Origin: Litorihabitans aurantiacus
GTDB taxonomy: Bacteria > Actinomycetota > Actinomycetes > Actinomycetales > Beutenbergiaceae
Assembly: GCF_030161595.1 (NCBI RefSeq)
Contig: NZ_BSUM01000001.1
Span: 3,410,001 to 3,474,000 of the forward strand
DNA: 64,000 nucleotides
Direction: 5' to 3'
The notes below the pieces were generated by a model. That model was not told the origin of the DNA, ran no database searches, and saw only the letters and a program-made list of their open reading frames with translations. Each line of letters begins with the position of its first letter. Within the stretch, counting starts at the first letter, position 1. The translations under genes were made by a program, and so were the position numbers. This document shows, piece by piece, positions 1 through 64,000 of this stretch.

Positions 1-9
1 GATCACCCG

Positions 10-864
10 ATGACTCGCACCGCCCGCAGGATCCGCACGGCGCGCCACGCGCGCACGACGGCGGCGCTCGCCGCCGCGATCGCCCTCCTGGGCGCGTGCT
101 CGGGAGACGGCGGGGCCGAGGAGACGTCGTCGGCCCCCGACGCGTCCCCGAGCGACACCTCGTCGAGCTCGAGCGAGACCGACGCCGCCCCCGAGCTCAC
201 CGGCGACCTCACCGTCTTCGCCGCCGCCTCGCTGCAGGGCGTCTTCGAGGAGCTCGCCACCACGTTCGAGCAGGAGCACCCGGGCGTCACGGTCACCTTC
301 AGCTTCGCCGCCAGCTCGGCGCTCGCCGAGCAGGTCAACTCCGGTGCGCCCGCCGACGTCCTCGCGACGGCGAGCGCGGCCACCATGGAGCAGGCCGCCG
401 CCGAGGTGACCGACCCTGCCACCTTCGCGAGCAACACCCTCGTCATCGTGACGCCGAGCGACAACCCCGGCGCGGTCACGGGCCTGGGCGACTTCGCGAA
501 CGGCGACCTCACCCTCGCGGTCTGCGCGGTCGAGGTGCCGTGCGGCGCCGCCGCGGAAGCGGTGTTCACCGCGGCGGGCATCACACCCGCGATCGACACG
601 TTCGCCGAGAACGTCACGGCCACCCTCAACCTCGCCTCCTCGGGCGAGGTCGACGCGTCGCTCGTCTACGCGACCGATGCCCGGAGCGCGGGCGACGCCG
701 TCACGACCATCACGTTCCCCGAGGCCGCCGAGGCCGTGAACGACAACCTCATCGCTACGCTCACCGCCGCGCCGAACCCCGACGCCGCTCAGGCGTGGGT
801 CGACCTCGTGCGCTCGCCCGAGGGTTCCGCCGTGCTCGAGGCCGCCGGCTTCACGCTCCCGTGA
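10..864 (+). CDS. modA: Molybdate ABC transporter substrate-binding lipoprotein ModA
   Basis: This is the extracellular molybdate/tungstate-binding component of the ModABC importer. The product is 284 aa. Its N-terminus is basic, followed by a hydrophobic stretch and a lipobox (LLGAC, Cys about residue 30), so it should be a membrane-anchored lipoprotein. A Ser/Asp/Glu-rich linker follows to about residue 60, then the ModA fold opening with DLTVFAAASLQGVF, typical of the family, and an internal SFAASSALAEQ segment that would bind the oxyanion. Its stop overlaps the modB start by 4 nt (GTGA), and modC follows, so the three genes form one operon. The promoter is outside the window. A molybdopterin enzyme lies about 14 kb downstream (15165-17013), a possible user of the metal. 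Confidence 0.93.
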   Translation: MTRTARRIRTARHARTTAALAAAIALLGACSGDGGAEETSSAPDASPSDTSSSSSETDAAPELTGDLTVFAAASLQGVFEELATTFEQEHPGVTVTFSFAASSALAEQVNSGAPADVLATASAATMEQAAAEVTDPATFASNTLVIVTPSDNPGAVTGLGDFANGDLTLAVCAVEVPCGAAAEAVFTAAGITPAIDTFAENVTATLNLASSGEVDASLVYATDARSAGDAVTTITFPEAAEAVNDNLIATLTAAPNPDAAQAWVDLVRSPEGSAVLEAAGFTLP

Positions 865-1769
865 GCGCGGGGCAGGGCGAGGGCGACGGCGCAGCGCGGC
901 CCGGTCAGCGCGCCTCGGCGAGGCGTCGCGGGCGCACCCCGTGGTTGCTCCTCGTCCCCGGGGTTCTCGGCCTCGCCTTCCTCGTGCTGCCGCTGCTCGC
1001 GCTCCTGGTGCGGGCGCCGTGGTCGGAGCTGGTCTCGATCGTCGGGACGGGACCGGTGGCGCAGGCGCTCTGGCTGTCGCTGCGGACGGCGGGCACCGCG
1101 ACCGCGCTGAGCCTCGTGCTCGGGGTCCCGCTCGCGTGGCTGCTCGCCCGCGGGCGGTTGCCGGGCGCGGGGGTGGTGCGCGCCGTCGTGACCCTGCCGA
1201 TGGTGCTGCCGCCGGTGGTCGGCGGCGTCGCGCTGCTCAGCCTGCTGGGCCGCCGCGGTCTGCTGGGGCAGCAGATCGACGCGTGGTTCGGCGTCACCAT
1301 CCCGTTCACGACGACGGCGGTCGTGCTCGCGCAGACCTTCGTCGCCCTCCCGTTCCTCGTCCTCTCGGTCGACGGCGCGCTGCGCGGGCTCGACCGGCGC
1401 TACGAGGACGTCTCGGCGACCCTCGGCGCCTCGCGCTGGACCACGCTGCGGCGCGTGACGCTGCCGATGGTGGCCCCCGCCGTCGCCTCGGGTGCGGTGC
1501 TGTGCTTCGCGCGGGCGCTGGGCGAGTTCGGGGCGACCATCACCTTCGCGGGCAACTTCCCCGGGACCACGCGCACGATGCCGATCGCGATCTACCTCGC
1601 GATGGAGAGCAGCCCCGACGCCGCGATCGCGCTGTCGATCGTGCTCATCGGGATCTCCGCGGCGGTGCTCATCCTGCTGCGCGCGCGGTGGCTGCGCGGG
1701 CTGGTCGGTGCGGTGGGTGCGGTCGGTGCGGCCGGCTCCACCCGGCGTGCCGGGGCGGGGCGCTCGTGA
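861..1769 (+). CDS. modB: Molybdate ABC transporter permease ModB
   Basis: This is the membrane-spanning subunit of the molybdate importer, 302 aa, with about six hydrophobic segments beginning near residue 30 (LLVPGVLGLAFLVLPLLALL). The binding-protein-dependent permease EAA-like loop is near the C-terminal third (DVSATLGASRWTTLRRVTLP), and it carries the ModB-typical segment ALGEFGATITFAGN. The GTG start is chosen because it overlaps the modA stop in a GTGA junction and removes a long low-complexity N-terminal extension present in the open frame. It overlaps modC in the same way at its 3' end, indicating translational coupling across the operon. Confidence 0.92.
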   Translation: MSAGQGEGDGAARPGQRASARRRGRTPWLLLVPGVLGLAFLVLPLLALLVRAPWSELVSIVGTGPVAQALWLSLRTAGTATALSLVLGVPLAWLLARGRLPGAGVVRAVVTLPMVLPPVVGGVALLSLLGRRGLLGQQIDAWFGVTIPFTTTAVVLAQTFVALPFLVLSVDGALRGLDRRYEDVSATLGASRWTTLRRVTLPMVAPAVASGAVLCFARALGEFGATITFAGNFPGTTRTMPIAIYLAMESSPDAAIALSIVLIGISAAVLILLRARWLRGLVGAVGAVGAAGSTRRAGAGRS

Positions 1770-2425
1770 CCGGGGCGACGGCGCCCGCGGGGCGGGGCGC
1801 GCTCGAGCTGCGCGACGCCGTCGTGCGCCGCGGCGACTTCGAGGTGCGCCTCGACCTGCGGGTCGACCCGGGGGAGGTGCTGGCGCTGACGGGCCCGAAC
1901 GGGACCGGGAAGTCGAGCCTCCTGGCGGCGCTCGCCGGCACGCTGCCGCTCGCGTCGGGCTCGCTCTCCCTCGGCGGGGAGGTGCTCGACGGCGTGGCCG
2001 CCTGGGTGCCGCCGGAGCGACGGGGCGTCGGCCTCGTCCCGCAGCAGCACCTGCTGTTCGGCCACCTGAGCGCGGTGGAGAACGTCGCCTACGGGCTGCG
2101 CGCGCGAGGGGTGCGCCGGCGGGTGGCGCGGGCCGAGGCTGCGGGATGGCTCGACCGGCTCGGACTTTCGGACCGCGCGCACCTGCGCGCCGACGCCCTC
2201 TCGGGCGGCCAGTCGCAGCGGGTCGCGATCGCCCGTGCGCTCGCCGCGCACCCCGCCTACGTGCTGCTCGACGAGCCGTTCGCGGCGCTCGACGTCGGGG
2301 TGCGCGCCGACGTGCGCGCCCTCGTCGCCGACGCGCTGCGTGAGCTCGCCGTGCCTGCGGTTCTCGTGACCCACGACGAGGCTGACGTCGACGCCCTCGC
2401 GACGCGCGCCGTCGCCCTGGGGTGA
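1766..2425 (+). CDS. modC: Molybdate ABC transporter ATP-binding protein ModC (short form)
   Basis: This is the ATPase of the molybdate importer. In order: Walker A GPNGTGKS (residues 43-50), Q-loop VPQQ (91-94), signature LSGGQ (145-149), Walker B YVLLDEP (165-171) and the switch histidine in THDEAD (about 203). At 219 aa it ends right after the H-loop, so it lacks the C-terminal TOBE/Mop domain that binds molybdate in longer ModC proteins; regulation by bound oxyanion is therefore not expected. The GTG start overlaps the modB stop by 4 nt. Assignment to molybdate rather than another anion rests on the modAB context. Confidence 0.88.
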   Translation: MTGATAPAGRGALELRDAVVRRGDFEVRLDLRVDPGEVLALTGPNGTGKSSLLAALAGTLPLASGSLSLGGEVLDGVAAWVPPERRGVGLVPQQHLLFGHLSAVENVAYGLRARGVRRRVARAEAAGWLDRLGLSDRAHLRADALSGGQSQRVAIARALAAHPAYVLLDEPFAALDVGVRADVRALVADALRELAVPAVLVTHDEADVDALATRAVALG

Positions 2426-2589
2426 CCCCTTACGGCTGAGGTCGGCGAAAGTTCGAAGAAACTGAGCGCAACTGGTGGACGTGCTTTGATAAAGATGGTT
2501 CAGTGGCGACGTTAGCGTCGCCGCACCGGGCACGGTCGCCGGGTGGGTCGCGCCGACACGCCAACGACGGCAACCAACCAGGAGCGACG

Positions 2590-5500
2590 ATGCCCTCACC
2601 CCGCCCACCAGCCCTGCGACCCGGCTCCCTGCGCCGGACCGTCGGACTGTTCGCCCTCAGCGCCCTCGTGGGGGTGCCGCCCTCGCCGGCGGTGCGCTCC
2701 CCGCGGCGGCGGACCCGATCGATCCGGGCACGCTGCCTCCCCAGGAGCCCGGTGTCACCCTGCGCACGTTCCAGATGCCGCCCGGCATGAACGCGCTCTG
2801 CACGCTCCGCGGCGGTACGACGCCGAACGTCGACAAGCTCGTGCCGCAGATCGACCTCACCACGAACGACGACTTCGGCCTCGGGGACAACTTCCTCACG
2901 CACGCTCGCGCCAACCTGACCGTGGCGGAGGGCGGGGCCTACGAGTTCCGGATCACGAGCGACGACGGCTCCCGCCTCACCATCGGTGACGAGGTCGTGC
3001 TCGACAACGACGGCCCGCAGGACACGACGTCCGTCGAGGGAACGGTCCAGCTCGAGGCGGGCGTCCACGACCTGTTCGTCGAGCACTTCGACGGCACCAA
3101 CAACCAGCGGCTCCTGCTCGAGTGGCGCCCGCCGGGTGCGGCGAGCTTCGCCGTCGTGCCCTCGAGCGTGCTCAGCACGGAGGCCGACGTGGTGCGCGTG
3201 ACCGCGCCCGGCACGAAGTACTGCGAGGGCGCCGAGGACACCGCGGGTGACGGCCTGCAGCTCGACTCCGTCAACCCGAACTACACGCTGACCGACCTGC
3301 GCCCCGCCGACTTCGAGCCGAAGGTCTCCGGCCTCGCGTTCGACGACGCCGACCGCCTGCTGGTCTCCACGACCGGCTCGGTGAGCTCCGGCGGCTGGGT
3401 GCCCGACGCCGAGCCCGGCGAGGTCTTCGCCCTCGACAACGTGCTGGGCGAGACGAGCGCGGCCGAGGTCGAGTACACGAAGATCGCCAGCGACCTGTTC
3501 AACCCCATGGGGATCGCCTACGTCGACGGGAAGCTCTACGCCTCGGAGCGCGACGGTCTGACCGAGCTCAGCGACCTCGACGGCGACGGCTTCTACGAGG
3601 ACCACCGCACGTTCGCGACCTGGCCGGACGGCGGCAACTTCCACGAGTTCGCGTTCGGCCTGATCCACGACGAGGAGAACTTCTACGTCAACCTCTCGGT
3701 CGCGATCAACAACGGCGGCGCGTCCACCAACCCGCAGCCGGCCGCCGACCGCGGCACCACGCTGCGCATCGACCGTGAGACCGGCGAGGTCGAGTACGTC
3801 GCCGGTGGTCTGCGCACCCCGAACGGGATCGGCTTCGGGCCCGAGAACGAGATCTTCGCGATGGACAACCAGGGCGACTGGCTGCCGAGCTCGAAGCTCG
3901 TGCACGTGAAGGACGGCCGGTTCTTCAACCACTACACCAACCCCGCCGGCCGCTTCGACGATCAGCCGGTGACGCCGCCGGCGCTCTGGCTGCCGCAGAA
4001 CGACATCAGCAACTCGCCCAGCACACCGATCACGCTGGAGGCGGGCCCGTTCGCGGGTCAGATGCTCTTCGGCGACGTCACCTACGGCGGCCTGCAGCGC
4101 GCGTTCCTCGAGGAGGTCGACGGCGAGTACCAGGGTGCGGCGTTCCGCCACACCGCGGGCCTCGAGGTCGGCGCCAACCGCGTCATCACCGGTCCCGACG
4201 GCGCGCTGTACGTCGGCGGCACGGGTGAGGGCGGCAACTGGGGCGAGTCGGGCAAGCTGCGCTACGGCCTGCAGAAGCTGACCCCGGTCAACGCCGACAC
4301 GTTCGACATGACCTCGGTGAGCGTGGTCGAGGGCGGGTTCGAGATCACCTACACCGAGCCGATCTCGACCGAGACGGCGGAGTCGATCGCGGACGCCTAC
4401 CGCGCCACGCAGTGGCGCTACGTCCCGACGGCCGGCTACGGCGGTCCGAAGGTCGACGAGACCGGGCTGGTGGTGAGCGACGCCGTCGTCTCGGAGGACC
4501 GCACGAAGGTGACGCTGCAGCTGGACGGTCTCGAGCCCGGTCACGTGGTGCACCTGCGCTCCCCGCGGCCGTTCGAGTCCGAGTCGGGCAAGGAGCTGTG
4601 GAGCACCGAGGCCTGGTACACGCTCAACTCGCTGCCGGGCTACGAGGCGCCGGCCGACCGCGGCTGGTACGAGGCGGAGTACGCCGCGCTGCGCGGCAAC
4701 GCCGGCCTGGACACCGAGCACAACGGGTACTCGGGTGCCGGGTTCGTGGACAACTTCGGCGACGTCGGCACGGGTGTGACGTTCACGGTGAACGCCGAGG
4801 AGGCGGGCACCCAGCCGCTCCACCTGCGCTACGCCAACGGCCCCAACCCGTTCGTGGGTGACAAGGACGTCTCGCTGTACGTCAACGGCGAGCGCATCGG
4901 CCCCTGGACGCTGCCGCCCACGGGCGCCTGGAACCAGTGGGGCACGGCGACGACGGAGGTCGCGCTCGAGGCGGGCGCGAACGCCGTCTCGATCCGTCAC
5001 GACGAGGGCGACGACGGCCACGTCAACCTGGACCTGCTCCAGGTCGGCGACGGCGGCGACATCTGCCTGCCGGCCGAGACCGAGGACGGCTACCGCAGCC
5101 TCTTCGACGGCACCCTCGCGACGTTCGCGGACTGGAACATGGCCGGCCCCGGGTCGTTCGGACGCCAGGCCGACTGCAGCCTCCGCACCAGCGGCGGCAT
5201 GGGCCTGCTGTGGCACGGCGAGGAGCTCGGTGAGTACAGCCTCAAGCTCGACTGGAAGCTGACGAAGGACGACAACGGCGGCATCTTCGTCGGGTTCCCC
5301 GACCCGGGCACCGACCCGTGGGTCGCGGTCAACCAGGGCTACGAGATCCAGATCGACGCGACGGACGAGGACGACCGCACCACCGGCGCGATCTACACCT
5401 TCCAGGGCGCCGACCTCGCGGCCGTCGAGGCCTCGCTGAACCCCGTCGGCGAGTGGAACGCGTACGAGATCGTCGTGCAGGACCAGACGATCCAGGTCTA

Positions 5501-7526
5501 CCTCAACGGCACGCAGGTCAACGACTTCACCAGCACCGACCCGGCGCGCGACCTCGCGCAGGGCTTCATCGGGATGCAGAACCACGGCGCGGGCGAGGCG
5601 GTCAACTACCGCAACGTCCGCGTGATGGACCTCGAGGACGCCGTGACGGTCACGGCCGAGCCGGTGACGTTCACCGACGAGGACGGGACCGAGGCCGACA
5701 CCTTCACCGTCCCCGCGGTCGAGGGTGTGGAGTACCTGGTCGACGGCGACGTCGTCGCCGCCGGCACGTACCCGGGTGCGGGCACGGTCACGGTGACGGC
5801 GCGGGCGCTCGCGGGCTTCGTGCTCGCGGGGGAGACGGAGTGGTCGTACACCTTCGACGCGACGACGCCGGAGCCCGAGCCCGTGCTGATCCCGGCGGAG
5901 CAGGTCTCCATGGGGATGTTCTCGCTGAGCGCCTGGGCGAACCAGGACGGACTCCCGGTGGTCCTGGACCGTCTGGAGACCATCGGGTTCGAGAACATCG
6001 AGCCCTTCGGCGGGACGCTGCGCGGCTTCTCGGCGGAGCAGTTCCGCGCGATGGCCGACTCTTACGGCCTGGACGTGCCGTCGTCGCACTACGACGTGGG
6101 TGAGGCGACGTTCGCGAACACCCTGGCGTACGTGAAGACGCTGGGTCAGCGGTACGTGGGTTCGGGTGGCTTCGCGGCCCCCGGCATCGGCTCGCTGGAG
6201 AACACGCTGACGACGGCGGACACGATGGACCGCCTGGGTGCGCTGTCGGTGGCGAACGGGACCGGGAAGTTCTTCGGCCACAACCACGCCGGCGAGTTCA
6301 CCACGATGTACGAGTACAACGGCGAGATGACCTCGGCCTGGGAGATCCTCGTGGCCGAGACCGACCCCGAGCTCGTCACCTTCCAGGTCGACGTGGCCTG
6401 GGCGACGCACGCCGGGATCGACGTGCCCGAGCTGCTCGAGGAGCACGGCGACCGGATCGACCTGCTGCACATCAAGGACGCCACGGGTCTCGTGACCCAG
6501 CCGCGCCCGACGTTCGTCAACCTCGGCGAGGGTGACGTGCCGCTCCAGGAGATCCTGGCCGAGGCCGTCGAGCAGGACGTCGACCTGTACGTGATGGAGT
6601 ACGACGGCTCCCCGGCCAACGACTCGTTCTCCGCCGAGGGCTTCGAGTACCTCACCGGCCTCGAGGCCGGCGAGGCGAACCCGACGCCGGAGCCGTACAC
6701 GGTCACCCCGGCGGCGGTCACCGCCACCGACGTGGCCGGGACGACGGGTGACACCTACACCGTCCCGAGCTCGGCCGGCGTGCAGTACCTCGTGGGCGAC
6801 GCGGTCGTGGCGGCCGGGACCTACCCCGCCACCGGGACCGTCACCGTCACGGCTCGCGCTGCCACGGGGTACGCCCTGGCGCAGGGTGCGACGGCGGAGT
6901 GGACGTTCACGTTCGACGCCGCGGGCGACTTCGTGGACGTGCCGGAGGGGATGCTCTTCTTCGAGGACATCCAGTGGATGTTCGAGAACGGGATCTCGAC
7001 GGGGTGGGAGACGGCTGACGGTCGCGAGTACCGTCCGCTGCAGCCGATCGCGCGTGATGCGATGGCGGCGTTCCTGTACCGCCAGGCGAACTCGCCCGCG
7101 TTCACGGCGCCGACGGTCTCGCCGTTCAGCGACGTGGCCACGGACAACCAGTTCTACAAGGAGATCGCGTGGCTGGCCGACCAGGACATCTCAACCGGGT
7201 GGGACAACGGGGACGGGACGTTCTCCTTCCGTCCGCTGGAGCCGATCAACCGTGACGCGATGGCGGCGTTCCTGTACCGGATGGCCGACAGCCCCGAGTT
7301 CGAGGCGCCGGCGGTCTCGCCGTTCACGGATCTGACTCCGTCCACGCAGTTCTACTCGGAGATCACGTGGTTGGCCTCGGAGGGGATCACCACGGGGTGG
7401 CTCGGGAACGACGGGACGGCGATCTACCGTCCGGTGAACCCGATCAACCGTGATGCGATGGCGGCGTTCCTGCACCGCTACGACGACGCGGGCTTCAGCA
7501 ACGTCGGCGGCAGCACCGACAGCTGA
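2590..7526 (+). CDS. Giant secreted multidomain carbohydrate protein with SLH-like anchor (frameshift in signal peptide)
   Basis: The product is about 1,645 aa. The signal peptide begins at 2590 (MPSPRPPALRPG, then LFALSALVG) in one frame; its cleavage region (ALAGGALPAAAD) and the whole mature protein are one frame back. A missing G in the run at 2670-2674 explains this. Domains by nucleotide position: PA14 (2775-3150), sorbosone/glucose dehydrogenase-like beta-propeller (3300-4290), CBM6/35-like domain (4650-5050), DUF1080 3-keto-disaccharide hydrolase fold (5085-5630), Ig-like repeat (5640-5870), xylose-isomerase-like TIM barrel with FFGHNHAGEF (5890-6670), second Ig-like repeat (6690-6920), and three S-layer-homology-like repeats sharing ISTGW and NRDAMAAFLYR motifs (6925-7500). 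Domain calls come from reading the sequence. The combination suggests oxidation and hydrolysis of glycosides at the cell surface; the substrate is unknown. Confidence 0.8.
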
Positions 7527-7565
7527 CACCCAGCGTCACCAGCACCACAGCACGACGCGCACGAC

Positions 7566-7609
7566 GACGCCGCCCCCGGCAGGTCACCCGACCAGCCGGG
7601 GGCGGCGTC
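7566..7609 (+). terminator. Strong hairpin terminator after the giant secreted protein
   Basis: A perfect 15-bp GC-rich stem (7566-7580 with 7595-7609) encloses a 14-nt loop, about 40 nt after the stop codon at 7526. There is no clear T-run, which is usual in high-GC actinobacteria. Confidence 0.75.
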
Positions 7610-7693
7610 GGCGTCCCTCCGCCGTTCGCGCCTCGCGCGACTCGGCGTGTCGCGATCTCGGGCGCGCCGAGGCTTCCCGACGCCAACACGTTC

Positions 7694-7916
7694 GAGATGG
7701 TTCGTGCCCCTCGTTCGTGCCCTCACAACCGGCACCGGGCGCTCCGCACGAGACGCCCCGCGCCTGGCACTCCGCACTCGGCACACCGCACTCGGCACAC
7801 CGCACTGAACACTCCGCACTCCGCACCGAGCACTCCGCACCTGGCACCGGCACCCCGGGACGCGGTGCGCGCCCGTCGCCGGTCAGGTCAGATCGGAAGG
7901 ACACGAACTATCGCGA
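7694..7916. repeat. MITE-like element with TTCGTGCCC-type inverted ends, copy 1
   Basis: The left edge carries two copies of TTCGTGCC in the direct orientation. The right edge carries GGACACGAACTATCGCGA, whose complement contains TTCGTGTCC. Between them is a degenerate 10-11 nt tandem of GCACTCGGCAC/GCACTCCGCAC type (about 7760-7855). A second element with the same edges, including the shared ACGAACTATCGCG, lies at 54852-54965. It sits in the 670-nt non-coding gap between the giant secreted gene and sfnG. I saw no convincing gene in the rest of that gap (7610-8197). Confidence 0.5.
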
Positions 7917-8197
7917 AACAGTGAGGCCCCGCCGTCCCGTGTGGGTATGACGTCAACGGTGCGTCAGCGTGGCGCTTCGGAGACCGGCAGGCGCGCGCCC
8001 TCCGCAGCGTCGGGTCCTTCGTGCTCGGCCTCACGGTCGGCGGCAGAGCGGCAGCGATCCCGTGTCACCGCCTCCCGGACGAATGGTGAGACACCCGGGG
8101 CGACCGTTGCCCGAGTCGGACGCGGTCCACCACCGTGGGCGCCGTCGTCGGATCGCCCCGTCCGCCACGTCCACCCCGCACCCACCCGAGGAGAACG

Positions 8198-9331
8198 ATG
8201 ACTGCAACGACCCGGCCCGCCGACCCCGCACGGTTCGCCGATCCGCTGAAGTTCGCCTACTGGGTGCCGAACGTGAGCGGTGGCCTCGTCGTCAGCACGA
8301 TCGAGCAGCGCACCGACTGGGGCTACGACTACAACAAGCAGCTCGGCATCCTCGCCGAGCAGAACGGCTTCGAGTACGCCCTGAGCCAGGTGCGCTACAT
8401 CGCCTCCTACGGCGCGGCCTACCAGCACGAGTCGACCAGCATCAGCCTGGCGATCGCCCTGGCCACCGAGCGCCTGAAGGTCATCGCCGCCGTCCACCCC
8501 GGGCTGTGGCAGCCCGGCGTGCTGGCGAAGCTGATCGCGAGCGCCGACCAGATCACGGGCGGCCGCATGGCCGTCAACGTCGTCAGCGGGTGGTTCAAGG
8601 ACGAGTTCACCAAGCTCGGCGAGCCGTGGCTCGAGCACGGCGAGCGCTACCGCCGCAGCGAGGAGTTCATCCGTTACGTCCGCGAGATCTGGACCTCCGA
8701 GCACGCCGAGTTCTCCGGCGACTTCTACAACCTCCACGACTTCGACCTCAGGCCGAAGCCCGTCGAGGTCCCCGGCCGGCGTCACCCCGAGATCTTCATG
8801 GGCGGCAACTCCACCGACGCCCGCGGCATGGGCGGCCGGGTCACCGACTGGTACTTCATGAACGGCAACACCCCCGAGGGCATCGCCGAGCAGGTCCGCG
8901 ACGTCAGCGAGGTCGCCCGCGAGCACAGCCGCGAGGGGGCGGTCCGTTTCGGCGTCAACGGCTTCCTCATCGGCCGCGACTCCGAGGCCGAGGCGCGCGA
9001 CGTGCTGCGCGAGATCATCGCCAAGGCCGACCGCCAGGCGGTCGAGGGCTTCGGTTCCGCCGTCAAGCAGGCCGGGCAGTCGACCGGCGACAAGAAGGGC
9101 ATGTGGCAGGACTCGGAGTTCGCCGACCTCGTGCAGTACAACGACGGCTTCCGCACCGGACTCGTCGGCACCCCCGAGCAGATCGCCGAGCGGATCCTGG
9201 AGTACAAGCGCACCGGCGCGAACCTCATGCTGCTCGGCTTCCTGCACTACCACGACGACGTGCAGTACTTCGGTCGCGAGGTGCTGCCGCTGGTGCGCGA
9301 GCTCGAGGCCGCGGAGCTCGCGCGGGTCTGA
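8198..9331 (+). CDS. sfnG: FMNH2-dependent dimethylsulfone monooxygenase SfnG
   Basis: This is a bacterial luciferase-like monooxygenase of the SfnG type, expected to convert dimethylsulfone to methanesulfinate using FMNH2 and oxygen, for sulfur scavenging. The protein is 377 aa, the usual family length. Recognisable segments are FAYWVPNVSGGLVVS near the N-terminus, QRTDWGYDYN, the YQHES segment, NVVSGWFKDEF and HGERYRRSEEFIRYVR, then PEIFMGGNS, which contacts the flavin in this fold. The start at 8198 has a GAGGA ribosome binding site 5-8 nt upstream. A flavin reductase gene faces it about 80 nt downstream and could supply FMNH2. Regulation is not evident; no SfnR-like gene is nearby. Confidence 0.9.
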   Translation: MTATTRPADPARFADPLKFAYWVPNVSGGLVVSTIEQRTDWGYDYNKQLGILAEQNGFEYALSQVRYIASYGAAYQHESTSISLAIALATERLKVIAAVHPGLWQPGVLAKLIASADQITGGRMAVNVVSGWFKDEFTKLGEPWLEHGERYRRSEEFIRYVREIWTSEHAEFSGDFYNLHDFDLRPKPVEVPGRRHPEIFMGGNSTDARGMGGRVTDWYFMNGNTPEGIAEQVRDVSEVAREHSREGAVRFGVNGFLIGRDSEAEARDVLREIIAKADRQAVEGFGSAVKQAGQSTGDKKGMWQDSEFADLVQYNDGFRTGLVGTPEQIAERILEYKRTGANLMLLGFLHYHDDVQYFGREVLPLVRELEAAELARV

Positions 9332-9408
9332 CGGCGCCGCCACCGGGCCGGACCGGGTCGTGCAGCCGGTGACCCGGTGCGATCACGGCGTGGCGCCGGC
9401 CGGCGGGC

Positions 9409-9906
9409 TCAGGCGTCGTGGGCGTCGAGGCCCCGGTAGTCACCCTCGCGGTAGAGCAGCGGGGGCGCGTCGGGTCGGGGCGCACCGTGCGCCGTCGGGC
9501 TCAAGGCCACGAGGTGGCTCGACCCGAGCGAGATGCGCTCGAGCACCCGGCCGCGCACCCACTCGCGCGCGCCGTCGACCACGGGCTCGCCGCCGGGCAG
9601 GGAGGTCCACCCGCCGTCGGCGAACCGGTCGGTGCCGCGGGCGGCGAAGCGTTCGGCGAGGTCCGCCTGGTCGCGCGCGAGGAAGCTCACCGCGACCGAG
9701 CGCGCGACGGCGATCGCCGGCCACGCCGACGACCGGCCGCGCACGCAGAACGCCAGCACCGGCGGCGAGGAGGAGACCGAGACGACCGAGGAGGCCGTGA
9801 AGCCGACCGGTGCGCCGCCGTCGTCCACGCACGCGATCACGCACACGCCCGCCGGGTGCCGGCCGACGAGCCCGCGGAAGGTGTCCGTGTCGAGCTGATC
9901 GCTCAC
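9409..9906 (-). CDS. Flavin reductase-like (FMN-binding split barrel) protein
   Basis: The product is 165 aa and matches the short-chain NAD(P)H:flavin oxidoreductase family: FRGLVGRHPAGVCVIA near the N-terminus, GFTASSVVSVSSSPPVLAFCV (about residues 35-55; FMN phosphate-binding stretch), SFLARDQADLAERFA in the middle, and a Leu/Arg-rich end with YREGDYRGL. The family reduces free FMN with NAD(P)H and hands FMNH2 to two-component monooxygenases such as SfnG, whose gene is convergent with it. The GTG start overlaps the upstream MBL-fold gene stop by 4 nt, so these two genes are cotranscribed. The pairing with SfnG is inferred from position only. Confidence 0.8.
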   Translation of the reverse strand: MSDQLDTDTFRGLVGRHPAGVCVIACVDDGGAPVGFTASSVVSVSSSPPVLAFCVRGRSSAWPAIAVARSVAVSFLARDQADLAERFAARGTDRFADGGWTSLPGGEPVVDGAREWVRGRVLERISLGSSHLVALSPTAHGAPRPDAPPLLYREGDYRGLDAHDA

Positions 9907-10535
9907 CACCCGCGGTCGATCCACTCCTGGCGGTGCGGCGCCTCGGCCCCGATGCTCGTGTCGGGGCCGTGCCCGGTGTGGACGACCGTCTCGGGCGGCA
10001 GCGTCAGGAGGTTGTCGGTGATCGACTCGACGATCTGCCCGAACGAGGAGTAGTCCCAGCGGGTGGCGCCCGGCCCACCCTCGAACAGGGTGTCGCCGGT
10101 GAAGACGGCACCGAGCCCCGTCGCGACGACGACGCTCGCGCCCGGCGTGTGGCCCGGGGTGTGCCGGACCTCGAGCTCGGTGCCGGCGACGTGGACGATC
10201 TGGTGCGGCGGCAGCGCCGTCGCGGGGAAGGGCGTGTCGCCGTGGGCCGCCTCCCACAGGAACTCGTCCGCGTGGTGCAGCCAGATCGGGCCGCCCGTGA
10301 GGCGGGCCAGCTCGGGTGCGCCACCGATGTGGTCGCGGTGGCCGTGGGTCAGCAGGATGCCGACGACGCGTCGGCCGGCGACGGCCTCGGCGATGACGTC
10401 GGGCTGGTGGGACGCGTCGATGACGACGACCTCGGTGTCGTCACCCACGATCCACACGTTGTTCTCGAGCTCGACCTCGCGGCCGTCGACGGGGTGGGTG
10501 CCGCGGGTCAGGACGCGCTGGATGCTCACCATCAC
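9903..10535 (-). CDS. Metallo-beta-lactamase-fold hydrolase (glyoxalase II-like)
   Basis: The product is 210 aa with a full MBL metal site: THGHRDHIGG (residues 63-72; HxHxDH), HTPGHTPG (125-132), GDTLF (147-151) and a late HTGHG (186-190). This layout fits small thioester hydrolases of the glyoxalase II/YcbL group; in actinobacteria such proteins often act on mycothiol adducts, but substrate cannot be read from sequence. The GTG start gives MV-type residues before VSIQRVLT. It is translationally coupled to the flavin reductase downstream. Immediately upstream lies an 85-bp perfect palindrome. Confidence 0.78.
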   Translation of the reverse strand: MMVSIQRVLTRGTHPVDGREVELENNVWIVGDDTEVVVIDASHQPDVIAEAVAGRRVVGILLTHGHRDHIGGAPELARLTGGPIWLHHADEFLWEAAHGDTPFPATALPPHQIVHVAGTELEVRHTPGHTPGASVVVATGLGAVFTGDTLFEGGPGATRWDYSSFGQIVESITDNLLTLPPETVVHTGHGPDTSIGAEAPHRQEWIDRGW

Positions 10536-10568
10536 CCGACCCTACGGGAGGGGTGATCCTCGGGGTCT

Positions 10569-10653
10569 GTCGGCAATCCTCTCGGGGAACGTCAGCAACC
10601 CTCTCGCGAAATTCGCGAGAGGGTTGCTGACGTTCCCCGAGAGGATTGCCGAC
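10569..10653. repeat. 85-bp perfect palindrome built from the 22-nt CGAGAG repeat
   Basis: Two perfectly complementary 42-nt arms (10569-10610 and 10612-10653) flank a single A. Each arm holds two units of the CGAGAG-type repeat with 22-nt spacing (on the plus strand CGAGAG at about 10615 and 10637), so the palindrome is two tandem pairs placed head to head. It starts 6 nt beyond the stop of the AztD-like gene and may end transcription there, but it is far longer than a normal terminator. Confidence 0.85.
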
Positions 10654-10658
10654 GTGGT

Positions 10659-11975
10659 TCAGCCGGTGACGACCACCATCTCGTTGGGCGTCGCGGGCAG
10701 CTCCGTGGACTTCCAGACCTCACCGGTCTCGTAGTCCACGACGTGCAGCTCGTTCGTCGCGGGCTCGGTGATGTACGCCATCCCGTCGACGACCTTGACG
10801 GCCGGCTGCGGCTGCTGCCACTCCTCGGGCACCTCCCACGCGTCGATCACCGGCGCGGTGCGCACGATCTCGCCCGTGGTCGGGTCGATCACGCGGAGCG
10901 CGCCGTCGGTGCCGAGCACCAGCGCGGTGTCGTCGTCGCCCCGCGCGAGGTTGCGGAAGGTGTACTGCGAGCCGATGTCGACGATCTGGATCGTCTCCGC
11001 CTCGGTGTCGATCAGCGAGACGCTCGTGAGCACGCCCTCGGGGTCGGTCTTGTAGTCGCCGAGCACGACCGAGGACGTCTCGGTGCCGAACTGGTTGCCG
11101 ATGCGGCCGTAGGCGTCGGGCGAGGCGACCTTGTGGAAGTGGTCGCCGTGCAGGATCAGGACGCCGTCCTCGCAGCCGAGCACGACGGTCTCCTCACCGG
11201 CCACGGTCTCACCGTGCACGCCGGGGCACTCCGCGCTCGCGTCGAGCTCGACGTCGGACGCGTCGAGCACGCGAGCGCCGGTACGGCCCTCGTCGGTGCC
11301 CTCGGTCACCACGAGCTGGCCGTCCTGCGACGCCACGGCGACCCCGTGGTGCGCCGACGGCGTCGTGAAGGTCCGTACGGGCGCCACCTCGCCCGCCTCG
11401 GCGGCGTCGGCCCAGCCGTCGGCCGGGACGACCGTCACGTCGCCGGTGCCGTCGTCGAAGAGCGCGGTCAGGCCGTCGTGCACGACGACGTGGGCAGGCG
11501 TCTCGGCCTCGACGATCACGTCGTGCAGGGCCGGGGCGGCGGTGAAGTAGTGGGAGTGGTCGCCGTGCGCCTGGCTCCAGGTGCCGGCGTCGAGCAGCGC
11601 CCAGCCGCCCGCGGTGGTGACGGCGACGTGCCGGCCGTCACCGGCGTCGGACAGGCGGTTGAAGCCGTCCAGCGGGAGGTCGGCCTCGACCTCGAGGGTC
11701 GAGGCGTCGAGCACGAGGAGGCCGCCGTCGTAGGTCAGCGTGACGCGCGGGGTGCGCGCCGCGGCCTCGGTGGCACCGGCCTCCTCGTCGTGGCCCTCCT
11801 CGCCCTCGCCCTCGTGGTCGTCGGACTCGGTCGCGGTGCCGGACTCGGACGGCGTGGACGTGCCGGACGTGCCGGAGTCGGCGGCGTCGGTGTCGCTGCC
11901 GCCGCACGCGGCGAGCACGAGGGTCAGGGCGAGCGCGCCGGTGAGGGCGAGCGGGCGTCGGGTCGAAACGCTCAT
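10659..11975 (-). CDS. AztD-like zinc-binding lipoprotein
   Basis: The 438-aa product has a lipoprotein signal (LTLVLAACGG), then an acidic and His-containing linker rich in Asp, Glu and His (about residues 45-70), then a repetitive beta-propeller-like region with many His, such as HGDHSHYF and HGDHFHK. This matches the periplasmic/extracellular zinc chaperone family AztD, which passes zinc to the solute-binding protein of an ABC importer. No AztABC genes are in this window. The gene lies downstream of the CobW-like gene in the same direction, with 72 nt between them including a short GC hairpin, so zinc-starvation control from the Zur-type site near 13270 is likely. Confidence 0.78.
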   Translation of the reverse strand: MSVSTRRPLALTGALALTLVLAACGGSDTDAADSGTSGTSTPSESGTATESDDHEGEGEEGHDEEAGATEAAARTPRVTLTYDGGLLVLDASTLEVEADLPLDGFNRLSDAGDGRHVAVTTAGGWALLDAGTWSQAHGDHSHYFTAAPALHDVIVEAETPAHVVVHDGLTALFDDGTGDVTVVPADGWADAAEAGEVAPVRTFTTPSAHHGVAVASQDGQLVVTEGTDEGRTGARVLDASDVELDASAECPGVHGETVAGEETVVLGCEDGVLILHGDHFHKVASPDAYGRIGNQFGTETSSVVLGDYKTDPEGVLTSVSLIDTEAETIQIVDIGSQYTFRNLARGDDDTALVLGTDGALRVIDPTTGEIVRTAPVIDAWEVPEEWQQPQPAVKVVDGMAYITEPATNELHVVDYETGEVWKSTELPATPNEMVVVTG

Positions 11976-12047
11976 GGGTGGAACCTGGCTCCCCGGGCGG
12001 GGAGCGCGCCTTTCATCTGGGTGGTGCGGGTCTGGTGGTGGTGCGAG

Positions 12048-13249
12048 TCAGGACCGGTACAGGTCCGCGGGGTCGCCGAGGTAGACCTCGAGCGGGTCGG
12101 GGCGGCCGAGCCACGCGGCCGGTCCGGCGGCGATCTCGGCGTCGGTCAGCAGCGCCTCGTCGAAGGCGCGCCGCAGGCGGGTGCGCTCGCTCGCCGGGCC
12201 GGTGCCGACGACGGTCAGGTACGTCTCGGGGCGCGCGTCCTCCCACGGTCCGGCGACGCCGACGCACACCGTCCCGCCCGTCGCCTCCCAGCCGCACACC
12301 GCGTCGGGCCGGTTGGGCAGCCAGAACCGGCCGCGGCTCGTGGTGCGCTCGCAGGCGAGGTCGCGGATGCGCTCCATCAGCCGGTCGGGGTGGAACGGCC
12401 GCTCGCTGCGCAGGTCGAGCGACCACGCACCGGAGGGGGCCAGGCGGGCGCCGTCGGCGGTCGTGACGGCCTCGACGAAACCGTGCCCCGCCCCGAGCGT
12501 GACCGGGTCGTGCGCGATCTCGAGCGCCGCGTCGTCGTGCTCACCCGCCAGCGCGTCGGCGAGCCACGGGGCGCACGTGTCGTCGCAGCGGTGCGAGGCG
12601 GGGGAGCGGAGCGCGTCGACGACGTCGCTGCCACGCCGGGCGCTCGGGTCGAGCGCGGCCTCGCGGTCGACGGGTGCCACGACGACGACGTCGGCCGCCG
12701 TCAGCTGCGCGAGCAGCGCGTCGTCGCCGTCGTGCAGCTGGGGGAGTGCGCGTGCGCCGTCGACCACCGCGACGGTGAGGCCGAGCCGTGCGCGGTGCAG
12801 GGGACCCTCCGGTCCGGAGGCCGCGAGGAGGGTGCGTGTGGCCGGGAAGATCTCCGCGCCGACCGGGAGGGCGAGCAGCACGCCGCGCAGGGGGTGCTCC
12901 CGTCGGCGGCGGCCTCGAGCAGCTCGGCGATGACCGGGACCGCGTCCTCGCGCAGGGCGCAACCGGGGCAGGCGTGCTCCATCGGCACGACCTCGTCGCG
13001 CGACGGCGACGCGGGCCCTGCGTCGCCGGACCGGAACCCGAGCGAACCCTCGAGCCCGCCCTCGCCGAGCACGCGCCGGCGCAGCACGACGTCGGGGTCG
13101 CCGTCGGTCCCGCCGTCGCCGTCGGACTCGAGATCGTGCACGACGGCGACGACGCCGGGCGCGTCGAGCAGCGCGGTCATCACGAGGGCGTCGCGGTCGG
13201 TGCGATCGGTGCTGGCCAGCACGACGATCGGAACGGCGGAGGTCGTCAT
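12048..13249 (-). CDS. CobW-like zinc-homeostasis protein lacking the P-loop (frameshifted)
   Basis: Read across one missing base in the G5 run at 12890-12894, this is a protein of about 400 aa. The start at 13249 (MTTSAVPIVVLAS) is 17 nt from the Zur-like palindrome. The N-terminal part has the CobW layout, with HACPGCALRED where the family metal motif CxCC normally sits, and the C-terminal part has the CobW_C signature (RGRFWLPNRPDAVCGWE). The usual GxxGxGKT Walker A is replaced by LASTDRTDRDALV, so GTP binding may be lost. Zinc-chaperone GTPases of this family are often Zur targets; the adjacent zinc-free ribosomal operon and AztD-like gene support that role here. Confidence 0.78.
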
Positions 13250-13265
13250 GGCCACGAGCGTAGCC

Positions 13266-13285
13266 TTGACGATAACGATTCTCAA
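13266..13285. promoter_or_regulatory. Zur-type operator between the CobW-like gene and the alternative ribosomal operon
   Basis: An imperfect palindrome, TTGACGATAACGATTCTCAA, is AT-rich for this genome. It lies 17 nt from the CobW-like start (13249) and 18 nt from rpmB (13303). The TGA...ATAACGAT...TCA pattern resembles Fur-family Zur boxes. Zur repression of both divergent units is inferred from gene content. Confidence 0.75.
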
Positions 13286-13302
13286 ACTCTAGGTTGGTCC
13301 GC

Positions 13303-13539
13303 ATGTCAGCCATCTGCCAGCTCACCGGCGTGCACCCGCGCTTCGGGAGGTCCGTCTCCCACTCGCACGTGCGCACGTCCCGCCGCTTCAACCCCAACGT
13401 CCAGCGAAAGCGGTACTTCGTGCCGTCGCTCGGCCGCACCGTGACGCTCACGCTGTCCACGAAGGCGATCCGCACGATCGACCGCATCGGGATCGACGTC
13501 GCCGTCGCGCAGATCCGTGCGCGGGGAGGGAAGGTCTGA
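13303..13539 (+). CDS. rpmB: Ribosomal protein L28, zinc-independent paralogue
   Basis: This is a 78-aa large-subunit protein with the L28 signature ([15 protein letters not shown], then [17 protein letters not shown] and a C-terminal [20 protein letters not shown]). It lacks CxxC zinc pairs, which marks it as the C-minus type made when zinc is scarce, replacing the zinc-binding copy and freeing metal. It is the first gene of a six-gene operon and starts 18 nt from the Zur-like site. Its TGA overlaps the next ATG by one base. Confidence 0.93.
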
Positions 13540-13709
13540 TGGCGAGCAGGACCGCGGACGTCCGCCCCAAGATCAAGCTGCGCTCCACCGCCGGCACCGG
13601 CGTCACGTACGTGACGCGCAAGAACCGTCGCAACAGCCCCGACCGGCTCGTGCTGCGCAAGTACGACCGCGTGGTGCGACGCCACGTCGAGTTCCGCGAG
13701 GAGCGCTGA
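13539..13709 (+). CDS. rpmG: Ribosomal protein L33, zinc-independent paralogue
   Basis: The product is 56 aa and carries the L33 pattern [35 protein letters not shown]. The CxxC pairs of zinc-binding L33 are absent: the positions are filled by Arg, Val and Tyr. It begins at the TGATG junction with rpmB and ends in another TGATG junction with rpsN, so translation of the three is coupled. Its role is to substitute for the zinc-binding L33 under zinc limitation. Confidence 0.93.
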
Positions 13710-14014
13710 TGGCCAAGAAGAGCAAGATCGCGCGCAACGAGCAGCGCCGCGCCGTCGTCGAGCGCCACGCGCAGGTGCGGCGCGAGCTGAAGCGCGCGAG
13801 CGTCGACCCCGCACGCACCGACACCGAGCGCGAGGCCGCGATGCGCGCGCTGCACCGGCTCCCGCGCGACGCGAGCCCCACCCGCGTGCGCAACCGCGAC
13901 GTCTCCGACGGTCGGCCGCGCGCCTACTACCGCAAGTTCGGCCTCTCGCGCGTCAAGCTGCGCGAGATGGCCCTCGCCGGGGAGCTCCCCGGCGTGACGA
14001 AGTCGAGCTGGTGA
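13709..14014 (+). CDS. rpsN: Ribosomal protein S14, zinc-independent long form
   Basis: The product is 101 aa, the length of the C-minus S14 form (the zinc-binding form is about 61 aa). It begins [20 protein letters not shown] and includes [41 protein letters not shown], where the zinc form would have CxxC. It is a small-subunit head protein that replaces the zinc-binding S14 during zinc starvation. It overlaps rpmG by one base and lies 4 nt before rpmE2. Confidence 0.95.
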
Positions 14015-14018
14015 GCTG

Positions 14019-14297
14019 ATGAAGAGAGACATCCACCCCGTCTACGAGCCCGTCGTGTTCCGCGACGTCTCCGTGCCCGAGGGCACGCCCGGCCGCGAGT
14101 TCCTCACGCGCTCCACGGCGGCCACCTCCGCCACCGCCACGACCGTGTGGTCCGACGGCCGCACCTACCCCGTCGTGGAGGTCCAGATCTCCTCGGTGAG
14201 CCACCCGTTCTACACGGGCCGCCAGAAGATCCTCGACACCGCCGGTCGCGTCGAGAAGTTCAACCGCCGCTACGGCCGTTCGGGCGGTGCCTCGTGA
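14019..14297 (+). CDS. rpmE2: Ribosomal protein L31 type B (zinc-independent)
   Basis: The 92-aa product matches type B L31: [16 protein letters not shown] at the start and [28 protein letters not shown] near the end. It lacks the CxxC of type A L31. Displacement of the zinc-binding L31 from ribosomes by type B is a known early response to zinc depletion in bacteria. Its 3' end overlaps the GTG start of rpmJ by 4 nt. Confidence 0.95.
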
Positions 14298-14416
14298 AGG
14301 TCCGCGCCTCCCTGGCCTCGCTCGCGCGCAAGGACGGCTCGATCGTCGTGCGACGGCGCGGCAAGGTGTTCGTGATCAACAAGAAGAATCCTCGGTGGAA
14401 GGGCAGGCAGGGCTGA
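14294..14416 (+). CDS. rpmJ: Ribosomal protein L36, zinc-independent paralogue
   Basis: This is a 40-aa protein starting at GTG in the GTGA overlap with rpmE2. It reads [20 protein letters not shown] and ends [14 protein letters not shown], matching the L36 family without the C-C-C-H zinc ligands. It is too short to be noticed without operon context, but the family match and the TGATG junction with rpmF make it secure. Confidence 0.92.
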
Positions 14417-14586
14417 TGGCGGTCCCCAAGCGCAAGCTGTCGCGGTCGAACACGCGCTCGCGACGGTCGCGGTGGAAGGCTGAGCCCGTCGACCTCGTCC
14501 CCGTCCGGACGCCGGCCGGGGAGTGGGTGCGGGTGCCACGCCGGCTCGCGCGCGCCGTGACGCGGGGGTTGGTCGTGCCCGAGTGA
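14416..14586 (+). CDS. rpmF: Ribosomal protein L32, zinc-independent paralogue
   Basis: The product is 56 aa and begins [20 protein letters not shown], the L32 N-terminus. The C-terminal half ([20 protein letters not shown]) lacks the four cysteines of the zinc-binding form. It is the last of the six alternative ribosomal protein genes and begins at a TGATG junction with rpmJ. Confidence 0.92.
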
Positions 14587-14604
14587 CGTGAGCGTGCTGC
14601 ACCA

Positions 14605-14645
14605 GGGTGGGCACGGTCCGCCGTAGCGTGGGGCCGTGCCCACCC
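14605..14645 (+). terminator. Possible hairpin ending the alternative ribosomal operon
   Basis: GGGTGGGCACGG (14605-14616) pairs with CCGTGCCCACCC (14634-14645). The right arm includes the GTG start of the Nudix gene, so the structure could end the upstream operon or limit translation of the Nudix gene. Confidence 0.4.
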
Positions 14646-15103
14646 CCGACTTCATCCTCGAGCTCCGCCGCCACGTCGGAACCGCACCGCTGTGGTTGAC
14701 GGGCGTGACCGCCGTCGTGCTCCGCGGGCGCGAGGTGCTGCTGGTGCGGCGCGCCGACAACGGTGCGTGGACGCCGGTCACCGGCATCGTCGACCCCGGC
14801 GAGGAGCCGGCCGTCGCGGCCGTGCGCGAGGTGCTCGAGGAGGCCGACGTCGTCGCGACGGCGCAGCGCCTCGCGAGCGTGGCCGTCACCGAGGAGGTCG
14901 TCTACGACAACGGCGACCGCACGCAGTACCTCGACCTCACCTTCCGCTGCGACTTCGTCTCCGGTCGGCCGCACCCGGCCGACGGCGAGAACACCGAGGC
15001 GCGGTGGTGCGACGTCGACGACCTCCCGCCGATGACGGAGCGCATGCGCTCCCGGATCGCGGACGCGCTCCCCGAGCGCGGCGAGGCGCTGTTCCGCGCC
15101 TGA
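14636..15103 (+). CDS. Nudix hydrolase
   Basis: The product is 155 aa with a complete Nudix box, GIVDPGEEPAVAAVREVLEE (about residues 49-68; Gx5Ex7REuxEExGu). It hydrolyses a nucleoside diphosphate linked to another moiety; the flanking LTGVTAVVLRGREVLLVRR and ADGENTEARWCDVDDLP segments are typical of small actinobacterial MutT/NUDIX proteins of unknown substrate. The GTG start at 14636 is used because it gives the natural N-terminus PTPDFILELRRHVG. It stands alone, about 50 nt after rpmF, with its start inside a possible hairpin. Confidence 0.85.
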   Translation: MPTPDFILELRRHVGTAPLWLTGVTAVVLRGREVLLVRRADNGAWTPVTGIVDPGEEPAVAAVREVLEEADVVATAQRLASVAVTEEVVYDNGDRTQYLDLTFRCDFVSGRPHPADGENTEARWCDVDDLPPMTERMRSRIADALPERGEALFRA

Positions 15104-15164
15104 GAAGGTGCGCCCGACGGCGTGTCGCACCCATCCGGACACCGTTCCGTGTCGAACTTCGTAC

Positions 15165-17013
15165 ATGGACGAGACCACGAACGGCGCCAATCCCAGCGAC
15201 GAGCGCAGCGGACGGACCGGCACGGGTGCCGCGACGACCGCCGACGCGGCTCGTCCCGCACCCGACCGCGGCGCACCCCGCCTCTGGCAGCCCGGGATCC
15301 TGACCGCCGCACTCGCGGGGATCGTGGTCACCGGGCTCGCCCTCGCCGTCGCCGAGCTCCTGTCGATCCTCGGTGACCGCTTCCAGCTCCTGAACCAGTT
15401 CAGCTCACCGCTGCTGGCCATCGGGGCCGCCTTCATCACGCTGACGCCCGAGTGGCTCAAGCAGTTCGCCATCGCGACGTTCGGCGAGTCCGACAAGATC
15501 GCGCTCCAGGTGGGCATGGGGATCACCGTCCTCGTGCTCGCCGGCGTCATCGGCGTCGTGGCGCGCCGCAGCCCGCGCATCGCGGCCGTGATCCTCGGAC
15601 TCCTCGTGGCGGTCTGCGGGGTCGCGGTGATCACCCGGCCCGCCGCCGTCGGCGTGTGGGACCTCATCCCGTCACTGGTCGGCGGCGTGGTGGGCGTCTA
15701 CGTGCTCGGCCTCCTCTTCCGCCGCACCGCGCTGGACCGCGAGACGCGCGAGCGGCTGATCGCCGAGCGCGACGGCGAGGGCGCGACGGGCGGCAAGGAC
15801 ACGAAGGGCTCGAAGGACGCCGAGGACGCGACGGACACCGAGGCCGAGACGGACGCCAAGGCCGCCGAGGGCGCCGGGACGACCGACCCGCGCGAGTACC
15901 CCACGCGTCGTTCCACGAAGCCCGCCTACGCCAGCTCCCTGGGCCGCCGTCGCTTCCTCGGTCTCGTCGGGATCACCGCCGCCGCGGCGGCGGCCGCGAC
16001 CGCCGTCGGGCGACTCCTGCCCAGCTCGGCCGACGTGAACGCGAGCCGCGAGGCGCTCCGGCTCCCCGAGGCGACGCCGCAGCAGTTCCCCTCGGGCCTC
16101 TCGCTCGACACGATCGACGAGGCGGTCGAGGGGCAGGAGCCGTTCCTCACGCCGAACGAGGACTTCTACCGCATCGACACGGCGCTGACGCTGCCCAACA
16201 TCACTGCCGAGGACTGGTCGCTGCGCATCTACGGCCTCGTGGACACCGAGCGCACGCTGACGTATCAGGAGCTCCTGGAGCTGGAGCAGGTCGAGCGCAC
16301 GATCACCATGACCTGCGTCTCCAACGAGGTCGGGGGCTCGCTCGTCGGGACGGCCACGTGGACCGGTACCCCCTCGAGCCGCTCCTGAAGGACCTCGGCC
16401 CGGCGTCGGACGCCGACTGCGTGCTGTGCACCAGCATCGACGGGTTCACGCTGACCGCCCCCTCGAGGCGCTGACCGACGGGCGCGACGCGCTGCTCGCC
16501 GTCGGGATGAACGGTGAGGTGCTGCCGCAGCGCAACGGGTTCCCGGTGCGCATGGTCGTGCCGGGTCTGTACGGCTTCGTCTCCGCGACGAAGTGGGTCG
16601 TGGAGATGAAGGTCTCGAGGTTCGCCGACGAGGTCGCGTACTGGACCGAGCGCGGCTGGGCCGAGCAGGCACCGATCAAGACCGCCTCCCGCATCGACGT
16701 GCCGCGCGGCTTCAGCCAGGTCAGCGCCGGCGACGAGGTCGTGATCGGTGGTGTCGCGTGGGCACAGACTCGGGGGATCGCCTCGGTGGAGATCCAGGTC
16801 GACCAGGGGGAGTGGCAGGAGGTCGAGCTCTCGCCGGCGCTCTCGAACGACACGTGGCGCCAGTGGCGCACGACGTGGACCGCCGAGCAGGGCGTGCACA
16901 CGATCCGCTGCCGCGCCTACGACGGCGACGGCGAGCTCCAGATCGAGGAGATGGTCGCCCCCATCCCGAACGGGTCCTCCGGCTACGACTCGCGCAGCAT
17001 CACGGTCACCTGA
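15165..17013 (+). CDS. Membrane-bound sulfite-oxidase-fold molybdopterin oxidoreductase (two frameshifts)
   Basis: Read through missing bases in two C5 runs (16369-16373 and 16458-16462), this encodes about 616 aa. Residues to about 190 form several membrane helices. A charged linker follows, then a Tat-like [10 protein letters not shown] and another helix, and then an extracytoplasmic SUOX-fold domain. [10 protein letters not shown] contains the cysteine that would ligate molybdenum. Downstream [17 protein letters not shown] and [15 protein letters not shown] are strongly family-like, and the C-terminus is a dimerisation beta-domain. The physiological substrate is unknown; members are widespread in actinobacteria, frequently beside FAS1 lipoproteins, as here. 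Both restored junctions rebuild contiguous family sequence, so true inactivation is unlikely. Confidence 0.82.
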
Positions 17014-17055
17014 CGTACCGGGGGCGACCCTGTCGCACCCCACCTGACCAGCATC

Positions 17056-17093
17056 GATGGGTCGGATCGAGAATTTTCTCGATCCGACCCATC
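17056..17093. terminator. 38-bp near-perfect palindrome after the molybdopterin enzyme
   Basis: Arms of 18 nt (17056-17073 and 17076-17093) are perfectly complementary around TT. It lies between the oxidoreductase stop and the FAS1 gene. The AT-rich centre (GAGAATTTTCTC) could make a terminator hairpin or, as DNA, a protein-binding palindrome. Confidence 0.6.
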
Positions 17094-17168
17094 CGCTTTC
17101 CCGGGGGCGCCGAACCATCCGTGAGAGACCGGCCGACAGGCCGCACCCCGATCGAAGGAGACACTCAG

Positions 17169-17897
17169 ATGTTCACCACCAAGAAGACCTTCACGTCGCT
17201 GGCCGCCGCTGCCGCTCTCGCGCTCACGCTGTCGGCGTGCGGTGGCGGCGGCGACGAGGCCGAGACCCCGATGTCGCCGAGCGAGACCTCGTCGTCCTCG
17301 GAGTCGATGAGCCCGTCCGAGACCGAGACGTCGGCCAGCCCGTCCGAGGACATGACCGAGTCCGAGTCGATGGACCCGAGCATGGACCCGGCCGCCAACC
17401 TCGTCGGCCCCGGCTGCGCCGCCTACGCGGAGGCCGTGCCGGACGGCGCCGGCTCCGTCTCCGGCATGGCGCAGGACCCGGTCGCCACGGCCGCGTCGAA
17501 CAACCCGCTGCTGACCACCCTGGTCTCCGCGGTCTCCGGCCAGCTCAACCCCGAGGTCGACCTCGTCAGCACGCTGAACAGCGACGAGTTCACCGTCTTC
17601 GCGCCGGTCGACGACGCGTTCGCGAAGATCGACCCCGCGACCCTCGAGTCGCTCGGTGGCGACGCCACCGCGCTCTCCACGGTCCTGACCTACCACGTGG
17701 TCCCCGGCCAGCTCGACCCCGAGCAGGTCGTCGGCACCCACACGACCGTCGAGGGCGAGGACCTCACGATCGAGGGTTCGGGCGACGACCTGATGGTCGG
17801 CGGCCAGGCCTCCGTCATCTGCGGTGGCGTCCAGACCGCCAACGCCACGGTCTACCTCATCGACACGGTGCTCATGCCGCCGTCGATGATGTCCTGA
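17169..17897 (+). CDS. FAS1 (fasciclin) domain lipoprotein, MPT70/MPB83-like
   Basis: The 242-aa product has a lipoprotein signal ([10 protein letters not shown]) and a Ser/Glu/Met-rich linker to about residue 78. A single FAS1 domain follows: [53 protein letters not shown] and [19 protein letters not shown]1 domains mediate adhesion or protein-protein contact outside the cell; mycobacterial MPT70/MPT83 are the closest known type. The start has a GAAGGAG ribosome binding site. Its place after the molybdopterin oxidoreductase matches a recurrent actinobacterial pairing, but the long palindrome between them suggests separate transcripts. Confidence 0.87.
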
Positions 17898-17915
17898 GCC
17901 TCACCCCGCTGACCC

Positions 17916-17953
17916 ACAGCGCCCCGTCCCCGATCAGGGGGGCGGGGCGCTGT
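17916..17953 (+). terminator. Hairpin terminator after the FAS1 gene
   Basis: ACAGCGCCCCG (17916-17926) pairs with CGGGGCGCTGT (17943-17953), with further C:G pairing inside. It begins 19 nt after the stop. Confidence 0.75.
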
Positions 17954-18050
17954 GCTGTCCTCGGAGTGGCCCGGGCTCGAGCCGACCACGATGCGGACGC
18001 CCCGCCCGTCCCGTGGACTCGGGCCCCGCCGTCGGGCTAGGGTCGCAGCA

Positions 18051-18145
18051 CCATCCAGAGCGGCCGAGAGACCTGGCTCGTCGACGCCGCAGCAACCCCC
18101 AACGGAAGCCTCCCGCGGGAAGGGTGCTCACGCCAGGACCGATGG
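18051..18145 (+). ncRNA. SAM-I (S-box) riboswitch upstream of metF
   Basis: The conserved core is visible in order: AGAGCGGCCGAGAGACCTGG (P2 side), GCAGCAACC (junction) and GGGTGCTCACGCCAGGAC (P4/J region). A P1 helix can close between CCATC at 18051-18055 and GATGG at 18141-18145. S-adenosylmethionine binding would lower expression of metF, whose ATG at 18201 is about 55 nt downstream. The match is by reading against the S-box consensus; a covariance-model search would confirm it. Confidence 0.85.
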
Positions 18146-18200
18146 AGACACCGATGCGGGCACACCCCTCTCGGCGTCCGGTACCCGGGAGGCGCGTGGC

Positions 18201-19144
18201 ATGACCACCTCCGACCTGTACCGGCCGCCCCGACCGACGATCAGCTACGAGCTCTACCCCCGCGCACGCCGAAGGGCGAGGCGCAGGTGTGGGACACCGT
18301 GACCACCCTCAGCGACCACGTCGCCGACTACTTCTCCGTGACCTACGGCGCCTCGGGCTCGACGGCGGAGAGGTCGCAGGCGCTGGTGGCGCGCATCATC
18401 GCCGAGACGCGCGTCCCGGTCATCGCCCACCTGACGTGCGTGGGCCGCACGGACCCGCAGCTGCGCGAGGTCGTGGGCGAGTTCCTCGACGCCGGCGTCC
18501 GCAACTTCCTCGCGCTGCGCGGCGACCCGCCCGCGGGGGAGACCGACTGGGCGCCCGGGCCAGACGAGGTCGCGCGCGCCTGCGACCTCGTCACCCTCAT
18601 CCGCGAGGTCGAGGCCGAGCGGTTCGGCACCCGCGGGCTCGACCCGCTCTCGCGCCTGGCGGACCACCGCAGCCGCCGCGCGGCGGTGAGCATCGCCGTC
18701 GCCGCCTACCCGGGGATGCCCGAACCGGGCGCGGGTTTCCGCGTGCGCGACGACGAGCTCGCCGCCCTGCGAGCCAAGCAGGACGCGGGCGCCGATTTCG
18801 CCATCACGCAGCTGTTCTTCGACGCTGCGGCGTACCGCGAGCTGCTGCGCGCCGCCGTCGCGGCCGGCATCACGATCCCGCTGGTGCCCGGCATCCTGCC
18901 GCTGACCGACCCCTCACGGATACGCCGCCTGTGCGACCTCAACGCGATCCCGCACCCGCGCGAGCTGCTCGCGCGGCTCGAGGACGCGCCGGAGCCGGAC
19001 CGGGCGCGCGTGGGCCTCGAGGCGACGTCGTCGCTCATCCGCGAGGTGCTGCACGCCGGCGCCCCCGGCCTGCACCTCTACACGTTCAACAGGTCCGACG
19101 GCGTGACCGCCCTCCTCGAGGACGTCCTGCGCCAGACCGTCTGA
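18201..19144 (+). CDS. metF: 5,10-methylenetetrahydrofolate reductase MetF (frameshifted)
   Basis: This enzyme reduces methylenetetrahydrofolate to 5-methyltetrahydrofolate with FAD, giving the methyl donor for methionine synthesis. Read across the missing base in the C5 run at 18257-18261, it is about 314 aa. Family features: ISYELYPPRTPKGE at the N-terminus (rebuilt across the shift), FSVTYGASGS, PVIAHLTCVGRT, FLALRGDPP, then ADFAITQLFFDAAAYRELL and GITIPLVPGILPL. The riboswitch just upstream and metE just downstream make a methionine-synthesis unit under SAM control. The frameshift is most likely an assembly error because both halves are otherwise intact. Confidence 0.88.
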
Positions 19145-19321
19145 CGCCCCCACCAGCCAGCACGACCAGCACCACCGGAACCAAGCGCCGCAGCCGGAGC
19201 CCCGCGCGGCGTGACCACCCGGCACCACCAGAGCCACCCGATCACCCCGCACGACGTCGCATGCCGGAGCCCCGCGCGACGCCGCTGCTCACCGCACCCA
19301 CCGACGCTCGAAGGAGCACAC

Positions 19322-21682
19322 GTGACCAGTTCCGCCACGCACGCCCCCGCCCACCCGACCGCCTCGATCCTCGGCTACCCCCGCATCGGCCCGCGCCGCG
19401 AGCTCAAGAAGGCGGTCGAGAGCCACTGGGCCGGCCGCACCACGCTCGGGGAGCTCGAGACGAGCGCGGCCGCGCTGCGCCGTCGCACGCTGGAGCGCCT
19501 GCGCGAGCTCGGTCTCGGCGCGGAGGACTCGGCGATCCCGCTGGACTTCTCCTACTACGACCAGGTGCACGACGCGACGCTCGCGCTCGGGATCGTGCCC
19601 GAGCGGTTCGCGGACGTGCGCGCCGCCGACGGTTCGATCGACCTCACCGGCTCCTTCACGCTCGCGCGCGGCGAGGGCGAGCGGGTGCCGCTCGAGATGA
19701 CCAAGTGGCTGGACTCCAACTACCACTACCTCGTGCCCGAGATCGGGCCGGACACGGCGATCGGCTACGCGGGGTCGCGTCGCGTCGCCGAGGTGCGCGA
19801 GGCGGCGGCGCTCGGCGTCGTGGGTCGTCCGGTCGTCGTCGGGCCGGTGTCGCTGCTGCTTCTGGCCAAGGCGGCCGACGGCGCGCCCGAGGGCTTCTCG
19901 CCGCTCGACCGCCTGGACGAGGTGGTCGAGGCCTACGTCGCGCTGCTCGCTGACCTCCGGGCCGCCGGGGCCGCGTGGGTGCAGCTCGACGAGCCCGCCC
20001 TGACGAGCGACACCTGGGCCGCGTCGCCGGCGCAGGTGCGCGGCGCCGTCGCCCGCGCCTACGGCGTGCTCACGACGGCGGAGGTCGCGACGGGCGGTCG
20101 GCCCGCCATCGCCGTCGCGGCGGGCTACGGCGCGCTCGGCGACGCGATCGACCCGCTGCTCGCGGCCGGCGTGGAGGCGATCGCGCTGGACCTGGTGAAG
20201 GGCGAGGTGCCGGCGGCGTCGGCGCCCGACGGCGCGACGCGCGACTTCTCACGGGTCGCGCTGCTCGGCGGGGTGGTCGACGGGCACAACGTGTGGGCGA
20301 CCGACCTCGACCGCGCCGCCGCGCGGCTGGAGGAGCTGCGGGCGCTCGGCGCGGCGAGCACCGGCGTGACGACGTCGACGTCGCTGTTCCACGTGCCGCA
20401 CACCGTGGCCGACGAGGCCGGCAACCCCGAGCTGCCGGCGCAGGTGGCCTCGTGGCTCGCGTTCGCCGACGAGAAGGTGGGCGAGGTGCTGGCGCTCGCG
20501 GCCGGGCCCGAGGTGGCCACCGCCGCCTTCGCCCGCTCGCGCGAGGTCGCGGCCGACCGCGCCGCGGCGCCCGGCGTGCGCCGCGCGGAGGTGCGGGACC
20601 GGACGGGCTCGCTCGCGCCGTCGTCGTTCTCGCGCGAGGAGTATGGCGTGCGCCGGGCCGCGCAGGAGGCGGTGCTCGACCTCCCCGCGCTGCCGACCAC
20701 GACGATCGGCTCGTTCCCGCAGACGGGCGAGCTGCGCCGGGCACGGGCGGCGCTGCGCGCCGGGACGCTGTCGGACGGTGAGTACACCTCGGCCATGCGC
20801 GAGGAGGTGGCGCGCGTGATCGCGCTGCAGGAGGAGCTCGGCCTGGACGTGCTGGTCCACGGCGAGCCCGAGCGCAACGACATGGTGCAGTACTTCGCCG
20901 AGAACCTCGACGGGTTCGCGGTGACGCAGCACGGCTGGGTGCAGAGCTACGGCTCCCGGTGCGCGCGGCCCTCGATCCTGTGGGGCGACGTCTCGCGGCC
21001 CGCGCCGATCACCGTGCCGTGGGCGACGTACGCGTCCTCGCTGACGACGGCTCCCGTGAAGGGGATGCTGACGGGGCCGGTCACGATCCTGGCGTGGTCG
21101 TTCGTGCGCGACGACCAGGGGCTGGGTGAGACGGCCAACCAGGTCGCGCTGGCGCTGCGCGACGAGATCGCGGACCTCGAGGCGGCGGGCATCGGGATCA
21201 TCCAGGTCGACGAGCCGGCGCTGCGCGAGCTGCTGCCGCTGCGCCGCGCGGACCACGCCGCCTACCTCGACTGGTCGGTCGCGTCGTTCCGGCTCGCGAC
21301 CTCGGGCGTGGCGGCCGAGACGCAGATCCACACCCACCTGTGCTACTCGGAGTTCGAGGAGGTGTTCGACGCGATCGACGGGCTCGACGCCGACGTCACC
21401 TCGATCGAGGCGGCGCGCTCGCGCATGGAGATCCTGCCCGCGGTGGCGGCGGCCGGGTTCGAGCGGGGGATCGGCCCGGGTGTGTACGACATCCACAGCC
21501 CGCGCGTGCCGTCGCAGACCGAGGTGGCGGAGCTGCTGCGCGGGGCGCTGGGGTCGGTGGGCGAGCGCACCCTGTGGGTGAACCCGGACTGCGGTCTGAA
21601 GACGCGGGGCTACGAGGAGACGACGACGTCGCTGCGCCACCTGGTCGCGGCGGCCCGCGAGGTGCGCGCCGGCCTCGCCTGA
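19322..21682 (+). CDS. metE: Cobalamin-independent methionine synthase MetE
   Basis: This transfers the methyl group from 5-methyltetrahydrofolate polyglutamate to homocysteine without B12. The protein is 786 aa, full length for the family, with two homologous barrels: the N-terminal one opens ASILGYPRIGPRRELKKAVE and the catalytic one opens LPTTTIGSFPQT. The zinc ligands lie in HTHLCYSEFEE and NPDCGLKTR, and DVLVHGEPERNDMVQYF is the usual active-site stretch. The GTG start has a GAAGGAG site. The 177-nt gap after metF holds a 16-nt direct repeat (19193-19208 and 19263-19278) but no riboswitch that I can recognise. Confidence 0.95.
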   Translation: MTSSATHAPAHPTASILGYPRIGPRRELKKAVESHWAGRTTLGELETSAAALRRRTLERLRELGLGAEDSAIPLDFSYYDQVHDATLALGIVPERFADVRAADGSIDLTGSFTLARGEGERVPLEMTKWLDSNYHYLVPEIGPDTAIGYAGSRRVAEVREAAALGVVGRPVVVGPVSLLLLAKAADGAPEGFSPLDRLDEVVEAYVALLADLRAAGAAWVQLDEPALTSDTWAASPAQVRGAVARAYGVLTTAEVATGGRPAIAVAAGYGALGDAIDPLLAAGVEAIALDLVKGEVPAASAPDGATRDFSRVALLGGVVDGHNVWATDLDRAAARLEELRALGAASTGVTTSTSLFHVPHTVADEAGNPELPAQVASWLAFADEKVGEVLALAAGPEVATAAFARSREVAADRAAAPGVRRAEVRDRTGSLAPSSFSREEYGVRRAAQEAVLDLPALPTTTIGSFPQTGELRRARAALRAGTLSDGEYTSAMREEVARVIALQEELGLDVLVHGEPERNDMVQYFAENLDGFAVTQHGWVQSYGSRCARPSILWGDVSRPAPITVPWATYASSLTTAPVKGMLTGPVTILAWSFVRDDQGLGETANQVALALRDEIADLEAAGIGIIQVDEPALRELLPLRRADHAAYLDWSVASFRLATSGVAAETQIHTHLCYSEFEEVFDAIDGLDADVTSIEAARSRMEILPAVAAAGFERGIGPGVYDIHSPRVPSQTEVAELLRGALGSVGERTLWVNPDCGLKTRGYEETTTSLRHLVAAAREVRAGLA

Positions 21683-21690
21683 CACTTTCG

Positions 21691-21750
21691 CGAGAGCTTT
21701 GCTGACCCTCCCCGAGAGGTTTGCTGACCCTCGCCGAGAGGATTCCCGAC
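21691..21750. repeat. 22-nt CGAGAG repeat array after metE (three units)
   Basis: CGAGAG recurs at 21691, 21713 and 21735, exactly 22 nt apart, each followed by a TTTGCTGACCCTC-like stretch. It starts within 10 nt of the metE stop and runs straight into a hairpin terminator. Related arrays lie at 10569, 25417, 26593 and 42623. Confidence 0.85.
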
Positions 21751-21784
21751 GCCGGGGCCGTGGCACGTCGCCCACGGCCCCGGC
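21751..21784 (+). terminator. Hairpin terminator after metE
   Basis: A 13-bp stem (21751-21763 with 21772-21784) has an 8-nt loop and directly follows the repeat array. Confidence 0.75.
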
Positions 21785-21860
21785 CGCCGTCGTCGTCCCT
21801 CGCTGAGCGCCGGGTGCTGCCGCGCGGCTGAGATCCCACTGAGACCAAACTGTGATGATG

Positions 21861-21876
21861 GTCGAAACGATTCGAC
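21861..21876. promoter_or_regulatory. Palindromic LacI-type operator before the sugar importer
   Basis: GTCGAAACGATTCGAC is a palindrome with a central CG, the hallmark of LacI-family operators. It is about 110 nt before the importer gene at 21988. No LacI gene is adjacent, so the regulator must lie elsewhere. Confidence 0.55.
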
Positions 21877-21987
21877 AGTTGCCAGGGGGTCCAGAGGGGG
21901 CGTTGGATCACTCCGTCGCCCGGACGTTCAGGCGATCGCCCGTGCCTGGAGCGCACGGGATGGCACCACGACGCTGTGGAGGAACTC

Positions 21988-23382
21988 ATGACTGCATCGC
22001 CCCTTTCTCGTAGGCGCGGGAGCGCCGCGGTCGTCGCGACCGCCGCCCTCGCCCTCGTCCTCTCCGCGTGCAGCGACGGCGGATCCGGCGACGGAGGCGG
22101 AGGTGGCGGGGGTGACGACACCGCCAGCGCCGCCGGCGAGATCGACTGCACCCCCTACGAGGAGTTCGGCGACCTCGACGGAACGTCCGTCTCGGTCTAC
22201 ACCTCGATCGTCGAGCCGGAGTCGGACCAGCAGATCAACTCCTACAAGCCGTTCGAGGACTGCACCGGCGTCACCATCGACTACGAGGGCTCGCGCGAGT
22301 TCGAGGCGCAGCTCCTGGTGCGGATCCAGGCCGGCAACACCTCCGACATCGCCTTCCTGCCGCAGCCGGGCCTGCTCAACACCATCGTGACGGAGTACCC
22401 CGAGGCCATCGTCGAGGCACCCGCGCAGACCGCGGCGAACGTCGACGAGTACTTCGACCCCGCGTGGAAGGGCTACGGCTCGGTCGACGACACGTTCTAC
22501 GCCGCGCCGCTGGGCGCCAACGTGAAGTCGTTCGTCTGGTACTCGCCGTCCGTGTTCGAGGGCGCCGGCTACGAGATCCCCGAGACGTGGGACGACCTGC
22601 TCGCCCTGTCCGACCAGATCGTCGACGACGGCGCGATGCCCTGGTGCGCCGGTGTCGAGTCCGGTGACGCGACCGGGTGGCCGGGCACCGACTTCATCGA
22701 GGACGTCGTGCTGCGCACCGCCGGCCCCGACGTCTACGACCAGTGGGTGACGCACGAGATCCCCTTCAACGACCCGCAGATCGTCGAGGCGTGGGACGCC
22801 GCCGGCGAGATCCTGAAGAACCCGGACTACGTCAACGCCGGGCTCGGCGGGGTCGACTCGATCGCCACGACGCCGTGGACCGACGCCGGTCTCGGCATCC
22901 TCGACGGCACCTGCTACCTGCACCGCGCCGCCAACTTCTACGCCACGCAGTGGCCCGAGGGCACGACCGTCGCGCCCGACGGCGACGTGTACGCGTTCTA
23001 CCTCCCGGGCGACGGCGAGACCCGCCCCGTCCTCGGCGGTGGCGAGTTCGTCGCGGCGTTCTCCGACCGCCCCGAGGTCCAGGCGTTCCAGACCTACCTG
23101 TCCTCGCCGGAGTGGGCCAACGCCAAGGCCAAGGTGACCGACACCGGTGGCTGGGTCAGCGCCAACAAGGGCCTCGACCCCGAGAACCTCGTCACCGAGT
23201 TCGACCAGCTGAACGCCGAGATCCTCCAGGACCCCGACTCCGTGTTCCGGTTCGACGGTTCCGACCTCATGCCCGGCTCCGTCGGTGCCGGCACCTTCTG
23301 GACCGCGATCGTCGAGTGGCTGACCGGGGCAGACACCGAGACGGTGGTCGACCAGGTCGAGGCCTCCTGGCCCACGAGCTGA
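21988..23382 (+). CDS. Sugar ABC transporter substrate-binding lipoprotein (alpha-glucoside type)
   Basis: The 464-aa product has a lipoprotein signal (LALVLSACSDGG), a Gly-rich linker and an extracellular solute-binding family 1 fold. Segments resembling AglE-type alpha-glucoside binders are SVSVYTSIVEPESDQQ, TIDYEGSREFEAQLLVRI, DIAFLPQPG and DATGWPGTDFIEDVVLR. The ATG at 21988 has a strong GGAGG site. Two permease genes follow, forming an importer that needs a shared ATPase such as MsmK, as none is encoded here. A LacI-type palindrome upstream suggests sugar induction. The exact sugar is inferred from family resemblance only. Confidence 0.85.
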   Translation: MTASPLSRRRGSAAVVATAALALVLSACSDGGSGDGGGGGGGDDTASAAGEIDCTPYEEFGDLDGTSVSVYTSIVEPESDQQINSYKPFEDCTGVTIDYEGSREFEAQLLVRIQAGNTSDIAFLPQPGLLNTIVTEYPEAIVEAPAQTAANVDEYFDPAWKGYGSVDDTFYAAPLGANVKSFVWYSPSVFEGAGYEIPETWDDLLALSDQIVDDGAMPWCAGVESGDATGWPGTDFIEDVVLRTAGPDVYDQWVTHEIPFNDPQIVEAWDAAGEILKNPDYVNAGLGGVDSIATTPWTDAGLGILDGTCYLHRAANFYATQWPEGTTVAPDGDVYAFYLPGDGETRPVLGGGEFVAAFSDRPEVQAFQTYLSSPEWANAKAKVTDTGGWVSANKGLDPENLVTEFDQLNAEILQDPDSVFRFDGSDLMPGSVGAGTFWTAIVEWLTGADTETVVDQVEASWPTS

Positions 23383-23388
23383 TCCGAT

Positions 23389-23428
23389 CCGACGAGGGGG
23401 CCCGCCGATCGGCGGGTCCCCTCGTCGG
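23389..23428 (+). terminator. Hairpin between the binding-protein and permease genes
   Basis: CCGACGAGGGG on the left pairs with CCCCTCGTCGG on the right, with an inner CCCGCCG/CGGCGGG stem. A partial terminator at this position would keep the binding protein more abundant than the permeases, a common arrangement. Confidence 0.7.
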
Positions 23429-23479
23429 GCTCCGAGCAGGTGGCGCGGGCGATGGTGCCCGCCGGAGGGGAGTTTTCAC

Positions 23480-24469
23480 ATGGACTGGTTGATCAACCCC
23501 AGCTCGACCGGGGGCAAGTTCCTGGTGATGGTCGTGGCCATCGTCCTGTTCGTCCTCGTCATGGCCGTGATCCTGTTCGCGGTCGACCGGCCGCGGCGCG
23601 TGCCCCGCTGGGTGGTGGCGACGGCGTTCGCCGGCCCCGCGATCGCGCTCGTCGCCGTCGGGCTCGTCTACCCGGGCATCCTGACGATCGTCAACTCGTT
23701 CAAGAGCACGAACGGGCGCGACTGGGTCGGGTTCGCCAACTACGCCCAGGCCTTCACCGAGGGGCAGTTCCAGATCGTGCTGCGCAACACGGCGGTCTGG
23801 GTCATCCTCGTGCCGATCCTGGCGACGGCGATCGGCCTGATCTACGCCGTCCTCGTCGACCGCACGCGGTTCGAGAAGCTCGCCAAGGCGCTCATCTTCC
23901 TGCCGATGGCGATCTCGATGGTCGGCGCGTCGATCATCTGGAAGTTCGTCTACGAGTTCAAGCCGGACCAGCCCGGCGTCAGCCAGACGGGACTGCTGAA
24001 CCAGCTCCTCGTCTGGGTCGGGCTCGAGCCGCAGCAGTTCCTGTCCACGCAGCCGTGGAACAACCTCTTCCTCATCGTGGTGATGATCTGGATCCAGACC
24101 GGTTTCGCGATGACCGTGTTGTCGGCGGCAATCAAGGCGATCCCCGACGACGTCGTCGAGGCCGCGCGTCTCGACGGCGTGAAGGGCGTGGGCATGTTCC
24201 GCCACATCACGATCCCGAGCGTGCGTCCGGCGCTCGTCGTGGTGATCACGACGATCGCGATGGGCACGCTGAAGGTGTTCGACATCGTCCGCACGATGAC
24301 AGGCGGCCAGTTCGGCACCTCGGTCATCGCGAACGAGTTCTACACGCAGCAGTTCCGGCAGGCGAACCAGGGGCTGGCGGCTGCGCTCGCGGTCATCCTG
24401 TTCGTGCTGGTGATCCCGCTCGTGATCTACAACATCGGCCAGATGAAGAAGGCGGAGGAGATCCGATGA
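23480..24469 (+). CDS. Sugar ABC transporter permease (MalF/AglF type)
   Basis: The 329-aa product begins with one extra N-terminal helix (VMVVAIVLFVLVMAVILFAV) before the usual six-helix permease core. The EAA loop that contacts the ATPase is EAARLDGVKGVGMFRHITIP (about residue 230), and FDIVRTMTGG resembles the AglF subfamily. It begins after the intra-operon hairpin with a GGAGGGGA site, and its stop overlaps the start of the next permease in an ATGA junction. It should pair with the downstream permease and the binding protein upstream. Confidence 0.88.
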   Translation: MDWLINPSSTGGKFLVMVVAIVLFVLVMAVILFAVDRPRRVPRWVVATAFAGPAIALVAVGLVYPGILTIVNSFKSTNGRDWVGFANYAQAFTEGQFQIVLRNTAVWVILVPILATAIGLIYAVLVDRTRFEKLAKALIFLPMAISMVGASIIWKFVYEFKPDQPGVSQTGLLNQLLVWVGLEPQQFLSTQPWNNLFLIVVMIWIQTGFAMTVLSAAIKAIPDDVVEAARLDGVKGVGMFRHITIPSVRPALVVVITTIAMGTLKVFDIVRTMTGGQFGTSVIANEFYTQQFRQANQGLAAALAVILFVLVIPLVIYNIGQMKKAEEIR

Positions 24470-25410
24470 GCCAGCCCGTGACCGTCGGCCCCGCGCTGGT
24501 CGACGACGACGTCGCCGTCCAGGAGCCCGGACCGCGCCGCGTCCGAGGACGCGGCAGGATCGGTGGCCGCGCCGAGCTCGCGACCAAGCGTCTGAGCTCC
24601 CCGTGGGCGTCCGCGCTCGCGATCATCATCGCGATCCTGTGGACCGTGCCCTCGCTCGGGCTGCTGGTCACCTCGGTCCGGCCCGAGCTCGACATCCGGC
24701 GCTCCGGCTGGTGGACGGGCCTGGGCGGTGACTTCACGCTCGACAACTACACGAACGCGCTGTCGGGGTCGGGCGGGCTCGGGTCGTTCTTCGTGAACTC
24801 GTTCGTCATCACTCTGCCGGCCGTGGTCATCCCGATCTCGATCGCCCTGCTGGCGGCGTACGCGTTCGCGTGGATCGACTTCAAGGGTCGGAACTTCCTG
24901 TTCGTCGCGATGTTCGCGATGCAGGTGGTGCCGCTGCAGGTCGCGCTGGTCCCGCTGATCAAGGCGTACCTGTCCCTCGGGATCAACGGGTCGTTCTGGG
25001 CGGTGTGGATCTCGCACGCGATGTTCGGCCTGCCGCTCGCGATCTTCCTCCTGCACAACTTCATGAAGGACATCCCGCCGGCGCTCGTGGAGGCCGCCCG
25101 GGTCGACGGCGCCGGGCACGTGAAGATCTTCCTCCAGGTGCTCATGCCGCTGCTGGTCCCGGCGATCGCGTCGTTCGCGATCTTCCAGTTCCTGTGGGTG
25201 TGGAACGACCTCCTGGTCGGCCTGACCTTCTCGAGCACCGGGTCCCGACCGATCACGGTCGCGATCGCCGAGCTCGCGGGGTCGCGCGGCGGCCAGTGGC
25301 ACCTGCTGACGGCGGGGGCGTTCATCTCGATGATCGTGCCGATCGTGGTCTTCATCGCGCTGCAGCGGTTCTTCGTCCGCGGCCTGCTGGCGGGTTCGGT
25401 CAAGGGCTGA
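24466..25410 (+). CDS. Sugar ABC transporter permease (MalG/AglG type)
   Basis: This is the second membrane subunit, 314 aa. After a charged cytosolic N-terminus of about 45 residues come six helices. The EAA loop EAARVDGAGHVKIFLQVLMP is near residue 210, and the protein ends FFVRGLLAGSVKG, the typical MalG C-terminus that reaches the ATPase. It overlaps the upstream permease gene by 4 nt. The stop is followed within 7 nt by a two-unit CGAGAG repeat and then a terminator, closing the operon. Confidence 0.88.
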   Translation: MSQPVTVGPALVDDDVAVQEPGPRRVRGRGRIGGRAELATKRLSSPWASALAIIIAILWTVPSLGLLVTSVRPELDIRRSGWWTGLGGDFTLDNYTNALSGSGGLGSFFVNSFVITLPAVVIPISIALLAAYAFAWIDFKGRNFLFVAMFAMQVVPLQVALVPLIKAYLSLGINGSFWAVWISHAMFGLPLAIFLLHNFMKDIPPALVEAARVDGAGHVKIFLQVLMPLLVPAIASFAIFQFLWVWNDLLVGLTFSSTGSRPITVAIAELAGSRGGQWHLLTAGAFISMIVPIVVFIALQRFFVRGLLAGSVKG

Positions 25411-25416
25411 CCTTCG

Positions 25417-25460
25417 CGAGAGGATTGCTGACCCTCGCCGAGAGGATTGCCGACGCCCGT
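25417..25460. repeat. 22-nt CGAGAG repeat (two units) after the importer operon
   Basis: CGAGAGGATTGCTGACC at 25417 is followed by CGAGAGGATTGCCGACG at 25439, again 22 nt apart. It sits 7 nt past the stop, in the same place and orientation as the array after metE. Confidence 0.85.
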
Positions 25461-25461
25461 C

Positions 25462-25503
25462 ACGGCGGGTCCTGACGTCTCCGACGACGTCGGGACCCGC
25501 CGT
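25462..25503. terminator. Hairpin terminator between convergent genes
   Basis: ACGGCGGGTCC (25462-25472) pairs with GGGACCCGCCGT ending at 25503, with inner GACGTC pairing. It can serve both the importer operon and the convergent gene ending at 25512. Confidence 0.7.
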
Positions 25504-25511
25504 CGTCGCGC

Positions 25512-26423
25512 TCACCAGGTACGTGGCCGGACGGCGCACCCCAGAGCGTCCCCGAGCTCGAGCTCGTAGGCGGGGTCCTCGCCGAAGAGGTTCTCGCGGT
25601 GGGCGATGACGAAGCGGATGGAGTGCACGAAGCCGATGTGGACGCGCCGGCCGCCGTCGTGCTCCGTGTCGGCCGCGGTGCTGTGGTTCGCGCGTCCGTC
25701 GTACTCCGACGCGAGGCGCGACGCGACGAAATACGAGTCGAGGTGCCACTCCTTAGCGTCGGACTCCCGGATGACGTGGTCGAGGTCGGGGATCGGGAGG
25801 CCGGCGTCGATGATCCGCATGCGCATCCAGGACTCGCCGTGCCGGTTCGCGCGGCCGTCGAGCAGCGGGGCGAGCTCCTTCGCCTGCTTCAGACCTGGCA
25901 GCCGGCGCAGCGGGGCGAGGTACTCACCGAGCGTGGCGAGGTCGACGACGTCGGCGCGCAGCAGCGCGTCCCCGGCCGCGAGGGCGTAGGGCCGCCACGA
26001 CAGGCGGAGCAGGTCGGCGGCGGTGCGCTGGGGAGAGGTCACCGCGACGCCGCGCACGACCCGGACGTCGCCGTCGGGCAGGCACGTCTGTCGGGTGCGC
26101 ATGCGTGAGGACACGGACCGGACGTGGCCGTGCGGCACCACGGTCATGAGACGGAGGTCGCGCATGTCGCCGGGCGGCGCGGTGTCGGCGCCGTAGAGCC
26201 ACGCGGCCGAGTGGTCGGAGACGACGGCGTCGCGCGGCAGCACGAGGGACGCGGCGGCGAGCCGGAGGTCGCGGGTGTCGGGCGATCGGACGTCGACGGC
26301 GACCCCGCGGAACACCCGCCGCAGCGCGCCGCCGTGGATGGCGTCGCGCAGCTGGCGCTCGGAGAGGCCGACGTCGGGCGACGTCGTCGTGAGGAACGGT
26401 AGACCTGCGTTGAGGAGGGGCAT
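25512..26423 (-). CDS. AbiEi-like / DUF559-type hypothetical protein
   Basis: The product is 303 aa of a family common and multi-copy in actinobacteria. The N-terminal winged-helix-like region (GLSERQLRDAIHGGALRRVFRGVAV) and SDHSAAWLYG resemble AbiEi-type antitoxin/regulator proteins. The C-terminal half (RHGESWMRMRIIDAGLPIP and HLDSYF...SEYDGRANHS) resembles a Vsr/PD-(D/E)XK-like nuclease fold, with D and E residues that could bind metal. The start at 26423 is favoured because the upstream codons add only low-complexity residues. No partner toxin is adjacent, and biological activity is unknown. Confidence 0.65.
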   Translation of the reverse strand: MPLLNAGLPFLTTTSPDVGLSERQLRDAIHGGALRRVFRGVAVDVRSPDTRDLRLAAASLVLPRDAVVSDHSAAWLYGADTAPPGDMRDLRLMTVVPHGHVRSVSSRMRTRQTCLPDGDVRVVRGVAVTSPQRTAADLLRLSWRPYALAAGDALLRADVVDLATLGEYLAPLRRLPGLKQAKELAPLLDGRANRHGESWMRMRIIDAGLPIPDLDHVIRESDAKEWHLDSYFVASRLASEYDGRANHSTAADTEHDGGRRVHIGFVHSIRFVIAHRENLFGEDPAYELELGDALGCAVRPRTW

Positions 26424-26592
26424 GCTCGAGGGTGGCGCGGTCCGGAGGGTCGTGGGGGCGCGCACAGGTGCTCGAGGGACAACGGCGCGGGCGAGGGGCC
26501 TGGGGACAGTCCGGGGCCGCGGTGTGGAGCGATCATGGGCTGAGCGCTGACAGGGGGCGGCGTGTCCGGTTCGGTTGGTCTGTGTCGCCAGT

Positions 26593-26745
26593 GCTCTCGG
26601 GGAGGGTCGGGAAACCTCTCGTGGTGGGTCGCCGGTGCTCTCGGGAAGGGCAGGAAAGCTCTCGGGGAGGGGCGCCAGTGCTCTCGCGGAGGGTCAGGAA
26701 AGCTCTCGGGGAGGGTCGGTAAAGCTCTCGCGGAGGGTGGGGGAG
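26593..26745. repeat. 22-nt CGAGAG repeat array, seven units, overlapping a gene 3' end
   Basis: GCTCTCG-type units start at 26593, 26615, 26637, 26658, 26680, 26702 and 26724: spacing 22 nt except one of 21. On the minus strand they read TTTCCTGACCCTCCCCGAG, the same family as the arrays after metE and the importer. The last two units code for the C-terminus and stop of the helicase gene (ends 26694). The rest of the gap 26424-26592 shows no gene. Confidence 0.85.
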
Positions 26746-29700
26746 GCGGCGGCGGCCGTGAGGCGGCGGAAGGCGCCGAGGTCCGCGAGGGCCTGGCCGC
26801 CGTGGGGAAGCGCGTCGTCGAGCCCGGGGGCGTGCACGACGTAGGCCGCCCACTGCGCGCGCGAGATCGCGACGTTGAGGCGGTTGCGGTTGATGAGGAA
26901 GTCGGCGCCTCGCGGGGCGTCGCGCGAGGACGAGGCGGCCAGCGTCACGATCGCGACGGCGGCCTCCTGCCCCTGGAACTTGTCCACCGTCCCGACGCGC
27001 ACCTCGGTGAGCCCGACGGCGTCGAGCTCCGCCCGTACGAGGTTGACCTGGGCGTTGTACGCCGCGACGACGAGGATCTCGCTGGTAGCGAGCGGCGAGG
27101 TCGCCGCCGCGCCCGCGTCTCCCGATCGCCAGGGCCGACCGAGCAGCGATCGCACGAGGCGCACGACGGCGGCGGCCTCCTCGGGGCTGGCCGAGGAGTT
27201 CCCGCGGTGGGGCTCGAGCACTCGGTGGAGGCCCGGAGCGACGCCCTCGAGGTGGCGCCGCCCCGTGACCTCGGCGTTCGGTTGCAGGCGACCGTCGTAG
27301 CTGAGGTCCGACACGGCCGCGCACAGCGCCGGGTGCATGCGCCAGGTGCGCTCGAGGAAGTAGCCGCGCTCGGCAGGCACGGTGGCCGCGCCGCCGGCGA
27401 TCCACGCCAGGGCCGAGGTGTCGACGGGCTCGTCGTGCGAGCCCTGGGTGACCTGCGGGAGCTGCTGCGGATCGCCCAGCAGCAGCACCCGCTGCGCGGC
27501 CGTGGCGGCGGCGACGGTGTTGGCGAGCGCGAACTGGCCGGCCTCGTCGACGACGAGCAGGTCGAGCTGCCCCTCACCGATCCGCTTGCGGTTCGTCATG
27601 TCCCAGACCGTCCCACCGATCACGCAGCCGCCCGCGGCGTGCTCGGCGAGGAATTCCGCGTGGTCGTCCTTGCGCAGCTCGGTCCACGGCGGCGGCTCGG
27701 CACCCTCGGCGGGTGCATCCCTCCGGGTCTTGCCCACCCGCGAGCCGGGCAGGCCCGCCCCGACGATCTCGTCGAGGAGGTGCTCCACGACCGCGTGGGA
27801 CTGCGCCACCACCCCGACGCGCCAGCCGAGCTCGGACACGAGACGTGCGATGACGCGTGCGCCGACGTAGGTCTTGCCGGTGCCCGGCGGGCCCTGGACA
27901 CCGAGCACCGAGTGCTCCAGCGCGGCGGTCGCGGCGGTCACCGCGGCGACGTGGTCGCCACCCACCACGGGCGGGAGGGGGTCACCGGTCGAGCCGTCGT
28001 CGAGATCGGGGAGCGGACCGAGGTGGATGCAGCGGTGCACGTCGTCAGGTGCTGCTCCGTCGGGCCCGTCCGGCCCGTCCGCCGAGTTGGGCTGCCGCAG
28101 ACGCGGGAGCGTGCGTCGGAGGATCTCGAGGGCGGGTAGTCGCAACCCGCGGAGCCTGTACAGCACCTCCGCGCGCACCGGAGGCGGTGCGTCGTCCCCG
28201 AGGCGCTCGAGGGTCGCGAGGTCGGTGCCGATCACGCGCGCGGCCAGCTCGACGAGGGCGAGGTGGATCGAGGTCGTCCGGATCGGTGGACCGGGCACGA
28301 CGGCCGACGGGACGGCTCCCGCAGCGCCGGCACCCAGTTCGGCGAAGTCCGCCGGTGCGCTCTCCCGCACCGTCCAGGAGGCGCGCGTCCCGTCGCGGGA
28401 GACGGCGACGTCGAGCATGGTGAGCGACGTCGTCGCCCACGCAGCACCGGGGTCGCGGCGCAGCCCGTCCGACTCGCTCAGGGGGTAGACGGCGAACCCG
28501 TCGCGCATCCCGGCCGGCGTGCTGCCCGCCCCCAGCAGGCCCTCGAGGCGGAGCACCCGACGGCGAGAGCGGCCCCCGCCGGACCAGTCCTCCAGCACCT
28601 CGCAGCCGACCGGGGTGTCGTCGACCACCAGCACGTCGCGCGTGTCCGCCCACCAGTCGATCGGGTGGGTGAGCCGCTCGAAGTGGGCGCGCCAGACGGG
28701 GGCGTCCTCGCGCCGGTGGTAGTCGAGCGCGGCGGCGAGCAGGGCCAGGGCGTCGGTGTCCGCGTCGGCACGCGGAGCCGGGCCGGCGACGTCGCGCAGC
28801 AGGCCGACCAGACGCTGTACCGGGGTGGGGGCGAAGGTGTCGCGAGCGGCGCCGTCGCCCCCGCCGTCAAGAACCGGCGCAACCGGCGCAACCGGAGCAA
28901 TCGGAGGGAGGACCTCGACGTCGACCCCGTCCCCACCCGCGTGCCGCCCGTGCGCCAGCGATCGCAGCCACTGCACGAGCCGCCGGGTGGAGACGCAGTC
29001 GTACCGGTTGTAGTCGGCGATGTCGGCCATCACCGCGTCGAAGGTCGCCGCGTCGCCCGCCGCGCCGGCCGCCACCCCCGCCGCGTACTGCGCCACGGAG
29101 TCGCCGCCGGTCGTCACGCCGCTCGTGTCGCGCAGCTCCCCGCCCATGTACAGCGGCTCGAGCTTCTTGATGGAGTAGCTGGCCTGCGAGACGGCGACGC
29201 CACCACGCACCACCGGGAACAGGTCGACGAGCACGCCCTCGCGCACCAGGGTCAGGACCGCCTCGAGGCCGGCGCCGTGCCGCTCCGCCAGCCGCTCCAG
29301 CGCGGCCCGCTCGTAGTTCGCGTAGTGGTAGATGTGCATGTCCGGGTACCTCGCCCGACGCCGGCGCACGTAGTCCAGGAAGTCGACGAGCGCGGCCTTC
29401 TCCTGCGCCCGGTCGTGCGCCCAGAAGGCGACGTACGGCTCGTCGTCGGACTCCTCCACGAGGCCGAAGAGGTACTCGAGCCCGCCCTCCATCCCGCCCG
29501 AGGTCGACCACATCGGGTCACCCTCGAAGTCGAAGTAGATGTCGCCGGTCGACGGCGGCGGCAGCGACCGCAGCAGCGCCGCACCCACGACCTCGACGGC
29601 CACCACGTCACCGATCGCCGCGGCCACCTCGGCCCGGTCGCCCGCCGGGGCGGCGCCGTCGGGCTCCGTCAGGAGCATCCCCGGCCCGACGGCGAAGCCC

Positions 29701-30697
29701 GCCGCCTCCGCCCGGTCGATCCGGTCGAGCTGCCCCACCTGCAGGCGTGCCTGGCGCGTCAGACGCTCCTGGATGACCGGGTTCATCCGCGGCACGGGGT
29801 GCGCGAGTGCGGCGAGGTCGGTCAGCGAGCGGACCCCCTCGCCGTAGAGCCGGGTCCGCTGCACGGCGCGGATCCCGTGCACGAGCTGCACGTCCCGCGT
29901 CCGGGCGACCTCGTTCGCGCAGTGGTCGCACCGTCCGCACGCGCGGCGGGCCGGGGCGAGATCGGGCGGGAGGGCGGCGAGCAGCGCGGGGACGCCGCTC
30001 GGATCGCGCCAGTCCTCCCAGTCGGCGGCTGCGCCCGATGCCAGGTGGGCGTCCAGCAGCGCCTCGACGAGCCGTCGCTCGCCGCGGTACACGGCCAGGA
30101 GGTCGGCCAGCGGCTGGTCGCTGCGCTCACCGTTGCCGTGGTGGACGGTCACGCGGTCCGCGACCGCGACCCCCGCGGCGAGGAGCTGGTCGGCGTAGGC
30201 CGCCATCTGGAGCAGCGCCGTCGCGCGCACCTTGTTCGTGAGCTTCGTGTCGACGACGGCGTAGACGGGTCCGTCCGCCGGGTCGCCGCCGCGCTCCTTC
30301 AGCAGGAAGTCGGCCCGGCCGTAGAACCGGCCGTCGAAGAAGGTCGCCTGGAACACGACGTCGGCGGCCGAGGCGATCGCGGCCGACGTCGCCTCGCGCG
30401 CGGGGACCAGTCCGGCGCGGAAGGCCTCGGGGCCCGTGCCGCCCTCGTCGGTGATCTCGGCGACCCCCGAGCGCCCGCGGGCTCCCACGGACCGAACTCG
30501 GCGCGGTAGTCCGTCAGTACGCGCAGCTCGTGCGCGTCACCCATGCGAGCCGCGCGATCGAGCATCGGGTCGGGCGGCACCTCGAGGACGGGGGAGCGAC
30601 CGGTCTTCTCGTCCAGCAGGCGGAGCAGCTGGAACGGGCAGGAGGCGCGCGTGATGTCGGTCGGTGAGTAGACCACCACGCCGTCCAGCAGGAACAT
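26694..30697 (-). CDS. TM0106-type RecB-like nuclease fused to Dna2/NAM7-type helicase (frameshifted)
   Basis: Read across one lost base at 30479-30481, the protein is about 1,334 aa. The N-terminus (MFLLDGVVVYSPTDITRASCPFQLLRL) is typical of the family. A RecB-like nuclease region carries YAVVDTKLTNKVRATALLQMAAYAD and a possible metal cluster CGRCDHC. A middle RNase-H-like region has DIYFDFEGDP and DYNRYDCVSTRRL. The C-terminal superfamily 1 helicase has Walker A GPPGTGKT, Walker B VVDEAGQ, GDPQQLPQV and FQGQEA...NVAISRA. It is likely a DNA or RNA repair/processing enzyme; the substrate is not known. The last residues (SPTLRESFTDPPRELS) are encoded by the 22-nt repeat array. Confidence 0.82.
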
Positions 30698-30800
30698 CGC
30701 ACCCCCAGGGATCTCGGTGCTGACGAGGCTACGGGCAGGCACCGACATCCGCCCCGGCGACCGGGCGTCGGGCGCCTCGTGACGGGGTGCCCGCCGCTCA

Positions 30801-30898
30801 CGGACGCCGGGTGCGGGACGCCGCTCGCCGGACGCCGGACGCCGGACGCCGGACGCCGGGTCCCGGGCGCCAGGTGCCAGGCGCCGAGTGCGGCGGCG
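30801..30898. repeat. GGACGCC short tandem repeat
   Basis: GGACGCC recurs at 30802, 30816, 30830, 30837, 30844 and 30851, in steps of 7 or 14, then grades into GGCGCCAGGTGCCAGGCGCC. On the minus strand this resembles the GCACTCGGCAC-type filler of the element at 7694. It lies 5' of the helicase gene. Confidence 0.7.
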
Positions 30899-30947
30899 CT
30901 GGCGAGGAGGTTCACCGGCTTCGCCCCTCGCCCGGGCGGCGACGCGC

Positions 30948-31275
30948 TCGCTCGTGACGGCAACGCCCTCGCCCACGACGGCAACGCCCTCGCCTACGAC
31001 GGCGGTCCACGCCTAGAACACCGACCGAGGAGCCGGCTCAGCTCCTCGCTGTGAGCGGCTGGGGCCTCGCCCACAGCGGCTGGTGGCGACCCCCGCTGGC
31101 GGGAATCTGGCGTTTGCGCAGGTCAGAGCGTTGAGCCGGGGGTCTCGCGCGGACACCGCCACCGTCAGCCGCTGTCAGCGAGACCCAGCCGCTCACAGCG
31201 AGGGGGTGGCGGCTCGGTGTCCGAGGGGCGGACCGCCGTCGTGAGCGAGGTCGACGCCGTCGTCAGCGAGGGGTG
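30948..31275. repeat. 21-nt mosaic inverted-repeat element, copy 1
   Basis: Left side: CCCTCGCCCACGACGGCAA-type units with 21-nt spacing. Right side: the inverted form, GCCGTCGTGAGCGAGG. The middle includes AGCGGCTGGTGGCG and CAGCCGCTGTCAGCGAGAC. The same left, middle and right blocks recur in the same order at 41690-42240. The non-coding interval 30698-31475 holds only this and the two flanking tandem repeats. Confidence 0.75.
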
Positions 31276-31284
31276 GGGCGTCCC

Positions 31285-31412
31285 GTCCCCGCCCGGCCGC
31301 CCATCCGTCCCCGCCCGGCCGCCCATCCCTACCCGCCCGGCCGCCCGACCCTCCCCGCCCGGCCGCCCGACCCTCCCCGCCCGGCCGCCCGACCCTTCCC
31401 GCCCGGCCGCCC
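31285..31412. repeat. 22-nt GC-rich tandem repeat, six units
   Basis: GCCCGGCCGCCC starts at 31291, 31313, 31335, 31357, 31379 and 31401, exactly 22 nt apart, with CCTCCCC-type linkers. It ends about 65 nt before the ferritin-VIT gene. Confidence 0.9.
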
Positions 31413-31475
31413 GAGCCCCGGAATTCGGCCACCCGACACGTTGCACGGCCACCGGTGCGCGGGAAAGGATGCCCC

Positions 31476-32534
31476 GTGCCCACCCCCGCAGACCTCCGCC
31501 GCTGGCGCGCCTATCTCGCGGACGAGCGCGCCGAGGCCGCCGTCTACCGCGACCTCGCGAGCCGTCGCGACGGCGAGGAGCGCGCCATCCTCCTCGAGCT
31601 CGCCGAGGCCGAGCGCCGCCACGAGCAGCACTGGCTCGACCTCCTGGGCGACGACGTCGGCAAGCCCCGCAGGGGCGCCCTCCGCACCCGCTGGCTCGGC
31701 TTCCTCGCGCGCCGGCTCGGCTCGGTCTTCGTCCTCGCCCTCGCGCAGCGGGCCGAGGCGCGCGCCGTCTACGCCGACGAGCGCGACGCCACCCCGCAGA
31801 TGGTCGCCGACGAGCGCATCCACGAGGAGGTCGTCCGCTCCCTCGCCGCGCGAGGCCGCGCCCAGCTCTCGGGCTCGTTCCGCGCCGCCGTCTTCGGCAT
31901 GAACGACGGCCTCGTCTCCAACCTGGCCCTCGTGCTCGGGATCGGGGCGACGGGCGTGGGCACCGGCGTCGTGCTCGCGACCGGGATCGCCGGCCTCCTC
32001 GCCGGCGCCCTGTCGATGGGGGCGGGGGAGTACGTCTCGGTGCGCAGCCAGCGCGAGCTGCTCGAGGCCTCGACGCCGGATCCCCAGACCCGCACCGCCT
32101 TCCCGCACCTCGACATCGAGGCCAACGAGCTCGCCCTGGTCTACCGCGCGCGCGGCGAGAGCCCGGACGAGGCGGCCGAGCACGCACAGCGCTCCATCCG
32201 CTCCTACCGTCCCGACCAGATCCAGCCGCGCCGCGCGCACGGCGAGTTCGAGGAGATCGGCAGCGCGTGGGGCGCGGCGCTCGCGAGCTTCGGCCTCTTC
32301 TCCGGCGGCGCCATCATTCCCGTGCTCCCCTACCTCCTCGGCCTGTCGGGCACGACGGCGGTGCTCGTCTCCGCCGCGCTCGTGGGGCTCGCGCTCCTGG
32401 TCACCGGCGCGATCGTCGGCATCCTCTCGGGCGGGCCGCCCCTGCGCCGCGCCCTGCGCCAGCTGGCCATCGGGTGGGGTGCGGCCGCGGCGACCTACGC
32501 GCTCGGGCTGGCGTTCGGCGCGAACGTCGCGTGA
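31476..32534 (+). CDS. Ferritin-like/VIT1-CCC1 membrane fusion protein (MbfA-like iron/manganese exporter)
   Basis: The product is 352 aa. The first ~130 residues form a rubrerythrin/ferritin-like four-helix domain with di-iron motifs (EAERRHEQHW and DERIHEE, the ExxH pattern). The rest is a VIT1/CCC1 transporter domain: GSFRAAVFGMNDGLVSNLALVLGI, GALSMGAGEYVSVRSQRE and several C-terminal helices. Characterised fusions of this layout (MbfA) export iron or protect against peroxide. The GTG at 31476 follows GAAAGGA and is preferred over an upstream ATG that lacks a site. It stands alone downstream of the tandem repeats. Confidence 0.83.
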   Translation: MPTPADLRRWRAYLADERAEAAVYRDLASRRDGEERAILLELAEAERRHEQHWLDLLGDDVGKPRRGALRTRWLGFLARRLGSVFVLALAQRAEARAVYADERDATPQMVADERIHEEVVRSLAARGRAQLSGSFRAAVFGMNDGLVSNLALVLGIGATGVGTGVVLATGIAGLLAGALSMGAGEYVSVRSQRELLEASTPDPQTRTAFPHLDIEANELALVYRARGESPDEAAEHAQRSIRSYRPDQIQPRRAHGEFEEIGSAWGAALASFGLFSGGAIIPVLPYLLGLSGTTAVLVSAALVGLALLVTGAIVGILSGGPPLRRALRQLAIGWGAAAATYALGLAFGANVA

Positions 32535-32586
32535 CCCAGGGCGCCGCGCGGCGCAAGATCTCGCCCGCCCGGCACACTCTCCAGCC

Positions 32587-33519
32587 ATGAGGCACCCAGG
32601 CCCGCGCATCCCCGCCCGCGTCCTCCCGGCGGCGCTCGCCGTCGTGCTCACCGCGACGGCGCTCGCCGCGTGCCGGCAGGACGTCGCGCCCCCAACGGGC
32701 GCCGACGCCGTCTGCGGCGACCCCGTCGCGGCCGACGACGTCACGCTGGAGGGTCTCGCGGAGGCGGACGTCCTCCTGGTCGAGTCCTCGCTCGGGCTCA
32801 CCGACACGGTCGTGTACGACGACGGTCGCGTCGCCGTCGTCGGCCGCACCGCGGGCGAGTGGTCGCGCGGCGTCGCTGGGATGCAGGGGGGCGACGGCGA
32901 GGCGGCGGTCGGTCGCGACGGCGACCGCTCCGGCGGCCTGACGACGACCGTCACCGCCGTCGGGACGGTCCCGCCGTCGGGCGGGCACGCGTCGAGGCGC
33001 GAGCAGCCGGCGGCGGGCACCGTCGTCGTCCCCGCGCTCGCGTGGATGCCGCACCCCGAGTCGCCGTTGCTGCTCGTGGGGCGGCTGCCGGACTGCGCGC
33101 TCGACGACCTGGCGCGCCTCGCGGCGGACCTGCGTGACGTCGTCGAGCGCACGAACGGCGACCTCGGGAGCCCGATGGTGACCGACATGGTCAGCACCCG
33201 CCTCGACTACCGCGGGGACGCAGCCGTGAACGTCTCGGCGTACGCGCTCGGGTTCGACGACGACCTCCGCCGCGAGCAGCGCGAGGGTCGGGCGTTCATG
33301 CGGGCCATGCAGGACGTCGTCGTCGCCAACCTGCCCGACGTCGTCGAGGTCGAGCCGGAGGCGTTCGAGCGGTACCCCTCGCCGTCGGCGGACTGCGAGG
33401 CGATCACCGACCCGGAGGAGGTCGCCGCGATCCTCGCGATCGACCGCGACGCCGACGACGCCGACCTCGACCCGCTCGCCGCGCGCCCGGTCCCCGCGGG
33501 GATCGTCCCCTGCGGGTGA
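32587..33519 (+). CDS. Hypothetical lipoprotein
   Basis: The product is 310 aa with a lipoprotein signal (VVLTATALAACRQD; Cys about residue 29). The rest is acidic with no motif I recognise. Cysteines at VCGDP, DCALDD, DCEAITD and the very C-terminal VPCG could form disulfides. A Gly/Ser/Arg-rich loop (about residues 95-140) breaks the sequence. It lies about 50 nt after the VIT fusion gene in the same direction and could be cotranscribed with it. It is convergent with the GH42 gene, 30 nt away. Confidence 0.7.
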   Translation: MRHPGPRIPARVLPAALAVVLTATALAACRQDVAPPTGADAVCGDPVAADDVTLEGLAEADVLLVESSLGLTDTVVYDDGRVAVVGRTAGEWSRGVAGMQGGDGEAAVGRDGDRSGGLTTTVTAVGTVPPSGGHASRREQPAAGTVVVPALAWMPHPESPLLLVGRLPDCALDDLARLAADLRDVVERTNGDLGSPMVTDMVSTRLDYRGDAAVNVSAYALGFDDDLRREQREGRAFMRAMQDVVVANLPDVVEVEPEAFERYPSPSADCEAITDPEEVAAILAIDRDADDADLDPLAARPVPAGIVPCG

Positions 33520-33549
33520 CCGGACGCGCGGCGCCTCAGCCCTTCGTGC

Positions 33550-35663
33550 TCAACGCACCTCTCGCAGCACCCGGACGTCCCACGCGCCGAGCTCGAGGAC
33601 CGATCCGGCGGCCAGCGTCTCGCCCCCGAGCAGGTCGACGACCTCGACCGGCAGCGTGAACGTCGAGGCGTCCCAGGACCAGTTGTGCACGAACCGCAGC
33701 TGCTCGCCGGCGGCGTTGCGCGCGCCGTGCGAGGTCTGGGTCTCCGCCTGCGGCCGCCAGCCCGCATCGACCCCGGAGGTCTGCGCGGCCCACGCCAGCA
33801 CCGCGCGGCCGAGCTCGGCGTCGGGCACCGTGCCCACGTACGTCACGCGACCCGCGCCGCTCGTGTGCGTGGTGACGGCGGGCCAGCGCCCGAAGTGCGG
33901 GTGCCGGTAGGTCGCGAGCACCTGCGCGCCCGTGGTCTGCAGGCCGTCGACCCACGCCGTCGCGTGCGCCCCCGGGCCCAGCGGCAGCGCGTCGGACCCG
34001 ACGACCTCGAGCGGCTGCGTCAGGCTCGAGAACTCGTCGTACCAGACGCCGGCCGCCTCGTGCAGGTGCGAGGGCTTGCGGTCGGGACGCGCGCGCGCCT
34101 CCTCGTCCTCGTACCCGGTGCGGATGCCGAGCACGAGGTGCCCGCCCGCCTGCGCGTAGCGGCGCAGCCAGTCGAGCTGGGCGTCGTCGAGGATCGTGAG
34201 TCCCGCGGCCACGAGCACCGGCTGGGAGGCGACGACGTCGGCGGGCTCGCGCTCGACGAGCTGCTCCGGGTGCAGCACCCGGACGCCGAGCCCGGCGTCG
34301 AACGCGCCGCGGTAGAACGCGTCCGCGATCCGCTGGAACGTGCGCGGGTCGCCCTCGCCGTCGGGCGTCGCGAGCTGCGGGAAGTCGGCGAGCGCCCACT
34401 TGGTGGGGTCGGAGAAGACCAGACCGACGGGCGCGTCGGGCACGAGGCCGGTGACGGCGGTGCCGGCGGTGCGGAGCTCACCGCCCAGCTGCGCGATCTG
34501 CTCGTAGACGCGGCCGGGTTCGAGGGAGTGGGGGAGCACCCCGCCCCAGTAGGTCTCGGCGCCGTAGGGGAGCGTGTGCCAGTGCCAGTACTCGATCATC
34601 GCGGCGCCGCGCGCGACGAGCGCCCAGGCCGCCTGCCGCCACTGGCCGTCGTAGGCCGTCTCGTGGACCCACTGGTGCGCGATCGCCGTCGCGTTCGTCT
34701 CGGTCACGAGGAACGGCGCCTGCTTGGAGCCGTACATCCGGTCGGCCGACTGGAAGAGCGCCCAGGTGCCCCCGGTCATCCAGGCCTGCGAACCCTCGGT
34801 CGCCGCGGGCAGGGCCAGGTGGTCCTGCATCCGGTAGTAGGCGTTACCGGAGGTGACGTCGAGCCGGCGCGTCATCGCCTCGTCCTCGACGGCGGGGCGC
34901 TCGTAGGCGATGCACGTCGTGACGAACTGGTCGTCCCGCGCGTACTCGCGCACGACGTCGGCCTGCCAGCCGATGAAGTCGGTCGTCAGGGACGCCTGGA
35001 ACCGCCGCCACGCGAGCGCGTACTGCGGCTGGGCGTTGCCGTGGGGCGTCCACAGGTCGGCCCAGGTCGAGAGCCGGTGGGACCAGTAGGTCAGGCCCCA
35101 CTGCTCGTTGAGCTCCTCGACCGTGCCGTAGCGGTGGCGCAGGTGGTCGACGAACCGCTGGAAGACCTGCGGGTTGTGGAAGATCTCGTTACCCGGCTCG
35201 TTGTCGACCTGGAAGCCGACGACGGCGGGGTGGTCGGCGTAGCGCGCGGCGATCGCGCGGATGATCCGCTCGGCGTGGAGGAGGAAGCCGGGGTGGCTGT
35301 AGTCGATCTCCTGCCGGTGGCCCCAGCCCATCTGCTCGCCGTTGCTGCGGCGCACGTTGATCTCGGGGTAGAGCCGCGCGAGCCACATCGGGGCGGCGTA
35401 GGTCGGGGTGCCGAGGACGACGCGGATGCCGCGCTCGTGCGCCGCGTCCAGCACCGGCGCGAGCCACTCGAGGTCGAAGCGCCCGGGCTCGGGCTCCCAC
35501 GTGGACCACACGGACTCACCGACGCGGATCACGGTGAACCCGGCGGCCACCATGAGGTCGAGATCCTCCGCGATGCGGGGCCCCGCTCGCGCGGGTGGTA
35601 CTCGTGGTAGTAGGCGGCGCCGAAGAGCACGCCCTCGGACAGGTGCTGCAGGGGGTGGGACAT
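33550..35663 (-). CDS. GH42 beta-galactosidase (frameshift near the N-terminus)
   Basis: The start at 35663 (MSHPLQHLSEGVLFGAAYYH, with an AGAAGGGA site) is in another frame from the body. A base lost at the GGGGCCCC tract at 35577-35584 rebuilds YYHEYHPRERGPRIAEDLDLM. The total is about 704 aa, normal for GH42. The acid/base Glu is in FQVDNEPGNE and the nucleophile Glu in FLVTETNATA. A trimerisation-type domain (LTILDDAQLDWLRRYAQAGG) and a C-terminal beta-domain follow. It likely cleaves galactosides brought in by the adjacent importer; no secretion signal is visible, so it should be cytoplasmic. It is the last gene of the LacI-controlled unit. Confidence 0.88.
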
Positions 35664-35704
35664 GGTTCCCTTCTGGGGTTGCCGGGTGGTCTCGCGATGC
35701 CTGC

Positions 35705-36612
35705 TCAGCCCTTGACGGCGCCCGCGGACAGGCCGTCGAGGAGCTGCTTGCGCAGCAGGAAGAAGACGAGGATGGTCGGGACGGAGGCGAGCACGGCCCC
35801 GGCCATCACGAGGTCGAAGGACCGATTCTCCGCGCTGAACAGCACGTTGAGGCCCAGCGGCAGCGTGAACTGGTTCGTGTCGGAGACGATGACCAGCGGC
35901 CACAGGAAGCTGTTGTAGGTCTGCAGGAAGCCCCACACCCCCAGCGCGCCGAGGGCGGGCGCAGCAGCGGCAGCACGATGCGCCAGAAGATGCCGAACTC
36001 CGTCGCGCCGTCGATGCGCGCGGCCTCGATGACCTCGTCGGGCACGCCCTGCACGATGAACTGCTGCATGAGGAAGATGCCGAACGCGGGCGCCACCCAC
36101 GGCACCACGAGCGCGAACCAGGGCGTCGAGAGCCCCGACTTCACCACGAGGATGAACAGCGGCACGAGGATGACGGCGAACGGGATGGACAGCGAGCTGA
36201 ACATCACGGTGAACAGCACCTGCCGCCCGCGGAAGCGGAACTTCGCGAACCCGTAGCCGGCCAGCGCGCACACGAAGACCGATACGACGGTCGCGAGGGT
36301 CGCGGTGCCGACGCTCATCGCGAACCAGTTCCAGAACGGCTGGGTCGAGAGGAGGGAGTCGTAGCTGGCGGTCGTGGCGGGGTCGGGGATCGGCGTCAGC
36401 GAGAAGATGTCACCGCGCTCCTTGAACGAACCGGACAGCGCCCAGCCGAGCGGGAACACGAAGACCGCGAGCAGCGCGATCAGCGTGGCGTAGAGCAGGC
36501 CGCGGCGGGCCCGGGCGGCGGGACGCGTGCGACCGGCGCGGGCGGGGCGACGGCGCGCGGGCGTTCCCGGGGCCACGGTCGCGGGGGCCGGTGCGGTGGA
36601 CGTGGTGCTCAT
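35705..36612 (-). CDS. Sugar ABC transporter permease, MalG type (frameshifted)
   Basis: Read across one lost base at 35957-35959, this is about 302 aa. The first ~35 residues are a basic cytosolic tail; six helices follow. The EAA loop is EAARIDGATEFGIFWRIVLP. The shift falls just after it and restores LLRPALGALGVWGFLQTYNSFLWPLV, a normal family sequence. The C-terminus LLDGLSAGAVKG is intact. It overlaps the upstream permease gene by one base (TGATG). It imports a sugar, presumably a galactoside, together with the next two genes. Confidence 0.85.
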
Positions 36613-37553
36613 CAGGCCCTCCCGATGTCGAGGATGCGGTTGAGGACGCGGCTGACGGCGAAGACGACGACGAACAGGACGACACCGGCCGCGGCGGCGT
36701 ACCCGAACTGCTGCCGCTCGAACGCGGCGCGGTAGACGAACATCGACACGCTCAGCGTCGCCTCGCCCGGACCGCCCCGCGTGAGCAGGTACGGCTCGTC
36801 GAAGAGCTGCGCGGCCGCGATGAAGGAGGTCACGAACACGAACGCGGTCACCGGGCGGATGGCCGGGAGCGTGACGGTCTGGAACCGGCGGAGGGGACCT
36901 GCGCCGTCGAGCTCGGCGGCCTCGTACAGCTCGGCGGGCACGTTCTGCAGCGCGGCGAGGAAGAAGATCGTGAGGTAGCCGACCCAGCGCCAGACGATCA
37001 CGAAGCTCAGCGCGAGCCGCGCGAGGGTGGGATCAGCCAGCCAGTCCAGGGGCGGTGTCCCGAACAGCGCGAACAGCACCGAGTTCACGGCGCCGAAGTC
37101 GGTGTCGAGCATCATCCCGAACACCAGCGCGATCACGATGGGCGAGAGCACCATCGGGATGAAGAACGTGACGCGGAAGAGGTCGCGCAGTCGCAGCCCC
37201 TTGGTGTTGAGCGCCTGGGCGATGAGGAGCGCACCGGGCACGACGATCACCAGCGCGACGGCGACGTACAGCGCCGTGTTGGCGAACGCCGTCCGGAAGC
37301 TCGTGTCGGACGCGAGGTCGACGTAGTTGACGAGCCCCACGAACCGCGGGCTGCCGAGGCCGACCCACTCCGTCAGGCTCAGGTACAGCGCCGCGCCGAT
37401 CGGCGCGATCATGAAGAACGCGTACAGGACGTAGAAGGGCGCGATGAACGCGTAGGGCGCGCGGCCCCCGGCGTTCGAGGCCCGACGGCGGGGCGCGGGC
37501 GTGCGGCCCGGCGAGACCGGGGCGGGGGGTGCGTGCTCGGTGGTGACGGTCAT
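36612..37553 (-). CDS. Sugar ABC transporter permease, MalF type
   Basis: The product is 313 aa when started at 37553 (MTVTTEHAPPAPV), just after the binding-protein stop; a longer in-frame start would overlap that gene. It has six helices, the segment DEPYLLTRGGPGEAT, and an EAA-like loop ELYEAAELDGAGPLRRFQTVTLP. It forms the membrane channel with the MalG-type subunit. No ATPase gene is present in the cluster, so a shared one is expected. Confidence 0.88.
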   Translation of the reverse strand: MTVTTEHAPPAPVSPGRTPAPRRRASNAGGRAPYAFIAPFYVLYAFFMIAPIGAALYLSLTEWVGLGSPRFVGLVNYVDLASDTSFRTAFANTALYVAVALVIVVPGALLIAQALNTKGLRLRDLFRVTFFIPMVLSPIVIALVFGMMLDTDFGAVNSVLFALFGTPPLDWLADPTLARLALSFVIVWRWVGYLTIFFLAALQNVPAELYEAAELDGAGPLRRFQTVTLPAIRPVTAFVFVTSFIAAAQLFDEPYLLTRGGPGEATLSVSMFVYRAAFERQQFGYAAAAGVVLFVVVFAVSRVLNRILDIGRA

Positions 37554-37554
37554 G

Positions 37555-38910
37555 TCAGGCTCCCGTTCCACGGGTCTGGCCACGGAAGTCCTCCGCGGCG
37601 AGGGAGAGGGCCTCGGCCGGGGCGCGCACGCCCCGGTAGGCCTCGATCAGGCGGCCGGAGAGCACGGTGTTGAGGATCGCGAGGTCGGCGGTCTGGTAGA
37701 CGGGCGGGGCGTCGTCGACGATCTCGTGGAACACCTCGAAGACGTCCTGGCCGCCGAAGAACTCGTCCTGCAGCCCGTACATCTCGGGCAGGTCGTAGAC
37801 GGAGCGCAGGGTCGGCATGTAGCCGAGCTCGCGGTAGCGCAGGACCTGCTGCTCGGGGCTGAGGTAGGCCGTCGTGACCAGGTCGGTGGCCGCCGTCGTG
37901 CCCGGCTTGGCGCGCAGCGCGGCGAAACCCGTGCCGCCGCCGACGGCGGTGCGCCCGCCCCCGCCGGAGAACCGGGGCAGCTCGGCCACGCGCCAGCGCC
38001 CGGACTGCTCGGGGACGTTGGGCTTGATGCCGTAGCTCGCGTACCAGGACGGCATGCAGATGCCGGCGATGCTGTCGGAGCTCAGGGCCGACTGCACCGA
38101 TCCGCCGTAGTAGTCGCTGACGGTGGTGAACGCGCCGCTGGTCAGACCCTGCGTCATGAGGGTGAGCACCTCCTCCGCCTCGGGCGTGGTGATGCTGAGC
38201 TCGCCGTCGGGGGTGAAGAGCTGCCCGCCGCGCTGCAGGAGGAGGTAGTGGAAGCTGCTGATGACCTGGGGGAGGTCGCTGCTGAGGCTGAGGGCGCCGA
38301 AGGCCGTGCCGGTCCGCTCGCTGATCGGGGCGACGGCGGCCATGAACTCCTCCCACGTGCCCGCCTCCTGCGGGAGGGGCACGCCGTGCTGCTCGAAGAG
38401 GTCCTCGCGGTAGTAGTACACGGTCATCGGGGTGTCGGAGTCGAGCGCGTAGAGGGCTCCGTCCTTGGAGAACGGGGCGGTGCGGGCGGCCATCAGGTCG
38501 TCGCCCAGGTCGGCGACGGCGGGTGCCAGGTCGACGAGGAGCTCGGCCGCGATGTCGCCGCGCAGCAGGCGCGTGAACTGGCCGATCTCGAGGCCGGCGA
38601 CGTCGGGCGTGCCGGTGCCGGCGATCGCCTGGGCCAGCAGCTTGGTCACGAGGTCGCTCGCGCCCGAGCGCGTGATCGACAGGCGGGGGTCGAACGGGGT
38701 GCGTTCCGCGACGAGGGGGAGGGCCTCGGTGAAGAAGTTGACGTAGCCCTCGTCGTGGGTCCAGAAGGAGAGCGTGACGGGGCCCGCCGTCGCCGTCGGG
38801 CGTGGCGATCCGCCGCACGCCGCGAGCAGCGATGCGAGTGCGGCACCACCCGCCGCGGTGGCGCCGAGCCGCAGCGCATCGCGGCGGCTCATGCTTGTGA
38901 ACGTTCTCAT
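37555..38910 (-). CDS. Sugar ABC transporter substrate-binding lipoprotein
   Basis: The 451-aa product carries a Tat-like signal (SMSRRDALRLGATAAGG) ending in a lipobox (LLAACGGS), then an extracellular solute-binding family 1 fold (VTLSFWTHDEGYVNFF, GTGTPDVAGLEIGQFTR, FSKDGALYALDSDTPMTVYYYREDLFEQHG). It is the first transport gene after lacI in the same direction. The 106-nt gap upstream holds short GTGCTCGGTGCT repeats and no operator, so transcription may come from the lacI promoter. Its ligand is probably a beta-galactoside because of the GH42 enzyme in the operon. Confidence 0.87.
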   Translation of the reverse strand: MRTFTSMSRRDALRLGATAAGGAALASLLAACGGSPRPTATAGPVTLSFWTHDEGYVNFFTEALPLVAERTPFDPRLSITRSGASDLVTKLLAQAIAGTGTPDVAGLEIGQFTRLLRGDIAAELLVDLAPAVADLGDDLMAARTAPFSKDGALYALDSDTPMTVYYYREDLFEQHGVPLPQEAGTWEEFMAAVAPISERTGTAFGALSLSSDLPQVISSFHYLLLQRGGQLFTPDGELSITTPEAEEVLTLMTQGLTSGAFTTVSDYYGGSVQSALSSDSIAGICMPSWYASYGIKPNVPEQSGRWRVAELPRFSGGGGRTAVGGGTGFAALRAKPGTTAATDLVTTAYLSPEQQVLRYRELGYMPTLRSVYDLPEMYGLQDEFFGGQDVFEVFHEIVDDAPPVYQTADLAILNTVLSGRLIEAYRGVRAPAEALSLAAEDFRGQTRGTGA

Positions 38911-39016
38911 CAGGGATGGCTCCTCGTCGTCGGTGACGCCGGATGGGGGCGGGGCGAGCGGTGGTGCTCGGTGCTGCTCGGTGCTGCTCGGGGGAGCGAC
39001 GGCGGTTCGGCCGAGC

Positions 39017-40033
39017 TCAGGTGCGCGGCGGTGCCGTGCTCTCGCGCACCACCAGGCGGGTGGGCACGGACTGGTGCTTCGCGGGGTGACCGCCCTCCAC
39101 GGCGTCCAGCAGGACCTCGACGGCGCGGGCGGTGATCGCGTCGAAGTCCTGCCGCACCGTGGTCAGCGGGGTGGAGAGGTAGGCGGCCTCGGGCACGTCG
39201 TCGAACCCGACGACGCTGACGTCGTCCGGGACTGACAGGCCCGCGCGCTCGAGCGCGTGGATCGCGCCGATCGCCATCTGGTCGTTGGCGACGAACAGCG
39301 CCGTCGGCGTCTCGCCGCGGTCGAGGAGGCGTCGGACCGCGTCGTGCCCGGAGGCGGGGTCCCAGCCGCCCGACTCGGGCGCGGGGGCGTGGCGGCCGGC
39401 GGCCTCCAGCGCGGCTCGCCACCCCTCGGCGCGGCGACCGGAGGCGTTCCAGTTGTCGGGGCCGGACACGTGGTGGACGGTCGTGTGACCGAGCGCGAGC
39501 AGGTGCTCGGTGGCCGAGCGTGCGCCGTCGGCCTCGCCGGCGGCCACGATCATCTCGGCGCTCCGGGCGCCCGACGGCGGGTCGTCGAACGTCACGACCG
39601 GCACGGTGGGCGGGATCCGGATGCTCGGGTGCCCGAGGTCGACCGACTCCGACAGGGCCAGGCCCTCGACTCCCTGCGACAGGAGGTCCTCGACGGCGGC
39701 GCGGAGCCCGGCGACCGTCTCGTCCGCGGGCCGCGCCACGCTCGTGTGGTAGCCGCGGGCACGCGCCGCCTCCTGAACGCCCTCGACGATCGCGCTGGGT
39801 CCGAAGCGGGCGCCGCCGGTCGTGACGAGGCCGATGCGGCGGGTGCGCCGGGTGACGAGGGCGCGCGCGGCGTGGTTGGGCCGGTAGCCGACCTCCTCGA
39901 TCACGGCCTGGACGCGGCGGCGGACGTCGTCGGAGACGTTGGGCTCGGCGTTGACGACGCGCGAGACGGTCTTCTGGGACACGCCCGCGCGGCGGGCGAT
40001 CTCGGTCATCCCGATGGTGCTCGTGCGACTCAT
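39017..40033 (-). CDS. LacI-family transcriptional regulator
   Basis: The 338-aa product has a LacI helix-turn-helix at the N-terminus (MTEIARRAGVSQKTVSRVVNAEPNVS), a hinge (NHAARALVTRRTRRIGLV) and a periplasmic-binding-like sensor (LFVANDQMAIGAIHAL, SVVGFDDVPEAAYLSTPLTTVRQ). The start at 40033 removes an upstream stretch that translates the operators. Two palindromic sites lie just upstream, so it probably represses itself and the importer/GH42 genes until sugar binds. It may also influence the divergent MFS gene. Confidence 0.9.
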   Translation of the reverse strand: MSRTSTIGMTEIARRAGVSQKTVSRVVNAEPNVSDDVRRRVQAVIEEVGYRPNHAARALVTRRTRRIGLVTTGGARFGPSAIVEGVQEAARARGYHTSVARPADETVAGLRAAVEDLLSQGVEGLALSESVDLGHPSIRIPPTVPVVTFDDPPSGARSAEMIVAAGEADGARSATEHLLALGHTTVHHVSGPDNWNASGRRAEGWRAALEAAGRHAPAPESGGWDPASGHDAVRRLLDRGETPTALFVANDQMAIGAIHALERAGLSVPDDVSVVGFDDVPEAAYLSTPLTTVRQDFDAITARAVEVLLDAVEGGHPAKHQSVPTRLVVRESTAPPRT

Positions 40034-40061
40034 CACGCTCCCTCGCGTCGTCCGGTCCGTG

Positions 40062-40078
40062 GTGACTACGTAGTCAAC
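40062..40078. promoter_or_regulatory. LacI-type operator O1
   Basis: GTGACTACGTAGTCAAC has the central palindrome TGACTACGTAGTCA. It lies 29 nt upstream of the lacI start. Its centre is 36 bp from that of the second site. Confidence 0.8.
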
Positions 40079-40095
40079 GGGATGATCGTGACACC

Positions 40096-40115
40096 GGTTG
40101 ACTACGTAGTCAACC
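40096..40115. promoter_or_regulatory. LacI-type operator O2, perfect 20-bp palindrome
   Basis: GGTTGACTACGTAGTCAACC is perfectly symmetrical around a central CG, as LacI-family operators are. It stands in the 180-nt divergent region between lacI and the MFS gene. Confidence 0.85.
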
Positions 40116-40214
40116 CCTCGCGTCGGATCGGGTCGTCGCTGGGATCCCGCGTCGGCCCGCGTCGTCCCGCGCCGTGCTTCGGGGTCCGGCGGAGCCGCGC
40201 TAGCGTGGTCCGAC

Positions 40215-41652
40215 GTGCCCCGCATCCTCCTCGACACGCGGCCGCTGCGTGCCTCGCCCGCCTATCGGCGGATGTTCTGGGGGCTGGGCGTCAGTCAGAT
40301 CGGCACGCAGGTCACCGTCGTCGCGGTGGGTCTCGAGGTCTACGGCCTGACGGGCTCGACCTTCTCGGTCGGCCTGCTCGGGATCGCCGCGCTCGTGCCG
40401 CTCGTGGTCCTCGGCCTGTACGGCGGCGCGCTCGCCGACGCCTACGACCGCCGCACCGTCTCGCTAGTCGCGGCCTCGGTGATGGTGGTCGCGACGGCGG
40501 GCCTCGTGCTGCAGGCCGCCCTCGGGCTGGCGAGCCCGGGGGTGCTCTACGCCCTGGTGGCGCTGCAGTCCGCGGGGTCCGCCGTGTACGTCCCGGCCCG
40601 GATGGCGATCATTCCGAGGCTCGTGGGGACCGACCTCCTCCCGGCCGCGAACGCGCTCGGCGCCCTGACGGGGTCGTTCGGCCTCATGGTCGGGCCGCTG
40701 CTCGGGGCGCTCCTCGTGGCGCAGGCGGGTTACGCCGTCACCTACGCGCTCGACCTGGCGCTGTTCCTGTGCGCGTTCTACGCGCTGCTGCGACTGCCGC
40801 ACCTGCCGCCGGAGGAGCCTGTGGTCGGCGGCGTCGGTGCCGGTGCGGGCGCCGACCGCGGTGACGCGGCCGGTGCGGCGGCGTCGGGCAGCCTCGACGG
40901 CGACGCCGTGCTCGAGACCGATCCGACCGCTCCGGCCGGACCGGCCGACACCCCGGCCGCACCCGTCCCGCCGCCGCCCCCGCACGGCGGCGCGTCGGGC
41001 TCGCCTCCGTGGTCGAGGGACTGAGCTACCTGCGGACCCGTCGGAACGTGCGGATGACGTTCCTGCTCGACGTCGTCGCGATGGTGCTGGCCATGCCGCG
41101 GGTGCTGTTCCCCGCCGTCGGCGCGGTCATCCTCGGCGGTGGTGAGACGACGACGGGACTGCTCGCCGCGGCCATCGCCGTCGGCAGCGTGCTCGCGAGC
41201 ACGTTCTCGGGCGGTCTCGGGCGCGTGCGGCGGCAGGGGGTGGCGATCGTCGTGGCCATCTGCGCGTTCGGCGCGTGCACCCTCGGCTTCGGGATCACGC
41301 TCCTGGTCGCCGGCCGCACCGAGCCCGACGGCGTGCTGGTGCCGCTGCTGATCGTCGGCGGGCTCTTCCTCGTCGGGTCCGGCGTCTCCGACGCGATCAG
41401 CTCGGTCTTCCGCCAGACGGTGCTGCAGTCCGCCACGCCCGACCACCTGCGCGGGCGTCTCCAGGGCGTCTTCATCGTGGTGGTGGCCGGGGGCCTCGGC
41501 TCGGGGACCTCGCGCTCGGGTCGGCGGCGACGTGGTGGGGCGAGGCGCTCGCGGCCGTGGGCGGCGGGGTGCTGTGCATCGCGGTCGTGCTCCTGCTGGT
41601 GGGCGCGAATCGCTCCTTCCTGCGCTACGACGCGCGCCACCCGGTCGCCTGA
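40215..41652 (+). CDS. MFS transporter (two frameshifts)
   Basis: Read across losses in the C5 run at 40977-40981 and the G5 run at 41489-41493, this is about 479 aa with 10-12 helices. The first half (FWGLGVSQIGTQVTVVAVGLEVYGLTGSTFSVGLLG, YGGALADAYDRRTV) and the second half (SYLRTRRNVRMTFLLDVVAMVLAMPRVLFPA) belong to the enterobactin-exporter-like DHA3 group. A long Ala/Pro/Gly-rich loop (about residues 205-255) joins the halves and holds the first frameshift. Substrate unknown; drugs or siderophores are typical of the group. It is divergent from lacI, and a link to sugar use is not supported by its family. Confidence 0.8.
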
Positions 41653-41689
41653 CGGCGGTCCGGGCGTCCGACGGCCTCGCGGCGCCGGG

Positions 41690-42240
41690 TCGGTCTGGGC
41701 GAGGGTGTCCGCTGCGAGCGGCTGGTCGGGGCGAGGCGGCTGGAGCTCAGCCGGCTGACCCGTTTGACCTGCGCAGATGCAGGCGGAGCCGGGCTCGCGG
41801 CCGAGGTCAGCCGCTCGCAGCGGACGCCGGCGGCGCACGGGCACCCGACCCGCGGCGCACTGCTCCCGCGACGGTGCGCTCCTCGCTGGCGATGGCCCAG
41901 CCCTCGCTGGCAGCGGTGCATCCCTCGCTCACGGCGGCAGGGCCCTCGCTCACGACGGCGAAGCCCTCGCTCACGACGGCAGTGCGCGCTCCGGGCGGGC
42001 CCTCGCTCACAGCGGCTGGGCCTCGCTGAGAGCGGTTGGTGGCGCCTGTCGCGCCGAGCTTCCGAGGCGATGGGCCTCTGACCTGCGGTGATGCAGGAAT
42101 GCGGCTGCCGGGGCCACCGCCAGCCGCTGTGAGCGAGACGCAGCCGCTGTGAGCGAGGGGCGTCCAACGGACGGACCGCCGTCGTGGGCGAGGGCGCTGC
42201 CGTCGCTGGCGAGGGCGGAGCCGTCGTCAGCGAGACCGAG
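41690..42240. repeat. 21-nt mosaic inverted-repeat element, copy 2
   Basis: CCCTCGCTCACGACGGC-type units occur at about 41880, 41901, 41922, 41943 and 41964 (21-nt spacing). The middle holds AGCGGTTGGTGGCG and CAGCCGCTGTGAGCGAGAC. The inverted side has GCCGTCGTGGGCGAGGGCG, GCCGTCGCTGGCGAGGGCG and GCCGTCGTCAGCGAG, again 21 nt apart. An extra half-copy at 41698-41822 repeats TGACCTGCGCAGATGCAGG-like sequence. It fills the whole gap between the MFS gene and azlD; no gene is seen there. Confidence 0.75.
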
Positions 42241-42246
42241 TGCAGG

Positions 42247-42570
42247 TCAGCTCAGCCCGATGGCCCGCAGCAGCGCGGTCACCCCGGCGCCCAGCAGGAT
42301 GCTGATCGCGAGCGGAGCGCGCAGCCACGCCGCCACCAGTGCGCACCCCACACCGAGCGGGCGGGCCCAGCCGGCGGGTGCACCGCCGTCGTACACGGCC
42401 GCGGTCAGGGTCACGCCGATCAGCAGGGCGACGACGGCGTGGTCGAGCGTCCGCTCCGCGGCCTGTGCCCGCGGTCCCTCGCCCACGCGGCCGCCGAGGG
42501 CGACGCCGCCGCGGCGCATCGCGTAGGTGCCGACGGCGAGCGCAGCCGCCGCGACGAGCACCGCGGTCAC
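42247..42570 (-). CDS. azlD: Branched-chain amino acid exporter small subunit AzlD
   Basis: The product is 107 aa with about four hydrophobic segments (VTAVLVAAAALAVGTYAMRR, HAVVALLIGVTLTAAVY, PLGVGCALVAAWLRAPLAIS, ILLGAGVTALLRAIG), the usual AzlD size and layout. The GTG start overlaps the azlC stop in a GTGA junction. With AzlC it exports branched-chain amino acids or analogues. Its 3' end adjoins the mosaic repeat element. Confidence 0.85.
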   Translation of the reverse strand: MTAVLVAAAALAVGTYAMRRGGVALGGRVGEGPRAQAAERTLDHAVVALLIGVTLTAAVYDGGAPAGWARPLGVGCALVAAWLRAPLAISILLGAGVTALLRAIGLS

Positions 42571-43469
42571 GACGCGGCCCCCGCACCGTCTGCGACCCCA
42601 CCGCTCTCGGCGACGACGTTCCCGCAACCCTCTCGCGAGTGCCCAGAAGTCTCTCGCGGCCGTCCGGAACCCTCTCGCGAGTGCCCAGAAGTCTCTCGCG
42701 AGTGGACCTGACCGACGGAGTTGCCAGGGGCCGGTACGCCGGCCGGGGAGTCGGCGTCGGAGCCGCCGCCGGACGCGCCCCGTCGCCCCAGCAGCACCAC
42801 CGCGACGGCGAGCAGTCCGAGCATCGGTGCCAGTCCCAGCGGCACGTGCGGCTGCGCCACCAGGGCGATCGCCCCGGCCAGGACGGCGACGGCGACCATG
42901 CTGCCGCCGCGGATCGCGGGGACGGCGACGGCGCCGAGCAGCGCGGGGAGCACCGCGTCGAGCCCCCACACCTCGGGGTTGCCGACGATCTGCCCGAGCG
43001 TCGCGCCGATCAGGGCGCCGACCGGCCAGCCGACGGCGACGCCCAGGCCCGCGGCCGTGAAGGTCGCGCGGCGCTGCGCCGTCGTGAGGCGGGGTGCGGA
43101 CCCGGGACGCGTGGGGCCGGCGGCGGACAGGGCGACGGTCTCGTCGTTGACGATGTGCGCACCGGGCCAGCGCGCCCAGCCGCGCAGCAGCGGCGATGCC
43201 GCCATCCCGTAGACCACCGTGCGGAGGTTCAGCATGAGCGAGGCGCCGAGCGTCAGCCACGGGTTCGCGCCCGCACCGATCAGCCCGACGAAGAGGAGCT
43301 CGGCCGACCCCGCCATCACGAGGACGGCGAGCAGCAGGATCTGCCAGAGCGCGAAGCCGTTCGCTGTCGCGGTGACGCCGTAGGCGGTGCCCACGAGGGC
43401 GACGGCGAGCGTCATCAGGATCACGCTGCGCCGCTGCTCGCGGGGCAGATCCCTCAGGAGTGCGGTCAT
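42567..43469 (-). CDS. azlC: Branched-chain amino acid exporter large subunit AzlC, with repeat-encoded tail
   Basis: The product is 300 aa. Residues to about 235 are the AzlC membrane domain (GVTATANGFALWQILLLAVLVMAGSAELLFVGLIGAG, PWLTLGASLMLNLRTVVYGM). The last ~65 residues are an added hydrophilic tail containing HSRETSGHSREGSGRPRE, a heptad made by four 21-nt units of the CGAGAG repeat family. The start at 43469 (MTALLRDLPREQRRSV) is chosen over upstream in-frame codons that intrude on the divergent promoter. It is divergent from an XRE-cupin regulator, a common partner of azlCD. Confidence 0.87.
   Translation of the reverse strand: MTALLRDLPREQRRSVILMTLAVALVGTAYGVTATANGFALWQILLLAVLVMAGSAELLFVGLIGAGANPWLTLGASLMLNLRTVVYGMAASPLLRGWARWPGAHIVNDETVALSAAGPTRPGSAPRLTTAQRRATFTAAGLGVAVGWPVGALIGATLGQIVGNPEVWGLDAVLPALLGAVAVPAIRGGSMVAVAVLAGAIALVAQPHVPLGLAPMLGLLAVAVVLLGRRGASGGGSDADSPAGVPAPGNSVGQVHSRETSGHSREGSGRPRETSGHSREGCGNVVAESGGVADGAGAAS
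42623..42712. repeat. 21-nt CGAGAG repeat array within the azlC 3' end
   Basis: Four units alternate AACCCTCTCGCGAGTGCCCA and AAGTCTCTCGCGG/CGAGT-type forms, 21 nt apart. On the minus strand they read CGCGAGAGGGTT, matching the family at 10569 and 21691. Here the 21-nt period keeps the azlC frame open. Confidence 0.8.
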
Positions 43470-43535
43470 GCGGCGATCGTCCACCCGCCCCCAGCCGTTC
43501 GTCAAGGCGAACGTTCCGTCCGCTACGCTGAACGC

Positions 43536-44110
43536 ATGGACGACGGCGACATCGGCACCCCGGCGACCGACGTGCGGGCCCTGGTCGCGGCCGGCCTGCG
43601 CGCGGCGCGGGCTCGCAGCGGGCTCAGCCTGTCGGAGGTCGCGCGCCGCGCGGGCGTCGCGAAGTCGACGCTCTCCGCGCTCGAGCAGGCCCAGGGCAAC
43701 CCCGGCGTCGAGACGCTGTGGGCGCTGAGCGATGCGCTCGGTGTGCCGTTCTCGGCGCTCGTGGACCCGCCGCCGTCGCCCGTCCGGCTGCTGCGCGCGG
43801 GCGAGGGTCCGCGCGTCCCCGCGGGGAGGCCACCTACACCGCCACGCTCCTGGCCGCGTGCCCGCCGGGTGCGCGCCGCGACGTCTACCTCATCGAGGCC
43901 GACCCGGGCACGCCGCGCCGGAGCGCCGCGCACGCGACCGGCACCCGGGAGCACGTCGTCCTGTCCGCCGGCCGCGCGCTGGTCGGACCGACCGACGACC
44001 CCGTCGAGCTGGCCCCCGGCGACTACCTCACCTACCCGGGCGACGAGCCGCACGTCTTCGAGGCGCTGGTCACCGGTACGACGGCGGTGCTCCTGTCCGA
44101 GCGCGGTTGA
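43536..44110 (+). CDS. XRE-family regulator with cupin domain (frameshifted)
   Basis: Read across one lost G at 43823-43826, this is about 191 aa. An N-terminal helix-turn-helix (ARSGLSLSEVARRAGVAKSTLSALEQAQGNPGVETLWALSDALGVPF) is followed by a small cupin fold (EHVVLSAGRALVGPTD, LAPGDYLTYPGDEPHVFEAL) that would bind an effector. Regulators of this type commonly control the azlCD genes they face, and here the azlC start is only 66 nt away on the opposite strand. Restored sequence PRVPAGEATYTATLL joins the two domains smoothly. Confidence 0.85.
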
Positions 44111-44139
44111 GCCGACCCCATCCGATCCGGGGTCGGCTC
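44109..44139 (+). terminator. Hairpin terminator after the XRE-cupin gene
   Basis: GAGCCGACCCC (44109-44119) pairs with GGGGTCGGCTC (44129-44139) around a 9-nt loop, beginning in the stop codon. Confidence 0.75.
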
Positions 44140-44214
44140 CGAACAGGGGATCGGGGGTGCGCGGACGCGCCGGGACCAGCTCGCAGCGCCGCGAAAGCTC
44201 AGAAGGGTTCACCG

Positions 44215-46197
44215 ATGCATCATTCTGGCTCTACCCACGAGGAACGCCGACGAGGCTTCCACCGCACCAGACTCGCGGGGCTCGTCGCCGCGCTCGCGCT
44301 CCTCGGGTCCACCGCCCTGGTGCTCGCCCCGGCCGCCTCCGCGGTCGAGCAGCCGTTCCAGGCGCAGAGCCCGGCCAACGGATCGACGGTCGACACGACG
44401 TCGCCCGTCTACTCGGGCCTCGGGACGACGGGGAACACCGTGACCGTCATCTACAGCGGTCAGAACCTCGCGAACTACACGGCGGGGACGGCCACCGTCG
44501 ACGAGGCGGGGAACTGGACCACCGGCCCGACCGACTTCTCCTCGGCCAACCCCGGCGAGACCGAGAACCGCACGCGCGTCACGGAGCGCACGCCCGACGG
44601 CACCGTCGTCGGCGAGACGTTCGTGACGATCAACTTCACCACCGCGCCCGTGCCGGCGGCGGGTCAGTTCCGTCTCGACTCGCCCACCGAGGGTGAGGAG
44701 CGCAACGACCTCCTGAACATCGTCAACTTCCTCGGCGTCGGCGACCCGGGCAACACCATCGTGGTGCGGTACTTCAACGGCCGGGGCGGCCTGTCGGAGG
44801 CCGGCCGGGGCGAGGTGGACGGAGACGGCAACTTCAACGTCCTCACCACCTACCGCGACCTTCCCCCGGGCAGGACTTCGTCAACACGTTCACGGCGCAG
44901 TTCACGCCGGGCGGCGACTCCGTCGCCCGGGAGATCGGGCGCAACTTCACGTTCGCCGTCGCACCGGTCGAGCTCGACCCGTTCACCGTCACCTCGCCGC
45001 AGAACGGCGCACAGGTCGACACCCTCACGCCCGCGTTCACCGGGACGGGCGCGCCCGGCGACACGGTCAACCTCACCTACGGCGGGCAGCGCCTCGGCAC
45101 CTACGTGGCGGGGACGACGACCGTCGACGAGGACGGCGACTGGGTGATCCCCACGACCGACTTCTCCGACGCGAACTTCGGCGAGACCGAGATCCGCGTG
45201 CTGGCCGAGGCGACGAGCCCGACGGGTGTCGTCCGCCCCGGTGGCACGTTCGTCACGATCGTGCTCCCGTCCGCTCCGGCGCCGATCTCCGAGTTCACCC
45301 TCGCCACGCCGCAGGAGGGTGACGTCATCGCCAATCCGCGCACCGGCGTGCCGTTCATCGGCACCGGCGTGCCCGGCAACACGATCGTCGTGGAGTTCTT
45401 CAACGGCCGCGGCGGCCTGTCGGTCGCCGGCGAGGCAGTGGTGGCGGAGGACGGCTCGTTCCAGGTGGACGCGTTCTTCACCGACCTCCCGGTCGACCAG
45501 CTCTTCGCCAACACCTTCACGCAGCAGGAGAACCCGGAGGGTGCGCGTCGCGGCCGAGATCGGCCGGAACATCTTCTTCGAGATCGCTCCCGTGGTCGCA
45601 CCGCTCGCACCGCCCACCCTCGATGAGCCGGTCGTGGACGGGACCACGGTGACGTTCTCCGGCACCGGCGTCGTCGGCGCGACGGTGGAGGTCGACGCGG
45701 TCGACGCCGTGGCCCCGGACGACGACGGCGTGCAGCTCGCCGCCGACCAGACGCTCACCGCGACGGTGGGCGAGGACGGCACGTGGAACGTGTCCGGCAC
45801 CTTCGTGCCCGGGACCTACACCGTGACGGCGACGCAGTTCACCGGTGACGGTGCCGACCGGTCGGCGCCCACCCAGGAGCGGACGTTCACGGTCGAGGCC
45901 GTGACGCCTCCGGGCGGCGAGCCGACCCCGACGCCCACCCCGACCCCGACCCCGACGCCGACCCCGACGCCGACCCCGACGCCGGACCCGACGCCCACGC
46001 CGACCCCGGCGCCGGCCCCGGGCAACCCGGGTGGTCCGGGGAACCCGGGCAACCCCGGCGCCTCGGGCGCCCTGGGCGGGCTGGCCTCCACCGGTGCGGA
46101 CGCGGGAGCGGGCGCGCTCGCCCTGGCCGCGATGCTGATGGCGGGCGGTGCCGCGACGCTCGCCGTCCGACGCGCCCGGGCGGCAGCTCGAGGCTGA
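44215..46197 (+). CDS. Repeat-containing LAxTG surface protein (two frameshifts)
   Basis: Read across a base lost at 44863-44867 and two at 45539-45541, this is about 661 aa. It has a signal peptide (LVAALALLGSTALVLAPAASA), then alternating bacterial Ig-like modules. One pair has YFNGRGGLSEAGRGEVDGDG and its twin FFNGRGGLSVAGEAVVAEDG; another has YSGQNLANYTAGTATVDEAG and YGGQRLGTYVAGTTTVDEDG. A Thr-Pro spacer and a Gly/Pro/Asn linker come next, then the sorting tail LASTG, a helix and basic residues. It is expected to be linked to the wall by a class E/F sortase; function is probably adhesive or structural. No sortase gene is in the window. Confidence 0.8.
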
Positions 46198-46202
46198 TCA
46201 GT

Positions 46203-46249
46203 GACGACTCGGCCCCCGCACCCTCGACGGGTGCGGGGGCCGAGTCGTC
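46203..46249. terminator. Bidirectional terminator, 21-bp perfect stem
   Basis: Arms 46203-46223 and 46229-46249 are perfectly complementary with a 5-nt loop. It lies between the convergent surface-protein and sigma-factor genes, 6 and 13 nt from their stops. Confidence 0.85.
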
Positions 46250-46261
46250 CCAGCCGTGCGG

Positions 46262-46834
46262 TCAGCGCGTCCCGAGGCAGAGGCGCAGGCGGGTGAGTCC
46301 GTCCCGGATGCGGCTCTTGGCGGTGGGCAGGGCGATACCGAGGCGGTCGGCGACCTCGCGGTAGGTCAGGCCCTCCCAGTAGGCCAGCAGGAGCGACTCG
46401 CGCTGGTTGTCGGTGAGGCCCGCCATGCAGTGGGCGACGCGGTCGGCGTCGGCGCGGCGCAGGACCTCGTCGCTCACCTCGTCGGCCTCCCGCACGTAGC
46501 TGCGGACGGCGTCCTGCTCGTCCCGCGTGCGTGTCGCCTGCACGGAGCGCACCCGGTCCACCGCGCGGCGGTGGGCCATGGTGGCGAGCCAGGCCTTGGC
46601 GGATCCTCGCTCGGCGTCGAAGGCCACCGCGGTTCGCCAGGCCTCGAGCATGACGTCCTGCAGCGTCTCGGCCGCGAGGTCGGGGTCGCGCAGGATCCGC
46701 AGGCACGTGCCGTAGACCAGCGGTTCGGCGGCGTCGTAGACCTGCGCGAAGGCCGCCTGGTCCCCGTCCGCGCTCGCGCGGATCAGCGTCGCCAGCACGG
46801 GTCCGGTGTCCTGCGCAGCCGCCACGGTGGTCAT
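46262..46834 (-). CDS. ECF sigma factor (SigK-like)
   Basis: The product is 190 aa. Region 2 reads FAQVYDAAEPLVYGTCLRILRDPDLAAETLQDVMLEAWRT, and region 4 reads TDNQRESLLLAYWEGLTYREVADRLGIALPTAKSRIRDGL, with a clear helix-turn-helix. The spacing and AKAWLATMAHRRAVDRVR segment are those of the SigK/SigL-type group, which is usually paired with a zinc-containing anti-sigma (RskA). No anti-sigma gene flanks it here; upstream is a 120-nt gap and then an unrelated oxidoreductase. Target genes are unknown, though FAS1 and molybdopterin genes like those at 15-18 kb are SigK targets in mycobacteria. Confidence 0.88.
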   Translation of the reverse strand: MTTVAAAQDTGPVLATLIRASADGDQAAFAQVYDAAEPLVYGTCLRILRDPDLAAETLQDVMLEAWRTAVAFDAERGSAKAWLATMAHRRAVDRVRSVQATRTRDEQDAVRSYVREADEVSDEVLRRADADRVAHCMAGLTDNQRESLLLAYWEGLTYREVADRLGIALPTAKSRIRDGLTRLRLCLGTR

Positions 46835-46952
46835 GACCTCGAGTGTGCCCGAGGTTCAGCCCAATCTTCAGATTCCGTATCAGTCGACGTGAGTTTTCCC
46901 ACCCGGCACGGAGGCTCGACGATGCGGTCGGACGGCGCGACGCGGGTCGACC

Positions 46953-48610
46953 TCAGCCCGCCTCGAGCACCGCCATCGCAGCGTTGTGACCACCGATCCC
47001 GCTGACGGCGCCGCCGCGCACCGCCCCCGAGCCGCACACGAGGATCCGCGGGTGGCGCGTCGCCACGCCCCAGCGCTCGGCAGGCGACAGCGCGCCGTCG
47101 TCAGCGCCGTCGCCGCCGTCCTCCCGCCAGGGCCACGACAGGTCCCCGTGGAAGATGTGCCCGCCGGGCATCCCGACCGACGCCTCGACGTCGCGCGTCG
47201 TGCGCACCTCCAGGCACGGCCGTCCGTGGGCGTCCCGCGCGAGGACGTCCGTGACCGGTTCGGCCAGCACCGCGTCCAGGGAGTCGAGCACCGCGCTCTC
47301 GAGCAGCGCGCGCAGCTCGTCGTTGCCGTGGGCGTCCACGAGCCGGTCGGGCACGTGCAGCCCGAACACGGTCATGGTCTGCGCCTCGCTCGCCGCCAGC
47401 TCGGGGCCGAGGATCGAGCGGTCGCTCAGCGTGTGGCAGTAGATCTCGCACGGCAGCGGTGAGGGGACCTCGCCGCCGAGCGCGCGGGCGAACGCCGCAG
47501 CGATCTGCGACCCGAGCTCGTTGACGTGGAACGTGCCGGAGAACGCCGCGACGGGATCCACCTCGGCGTCGCGCAGCCGCGGCAGCCGCGTCAGCAGCAG
47601 GTTCACCTTCACCTGCGCGCCCTCGGGCCGGGGGTTCACGACGGCGTCGGCGCGGTCGCCGTGCGCGCCGTCACCACCCGCCGCGAGCAGCTCCTCGAGC
47701 ACCGCCGGTGCGACCCCGCTCAGCACCACGTCGCCGCGGATGCGTCGCTCGGAGCCGCCGACGGCGAACGTCACCTCACCCCCGGCGTCACCGCACTCAC
47801 GCGCGCCGACGTCACGAGCTGCGCCCCGCCGTCGCGCGCCGCCGCCGCGAGCGCACCGGAGACGGCGCCCATCCCGCCCACGGGCACGTCCCAGTCCCCG
47901 GTGCCGCCGCCGATCACGTGGTAGAGGTAGCAGCGGTTCGCCGCGAGGTCGCTGTCGAGGTCCGCGAAGGTCCCGATGAGCGCGTCGGTCGCCACCACGC
48001 CGCGCACCAGGTCGGAGCGGAAGCGGCGCTCGATCGCCTCGCCGATCGGGCGTTCGACGACGTCGCGCCAGATCGCGCGCCCCGCGTCCCCGCCGGCGCG
48101 CGCGAGGTCCGCGGCGACGTCGTCGCGCGCCGGGAGCGGCTGCGTGAGGGTCGGTGCGATCGCCCGCGCGAGGAGTCCGACGGCGTCGTACCACTCCGTC
48201 CAGGCCGCGACGTCGTCGCCCGCCCCGACGCGGTCGAACGCGGCGCGCCGCGCGTCGTCGTCCGCCTCGCCGTCCACGAGCAGCCCCCGCGAGGGGTCGC
48301 CCGGGTCCGGCGTGTAGGAGGAGTAGCGGCGCCGCACGAGGGTGAGGTCGAGACCGAGGTCCCGGGCCACCTGGCGGGGCAGCAGGCTCACCAGGTAGGA
48401 GTAGCGCGAGAGCCGGGCGTCGACGCCGTCGAACGGCCGCTGCGAGACCGCGGCGCCGCCGACGTGGTCGGCGGCTTCCAGCAGCACCACGCTGCGGCCC
48501 GCGCGGGCGAGGTAGGCGGCGGCGGTGAGGGCGTTGTGACCGCCGCCGACGATCACGACGTCGGCACCGTCCGGGAGGGCGGCGATCCCGGGTCCGTGCG
48601 CCTCAGTCAC
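46953..48610 (-). CDS. FAD-dependent phytoene-desaturase-like oxidoreductase (frameshifted)
   Basis: Read across a lost base in the C5 run at 47779-47783, this is about 552 aa. The N-terminal Rossmann dinucleotide motif is DVVIVGGGHNALTAAAYLARAG, followed by VVLLEAADHVGGAA. The middle has CYLYHVIGGGTGDWDVPVGGMGAVSGAL, and the C-terminus has GHIFHGDLSWPWRE and CGSGAVRGGAVSGIGGHNAA, all typical of the PYROXD2/CrtI-like branch. The reaction is unknown; no carotenoid genes are near, so desaturation of a carotenoid is not indicated. It overlaps the small membrane-protein gene upstream by 8 nt. Confidence 0.82.
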
Positions 48611-48974
48611 GTCGGTGCGGGCTGCCGCGCAGGTGGTCGGTGACGATGAAGGTCACGGGGATGAGCAGGAACGCGAGCCACGCCGGGTCGACGTCCGCGC
48701 TGCGCAGGATGAAGAACAGGGCGACGGCGACGAACGGCGCGAGCGTCCGGATGAGGCCGAGCGTGCGCTTGGACATGCCGCGCCCGCCCTCGCCCGGGGG
48801 CCGCCCGACGGCGTAGGGCCGCGCCGGGTCGTCGAACGCGGGCTCCGGCGGCGTGCCGTAGGCCGACGGCCCGGCGTACGGCGTCGACGACGGGATCGCG
48901 GTCGGATCGGCCGGCGGGGCGTCGCTGATCTCGTCGCGGTCGCGCGGACCGTCGGGCTCGGGCTGCGTCGTCAT
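48603..48974 (-). CDS. Small hypothetical membrane protein
   Basis: The product is 123 aa. The first ~65 residues are polar and rich in Pro, Asp and Tyr (low complexity); the rest has two hydrophobic segments (TLAPFVAVALFFILRSAD and AWLAFLLIPVTFIVTDHL). This resembles unnamed actinobacterial two-helix proteins with a disordered head. It overlaps the FAD oxidoreductase start, so the two are cotranscribed. No function can be given. Confidence 0.65.
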   Translation of the reverse strand: MTTQPEPDGPRDRDEISDAPPADPTAIPSSTPYAGPSAYGTPPEPAFDDPARPYAVGRPPGEGGRGMSKRTLGLIRTLAPFVAVALFFILRSADVDPAWLAFLLIPVTFIVTDHLRGSPHRRD

Positions 48975-49042
48975 GCGCCCACCCTGCCGCACCCGGGCCC
49001 GCGGGCGGTAGCCCGCCGCCGGGTCGGTGGGAGGCGTGCGGA

Positions 49043-49423
49043 TCAGCGGCCGGCGGCCAGCACGAACCGCGCGGCGTCGACGGCCGCGGCGGGTGTGAGC
49101 CGACGCGTCGAGCGGACGGCCGTCTGGCCACCGCCGTCGCCGCCGGATCCGCCGACGAGGTCACCGTCGCTGACGACCTCCACGCCCCACGACCGGGGAC
49201 GGTCGGCGGCGCGACCGCGGCCGGCGTCGATCACGAGGACGAGGCGACGGCCGTCGTCGAGGAAGGCGATCGGCAGGGGGTGGCGCAGGGCGGCGACCCC
49301 GCCGGGCAGGGTGCCGGCGAGGACGTGGGCGACGGCGTCGCCCACCGCGTGCGCGGCGGCCTCGGTCTCGGTCAGGCCGGGCTGCGACGTGGTGGTGTGG
49401 TCGGACAGGTGAAGCGTGGACAC
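49043..49423 (-). CDS. Hypothetical protein
   Basis: The product is 126 aa, starting at GTG (VSTLHLSDHTTTSQPGLTET), which has an AGGAG site. Upstream in-frame codons add a basic stretch without a site. It contains AHAVGDAVAHVLAGTLPGGVAAL and HPLPIAFLDDGRRLVLVIDAG, a possible small alpha/beta fold, then a Gly-rich loop. I recognise no family. The 290 nt between it and the divergent gene at 49716 show no further gene. Confidence 0.5.
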   Translation of the reverse strand: MSTLHLSDHTTTSQPGLTETEAAAHAVGDAVAHVLAGTLPGGVAALRHPLPIAFLDDGRRLVLVIDAGRGRAADRPRSWGVEVVSDGDLVGGSGGDGGGQTAVRSTRRLTPAAAVDAARFVLAAGR

Positions 49424-49715
49424 GAATACTCCTGGAAGCTCGAACGTGGCCCGTTCGTCCGAGGAGGCGTGCAGCTGCCGGGAGCGGCGCGCCACGCGCG
49501 TCCGGCTCCGCCGTGGCCGGCTGCGGGGGTTCTCACCGCGTCAGAGCCGCCTGGCGAACAGGTGGGGGATCGGATGATCCCCGTGGTGGTCGGGGTCCGC
49601 GCGTGAGTTCGCGGCCACCCGGTGGCCCGTCGACGTCTCCGTCGCGGACTCCTCCACCGTACGTCACAACCGGGGGCGGGGCGAGAACATTCCCGTGCGG
49701 TCGTAGGGTCGGGCG

Positions 49716-50200
49716 GTGACGACCGAAGCGCCCGCGAGTACCGAGAGCACCAGCTGGGCCCGCCTGTGCGCTCTCCTCGACCCCGATCCCGAGGTCGCGC
49801 ACGAGGTCACCGCTGCGCTCGCGGCCGGCGCCCCGCCCTGGGCGGCGCTGATCGACGCGCTCGACGACGCCGGCGCCCTGGCCTGCCTCGACCGCGCCGA
49901 CACCGGCGACCTCCTGGTCGACGCGCTGGGTGCGCTCCCGCGGGTCGCACGGGCGCGTCTCGCCGACACCGGCCGCCCGCCCGCGCCGGACCTGCGCGCC
50001 GTCGTCGACCTCGACGACCTGGACGAGGCGATCGCCGCCGCGCGCGGGGCGATCGCCGCCGTCGGGCTCGACCTGGTGGCGCTGGACGAGGGCGACGGCG
50101 ACGACGAGTGCCTCCCCTCGTGGCGGTGCGCCGCGAGGACGCGGCAGAGGTGGCCGCGCTGACCGCCGCGCTCGGACACCCGCTGCTGCCGCTGGGCTGA
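49716..50200 (+). CDS. DUF6630-like hypothetical protein (frameshifted)
   Basis: Read across one lost C at 50114-50117, this is about 161 aa. It is acidic, with WARLCALLDPDPEVAHEVTAAL at the start and a C-terminal GLDLVALDEGDGDDECLPLVAV and AALTAALGHPLLPLG, a pattern I associate with DUF6630 proteins of unknown role (moderate certainty). The GTG start at 49716 has no strong ribosome binding site. It stands alone and is convergent with the uracil/xanthine permease gene. Confidence 0.6.
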
Positions 50201-50247
50201 GCCCCGAGCTCGACGGCCGGCGGGGTCAGCCGCGTCCGGTCGGTGCG

Positions 50248-51678
50248 TCAGCCGCGATCGACGGGTGCGTCAGCGGGCACGGACGCCGGAGAGGCCGCCT
50301 CGGCGGGCCCGCCGTCGGCATCGGTACCGCGCCAGCGCGCCACCGCGCGCATGAGGTGGTAGACGCCGAGCGCCGCGGCGGTCCCGATCGCGATGCCCTC
50401 GAAGGTGAGGTCGCCCGCGTGCCACGTGAAGTTCGCGATGCCGGCGATGAGGGCGATCCCCGCCGTCGTGAGGTTGACCGGGTCGGAGAAGTTGACGCGG
50501 TGCTGGATCCAGATGCGGGCGCCGAGCACGCCGATCATCCCGTACAGCACGGTCCCGGCGCCGCCGATCACGCCCGCGGGGATGGTGGCGATGAGGGCGC
50601 CGAACTTCGGCGAGAGGGAGAGCAGGAACGCCGTCGCAGCCGCGACGTAGTAGGCGGCGGTGGAGTAGACGCGCGTGGCGGCCATGACGCCGATGTTCTC
50701 GGCGTACGTGGTGGTCCCCGAGCCGCCGCCGGCGCCGGCGAGCGTCGTGGCGAGGCCGTCGGCGAACAGCGCCCGGCCGGTGACCGGGTCGAGGTCGTCC
50801 CCGGTCATGGCCGCCACCGACTTCACGTGGCCCACGTTCTCGGCGATCAGCACCAGCACGACGGGCAGGAACAGGCCGAGCACCCCGAGGCTGAAGGCCG
50901 GGGTGGTGAACTGCGGCAGCCCCACCCAGGCGGCGTCGGCGACGGCGTCGAAGCTCACCTCGCCGCGCAGCGTCGCCACGGCGTATCCGACTCCGACGCC
51001 CACGAGGATCGCGAGGCGCCCGAGGATCCCGCGGAACAGGACGGTGACGAGGACGATCGCGAGGATCGTCACGACGGCGGTGACCGGCGCCGCGCGCACA
51101 CCGTTCGTGCAGGACTCGACGATCTCGCCGCCCACCACCTCCGACGTGCACGTGCCCCACGCCGCCGGCGCGAGGTTGAAGCCGATGAGCGCCACGATCG
51201 TGCCCGTCACCACGGGCGGCATCACGGCGTCGATCCACCGGTACCCGACCGCGTTCACCACGAGGCCGACGACGGCGAGCGCCACGCCCGCGACCACCAC
51301 GCCTCCCAGCGCGGTCGCCATCCCGCCGGACGCGCTCGCCGCGGCGATCGGCGCGATGAAGGCGAACGACGAGCCGAGGTAGCTGGGCACGCGCCCGCGC
51401 GTGATCAGCAGGAACAGGACGGTGCCGACGCCCGAGAAGAACAGCGTCGTGGCGGGCGGCAGCCCGGTGATGATCGGCACGAGGAAGGTCGCGCCGAACA
51501 TCGCCACGACGTGCTGCATGCCGATCCCGATGGTGCGCGGCCACGTGAGGCGCTCACCCGGGGCGACGACGCCGCCGGGGGTGACGCTGCGGCCGTCGCC
51601 GTGGAGCGTCCAGCGCCAGGGGGAGCGGGGCGAGGGCTCCGCGATCGAGCGGGGCGGGGTGGGGCGGGAGGCGGGCAC
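50248..51678 (-). CDS. Uracil/xanthine permease (nucleobase:cation symporter, NCS2)
   Basis: The product is about 476 aa with 12-14 helices. Family hallmarks are QHVVAMFGATFLVPIITG near the start, LGSSFAFIAPIAAA, QHRVNFSDPVNLTTAGIALIAG near the end, and LVLIAENVGHVKSVAAMTG, which carries the substrate-contacting Glu. It imports a nucleobase, uracil or xanthine, with protons. The start is uncertain: the GTG at 51678 is preferred because the open frame upstream runs through the divergent GH3 gene's promoter. WTLHGDGRSVTPGGVVAPGE is a normal family N-terminus. Confidence 0.85.
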   Translation of the reverse strand: MPASRPTPPRSIAEPSPRSPWRWTLHGDGRSVTPGGVVAPGERLTWPRTIGIGMQHVVAMFGATFLVPIITGLPPATTLFFSGVGTVLFLLITRGRVPSYLGSSFAFIAPIAAASASGGMATALGGVVVAGVALAVVGLVVNAVGYRWIDAVMPPVVTGTIVALIGFNLAPAAWGTCTSEVVGGEIVESCTNGVRAAPVTAVVTILAIVLVTVLFRGILGRLAILVGVGVGYAVATLRGEVSFDAVADAAWVGLPQFTTPAFSLGVLGLFLPVVLVLIAENVGHVKSVAAMTGDDLDPVTGRALFADGLATTLAGAGGGSGTTTYAENIGVMAATRVYSTAAYYVAAATAFLLSLSPKFGALIATIPAGVIGGAGTVLYGMIGVLGARIWIQHRVNFSDPVNLTTAGIALIAGIANFTWHAGDLTFEGIAIGTAAALGVYHLMRAVARWRGTDADGGPAEAASPASVPADAPVDRG

Positions 51679-51891
51679 GGGCCGTCCAGGGTCTCGAGCG
51701 GTGAGGTCGCTCCAGGGTGCCGCACCCCCGGCGGCGGTCCAGCGGGTCCCGCCCACCGGTCGCGCCCACCGGCCCGCGCCGGCCGGCCGTCGTCGCGGAC
51801 AACAAGCGGCAACCGTTCGCCGGTGGACCTCGGGCGGCGGCAGTGTCGAGCGCGACAACGTCGAGGACGACGAAGATTCGAGGGAGAACAC

Positions 51892-54599
51892 ATGTCACGC
51901 AGCCCCCGTCCGGCCTTCCGGACCACGGTGGCGCTCGCCGTCGCGGCACCGCTGGTGCTCACGCTGGCGGTCGGTGCCGGAGCCGGCACGTCGCCACCGC
52001 CGCAGGACGAGCTCCCGGGCGCCCCGGCGCAGCCCGAGCTGTCGAGCCGGGTGAAGGCGATCATCGACGTCGACGGCCTGCAGTTCCGCGACCTCGACGG
52101 CAGCGGTGACCTCTCGCCGTACGAGGACTGGCGCCTGCCGGCGTCCGAGCGCGCGAGCGACCTGGTGGAGCGCATGGACCTCGCCGAGAAGGCCGGGCTC
52201 ATGCTGATCGACACGCTCAACGCCACGTGCACCGACGGCGTGCGCGGCACGCTGCCGGAGAGCGCGGACAACTTCGTGAACGAGCAGCACATGAAGCGCT
52301 TCGTGTTCCGCAACGTCGTCACGGGCCCGGAGGCCGCGGTGTGCGGCGACCCCGGGGCCGGTTTCCAGGCGACGACGTCGGTCACGCCCGGCGAGGCGGC
52401 GACCTTCACCAACTCCGTCCAGGAGCTGAGCGAGGCCACCCGCTGGGGCATCCCCGCGCTGATGAAGTCCAACGCGCGCAACCACATCGACCCCGATGCA
52501 CGGGCGGGCATCAACGAGTCCGCCGGCGCCTTCACCGCCTTCCCCAAGGAGGCGGGCATCGCCGCCGCCGCGCTCGGGCGCGAGGCGGCGGGCACGGGGA
52601 GGACCCCACGACCGGTGACATGACGGCCGTGTCGGACTTCGCCTCGGTCATGGGTGAGGAGTGGGCCTCGATGGGTCTGCGCGGCATGTACGGCTACATG
52701 GCCGACCTCTCGACCGAGCCGCGCTGGTACCGCACGCACGAGACGTTCACCGAGGACGCCGCGCACGCCGCCTCGATCATGGAGACGCTCGTGTCGACGC
52801 TGCAGGGACCCGTCCCCGCCGACGGCAGCACGAACGGTCTCGCGCTCTCGCCGGAGACGGACGTCGCCCTCACGCTCAAGCACTTCCCCGGCGGCGGCCC
52901 GCAGGAGCTGGGGCTCGACCCGCACTACGCGTTCGGCAAGGCCCAGGTCTACCCGGGCGGGTTCTTCGAGCAGCACATGCTGCCGTTCGAGGCCGCGATC
53001 GACGCCGGGGTGTCGGCGATCATGCCGTACTACGGCGTCCCGGTGGACGTGCCCGTCGTCGGCGGGGAGGGGAACTACCCCCTGACCGGGTTCGCGTTCT
53101 CGGACTCCATCGTCAACGGCCTGCTGCGCGACCAGCTCGGCTTCACCGGCTACGTCAACTCCGACACCGGCATCATCAACGACCGCGCGTGGGGCCTCGA
53201 GGGCGCGACCGTGCCCGAGCGCGTGGCCGCGGCCGTCAACGGCGGCACCGACACCCTGTCGGGCTTCAACGACGCCGGCACCATCACCGACCTCGTCGAC
53301 GCCGGGCTCGTGACGCCCGAGCGCATCGACCTGGCGGCGCAGCGCCTGCTCGAGCCGATGTTCCTCATGGGGCTGTTCGAGAACCCGTACGTCGACCCCG
53401 CCGTGGCGGACGCGACCATCGGCTCGGACGAGCACCGCGAGGTCGGCCTCGAGCTGCAGCGCGAGTCGCTCGTGCTGCTGGAGAACGAGGAGACGCCCGA
53501 CGGCCCCGTGCTGCCGATCGCCGACGGCTCCGACGTCTACATCCTCGGCGACTTCAACGCCGAGACGGTGGCCGCCCGCGGCTACGGCGTCACGAACGGC
53601 AACGTCGACGAGGGCCAGGAGCGCCCGAGCGCGGCCGACAGCGACTACGTGCTGATCTCCATGTCGGCGAGCGCGCGGGGCGGCGACTACGTCAGCGACA
53701 GCCCCGAGCTGGGCCTCAACCCCGAGTTCGGACCCAACCCGAGTGCGATCGAGGGCATCCCGAACCTCGACGGCGAGAGCCTGTGGGGCGAGGCCGACGC
53801 GTGCGTGCACAACGCCGCGGGCGGCGACGTCCCGGCGTGCACCGACAGCGGCCTCCGGTTCGGCGGCGCGTACCCGTGGGAGGCGAGCACGCTCGACTTC
53901 ACCGGGATGCAGGCGGCGCAGTCGTGGGAGGTCGTGCCCTCCCTCGACACGATCCAGCAGGTCATGGCCGAGGCCGAGGACCCCAGCAAGGTGATCCTGC
54001 ACGTGTACTTCCGCCAGCCCTACGTGCTGGACGAGGCGAGCGGGCTGCGCGACGCCGGTGCGATCCTCGCCGGTTTCGGCATGAGCGACACCGCGCTCCT
54101 CGACGTGCTCTCCGGCGAGGCGGCCCCGACCGGCCGCATGCCGTTCGCGCTCGCCGGGACGCCCGAGGCGATCCTCGAGCAGCAGAGCGACACCCCGGGC
54201 TACGACGAGACGACCGACGGGGCGCTCTACCCGTTCGGGTACGGGCTCACGTACGCCGACGCCGAGCCGGAGCCGGAGCCGGAGCCGACGCCCGACCCGA
54301 CCACGGACCCGACCGACCCTGAACCGACGTCGACGGACCCGACCGACCCGGCCCCGACGTCGAGCGACCCGACCGACCCCGCCCCGACGTCGAGCGACCC
54401 GACCGACCCCGCCCCGACGTCCACCGACCCCGGCACGCCGGGCGAGGAGTCGTCCACAGGCGACGCCGCACCGGGCGACCGCGGTCCGCTCGCCAGCACG
54501 GGGGCGTCCGTCACCGCGGCGGTGATCGCGGCGCTCGCGGCGGTGGGCGTCGGGACGGCGCTCGTGCTGCGACGCCGTCGGGCCCTGACTCAGGAGTGA
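51892..54599 (+). CDS. Wall-anchored GH3 beta-glycosidase (frameshifted)
   Basis: Read across one lost G at 52596-52599, this is about 903 aa. A signal peptide (VALAVAAPLVLTLAVGAGAG) precedes a family 3 glycoside hydrolase: LKHFPGGGPQELGLDPH in the first barrel, and TGYVNSDTGIINDRAWG with the presumed Asp nucleophile. The second alpha/beta domain includes SLVLLENEETPDGPVLPI and DAGAILAGFG. The C-terminus has Pro/Thr/Ser/Asp repeats of about 10-11 residues, then the sorting signal LASTG, a helix and RRRR. It is expected on the cell wall, releasing glucose- or xylose-type residues from oligosaccharides. The exact sugar is unknown. Confidence 0.85.
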
Positions 54600-54631
54600 C
54601 GGCGGCAGGCTCGTCGAGCTGACGAGCGGCC

Positions 54632-54673
54632 GACGGCGGGGCGGGTGGAGGTGACTCCACCCGCCCCGCCGTC
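54632..54673 (+). terminator. Hairpin terminator after the GH3 gene
   Basis: A 19-bp perfect stem (54632-54650 with 54655-54673) closes a GTGA loop. Confidence 0.85.
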
Positions 54674-54851
54674 GTGGGCCACCTCGCCTTCGAACGAGGC
54701 CGTGCCCTCGGCCACGACGGGAGGCGCTGCGACCATCAGCTGTAGCCAGGAGGTGCGCGGCACGGCTCACGCGCGGGATTCCGTCGCGAGGGTCCTCGCA
54801 CCAGGGTGCTTGCACGAACCTGACGCGCGACGGATCGGCCCATCCCTCTCC

Positions 54852-54965
54852 AGATGATTCGTGCCCTTCGTTCGTGTCCTTCCTTCGTCACCTACCCGCC
54901 GCCCGGGCACCAGAAGCGGTTGCCGGAGATGGTGAGGGTACGAACGACGGGCACGAACTATCGCG
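54852..54965. repeat. MITE-like element with TTCGTGCCC inverted ends, copy 2
   Basis: The left end, ATTCGTGCCCTTCGTTCGTG, is mirrored by the right end, TACGAACGACGGGCACGAAC, as imperfect inverted repeats of about 20 nt. ACGAACTATCGCG is shared exactly with the copy ending at 7916. It fills the middle of the 54600-55045 gap, which holds no gene. Confidence 0.6.
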
Positions 54966-55045
54966 GCGAGGCAAGGGTGCGGGGCGCGACCCCGGCGGCC
55001 GGCGGGGCTGGCGGCCGGCGGAGGGGCCCCGCCGGCCCACCGCCC

Positions 55046-56361
55046 TCAGGCCGGGTGCAGCTCCGTGTCGCGTCCCTCGAGGCGCTCGCGCGTGGACCAC
55101 AGCCCCGCCGAGGGGGTGGAGATGTAGAAGACGCGCTCGCCGTCGGGCATCGTGTTCCAGCCGTCCTGCATGACGGCCGGGTCGTAGCGCCGCAGCGCCT
55201 CGGCCACGTCCATGTAGCCGTACCCGACCGACTCGATCTCGTCCCGGGAGAGGTGGCCCGGGGCGTAGGTGATGCGGAAGCGGCCCTCGCTCGAGCCGTG
55301 CACGAGGTGCGCGGTCCCGTGCGGGATCTCCTGCATGTCCACCTGCGTCGCGTACAGCGCGAGCACCTCGCGCTGCGAGAGGTAGCCGTAGCGGCGGATC
55401 AAGGCGTCGACCTCGGGCTGCTCGCCGAACCGCTCCACGCCGGGCGCGATCACGAGCAGCTCGCCGCCGTCGGCGATCGCCATCCGCGTGCGGTAGACCG
55501 CCTTGTTCGCCACCCAGGTGGCGCGGAACTCGTCCGCCTGCATCACCGCGACGATCTTCGGCGCACCCTCGTCGAACAGCGTGATGTTCTGCGCGCGCGA
55601 GGCGCGGGCGGCGTCGTAGTAGGTCTCGACGTCGTCCCCGACGAACACACCGGTGTGCGCGAGGTTTCCTCGTCGTCGTAGTCCATGACGACCTGGAGGT
55701 ACACGTCCGGCAGGTCACCCAGGAAGTGCTCCTCGGCGTAGTTGAAGCACGAGCGCACGGGGGTGAGCAGATTGCCCAGGTTGTTCTCGATCCCGTAGAC
55801 GGCCGAGGCCATGTGCGCGGCCCCGAGCAGCCGCTTGCCGCCGAGGCCGATGAAGTAGTTCTTGTTGTGGTTGGCGAAGCCGAGCACCTCGTGCGGCACC
55901 ACGTGCCCGACGTTGATGATGAGGTCCCACTCCTGCGTCACCAGCATCGTGTTGAGGTCGATCGGCATCTCCCAGTCGACCGCCCCGCCGGTGCGCTCGC
56001 GCACCACCTCGGCCGGGACCGTGCCGACGTTCGTGACGCCGTTCTTCCAGTCGTGCGCGTGGATGCGCTCGTGCGGGATCGACCCGAACATCCACGTGTT
56101 GTCCTCGGGCGTGTGCGGCACGTGCTGGCCGAGCGTCGGGATCACGTGCACCTCCGCCCCCTGCGCCGTCAGCGCGTGGAACAGGTGCTCGGTCATCCAT
56201 CCCGTGCCGGAGTGGGCGCGCGTGAGGTCCGGCGGGAGCAGCAGCACGCGGCGGTAGGCCGCGATGCCCAACCGCTCCTGCGCCTCCTGGAGCAGCCGGT
56301 CGCACATCGCCTCGATCTCGGGGCGCGAGAGGAACCGCGCCTCCTTGCTGAACCATGTCAT
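55046..56361 (-). CDS. LarA-superfamily nickel-dependent hydroxyacid racemase/epimerase (frameshifted)
   Basis: Read across one lost base at 55665-55667, this is about 439 aa. It matches lactate racemase LarA (DUF2088) at catalytic and cofactor positions: PDLTRAHSG (D45, R48), TLGQHVPHTPED (H80), VGHVVPHEVLGFANHNKNYF (H157, K167) and GAAHMAS (H183). In LarA a Lys ties the nickel-pincer cofactor and His residues do proton/hydride chemistry. Known homologues racemise lactate, malate or phenyllactate, or epimerise D-gluconate at C2. It is divergent from uxaC, 120 nt apart. With mannonate and gluconate genes alongside, a mannonate/gluconate 2-epimerase is the most attractive role. Cofactor genes larBCE are not in the window. 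Confidence 0.75.
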
Positions 56362-56426
56362 GGCCGCGACGCTAACCCGCGCCCCCGGCCGCGGGCCGCC
56401 GACGGGCGCGGATCGGTGCCCGTGGC

Positions 56427-56440
56427 GGCAAGCGCTGGCA
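56427..56440. promoter_or_regulatory. Possible operator in the larA-uxaC divergent region
   Basis: GGCAAGCGCTGGCA is an imperfect palindrome with a central GCGC, within the 120-nt region serving both directions. No regulator gene is adjacent, so this is only a candidate. Confidence 0.3.
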
Positions 56441-56481
56441 ACCGGGCGGTCCCGGCGCGGCCGACCGGTCACGATGGGCCG

Positions 56482-57915
56482 ATGAACGACCACCTGGTGC
56501 GGTCCCTCGACGTCGACGCCGACCGCCTGCTGCCCGTCCAGCCCGAGGTGCGCACCGTGGCGCGCGAGCTGTACGCCGCCACGAAGGACCTCCCGATCAT
56601 CTCGCCGCACAGCCACGTGCCCCCGCAGTGGCTCGTGGCGGACGAGCCGTTCACCGACCCCACCTCGCTGCTGCTCAGCCCCGACCACTACGTGCTGCGG
56701 ATGCTGCACGCCGGCGGCGCCGAGCTCGGCGACCTGGGCCGCGGTCCCGACGGACCCGTCCAGCTCGACGAGGCCGGGGCGCGCCGCGCCTGGCGGATCC
56801 TCTGCGAGAACTACCACCTGTTCCGCGGGACCCCCGTGAAGTACTGGTTCGACACCACCTTCGCCGAGGTCTTCGGGATCACCCAGGCCCCGAGCGCCGC
56901 GACGGCGGACGCGATCTACGACGAGATCGCCTCGGCCCTGACCCGCCCCGAGTTCCGCCCCCGCGCCCTGTTCGACCGCTTCGGCATCTCCGTGCTGGCC
57001 ACGACCGACGACCCGCTGGACGACCTCGCGCCGCACCGCGCGCTCGCGGCGGACCCCACGTTCACCGGTCGCGTGCTGCCGACGTTCCGCCCCGACCGCT
57101 TCCTCGAGCTCGCCCGCCCCGACTGGTCCGACCTCGTCGGGCAGCTGGCGCGCGTCTCCGACGTCGACACCGGCGACTACGCCGGCTACCTCGCCGCCAT
57201 CGAGGAACGCCGCCGCTACTTCAAGGAGCACGGCGCCGTCTCCTCCGACCACTCGCACGCCGACGCCGGCACGCAGCCCCTGGAGCACGCCGACGCCGAG
57301 CGCATCTACGCCGCCGCGCTCCGCGGCGAGGTCACGCGCGAGGAGGCCGACGCGTTCCGCCGCCACATGATGAGCGAGACGGCGCGGATGGCCACGCAGG
57401 ACGGCCTCGTCATGACGCTGCACCCCGCCGTCCGGCGCAACCACGACCCCGACAACCTGGCGCGCTTCGGCGCCGACGCGGGCTCCGACATCCCGATGGG
57501 CGTCGAGTTCACGCACGCGCTGCAGCCGCTGCTGGGCCGGTACGGCAACCACCCCGACCTCACGCTCGTCGTCTTCACGATCGACGAGACGGTCTACTCC
57601 CGCGAGCTCGCCCCCATGGCCGGCTTCTACCGCTCGATGCACGTGGGCGTGCCGTGGTGGTTCATCGACGCGCCCGAGGCGATCCGCCGCTTCCGCGGCG
57701 CCGTGACCGAGACGGCCGGCTTCTACCGGACCTCGGGGTTCATCGACGACACCCGCGCCTTCCTGTCCATCCCCACGCGCCACGACATGTCCCGCCGCCT
57801 CGACGCGGGCTACCTCGCCGAGCTGGTGGCCACCCACCGCCTCAGCCTCGACGAGGCGCTCGAGACCGCGCACGACCTCGTGACCACGATCCCGACGAAG
57901 GTGTTCAAGCTGTGA
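56482..57915 (+). CDS. uxaC: Glucuronate isomerase UxaC
   Basis: This converts D-glucuronate to D-fructuronate (and D-galacturonate to D-tagaturonate). The protein is 477 aa, full family length. The amidohydrolase metal motif is SPHSHV (residues 41-46), and the family segments LHAGGAEL, NYHLFRGTPVKYWFD, LATTDDPLDDL, EFTHALQPLLGRYGN, VPWWFIDAPEAIRRFR and IPTRHDMSRR are all present. The last codons overlap the next gene (GTGA), so it is coupled to the mannonate/fructuronate oxidoreductase. It is the first gene of the uronate operon, divergent from the LarA-type gene. Confidence 0.95.
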   Translation: MNDHLVRSLDVDADRLLPVQPEVRTVARELYAATKDLPIISPHSHVPPQWLVADEPFTDPTSLLLSPDHYVLRMLHAGGAELGDLGRGPDGPVQLDEAGARRAWRILCENYHLFRGTPVKYWFDTTFAEVFGITQAPSAATADAIYDEIASALTRPEFRPRALFDRFGISVLATTDDPLDDLAPHRALAADPTFTGRVLPTFRPDRFLELARPDWSDLVGQLARVSDVDTGDYAGYLAAIEERRRYFKEHGAVSSDHSHADAGTQPLEHADAERIYAAALRGEVTREEADAFRRHMMSETARMATQDGLVMTLHPAVRRNHDPDNLARFGADAGSDIPMGVEFTHALQPLLGRYGNHPDLTLVVFTIDETVYSRELAPMAGFYRSMHVGVPWWFIDAPEAIRRFRGAVTETAGFYRTSGFIDDTRAFLSIPTRHDMSRRLDAGYLAELVATHRLSLDEALETAHDLVTTIPTKVFKL

Positions 57916-59363
57916 GCGCTCCGACCCCGCAGGCCGAGCAGGCCGAGCAAGCCCGGCAGACCGAGGCGGCCGGAGGGACCGAGCCGCCCCGCCTCGCCCG
58001 CACGCCCGACGCCGCGGCCGCCCCGGTCCGCATCGTGCACCTCGGCCTCGGCAACTTCTTCCGGGCCCACCAGGCCTGGTACACGATGCGCGCCGGCGAC
58101 GGCTGGGGCATCGCCGCCTTCACCGGGCGCCGTCCCGACGTCGCGCGCACCCTGGCCCCGCAGGACGGCCTGTACACGCTGGTCGAGCGCGGTCCCGACG
58201 GCGACGACGTCGGCGTGGTCACCTCGCTCAGCGCGGTCCACGCCGCCGGCGACCAGGCGGCCTGGCTCGGCTACCTGCGCGACCCCGCCGTCGCCGTCGT
58301 GACCTCGACCGTGACCGAGGCCGGCTACCTGCGCGGCCACGACGGCGGGCTCGACGCCGCGCACCCGGACGTCGCGGCCGATGTCGCCACGCTGCGGCGC
58401 GACCCCGTCGCGCCCGTGACGACCGTGCCGGCCAAGATCGTGGCCGGGCTGCTCGCGCGGCAGGGCGCCGACGCCGGGCCGATCACGGTCCTGCCGTGCG
58501 ACAACCTGCCGGGCAACGGCGCCGTCGTCGGCCGCGTGGTGCGCGACCTGGCCGCGCTGGTCGACCCCGACCTGCTGCCCTGGATCGCCGAGAACGTCGA
58601 CTTCGCGAGCTCGATGGTCGACCGCATCACGCCCGACGTCGCACCCGGCACCGCCGAGATCGTCGAGCGCGAGCTCGGCGTCGTCGACGCCTCGCCCGTG
58701 GTCACCGAGCCGTTCTCGCAGTGGGTGGTCGCGGGCTCGTTCCCGGCCGGACGGCCGCGCTGGGAGGACGCCGGCGTCGAGCTGGTGGACGACGTCGAGC
58801 CCTACGAGCGCCGCAAGCTGCTCCTGCTCAACGGCGCCCACTCGCTCATGGCCTACGCCGGCCCGATCCTCGGGCACGAGACGGTCGACGCCGCCTTCGC
58901 GGACGAGCGCGTGCGCGCGTGGGTCGAGCAGCTGTGGGACGACGCCGAGACCGACCTCGACGAGCGCGTGCGCGCGAGGACGCCCGCCTACCGGCAGGCG
59001 CTGCGCGAGCGGTTCGGCAACGTCCGGATGAGCGACGTGCTGGGCCGCATCGCCGCCGACGGGTCGCAGAAGCTCCCGGTCCGGCACGTGCCGGTGCTGC
59101 TCGCGCGGCGGAGCGCTGGTGAGGTGTCCGCGGGCGCCGTCGTCGGCGTCGCGGCCTGGATCGCGCACCTGCGCGGCGCCGGGGTGCCGGTCCGCGACGT
59201 CGCCGCCGACCTCTGGCGCGAGCGGGCGGCGGGCGAGGACGAGGGTGCGGTGGCCCGTATCCTGGCGTCGCTGGCCCCCGAGCTGGCGGAGGATGCGGGG
59301 CTGCCCGAGGTGCACCGCGCCGTCCTGGCGCAGTTGCGCGCGTTCGAGCAACCGGAGGTCTGA
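57912..59363 (+). CDS. uxuB: Mannitol-dehydrogenase-family oxidoreductase, probable fructuronate reductase
   Basis: The 483-aa product has a disordered Ala/Gln/Glu N-terminus of about 45 residues, then a Rossmann motif (IVHLGLGNFFRAHQAWY). Family segments are LPCDNLPGNG, VDFASSMVDRITPDV and the catalytic KLLLLNGAHSLMAYAG (Lys...Asn...His). UxuB-type enzymes reduce D-fructuronate to D-mannonate with NADH. The GTG start is fixed by the GTGA overlap with uxaC. Mannitol 2-dehydrogenase or arabinitol dehydrogenase are alternatives by family, but the coupling to uxaC strongly favours the uronate role. Confidence 0.87.
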   Translation: MSAPTPQAEQAEQARQTEAAGGTEPPRLARTPDAAAAPVRIVHLGLGNFFRAHQAWYTMRAGDGWGIAAFTGRRPDVARTLAPQDGLYTLVERGPDGDDVGVVTSLSAVHAAGDQAAWLGYLRDPAVAVVTSTVTEAGYLRGHDGGLDAAHPDVAADVATLRRDPVAPVTTVPAKIVAGLLARQGADAGPITVLPCDNLPGNGAVVGRVVRDLAALVDPDLLPWIAENVDFASSMVDRITPDVAPGTAEIVERELGVVDASPVVTEPFSQWVVAGSFPAGRPRWEDAGVELVDDVEPYERRKLLLLNGAHSLMAYAGPILGHETVDAAFADERVRAWVEQLWDDAETDLDERVRARTPAYRQALRERFGNVRMSDVLGRIAADGSQKLPVRHVPVLLARRSAGEVSAGAVVGVAAWIAHLRGAGVPVRDVAADLWRERAAGEDEGAVARILASLAPELAEDAGLPEVHRAVLAQLRAFEQPEV

Positions 59364-59365
59364 GC

Positions 59366-60883
59366 ATGGGCGTGGTCATCGGGATCGACGTCGGGACCAC
59401 GACCACGAAAGTGCTGGCGCTCGACCCCGAGGACGCCGACCACCGCTGGCGCGCCGTCGCGCTGCGCGAGTACCGGCTGGTCGAGCCGGCGCCGCGACAC
59501 CAGGTGCAGGACCCGCGCACCGTGCTGGGCGCGGTGGACGACGCGCTCGCGGAGGTCGTGGCGGCCTGCACCGCCGCGGGGCGGACCGTCGACGTGCTCG
59601 GCGTGGGCACGGCGATGCACGGGCTCGTGGCGCTCGACGCCGAGCTGCGGCCGATCACGGACATCGTCACGTGGGCCGACACCCGGGCGCACGCCCAGGC
59701 CGCGCGCCTGCGCGCCGACGGTCGCGGCCTCGAGCTGCACCACCGCTCCGGCACCCCCGTGCACCCCATGAGCCCGCTGGTGAAGCTCGCGTGGTTCACG
59801 CAGGAGGACGCCGACACCGCCGCCGCGGCGCACCGCTGGATCGGGTTGAAGGACCTGGTGCTGCTGCACCTGACGGGACGGCTCGTGACCGAGCTGTCCA
59901 CGGCGTCGTGCTCCGGTCTCCTGGACCTGTCCACGCGCACCTGGGCGCCCGAGCACCTCGACATCGCCGGCGTGCGTGCCGAGCAGCTCCCGCCCGTGCT
60001 CCCGACGACGGCGCTGCTCGAGCTCTCGCCCGCCGCGGCCGCGCGCTCGGGCCTGCCTGCCGGGACCCCGGTCAACACGGGCGCCACCGACGGGCCGCTC
60101 GGCAATCTCGGCACCGGCGCGATCGCGCCCGGCATCGCCGGCCTCTCGATGGGCACGAGCGGCGCGGTGCGCACGGTGGTGCGCGAGCCCGTGCTGGACG
60201 ACCACGGCCGACTGTTCTGCTACGCGCTGACCGACGACGCCTGGGTCGTGGGCGCGCCCATGAGCAACGGCGGCGTCGTCGCCCGCTGGGCCGGCGAGGT
60301 CTACGCCTCGCAGGTGCCCGCCGGGCCGGAGCGCGACGCGCACGTGATGGCGATGGCCGCGCGCGTGCCGGCCGGCAGCGACGGCCTCGTGATGCTGCCC
60401 TACCTGCTGGGCGAGCGCGCGCCGCTGTGGGACCCGGAGCTCACGGGCTCCTTCCTCGGGGTGCGCCACGAGCACGGGCCCGACCACTTCGTCCGCGCGG
60501 CGATCGAGGGCGTGGCCGTGTCGATGGGCGGCCTGATCGAGGTGCTCGGTGGTGTCACACCGGTGGAGCAGGTGCGCTGCACCGGTGGCGTGTTCCAGGC
60601 GGAGGTCTGGCGCCGGGTGATGGCCGCCGCGATCGATCGCCCGCTCGTACCCACCGACGACGCCGAGGGCTCGGCGCTGGGCGGGGCCGCGCTGGCGCTG
60701 TACGCGCTCGGGCGCGCGGACTCGCTCGCGGGTGCGCTGGAGCTCCTGAGTCCGGCCGACGGCGTGGCCGACCCGATCGAGGTCGACGCGGCCGACCGCG
60801 AGGTCTACCGCGGGATGCGCCGTCGGACGGCCGCGATGCTCGAGGCGTACGACGGCGTGCGCGCCTACCTCGCCGGGGACTGA
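59366..60883 (+). CDS. FGGY-family carbohydrate kinase, probable gluconokinase
   Basis: The product is 505 aa, a full FGGY kinase. The ATP-binding phosphate motif is GIDVGTTTTK (residues 6-15), and a second is near DGPLGNLGTGAI and MGTSGAVR. MHGLVALD and HPMSPLVKLAWF resemble the gluconokinase (GntK, FGGY) subgroup more than xylulokinases. MLPYLLGERAPLWDP is normal. It would phosphorylate D-gluconate to 6-phosphogluconate. It begins 3 nt after the oxidoreductase stop, so the three genes uxaC, uxuB and kinase are one operon. Confidence 0.82.
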   Translation: MGVVIGIDVGTTTTKVLALDPEDADHRWRAVALREYRLVEPAPRHQVQDPRTVLGAVDDALAEVVAACTAAGRTVDVLGVGTAMHGLVALDAELRPITDIVTWADTRAHAQAARLRADGRGLELHHRSGTPVHPMSPLVKLAWFTQEDADTAAAAHRWIGLKDLVLLHLTGRLVTELSTASCSGLLDLSTRTWAPEHLDIAGVRAEQLPPVLPTTALLELSPAAAARSGLPAGTPVNTGATDGPLGNLGTGAIAPGIAGLSMGTSGAVRTVVREPVLDDHGRLFCYALTDDAWVVGAPMSNGGVVARWAGEVYASQVPAGPERDAHVMAMAARVPAGSDGLVMLPYLLGERAPLWDPELTGSFLGVRHEHGPDHFVRAAIEGVAVSMGGLIEVLGGVTPVEQVRCTGGVFQAEVWRRVMAAAIDRPLVPTDDAEGSALGGAALALYALGRADSLAGALELLSPADGVADPIEVDAADREVYRGMRRRTAAMLEAYDGVRAYLAGD

Positions 60884-61037
60884 GCGGCGCGTCCCGGCGG
60901 CACTGTCACCACCGGGTCGCTCGCGCAGGGAGGCGCGGCCCGGGGGCACACCGGCGTGTCGAGGCCGACACGCCGCGGTCGGGCGCGGGACCGCGGTGCT
61001 CGGCCTCCCTGGGCGAGGCGATGCGACGACGAACGAC

Positions 61038-61067
61038 GGCGGCCGGGAGGATCTCCTCCCGGCCGCC
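61038..61067. terminator. Terminator between the kinase and TRAP genes
   Basis: GGCGGCCGGGAGGA (61038-61051) pairs with TCCTCCCGGCCGCC (61054-61067) around TC. It can end both convergent transcripts. Confidence 0.8.
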
Positions 61068-61096
61068 GCCGTCTCTCGTCCTGAGGGTGCCGCCCG

Positions 61097-62404
61097 CTAC
61101 AGCAGCCCGAGCGCGGTCGGCAGCCAGAGCGAGAGCTGCGGGATGAACACGACGAGGAACAGCATCGCGACGATCGCGAACAGGAACGGCCACAGCTTCG
61201 TGATGACCGGTTCGATGCGCAGGTTCGCCAGGCGGGACCCGACGAACAGCACGTTGCCGACAGGCGGCGTGATCACCCCGAGCGACAGGTTCATCACGAC
61301 CATCGCGCCGAAGTGCACCGGGTCGATGCCGAACTCCGTCGCGATCGGCAGGAAGATCGGGACGAAGATCAGGATCGCCGGGGTCGGGTCCATGAACGTC
61401 CCGACGAGGATGAGCACGAGCATCATGAGGATGAGGATGAGCACGCGCGAGTCGGTCAGCCCCAGCACGGTCTCGGAGATGAGGTCCGGGATCCGGGCGT
61501 AGGCCATCGTGAAGGACAGCGACGTCGAGACGCCCACGAGCAGCATCACGATCGCCGTCGTGCGACCGGCGTTGATGAGGATGTCCGGGAGGTCGCCGAC
61601 CTTGATGCTGCGGTAGCAGGCCGACAGCACGAGGCAGTAGACGACGGCGATGGCTGCGGACTCCGTCGCGGTGAAGAACCCGCCGAGGATGCCGCCCACG
61701 ACCACGACGATCATCAGGAGCGACGGGACGGCGCGGCCGATGACGCGCAGACCGTCGGAGAACGAGATCCGGTCCTCCGACCGCAGCCGGCCGGGCTGGC
61801 GGCGGCTGTAGAGGTAGACCACGACCATGCAGGCCAGGGCCCACATGACGCCGGGGATCGCGCCGGCCATGAAGAGCGCGGCGATCGAGGTGCTCGAGAC
61901 CAGCGAGTACACGATGAACGTGTTCGACGGCGGGATGAGCATCCCCGCCGGGGCGGAGGCGATGTTGACTGCCGCCGCGAACGGACGGTCGTAGCCCTCC
62001 TTGACCATGCGGTTGTTCATCACGCTGCCGACGGCGGCGGCCGCGGCGACGGCGGCGCCCGAGACCGCACCGAACATCGTGTTGGCCACGACGTTCGTCT
62101 GCGCGAGCGACGCGGGTGCGCGCCCGGTGAGCACCTTGGCGGCGTCCACGAGGCGGCTGGCGATCCCGCCGTTGTTCATGATCACGCCCGCCAGCACGAA
62201 CAGGGGTATCGCGAGCAGCGGGAAGGAGTTGATGCCGGTGAAGATGCGCTGCGCGCTGACCAGCGCGGCCTGCTCCGGCCCGAGGATCGGGACGGCGGCC
62301 AGGAAGGAGGCGACGCCGATGACGATCGCGATGGGGACCGAGGAGACGATCCCGATGATGATGCAGAACAGCAGGATGAGGCCGACGAGGGCTGCGGGAT
62401 CCAT
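61097..62404 (-). CDS. TRAP transporter large permease (DctM type)
   Basis: The product is 435 aa with about 12 helices. DctM features are PLLAIPLFVLAGVIMNNGGI, ANTMFGAVSGAAVAAAAAVGS, ASAPAGMLIPPSNTFIVYSL, GTFMDPTPAILIFVPIFLP and MNLSLGVITPPVGNVLFVG. It forms the sodium-driven channel of a tripartite organic-acid importer. The start at 62404 overlaps the small-permease stop by one base (TGATG), which defines it despite a long open frame upstream. It is the last gene of the TRAP operon. Confidence 0.92.
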   Translation of the reverse strand: MDPAALVGLILLFCIIIGIVSSVPIAIVIGVASFLAAVPILGPEQAALVSAQRIFTGINSFPLLAIPLFVLAGVIMNNGGIASRLVDAAKVLTGRAPASLAQTNVVANTMFGAVSGAAVAAAAAVGSVMNNRMVKEGYDRPFAAAVNIASAPAGMLIPPSNTFIVYSLVSSTSIAALFMAGAIPGVMWALACMVVVYLYSRRQPGRLRSEDRISFSDGLRVIGRAVPSLLMIVVVVGGILGGFFTATESAAIAVVYCLVLSACYRSIKVGDLPDILINAGRTTAIVMLLVGVSTSLSFTMAYARIPDLISETVLGLTDSRVLILILMMLVLILVGTFMDPTPAILIFVPIFLPIATEFGIDPVHFGAMVVMNLSLGVITPPVGNVLFVGSRLANLRIEPVITKLWPFLFAIVAMLFLVVFIPQLSLWLPTALGLL

Positions 62405-62952
62405 CACGCCTCCTTGCGCGGGGTGAGCGGTTCGACCGTGGCGGCCACGACCTCGGACTCGTCCTCGAGCTCGACGTACGGCCCGTGGGTCCCGCGGAGC
62501 AGACCGGCGACGTAGTACAGCGAGTAGAAGGCGATGAGCGTGCCGGCCACGGGGAGGGCGAGGTACATCTGCCCGAGGGTGAACGGCAGCGCCGAGAGGT
62601 TCTGCAGCCACGCGTTGCTCGCGGCCCGCCCGCCGCCCCAGATGAGCACGACGACGGTGAAGGCGAGCGTGATCAGCTGGACCACGACGGCGAGCGCGCG
62701 CTCGCTGCGCCCGGGGAGCTTGCGCGCCACGAACTCGACGGCGATGTGGCCGCGCTCGCCGAACACGAAGGCGGCGGCGAACAGCCCGAGCCACACGAAG
62801 GTGAGGCGGGCACCCTCGTCGGTCCAGGACGCCGGCGCCCCGAGCACCTGGCGGCTGACGATCTGCCAGACGACGATGAGCACGAGCATGGCGAACAGCA
62901 CCACGACGATCCAGTACAGGGCCCTGTCGAGGGCCTTCTTGACGCTATCCAC
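62404..62952 (-). CDS. TRAP transporter small permease (DctQ type)
   Basis: The product is 182 aa with four hydrophobic segments: WIVVVLFAMLVLIVVWQIVSRQVLG, ARLTFVWLGLFAAAFVFG, VVVQLITLAFTVVVLIWGG and LPVAGTLIAFYSLYYVAGLL. This, with WTDEGARLTFVW, is the DctQ pattern. It bridges the large permease and the binding protein. It overlaps dctM by one base and lies 33 nt after the binding-protein gene. Confidence 0.9.
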   Translation of the reverse strand: MDSVKKALDRALYWIVVVLFAMLVLIVVWQIVSRQVLGAPASWTDEGARLTFVWLGLFAAAFVFGERGHIAVEFVARKLPGRSERALAVVVQLITLAFTVVVLIWGGGRAASNAWLQNLSALPFTLGQMYLALPVAGTLIAFYSLYYVAGLLRGTHGPYVELEDESEVVAATVEPLTPRKEA

Positions 62953-62985
62953 GCGTCACCTCCGTGGTGGTGGGGGTCGGGGCGG

Positions 62986-63990
62986 TCACGGCTGCGCCGC
63001 CGCTCGCGCGGCGTCGTAGAGCGCGCGCTGGGAGTCGGTCGTGATGAAGGTGTCGGCCATCGCCTCGAGCGGCTCGGCGAACGCGGCGTCGTCGACCTCG
63101 GAGAAGGTCGCCCCGCCCGCCGTCGCCCCCTCGATGGCCTCCTGCGTGGCCTCGGCCCAGAGCTGCGTGTGCTCCTCGTGGGCCGCCGTGAACGCGGCGT
63201 CGAACGCCTCGCGGTCGGCCGGCGTCATGCTCGCCAGCAGGTCGGAGTTGATGATGATGTAGTCGAGGCCGACGAGGTGGTTGGTGTAGCTCCAGTACGG
63301 TGCCACCTCGAAGTGGCGCTGCGTGAAGTAGGAGACCTCGTTGTTCTCGGCGGCGTCCACGACACCGGACTGCAGCCCGGTGTAGAGCTCGCCGTAGGCG
63401 AGCGGGGTGCCGATCCCGCCGAGCGCGCGCGCCATGGCGAGCTGGAGGTCGGACTCCTGCACCCGGATCTGCTTGCCGGCCAGGTCGGCCGGGGTCTCGA
63501 TCGGCTCGTCGGTGTAGACCGAGCGCGCCCCCTGCGTGAAGCCGCCGAGGACCGTGATGTTGTTGCGCTCCTCGAGCGAGGAGAACAGGTCCCCGGTGAT
63601 CTCGGGGTCGTGGATCACCCGCATCTGGTGCTCGACGTCGTCGAACACGCGCGGCAGGTTGAACACCACGAAGTCGGGGTTGAGGTTCTCGAGCTGGGGC
63701 CCCGAGACCACGGCCATGTCGACCGAGCCGTCGGAGACGAGCTGGAGCGCCTCGGCCTGGGCGCCGAGGGTCTCGTTGGGGTAGATGTCGGTGTCGTAGC
63801 CCTCGGTGGTCTCGGCCAGGGCCTCGCCCAGGTGGTCGAGCGCGATGTAGGAGGGGTGGGCCTCGCTCTGGTTGAGCGCGATGCGCAGCGGGCGGCCCTC
63901 GCCGTCGGCGAAGCCCGGGCCGCACGCGGCCAGGAGCAGCGTCGCGGTGGTCGCGCCGGCGACGACCGCGGTGATCGTCCGGTTCCTCAT
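62986..63990 (-). CDS. TRAP transporter substrate-binding lipoprotein (DctP type)
   Basis: The 334-aa product has a lipoprotein signal (ATTATLLLAACGPG) and a DctP fold: LRIALNQSEAHPSYIALDHL, the segment VSDGSVDMAVVSGPQLEN, KQIRVQESDLQLAMARALGG (carrying the conserved Arg that grips the carboxylate), and YTGLQSGVVDAAENNEVSYF. TRAP binders of this group take up sugar acids such as glucuronate, galacturonate or gluconate. It is encoded first in the TRAP operon and faces the uxaC-uxuB-kinase operon, so a uronate or aldonate is the expected ligand. The upstream promoter lies beyond the window. Confidence 0.92.
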   Translation of the reverse strand: MRNRTITAVVAGATTATLLLAACGPGFADGEGRPLRIALNQSEAHPSYIALDHLGEALAETTEGYDTDIYPNETLGAQAEALQLVSDGSVDMAVVSGPQLENLNPDFVVFNLPRVFDDVEHQMRVIHDPEITGDLFSSLEERNNITVLGGFTQGARSVYTDEPIETPADLAGKQIRVQESDLQLAMARALGGIGTPLAYGELYTGLQSGVVDAAENNEVSYFTQRHFEVAPYWSYTNHLVGLDYIIINSDLLASMTPADREAFDAAFTAAHEEHTQLWAEATQEAIEGATAGGATFSEVDDAAFAEPLEAMADTFITTDSQRALYDAARAAAQP

Positions 63991-64000
63991 GTGTGTCCGT

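Follow-up and report, generated by a model that had tools for sequence, protein, structure and literature searches.

The breakdown of glycosides by oxidation, elimination and hydration has been recognised only recently and from separate enzymes. Such a pathway was reportedly described by Nasseri et al. in Nature in 2024 for Alistipes and B. thetaiotaomicron, with AL1 and BT1 as the lyases and AL2 and BT2 as the hydratases, and we take the PDB entries for these four proteins to belong to that study. The oxidoreductase of the Bacteroidota pathway is of the Gfo/Idh/MocA type. In Agrobacterium, the Mn-dependent TIM-barrel beta-eliminase AtOGE is a separate enzyme whose operon also provides a flavin GlycDH, a second putative sugar phosphate isomerase as the hydratase and a Gfo oxidoreductase as the final reductase (PMC10628242). 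LacABC is a separate membrane-bound lactose 3-dehydrogenase that acts alongside DUF1080, a family of which one member is reported as an endo-xanthanase/lichenase (PMC9007349).

Here, we analysed a 64,000-nt stretch of the Litorihabitans aurantiacus genome, referred to as the window (GCF_030161595.1, contig NZ_BSUM01000001.1, positions 3,410,001-3,474,000, forward strand), in which an open reading frame of 1583 amino acids (2775-7526, + strand) carries on one chain PA14, a six-bladed propeller, CBM35/6, DUF1080, a TIM barrel and SLH repeats. When aligned, six relatives, some of them partial, are 51-74% identical to the window protein, which puts this stack of domains far beyond chance. The features are as follows, with Pfam values for the 1583-aa ORF.

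2590-2673, + strand: start codon with signal peptide, read in another frame than the remainder (86% match over 29 residues to the N-terminus of ortholog L009)
2670-2674, + strand: GGGGG run, site of a one-base frameshift (probable assembly error)
2829-3155, + strand: PA14 domain, residues 19-127 (Pfam, E 3e-14)
3222-4289, + strand: propeller with sugar-dehydrogenase fold, DUF7133-like, residues 150-505 (profile and AlphaFold2 model)
4290-4658, + strand: module conserved downstream of the propeller, residues 506-628, without a family assignment (alignment of relatives)
4668-5045, + strand: carbohydrate-binding module, CBM35/CBM6 (Pfam, E 2e-12 and 6e-11, respectively)
5088-5624, + strand: DUF1080 (3keto-disac_hyd, PF06439), 3-keto-2-hydroxyglucal hydratase-like (Pfam, E 3.7e-36, 125.4 bits against a cut-off of 26.8; fold match)
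5640-5882, + strand: first linker repeat, residues 956-1036 (61% identity with the second)
5889-6674, + strand: xylose-isomerase-like TIM barrel (AP_endonuc_2), 3-keto-glycoside 1,2-lyase-like (Pfam, E 3.9e-10; fold match; site residues)
6687-6929, + strand: second linker repeat, residues 1305-1385 (61% identity with the first)
6930-7484, + strand: S-layer homology repeats, surface anchor (Pfam, E 5e-9, 36.4 bits against a cut-off of 20.8)

The PA14, CBM, DUF1080, TIM-barrel and SLH modules that a first-pass annotation had read from the sequence were thus all recovered by Pfam HMM search. Its reading of the TIM barrel as an isomerase gives way to that of a lyase, as the closest characterised folds are the 3-keto-beta-glucopyranoside-1,2-lyases AL1 (Z 24.6), BT1 (Z 24.3) and AtOGE (Z 23.1) and the five metal-binding and catalytic residues of AtOGE are retained. 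The top folds also include 3OBE (Z 24.5) and 3L23 (Z 23.6), which come from structural genomics and bear the title sugar phosphate isomerase/epimerase, and after this group the list continues with the sugar isomerase 7VPF (Z 20.1) and IolE (Z 19.8). The isomerase reading was rejected on two grounds: the characterised lyases stand 3-5 Z units above 7VPF and IolE, and the NCBIfam IolE profile scores 26 bits against a cut-off of 290. In a phmmer alignment, His132, His134, Asp163, His189 and Glu233 of AtOGE correspond to His1169, His1171, Asp1206, His1232 and Glu1275, so that the His/Asp/His/Glu metal ligands and the catalytic His are all present; the five residues are invariant in 39 of 39 relatives. 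Both fold and sequence place the domain in one family with AtOGE, AL1 and BT1, and its reading as a domain most like the Mn-dependent 3-keto-glycoside beta-eliminases/1,2-lyases appears well supported. A TIM-barrel isomerase outside the cell had been called unusual, but extracellular TIM barrels of this subfamily are not rare here, since many relatives carry one fused to or adjoining propeller proteins.

For DUF1080, the view of a classical hydrolase gave way to a ranking by fold with the glucal hydratases, the matches including 9FBE (Z 19.7), AL2 (8V31, Z 18.6) and BT2 (8TDA, Z 17.9). The domain contains a QNHG motif whose His937 (codon 5583-5585) is invariant in 18 of 18 aligned rows and which, by numbering and alignment, would be the equivalent of BT H275; the H275N variant is deficient in hydration (PMC13273386). 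A role most like that of the 3-keto-2-hydroxyglucal hydratase (or eliminase/hydratase) partner seems well supported by these comparisons.

The proposed sorbosone-dehydrogenase-like propeller was borne out by the fold of the AlphaFold2 model but gave no Pfam match above cut-off in the window protein, where PF07995 (GSDH) likewise found none. The model has its best fold matches among PQQ sugar dehydrogenases (Z 26.5-28.7), with SMP30 at Z 24.4, and shares the fold of the PQQ-dependent glucose/sorbosone dehydrogenases (2ISM, 3DAS, 1CQ1, 6JT5 and others), from which it differs in being only 13-19% identical over the aligned part and in apparently lacking the PQQ-carboxylate residues. A profile search of the PDB with the propeller returned mostly designed 'Pizza' propellers and, weakly, 2ISM; 21 of 22 family members match DUF7133 at E<=10 (best 1e-10). 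With 52-77% identity in its core in the named loci, against 43-66% for PA14, the propeller ranks with the best-conserved regions of the protein and contains the invariant motifs NFHEF, GLRTP, DNQG and GDVTYGG as well as His290, Arg347, Gln366 and Gly367, which are invariant in 37 of 37 sequences. In sGDH, the PQQ carboxylates are presumably bound by Lys377, Arg406 and Arg408, which a motif alignment, as a low-confidence residue map, places at Thr436, Gly466 and Asn468. The hhalign probability was 2.7% for the propeller against GSDH paralogs (A3-A5) and 19% for the propeller (A3) against a canonical GSDH set of only four sequences that passed the motif filter, from the ORFs of 30 loci, and the alignments disagree on the position of the Arg motif. 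On this low-confidence alignment canonical PQQ-carboxylate binding looks lost, and a correspondence of propeller His and Arg positions with the catalytic His and Arg of GSDH is plausible at the level of a weak alignment. TIGR02109 (pqqE) had no match above cut-off in the genome; there was no positive control for this search, and because all 14 control genomes also match only below cut-off, weak pqqE matches carry no meaning.

The locus resembles the AL/BT pathway in that a TIM-barrel 1,2-lyase and a DUF1080 3-keto-2-hydroxyglucal hydratase are among its top fold matches, and departs from it in that lyase and hydratase belong to a single polypeptide, which also bears binding modules and an S-layer anchor, and in having a propeller as the candidate oxidant. 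With AtOGE it shares the five site residues of the TIM barrel, and the loci of some relatives share with the AtOGE operon a Gfo oxidoreductase, which is the final reductase there and is predicted to be so in these relatives; unlike that operon with its separate enzymes and flavin GlycDH, the window protein has its lyase fused. The likeness to LacABC and DUF1080 would be that 3-oxidation takes place outside the cytosol and is linked to a DUF1080 protein that is secreted, although the DUF1080 chain of that system has neither propeller nor TIM module. Altogether, the window protein seems to represent a version of the oxidation-elimination-hydration pathway that is fused and lies outside the cell, and we lean, by a modest degree of belief, towards a secreted, S-layer-anchored enzyme with predicted activity in non-hydrolytic glycoside cleavage. 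CBM35 and PA14 would hold the glycan while the propeller may oxidise the C3 hydroxyl of a glycosyl unit. In the TIM barrel, His1169, Asp1206, His1232 and Glu1275 would bind the metal and His1171 would act as the acid-base, and both site and fold strongly suggest that the aglycone is eliminated from the 3-keto-glycoside to give a 2-hydroxy-3-keto-glycal, which DUF1080 would very probably hydrate to the free 3-keto-sugar. In relatives, a ribose-type ABC importer may take up the keto-sugar and a cytosolic Gfo/Idh/MocA oxidoreductase may reduce it.

If this is true, the fused, surface-anchored version and the linked actinobacterial propeller-DUF1080 family would extend the pathway to the outside of the cell in Gram-positives, the propeller would be a candidate for a new type of oxidant, and hundreds of actinobacterial proteins would gain a testable function. 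A literature search returned no report of this fusion, which is no proof of novelty since the Nature 2024 paper and an Angew 2024 paper were both outside that search.

At least 556 related stretches were found, and NCBIfam had no family above cut-off in the five proteins scanned. Propeller and DUF1080 are paired in all 80 named relatives, most of which lack the TIM domain (fused in 4 of 80 loci). Among TIM proteins at least 45% alike, 15 of 22 in the survey are fused to or beside a GSDH/propeller, against 4 of 20 distant-TIM controls (p 0.002, indicative only, as related genomes are not independent); with the fused proteins set aside, 7 of 14 stand-alone TIM genes are linked against the same 4 of 20 (p 0.13, not significant). 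For six of the 22, the stretch that was fetched contains no propeller, and L142, with weak propeller matches on the opposite strand only, was scored as not linked; the survey leaves out the window's own genus, genomes not drawn and the contig-end matches G149 C30 and C8. In sister loci, the TIM lyase either forms one protein with a GSDH propeller or is encoded next to one, in some cases near sugar ABC importers and Gfo/Idh/MocA oxidoreductases, and one or both of these gene types adjoin such genes at the genome's own paralog 3, in Gracilibacillus and in G040. These neighbours were taken from loci read directly, the neighbourhood cluster counts among the 80 named loci being lower bounds; next to the window gene itself, reading of the neighbouring genes revealed no pathway partners, which, like the rarity of the fused TIM domain among the relatives, speaks against the cleavage enzyme proposed above. 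The linkage of propeller, DUF1080 and TIM barrel supports one pathway, and the combination of lyase and hydratase with a sugar-dehydrogenase-like propeller on one chain suggests an unusual route of extracellular sugar breakdown. Of the earlier proposal that an oxidising and a keto-processing module share one surface-attached chain, the union of a sugar-dehydrogenase fold with 3-keto-glycoside modules stands, linked in many relatives, while oxidation by the propeller is unproven.

A single extracellular polypeptide that carries out three of the four cleavage steps (C3 oxidation, beta-elimination and hydration), its propeller using a non-canonical cofactor or electron acceptor, is possible and is put forward tentatively; it would amount to an 'oxidative glycosidase' that is complete in itself and exposed on the S-layer. 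Somewhat unlikely, in our estimate, is that only lyase and hydratase are active, with the propeller as a non-redox sugar-binding module or scaffold and the 3-keto-glycosides supplied by other enzymes or organisms. The apparent loss of the expected PQQ-carboxylate residues in the window propeller and in the GSDH paralogs, the lack of a pqqE match above cut-off in the genome and a fold that by itself also fits lactonases such as SMP30 would agree with such a scaffold, but the strong conservation of its core relative to most of the chain, its many invariant polar residues and the pairing with DUF1080 in every one of the 80 relatives kept argue against it. We consider improbable a conventional glycan-binding hydrolase, in which DUF1080 would be an endo-glycosidase and the TIM barrel an isomerase or inosose dehydratase: the Thermogutta xanthanase, a DUF1080 protein, is reported as an endo-glycosidase and the family takes in proposed 3-keto-disaccharide hydrolases (PMC9007349), and the TIM barrel has its weak IolE match far under the cut-off, but the site equals that of AtOGE at five of five positions, the characterised lyases rank above IolE and 7VPF, and DUF1080 ranks with the glucal hydratases.

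The state of the 5' end, finally, raises the question of decay of the window copy as a pseudogene. The ATG at 2590 from which a single polypeptide had been read to 7526 is exact, but its frame differs from that of 2775-7526, and the signal peptide MPSPRPPALRPGSLRRTVGLFALSALVG joins the remaining protein only via a one-base shift within GGGGG (2670-2674). In G002 and G001, the sister gene is open straight through the corresponding point with no break in the frame. Other single-base shifts in the same assembly, one in the Gfo gene adjoining paralog 3 and one in paralog 2, where it falls in or close to a run of five Cs, look like homopolymer error, and the shift in the window gene is probably an assembly error as well. 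A pseudogene would account for a signal peptide that is out of frame in the assembled sequence, but it is very unlikely given these comparable shifts elsewhere in the assembly and a reading frame that is open over 1583 codons with its active-site residues intact.

The domain stack proposed in the first-pass annotation for the gene at about 2590-7526 (plus strand) is real by Pfam searches of its 1583-aa ORF (2775-7526, used for residue numbers) and an AlphaFold2 model of its propeller. The stack would work like an oxidation-elimination-hydration pathway with a putative oxidation step, and its lyase and hydratase modules side with this pathway in every sequence or fold comparison run; the propeller falls below the profile cut-off of the PQQ sugar dehydrogenases (PF07995).

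Domains of the 1583-aa ORF (Pfam; plus strand)
Residues 19-127, plus strand: PA14
Residues 150-505, plus strand: propeller (by model), no Pfam match above cut-off
Residues 506-628 (window 4290-4658), plus strand: highly conserved module that separates the propeller from CBM35; no family name
Residues 632-757, plus strand: CBM35/CBM6
Residues 772-950, plus strand: PF06439/DUF1080, E 3.7e-36
Residues 1065-1280, plus strand: AP_endonuc_2 (TIM barrel), E 3.9e-10
Ending at residue 1563, plus strand: SLH

Two copies of a linker repeat (61% identity) also occur in the chain, and the SLH end matches about 50 places in the genome, so that SLH surface display is common in this organism.

The TIM barrel had been read as a sugar isomerase, but its fold and site point to 3-keto-glycoside lyases. 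A structural model of residues 762-1303 (pLDDT 82.9; pTM 0.52, so that relative domain placement is not to be trusted) matched the 3-keto-beta-glucopyranoside-1,2-lyases AL1 (8TCR/8TCD, Z 24.6) and BT1 (8TCT, 24.3), the structural-genomics entries 3OBE (24.5) and 3L23 (23.6), and the Agrobacterium beta-eliminase AtOGE (8BVK, 23.1), followed by a row at 20.1. AtOGE has His132, Asp163, His189 and, weakly, Glu233 as metal ligands and His134 as the catalytic residue (PMC10628242). Taken in sequence order, all of these align (phmmer; numbering counted by hand) with His1169, His1171, Asp1206, His1232 and Glu1275, which are invariant in 39/39 aligned sequences, a set biased to close relatives (E below 1e-50, plus the window). 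The site is thus predicted to be of the lyase type, an assignment strong by homology and site.

Equally strong on these two grounds is the assignment of DUF1080 as a hydratase. Its best structural matches were 9FBE/8RR2, titled 3-keto-glycoside eliminase/hydratase, together with the 3-keto-2-hydroxyglucal hydratases 8V31 and 8TDA. The H275N variant of a B. thetaiotaomicron lyase, which we infer to be the DUF1080 protein of 8RR2/9FBE, is described as hydration-deficient (PMC13273386). Entry numbering combined with the chain index places H275 on the QDHG His and hence on His937 of QNHG in the window, invariant in 18/18 rows.

For the propeller, the proposed dehydrogenase stood as a fold and failed at the PF07995 cut-off; 21/22 family members matched DUF7133 at E up to 10. 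The AlphaFold2 model (residues 8-628, mean pLDDT 83.4) has PQQ or putative sugar dehydrogenases as top matches (2ISM, Z 28.7; 3A9G, 28.1; 3DAS, 27.3; 7CDY, 27.1; 2G8S, 26.5), with SMP30 trailing at 24.4. Within the NFHEF, GLRTP, DNQG and GDVTYGG motifs, the residues tested do not vary (37/37 sequences). Against the residues of soluble glucose dehydrogenase that we take as reference (His144, Arg228, Gln-Gly, Lys377 and Arg406/Arg408), motif order and placement relative to the strands are compatible with His144, Arg228 and Gln-Gly, but Thr436, Gly466 and Asn468 occupy the expected Lys377 and Arg406/Arg408 positions in a hand map; profile alignments here are weak. Counterparts of Arg406/Arg408 are apparently missing as well from GSDH (PF07995-type) paralogs of the same system. 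We therefore take the sugar-dehydrogenase-type fold as shown by the model and a redox role as likely; this evidence does not allow the propeller to be called a PQQ dehydrogenase.

The annotated ATG at 2590 is the natural start, but its frame differs from that of the ORF, which runs open from ATG 2775 to the stop at 7526 (1583 codons; 1677 with upstream extension). By tblastn, the N-terminus of the sister gene (L009) matches the window in two frames that join at a GGGGG run (2670-2674). At the corresponding point the sister genes of two congeneric genomes (G001 and G002) pass uninterrupted from signal peptide to PA14; that of G001 is broken further downstream. Single-base shifts are also required in paralog 2 (at or near a CCCCC run), whose GSDH portion is out of frame, and in a Gfo/Idh/MocA gene of the same assembly. 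These frame changes are likely homopolymer errors of the assembly rather than decay. The three one-base sites lie at window 2670-2674, in L038/L185 near C1:421.3 kb and at L184 ~2838-2853, and two of the three have 5-base G or C runs at or near them.

A scan of the named genomes, seeded with patterns of this family, found at least 556 related stretches, and the best-matching 80 were kept, which biases the set toward the PA14-propeller-CBM35-DUF1080 architecture. Among these 80, PA14 and propeller followed by a CBM35-like module occur in all, and so does DUF1080 next (77 by a profile built for this analysis, some weakly, and three by Pfam), with a TIM domain on the same chain in only four, of which two are truncated at a contig end. 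Most hosts are actinobacteria (Georgenia, Promicromonospora, Cellulosimicrobium, Streptomyces, Micromonospora and others), and Gracilibacillus also occurs; in a phylum sample, 8/296 genomes, the window's own included, carry the propeller at E<=1e-30. G002 encodes PA14-propeller-CBM-DUF1080-TIM-TIM-SLH, and G001 a similar architecture by BLAST. SLH repeats and two TIM domains are carried by two paralogs in the window's genome, of which paralog 3 combines a GSDH propeller with PKD. One relative (L015:1-4641, minus strand) has four CBM35 copies and lacks a TIM domain.

A 3-keto-sugar released outside the cell would be taken up by an ABC importer and reduced by a Gfo/Idh/MocA oxidoreductase, which fits the neighbours of several relatives. 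Next to paralog 3, and on its strand, are genes for an ABC ATPase, a permease (BPD_transp_2), a binding protein (Peripla_BP_4) and an oxidoreductase of the Gfo/Idh/MocA type. Upstream of the PA14-propeller-DUF1080 gene of Gracilibacillus lacisalsi lie an ABC ATPase, a TIM isomerase-like gene, a Gfo/Idh/MocA gene and two genes that by eye encode a permease and a binding protein; in genome G040 the TIM gene follows genes for a binding protein and a Gfo/Idh/MocA oxidoreductase. By reading, the window gene is preceded by molybdate-transport-like genes and followed by flavin-enzyme-like ones, with no importer or Gfo genes as neighbours.

The survey set comprised 22 TIM proteins that are at least 45% alike to that of the window: eight are fused to a GSDH/propeller gene and seven adjoin one. 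Of 20 distant TIM genes, four adjoin such a gene. Outside the genus, a separate TIM gene can directly follow a GSDH-PKD-CBM6 gene. Genome G084 holds four propeller/TIM proteins within ~35 kb (L134, L135; G084:C1:341000-380999): GSDH-TIM, GSDH-TIM-DUF1080, ThuA-GSDH-PKD-CBM6-DUF1349-TIM (2396 aa) and PA14-propeller-CBM35-DUF1080-TIM. At L141:10982-15499, a ThuA-F5/8C-GSDH-PKD-DUF1080 protein is encoded immediately downstream of a TIM gene, which suggests that ThuA takes part in this chemistry.

Follow-up and report, generated by a model that had tools for sequence, protein, structure and literature searches.

A putative hexuronate-catabolism locus of Litorihabitans aurantiacus with a group-18 LarA epimerase whose cofactor may be metallated without LarC

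Genes at the locus

In the window, that is, the whole stretch of 64,000 nucleotides of Litorihabitans aurantiacus DNA that was analysed, a LarA-type gene is located on the reverse strand (55046-56361, -). It is recognized by profile NF052594 as a putative hexonate epimerase of LarAH group 18, and its reading frame is shifted. Three genes run divergently from it: uxaC for a glucuronate/uronate isomerase (56482-57915, +; NF002794 with 534 bits at a cut-off of 387, and Pfam UxaC), a uxuB-like gene for a polyol/hexonate dehydrogenase with N- and C-terminal Mannitol_dh domains (57912-59363, +), whose start overlaps the uxaC stop, and a gene for an FGGY sugar kinase (59366-60883, +; Pfam FGGY_N/FGGY_C). 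Context suggests that the dehydrogenase is a fructuronate reductase; its scores lie below every equivalog cut-off (251 of 600 bits for D-arabinitol dehydrogenase, 212 of 603 for fructuronate reductase NF011611). The kinase is likewise gluconokinase-like by context, with TIGR01314 (gntK_FGGY) as top match at 360 bits, below the equivalog cut-off of 648.6. On the opposite strand there is a TRAP importer, composed of the large permease DctM (61097-62407, -; PF06808, 371 bits), the small permease DctQ (62404-62952, -; PF04290, 97 bits) and the solute-binding protein DctP (62986-63990, -; NF037995, 180 bits). The profile matches confirm the gene list of the first-pass annotation (LarA-type gene, uxaC, uxuB-like gene, FGGY kinase and TRAP importer) together with its positions.

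A larE-larB pair (genome C1:3474145-3475726) lies 0.15-1.7 kb past the right end of the window. It shares the strand (-) of the TRAP genes, and the DctP gene is 0.15 kb downstream of it. The two genes overlap by 8 bases, and their products score 270 bits (LarB) and 278 bits (LarE). At the left edge the window begins, as judged by eye, with the end of an apparent molybdenum-cofactor cluster (L248, genome C1:3402000-3411000) that contains MoaA-, MoeA- and ThiF-like genes and a binding protein.

LarC in genomes with a group-18 LarA

To our knowledge, LarC is the only known nickel inserter (cyclometallase) of the pincer nucleotide, and LarB, LarE and LarC are described as all being needed. In the known cofactor path, LarB and LarE act before LarC inserts nickel (PMC9283937, PMC11796402). 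The first-pass annotation had named larBCE as the set to look for in the complete genome; larB and larE are indeed present, and LarC was not found in this genome by a PF01969 profile search.

Among 119 relatives, 15 (the own genome counted) carry a group-18 LarA. LarB and LarE exceed their curated cut-offs in all 15, and the PF01969 search found LarC in none of them. In the other genomes with LarB and LarE, which have no group-18 LarA, LarC was present in 18 of 18; this comparison ignores genome relatedness, the relatives not being independent, and its Fisher value is descriptive. Fourteen of the LarC-less carriers belong to one family and one to another; LarC is present in a sister from the same family that carries a different LarA. 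It is unlikely that LarC was overlooked, since the same search recovered it in the 18 other relatives, split forms included, and in six control genomes such as Thermotoga maritima; E. coli came out without LarC. As LarC is missing in the relatives as well, we regard its absence as a property of the subfamily and not as a refutation of the epimerase reading. In one relative with a single-contig genome (G004), the larB gene beside larE is split over two frames (L054 16274-16932), by a frameshift or a sequencing error.

A scan of GTDB genomes yielded 244 relatives, of which the best 80 come from Actinomycetota, Acidobacteriota, Planctomycetota, Verrucomicrobiota, Kiritimatiellota, Lentisphaerota, Armatimonadota and Latescibacterota. 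In 34 of 50 named genomes with a group-18 LarA, spread over about seven phyla, LarC was not found; the metagenome assemblies in this set may be incomplete or misbinned. Both LarB and LarE are present in 30 of these 34, including the closed genome of Terriglobus roseus DSM 18391, and the four exceptions are metagenome assemblies. The remaining 16 genomes bear a LarC label. LarC is full-length in 13 of them, and the subfamily is thus not wholly devoid of it; the other three have fragments only. The fragment in Micropruina glycogenica (L233 8990-9880) covers positions 5-252 of 411 and then runs into a stop, with no second part within 9 kb in any frame. A Methylacidiphilales assembly has positions 285-409, and in a Lentisphaerae assembly positions 3-56 are joined directly to 354-403 (L237 7700-7970), the ~300 residues between these first 54 and last 50 being gone; this mini-LarC may be a remnant. 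That LarC serves a second LarA in such genomes was discarded, as none of the 16 regions has a second LarA beside LarC.

On the LarA tree, which was rooted against distant LarAs on long branches, there are 10 changes of the LarC label, of which well-supported branches force at least six, and LarC is kept on the deepest branches. Repeated loss of LarC is the simplest reading of this pattern. We found no mention of LarC scarcity in group 18 in the literature consulted, although the 2012 paper on the route discussed below or the papers on LarC may contain one.

LarE of the LarC-less genomes keeps its PP-loop and the three cysteines (CXXC-C), and LarB keeps its cysteine. In a LarE tree the proteins from LarC-less genomes interleave with those of LarC-bearing Actinomycetota, which rules out a separate LarE type. 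With LarE and LarB unaltered, these genomes would be expected to make the usual LarE product, with the change coming after the LarE step. The best reading of these sequence data is that the pincer cofactor of the group-18 subfamily is loaded without the help of LarC. Could an unlinked nickel insertase of unrelated origin, or else a nickel chaperone of general function, have taken over from LarC, the cofactor and the enzyme being otherwise ordinary? Unaltered LarB, LarE and cofactor-binding residues in the LarC-less genomes are consistent with such a substitute, and at least six LarC changes on the LarA tree are what one would expect if another factor did its job. On the other hand, a substitute would be needed in Actinomycetota, Acidobacteriota, Planctomycetota and Verrucomicrobiota alike, Granulicella and T. 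albidus have larA-larE-larB units that stand alone, and no extra conserved gene common to larA-larE-larB loci was found in place of LarC (in a clustering crowded by shadow ORFs). We consider a replaced LarC rather doubtful.

The route from hexuronate to 6-phosphogluconate

According to our proposal, the TRAP importer would take up hexuronate and UxaC would convert glucuronate to fructuronate, which the UxuB-like dehydrogenase, its substrate taken from context, would reduce to D-mannonate. The group-18 LarA-type enzyme would then epimerize D-mannonate at C2 to D-gluconate, its presumed product, and the FGGY kinase, again by context, would form 6-phosphogluconate, which would enter the pentose phosphate pathway through 6-phosphogluconate dehydrogenase (Gnd). 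The pincer cofactor of the epimerase would come from LarB and LarE, encoded beside the importer just outside the window.

The first-pass annotation had presented this route as new, a reading that we dropped because the idea is already in the literature. For Thermotoga, Rodionova et al. proposed in 2012, according to the account in PMC6978723, that mannonate is epimerized to gluconate, on which gluconokinase then acts, and within the LarA superfamily D-mannonate/D-gluconate epimerase activity has been shown for groups 19 and 20 (Desguin et al. 2020, PMC7583248), with mannonate epimerization measured for the T. maritima and Corynebacterium glutamicum enzymes. For group 18 the predicted substrate is a hexonate (PMC7583248), and gntE homologues were also noted in Acidobacterium and Terriglobus (Valk et al. 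2020, PMC6978723).

Linkage of larA with pathway genes is seen in relatives, where larA is found with the genes for UxaC, UxuB, gluconokinase and 6-phosphogluconate dehydrogenase and, in several phyla, with larE-larB. Gnd adjoins LarA or the cofactor genes in loci of Georgenia, Ornithinimicrobium, Kiritimatiellota and Lentisphaerota, and the T. roseus locus groups UxaC, UxaE, an SDR dehydrogenase, LarA, LarE and LarB. We take the linkage of gnd, uxaC and larE-larB as support for the route. In L. aurantiacus itself, Pgi stands beside LacI in the place that Gnd takes in the relatives. In three relatives (G013, G022 and G012; loci L055, L057 and L059) larA is found beside leuA, tens of kb from uxaC-gnd-larE-larB, which shows that linkage of the epimerase gene to the rest of the pathway is not obligatory.

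As the first-pass annotation stated, the window contains no uxuA, KDG kinase or aldolase gene; the genome does contain uxuA, an aldolase gene and a KDG-kinase-like gene. UxuA is encoded at C1:3215817-3216998, full-length and with 529 bits at a cut-off of 200, beside a GH2-like gene, which rules out its absence. The gene for a KDPG aldolase (242 bits, over the cut-off) and a KDG-kinase-like PfkB gene are neighbours (C1:280642-282432), with an IclR-type regulator beside the pair; for this PfkB protein the best KDG-kinase-type models stay below their cut-offs. With UxuA and KDPG aldolase in the same genome the classical branch is available, the argument from the window for a bypass of this branch fails, and the classical UxuA route may carry flux in this strain.

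The frameshift in larA bears on the same question. Alignment with Georgenia places the loss of one base near 55663-55672, and the two halves match NF052594 contiguously and without a gap (N-part 274 bits, positions 10-218; C-part 286 bits, positions 219-410). Close orthologues are uninterrupted in 14 of 14 cases, nearly all of them 438 amino acids long, and six score 582-592 bits against a curated cut-off of 500. By its profile matches, the window gene is a member of NF052594, LarAH group 18. The N-part shows 82-88% identity across the 15 carriers, the window's own included. A GH3 glycosidase gene (51928-54599) is also split over two frames, the profile match of its second part starting at position 98. 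Since a second gene is split in the same window, the larA frameshift is likely an assembly indel, while it may also be a real mutation.

Is larA a pseudogene in this strain, then, with glucuronate degraded via UxuA, KDG kinase and KDPG aldolase? The lost base and the genes of the classical branch would fit, whereas the split GH3 gene and a completeness of 95% suggest assembly indels, and over the N-part the gene is otherwise 82-88% identical to intact orthologues; on balance a pseudogene appears unlikely. Less probable still is a kinase-first order, in which mannonate would be phosphorylated and the LarA-type enzyme would turn 6-phosphomannonate into 6-phosphogluconate: this order has been shown in cell extracts of Lactobacillus suebicus, without gene assignment (PMC6978723), and the FGGY kinase is not a confirmed gluconokinase, but groups 19 and 20 act on free mannonate (PMC7583248) and the nearest structure is that of T. 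maritima GntE. The L. suebicus route, with mannonate kinase and 6-phosphomannonate 2-epimerase, likewise ties the isomerase pathway to 6-phosphogluconate, and its kinase acts before the epimerase, the reverse of the order proposed here (PMC6978723).

The cofactor site and its metal

An AlphaFold2 model of a group-18 LarA (pLDDT 88.3) has the LarA fold. Its nearest solved structure is 4nar, the apoprotein of T. maritima GntE (TM0442; Z 40.3 over 394 residues), and 9eia (Z 30.6) and 5huq (Z 28.1) also match. Together with NF052594, the model agrees with the hexonate-epimerase class to which the first-pass annotation had assigned the enzyme. The equivalents of D72, R75, H108, H174, K184, H200 and K298 are invariant in 38 of 38 group-18 sequences, and the motif with H174, K184 and H200 is present in all 80 sequences examined. 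The E-V/S loop and the alpha-11 W, which form the signature of groups 18-20 (PMC7583248), are represented by E158, V159 and W283, again invariant in 38 of 38. Group 18 stands out by its K184 loop, which reads NHNKNYF in place of SGGxK, and by five extra invariant histidines (50, 83, 153, 165 and 348 in L061 numbering). None of 14 other actinobacterial LarAs, which come from LarC-type genomes, has these histidines, and neither does T. maritima GntE. Four of the five lie at most five residues from the equivalents of D72/R75, H108, H174 and K184, from which we infer that they are near the cofactor; they are also kept in group-18 members with LarC.

Three known systems can be compared. The hexuronate locus of T. 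maritima with GntE2/LarAH20 (TM0442) resembles the present one, by the accounts in PMC6978723 and PMC7583248, in its proposed reaction and in having UxaC, UxuB or an equivalent, and gluconokinase. GntE2 shares the fold, the catalytic residues, the E-V/S loop and the alpha-11 W with group 18, whereas it is only 24% identical, its K184 loop is SGGLK, T. maritima has LarC, and the five extra histidines occur on the group-18 side only. GntE1/LarAH19 of C. glutamicum, for which G2E activity with a high Km was shown (PMC7583248), is actinobacterial like the enzyme discussed here, has an HEV loop as group 18 does, and its LarE/LarB partners are closely related. GntE1 and similar actinobacterial LarAs differ from group 18 in having the loop VFPHEVVGFSGGNK, and, unlike group 18, the GntE1-like LarAs have LarC in 11 of 12 of their genomes analysed here; their motif suggests that those in the relatives belong to group 19. 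L. plantarum LarA, finally, has the fold (5huq), the cofactor lysine and the nickel-ligand histidine in common with group 18. L. plantarum needs LarC, whereas most group-18 genomes are without it, and its LarE is sacrificial and lacks CXXC-C, in contrast to the LarE found here with a [4Fe-4S]-type motif (PMC9283937).

As the most likely mechanism, we hypothesize from these residues that P2TMN, the LarE product, would bind to group-18 LarA and be metallated in place, aided by the five subfamily-specific histidines. Group-18 LarA, LarB and LarE might then suffice, the histidine-rich cofactor site taking up nickel or another metal and LarC being dispensable, which we put forward tentatively. It is improbable that the LarE product works in group-18 LarA with a non-nickel metal or with no metal at all: the only known nickel-inserting step is missing, the K184 loop is altered and extra histidines are present, yet H200, the nickel ligand in L. 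plantarum LarA, is invariant throughout the sequences examined, and some group-18 members keep LarC. With somewhat more confidence than doubt, we read the locus as one for hexuronate catabolism via a group-18 LarA epimerase, whose LarB/LarE pincer cofactor would be metallated without LarC.

In several phyla, linkage with 6-phosphogluconate dehydrogenase lends support to the known route. If a common LarA subfamily mostly does without LarC, then either the metal-carbon bond can be formed in a second way, or the metal differs, or a new insertase is at work, and the three-gene set of larA, larE and larB would be a simpler source of active epimerase for biotechnology.
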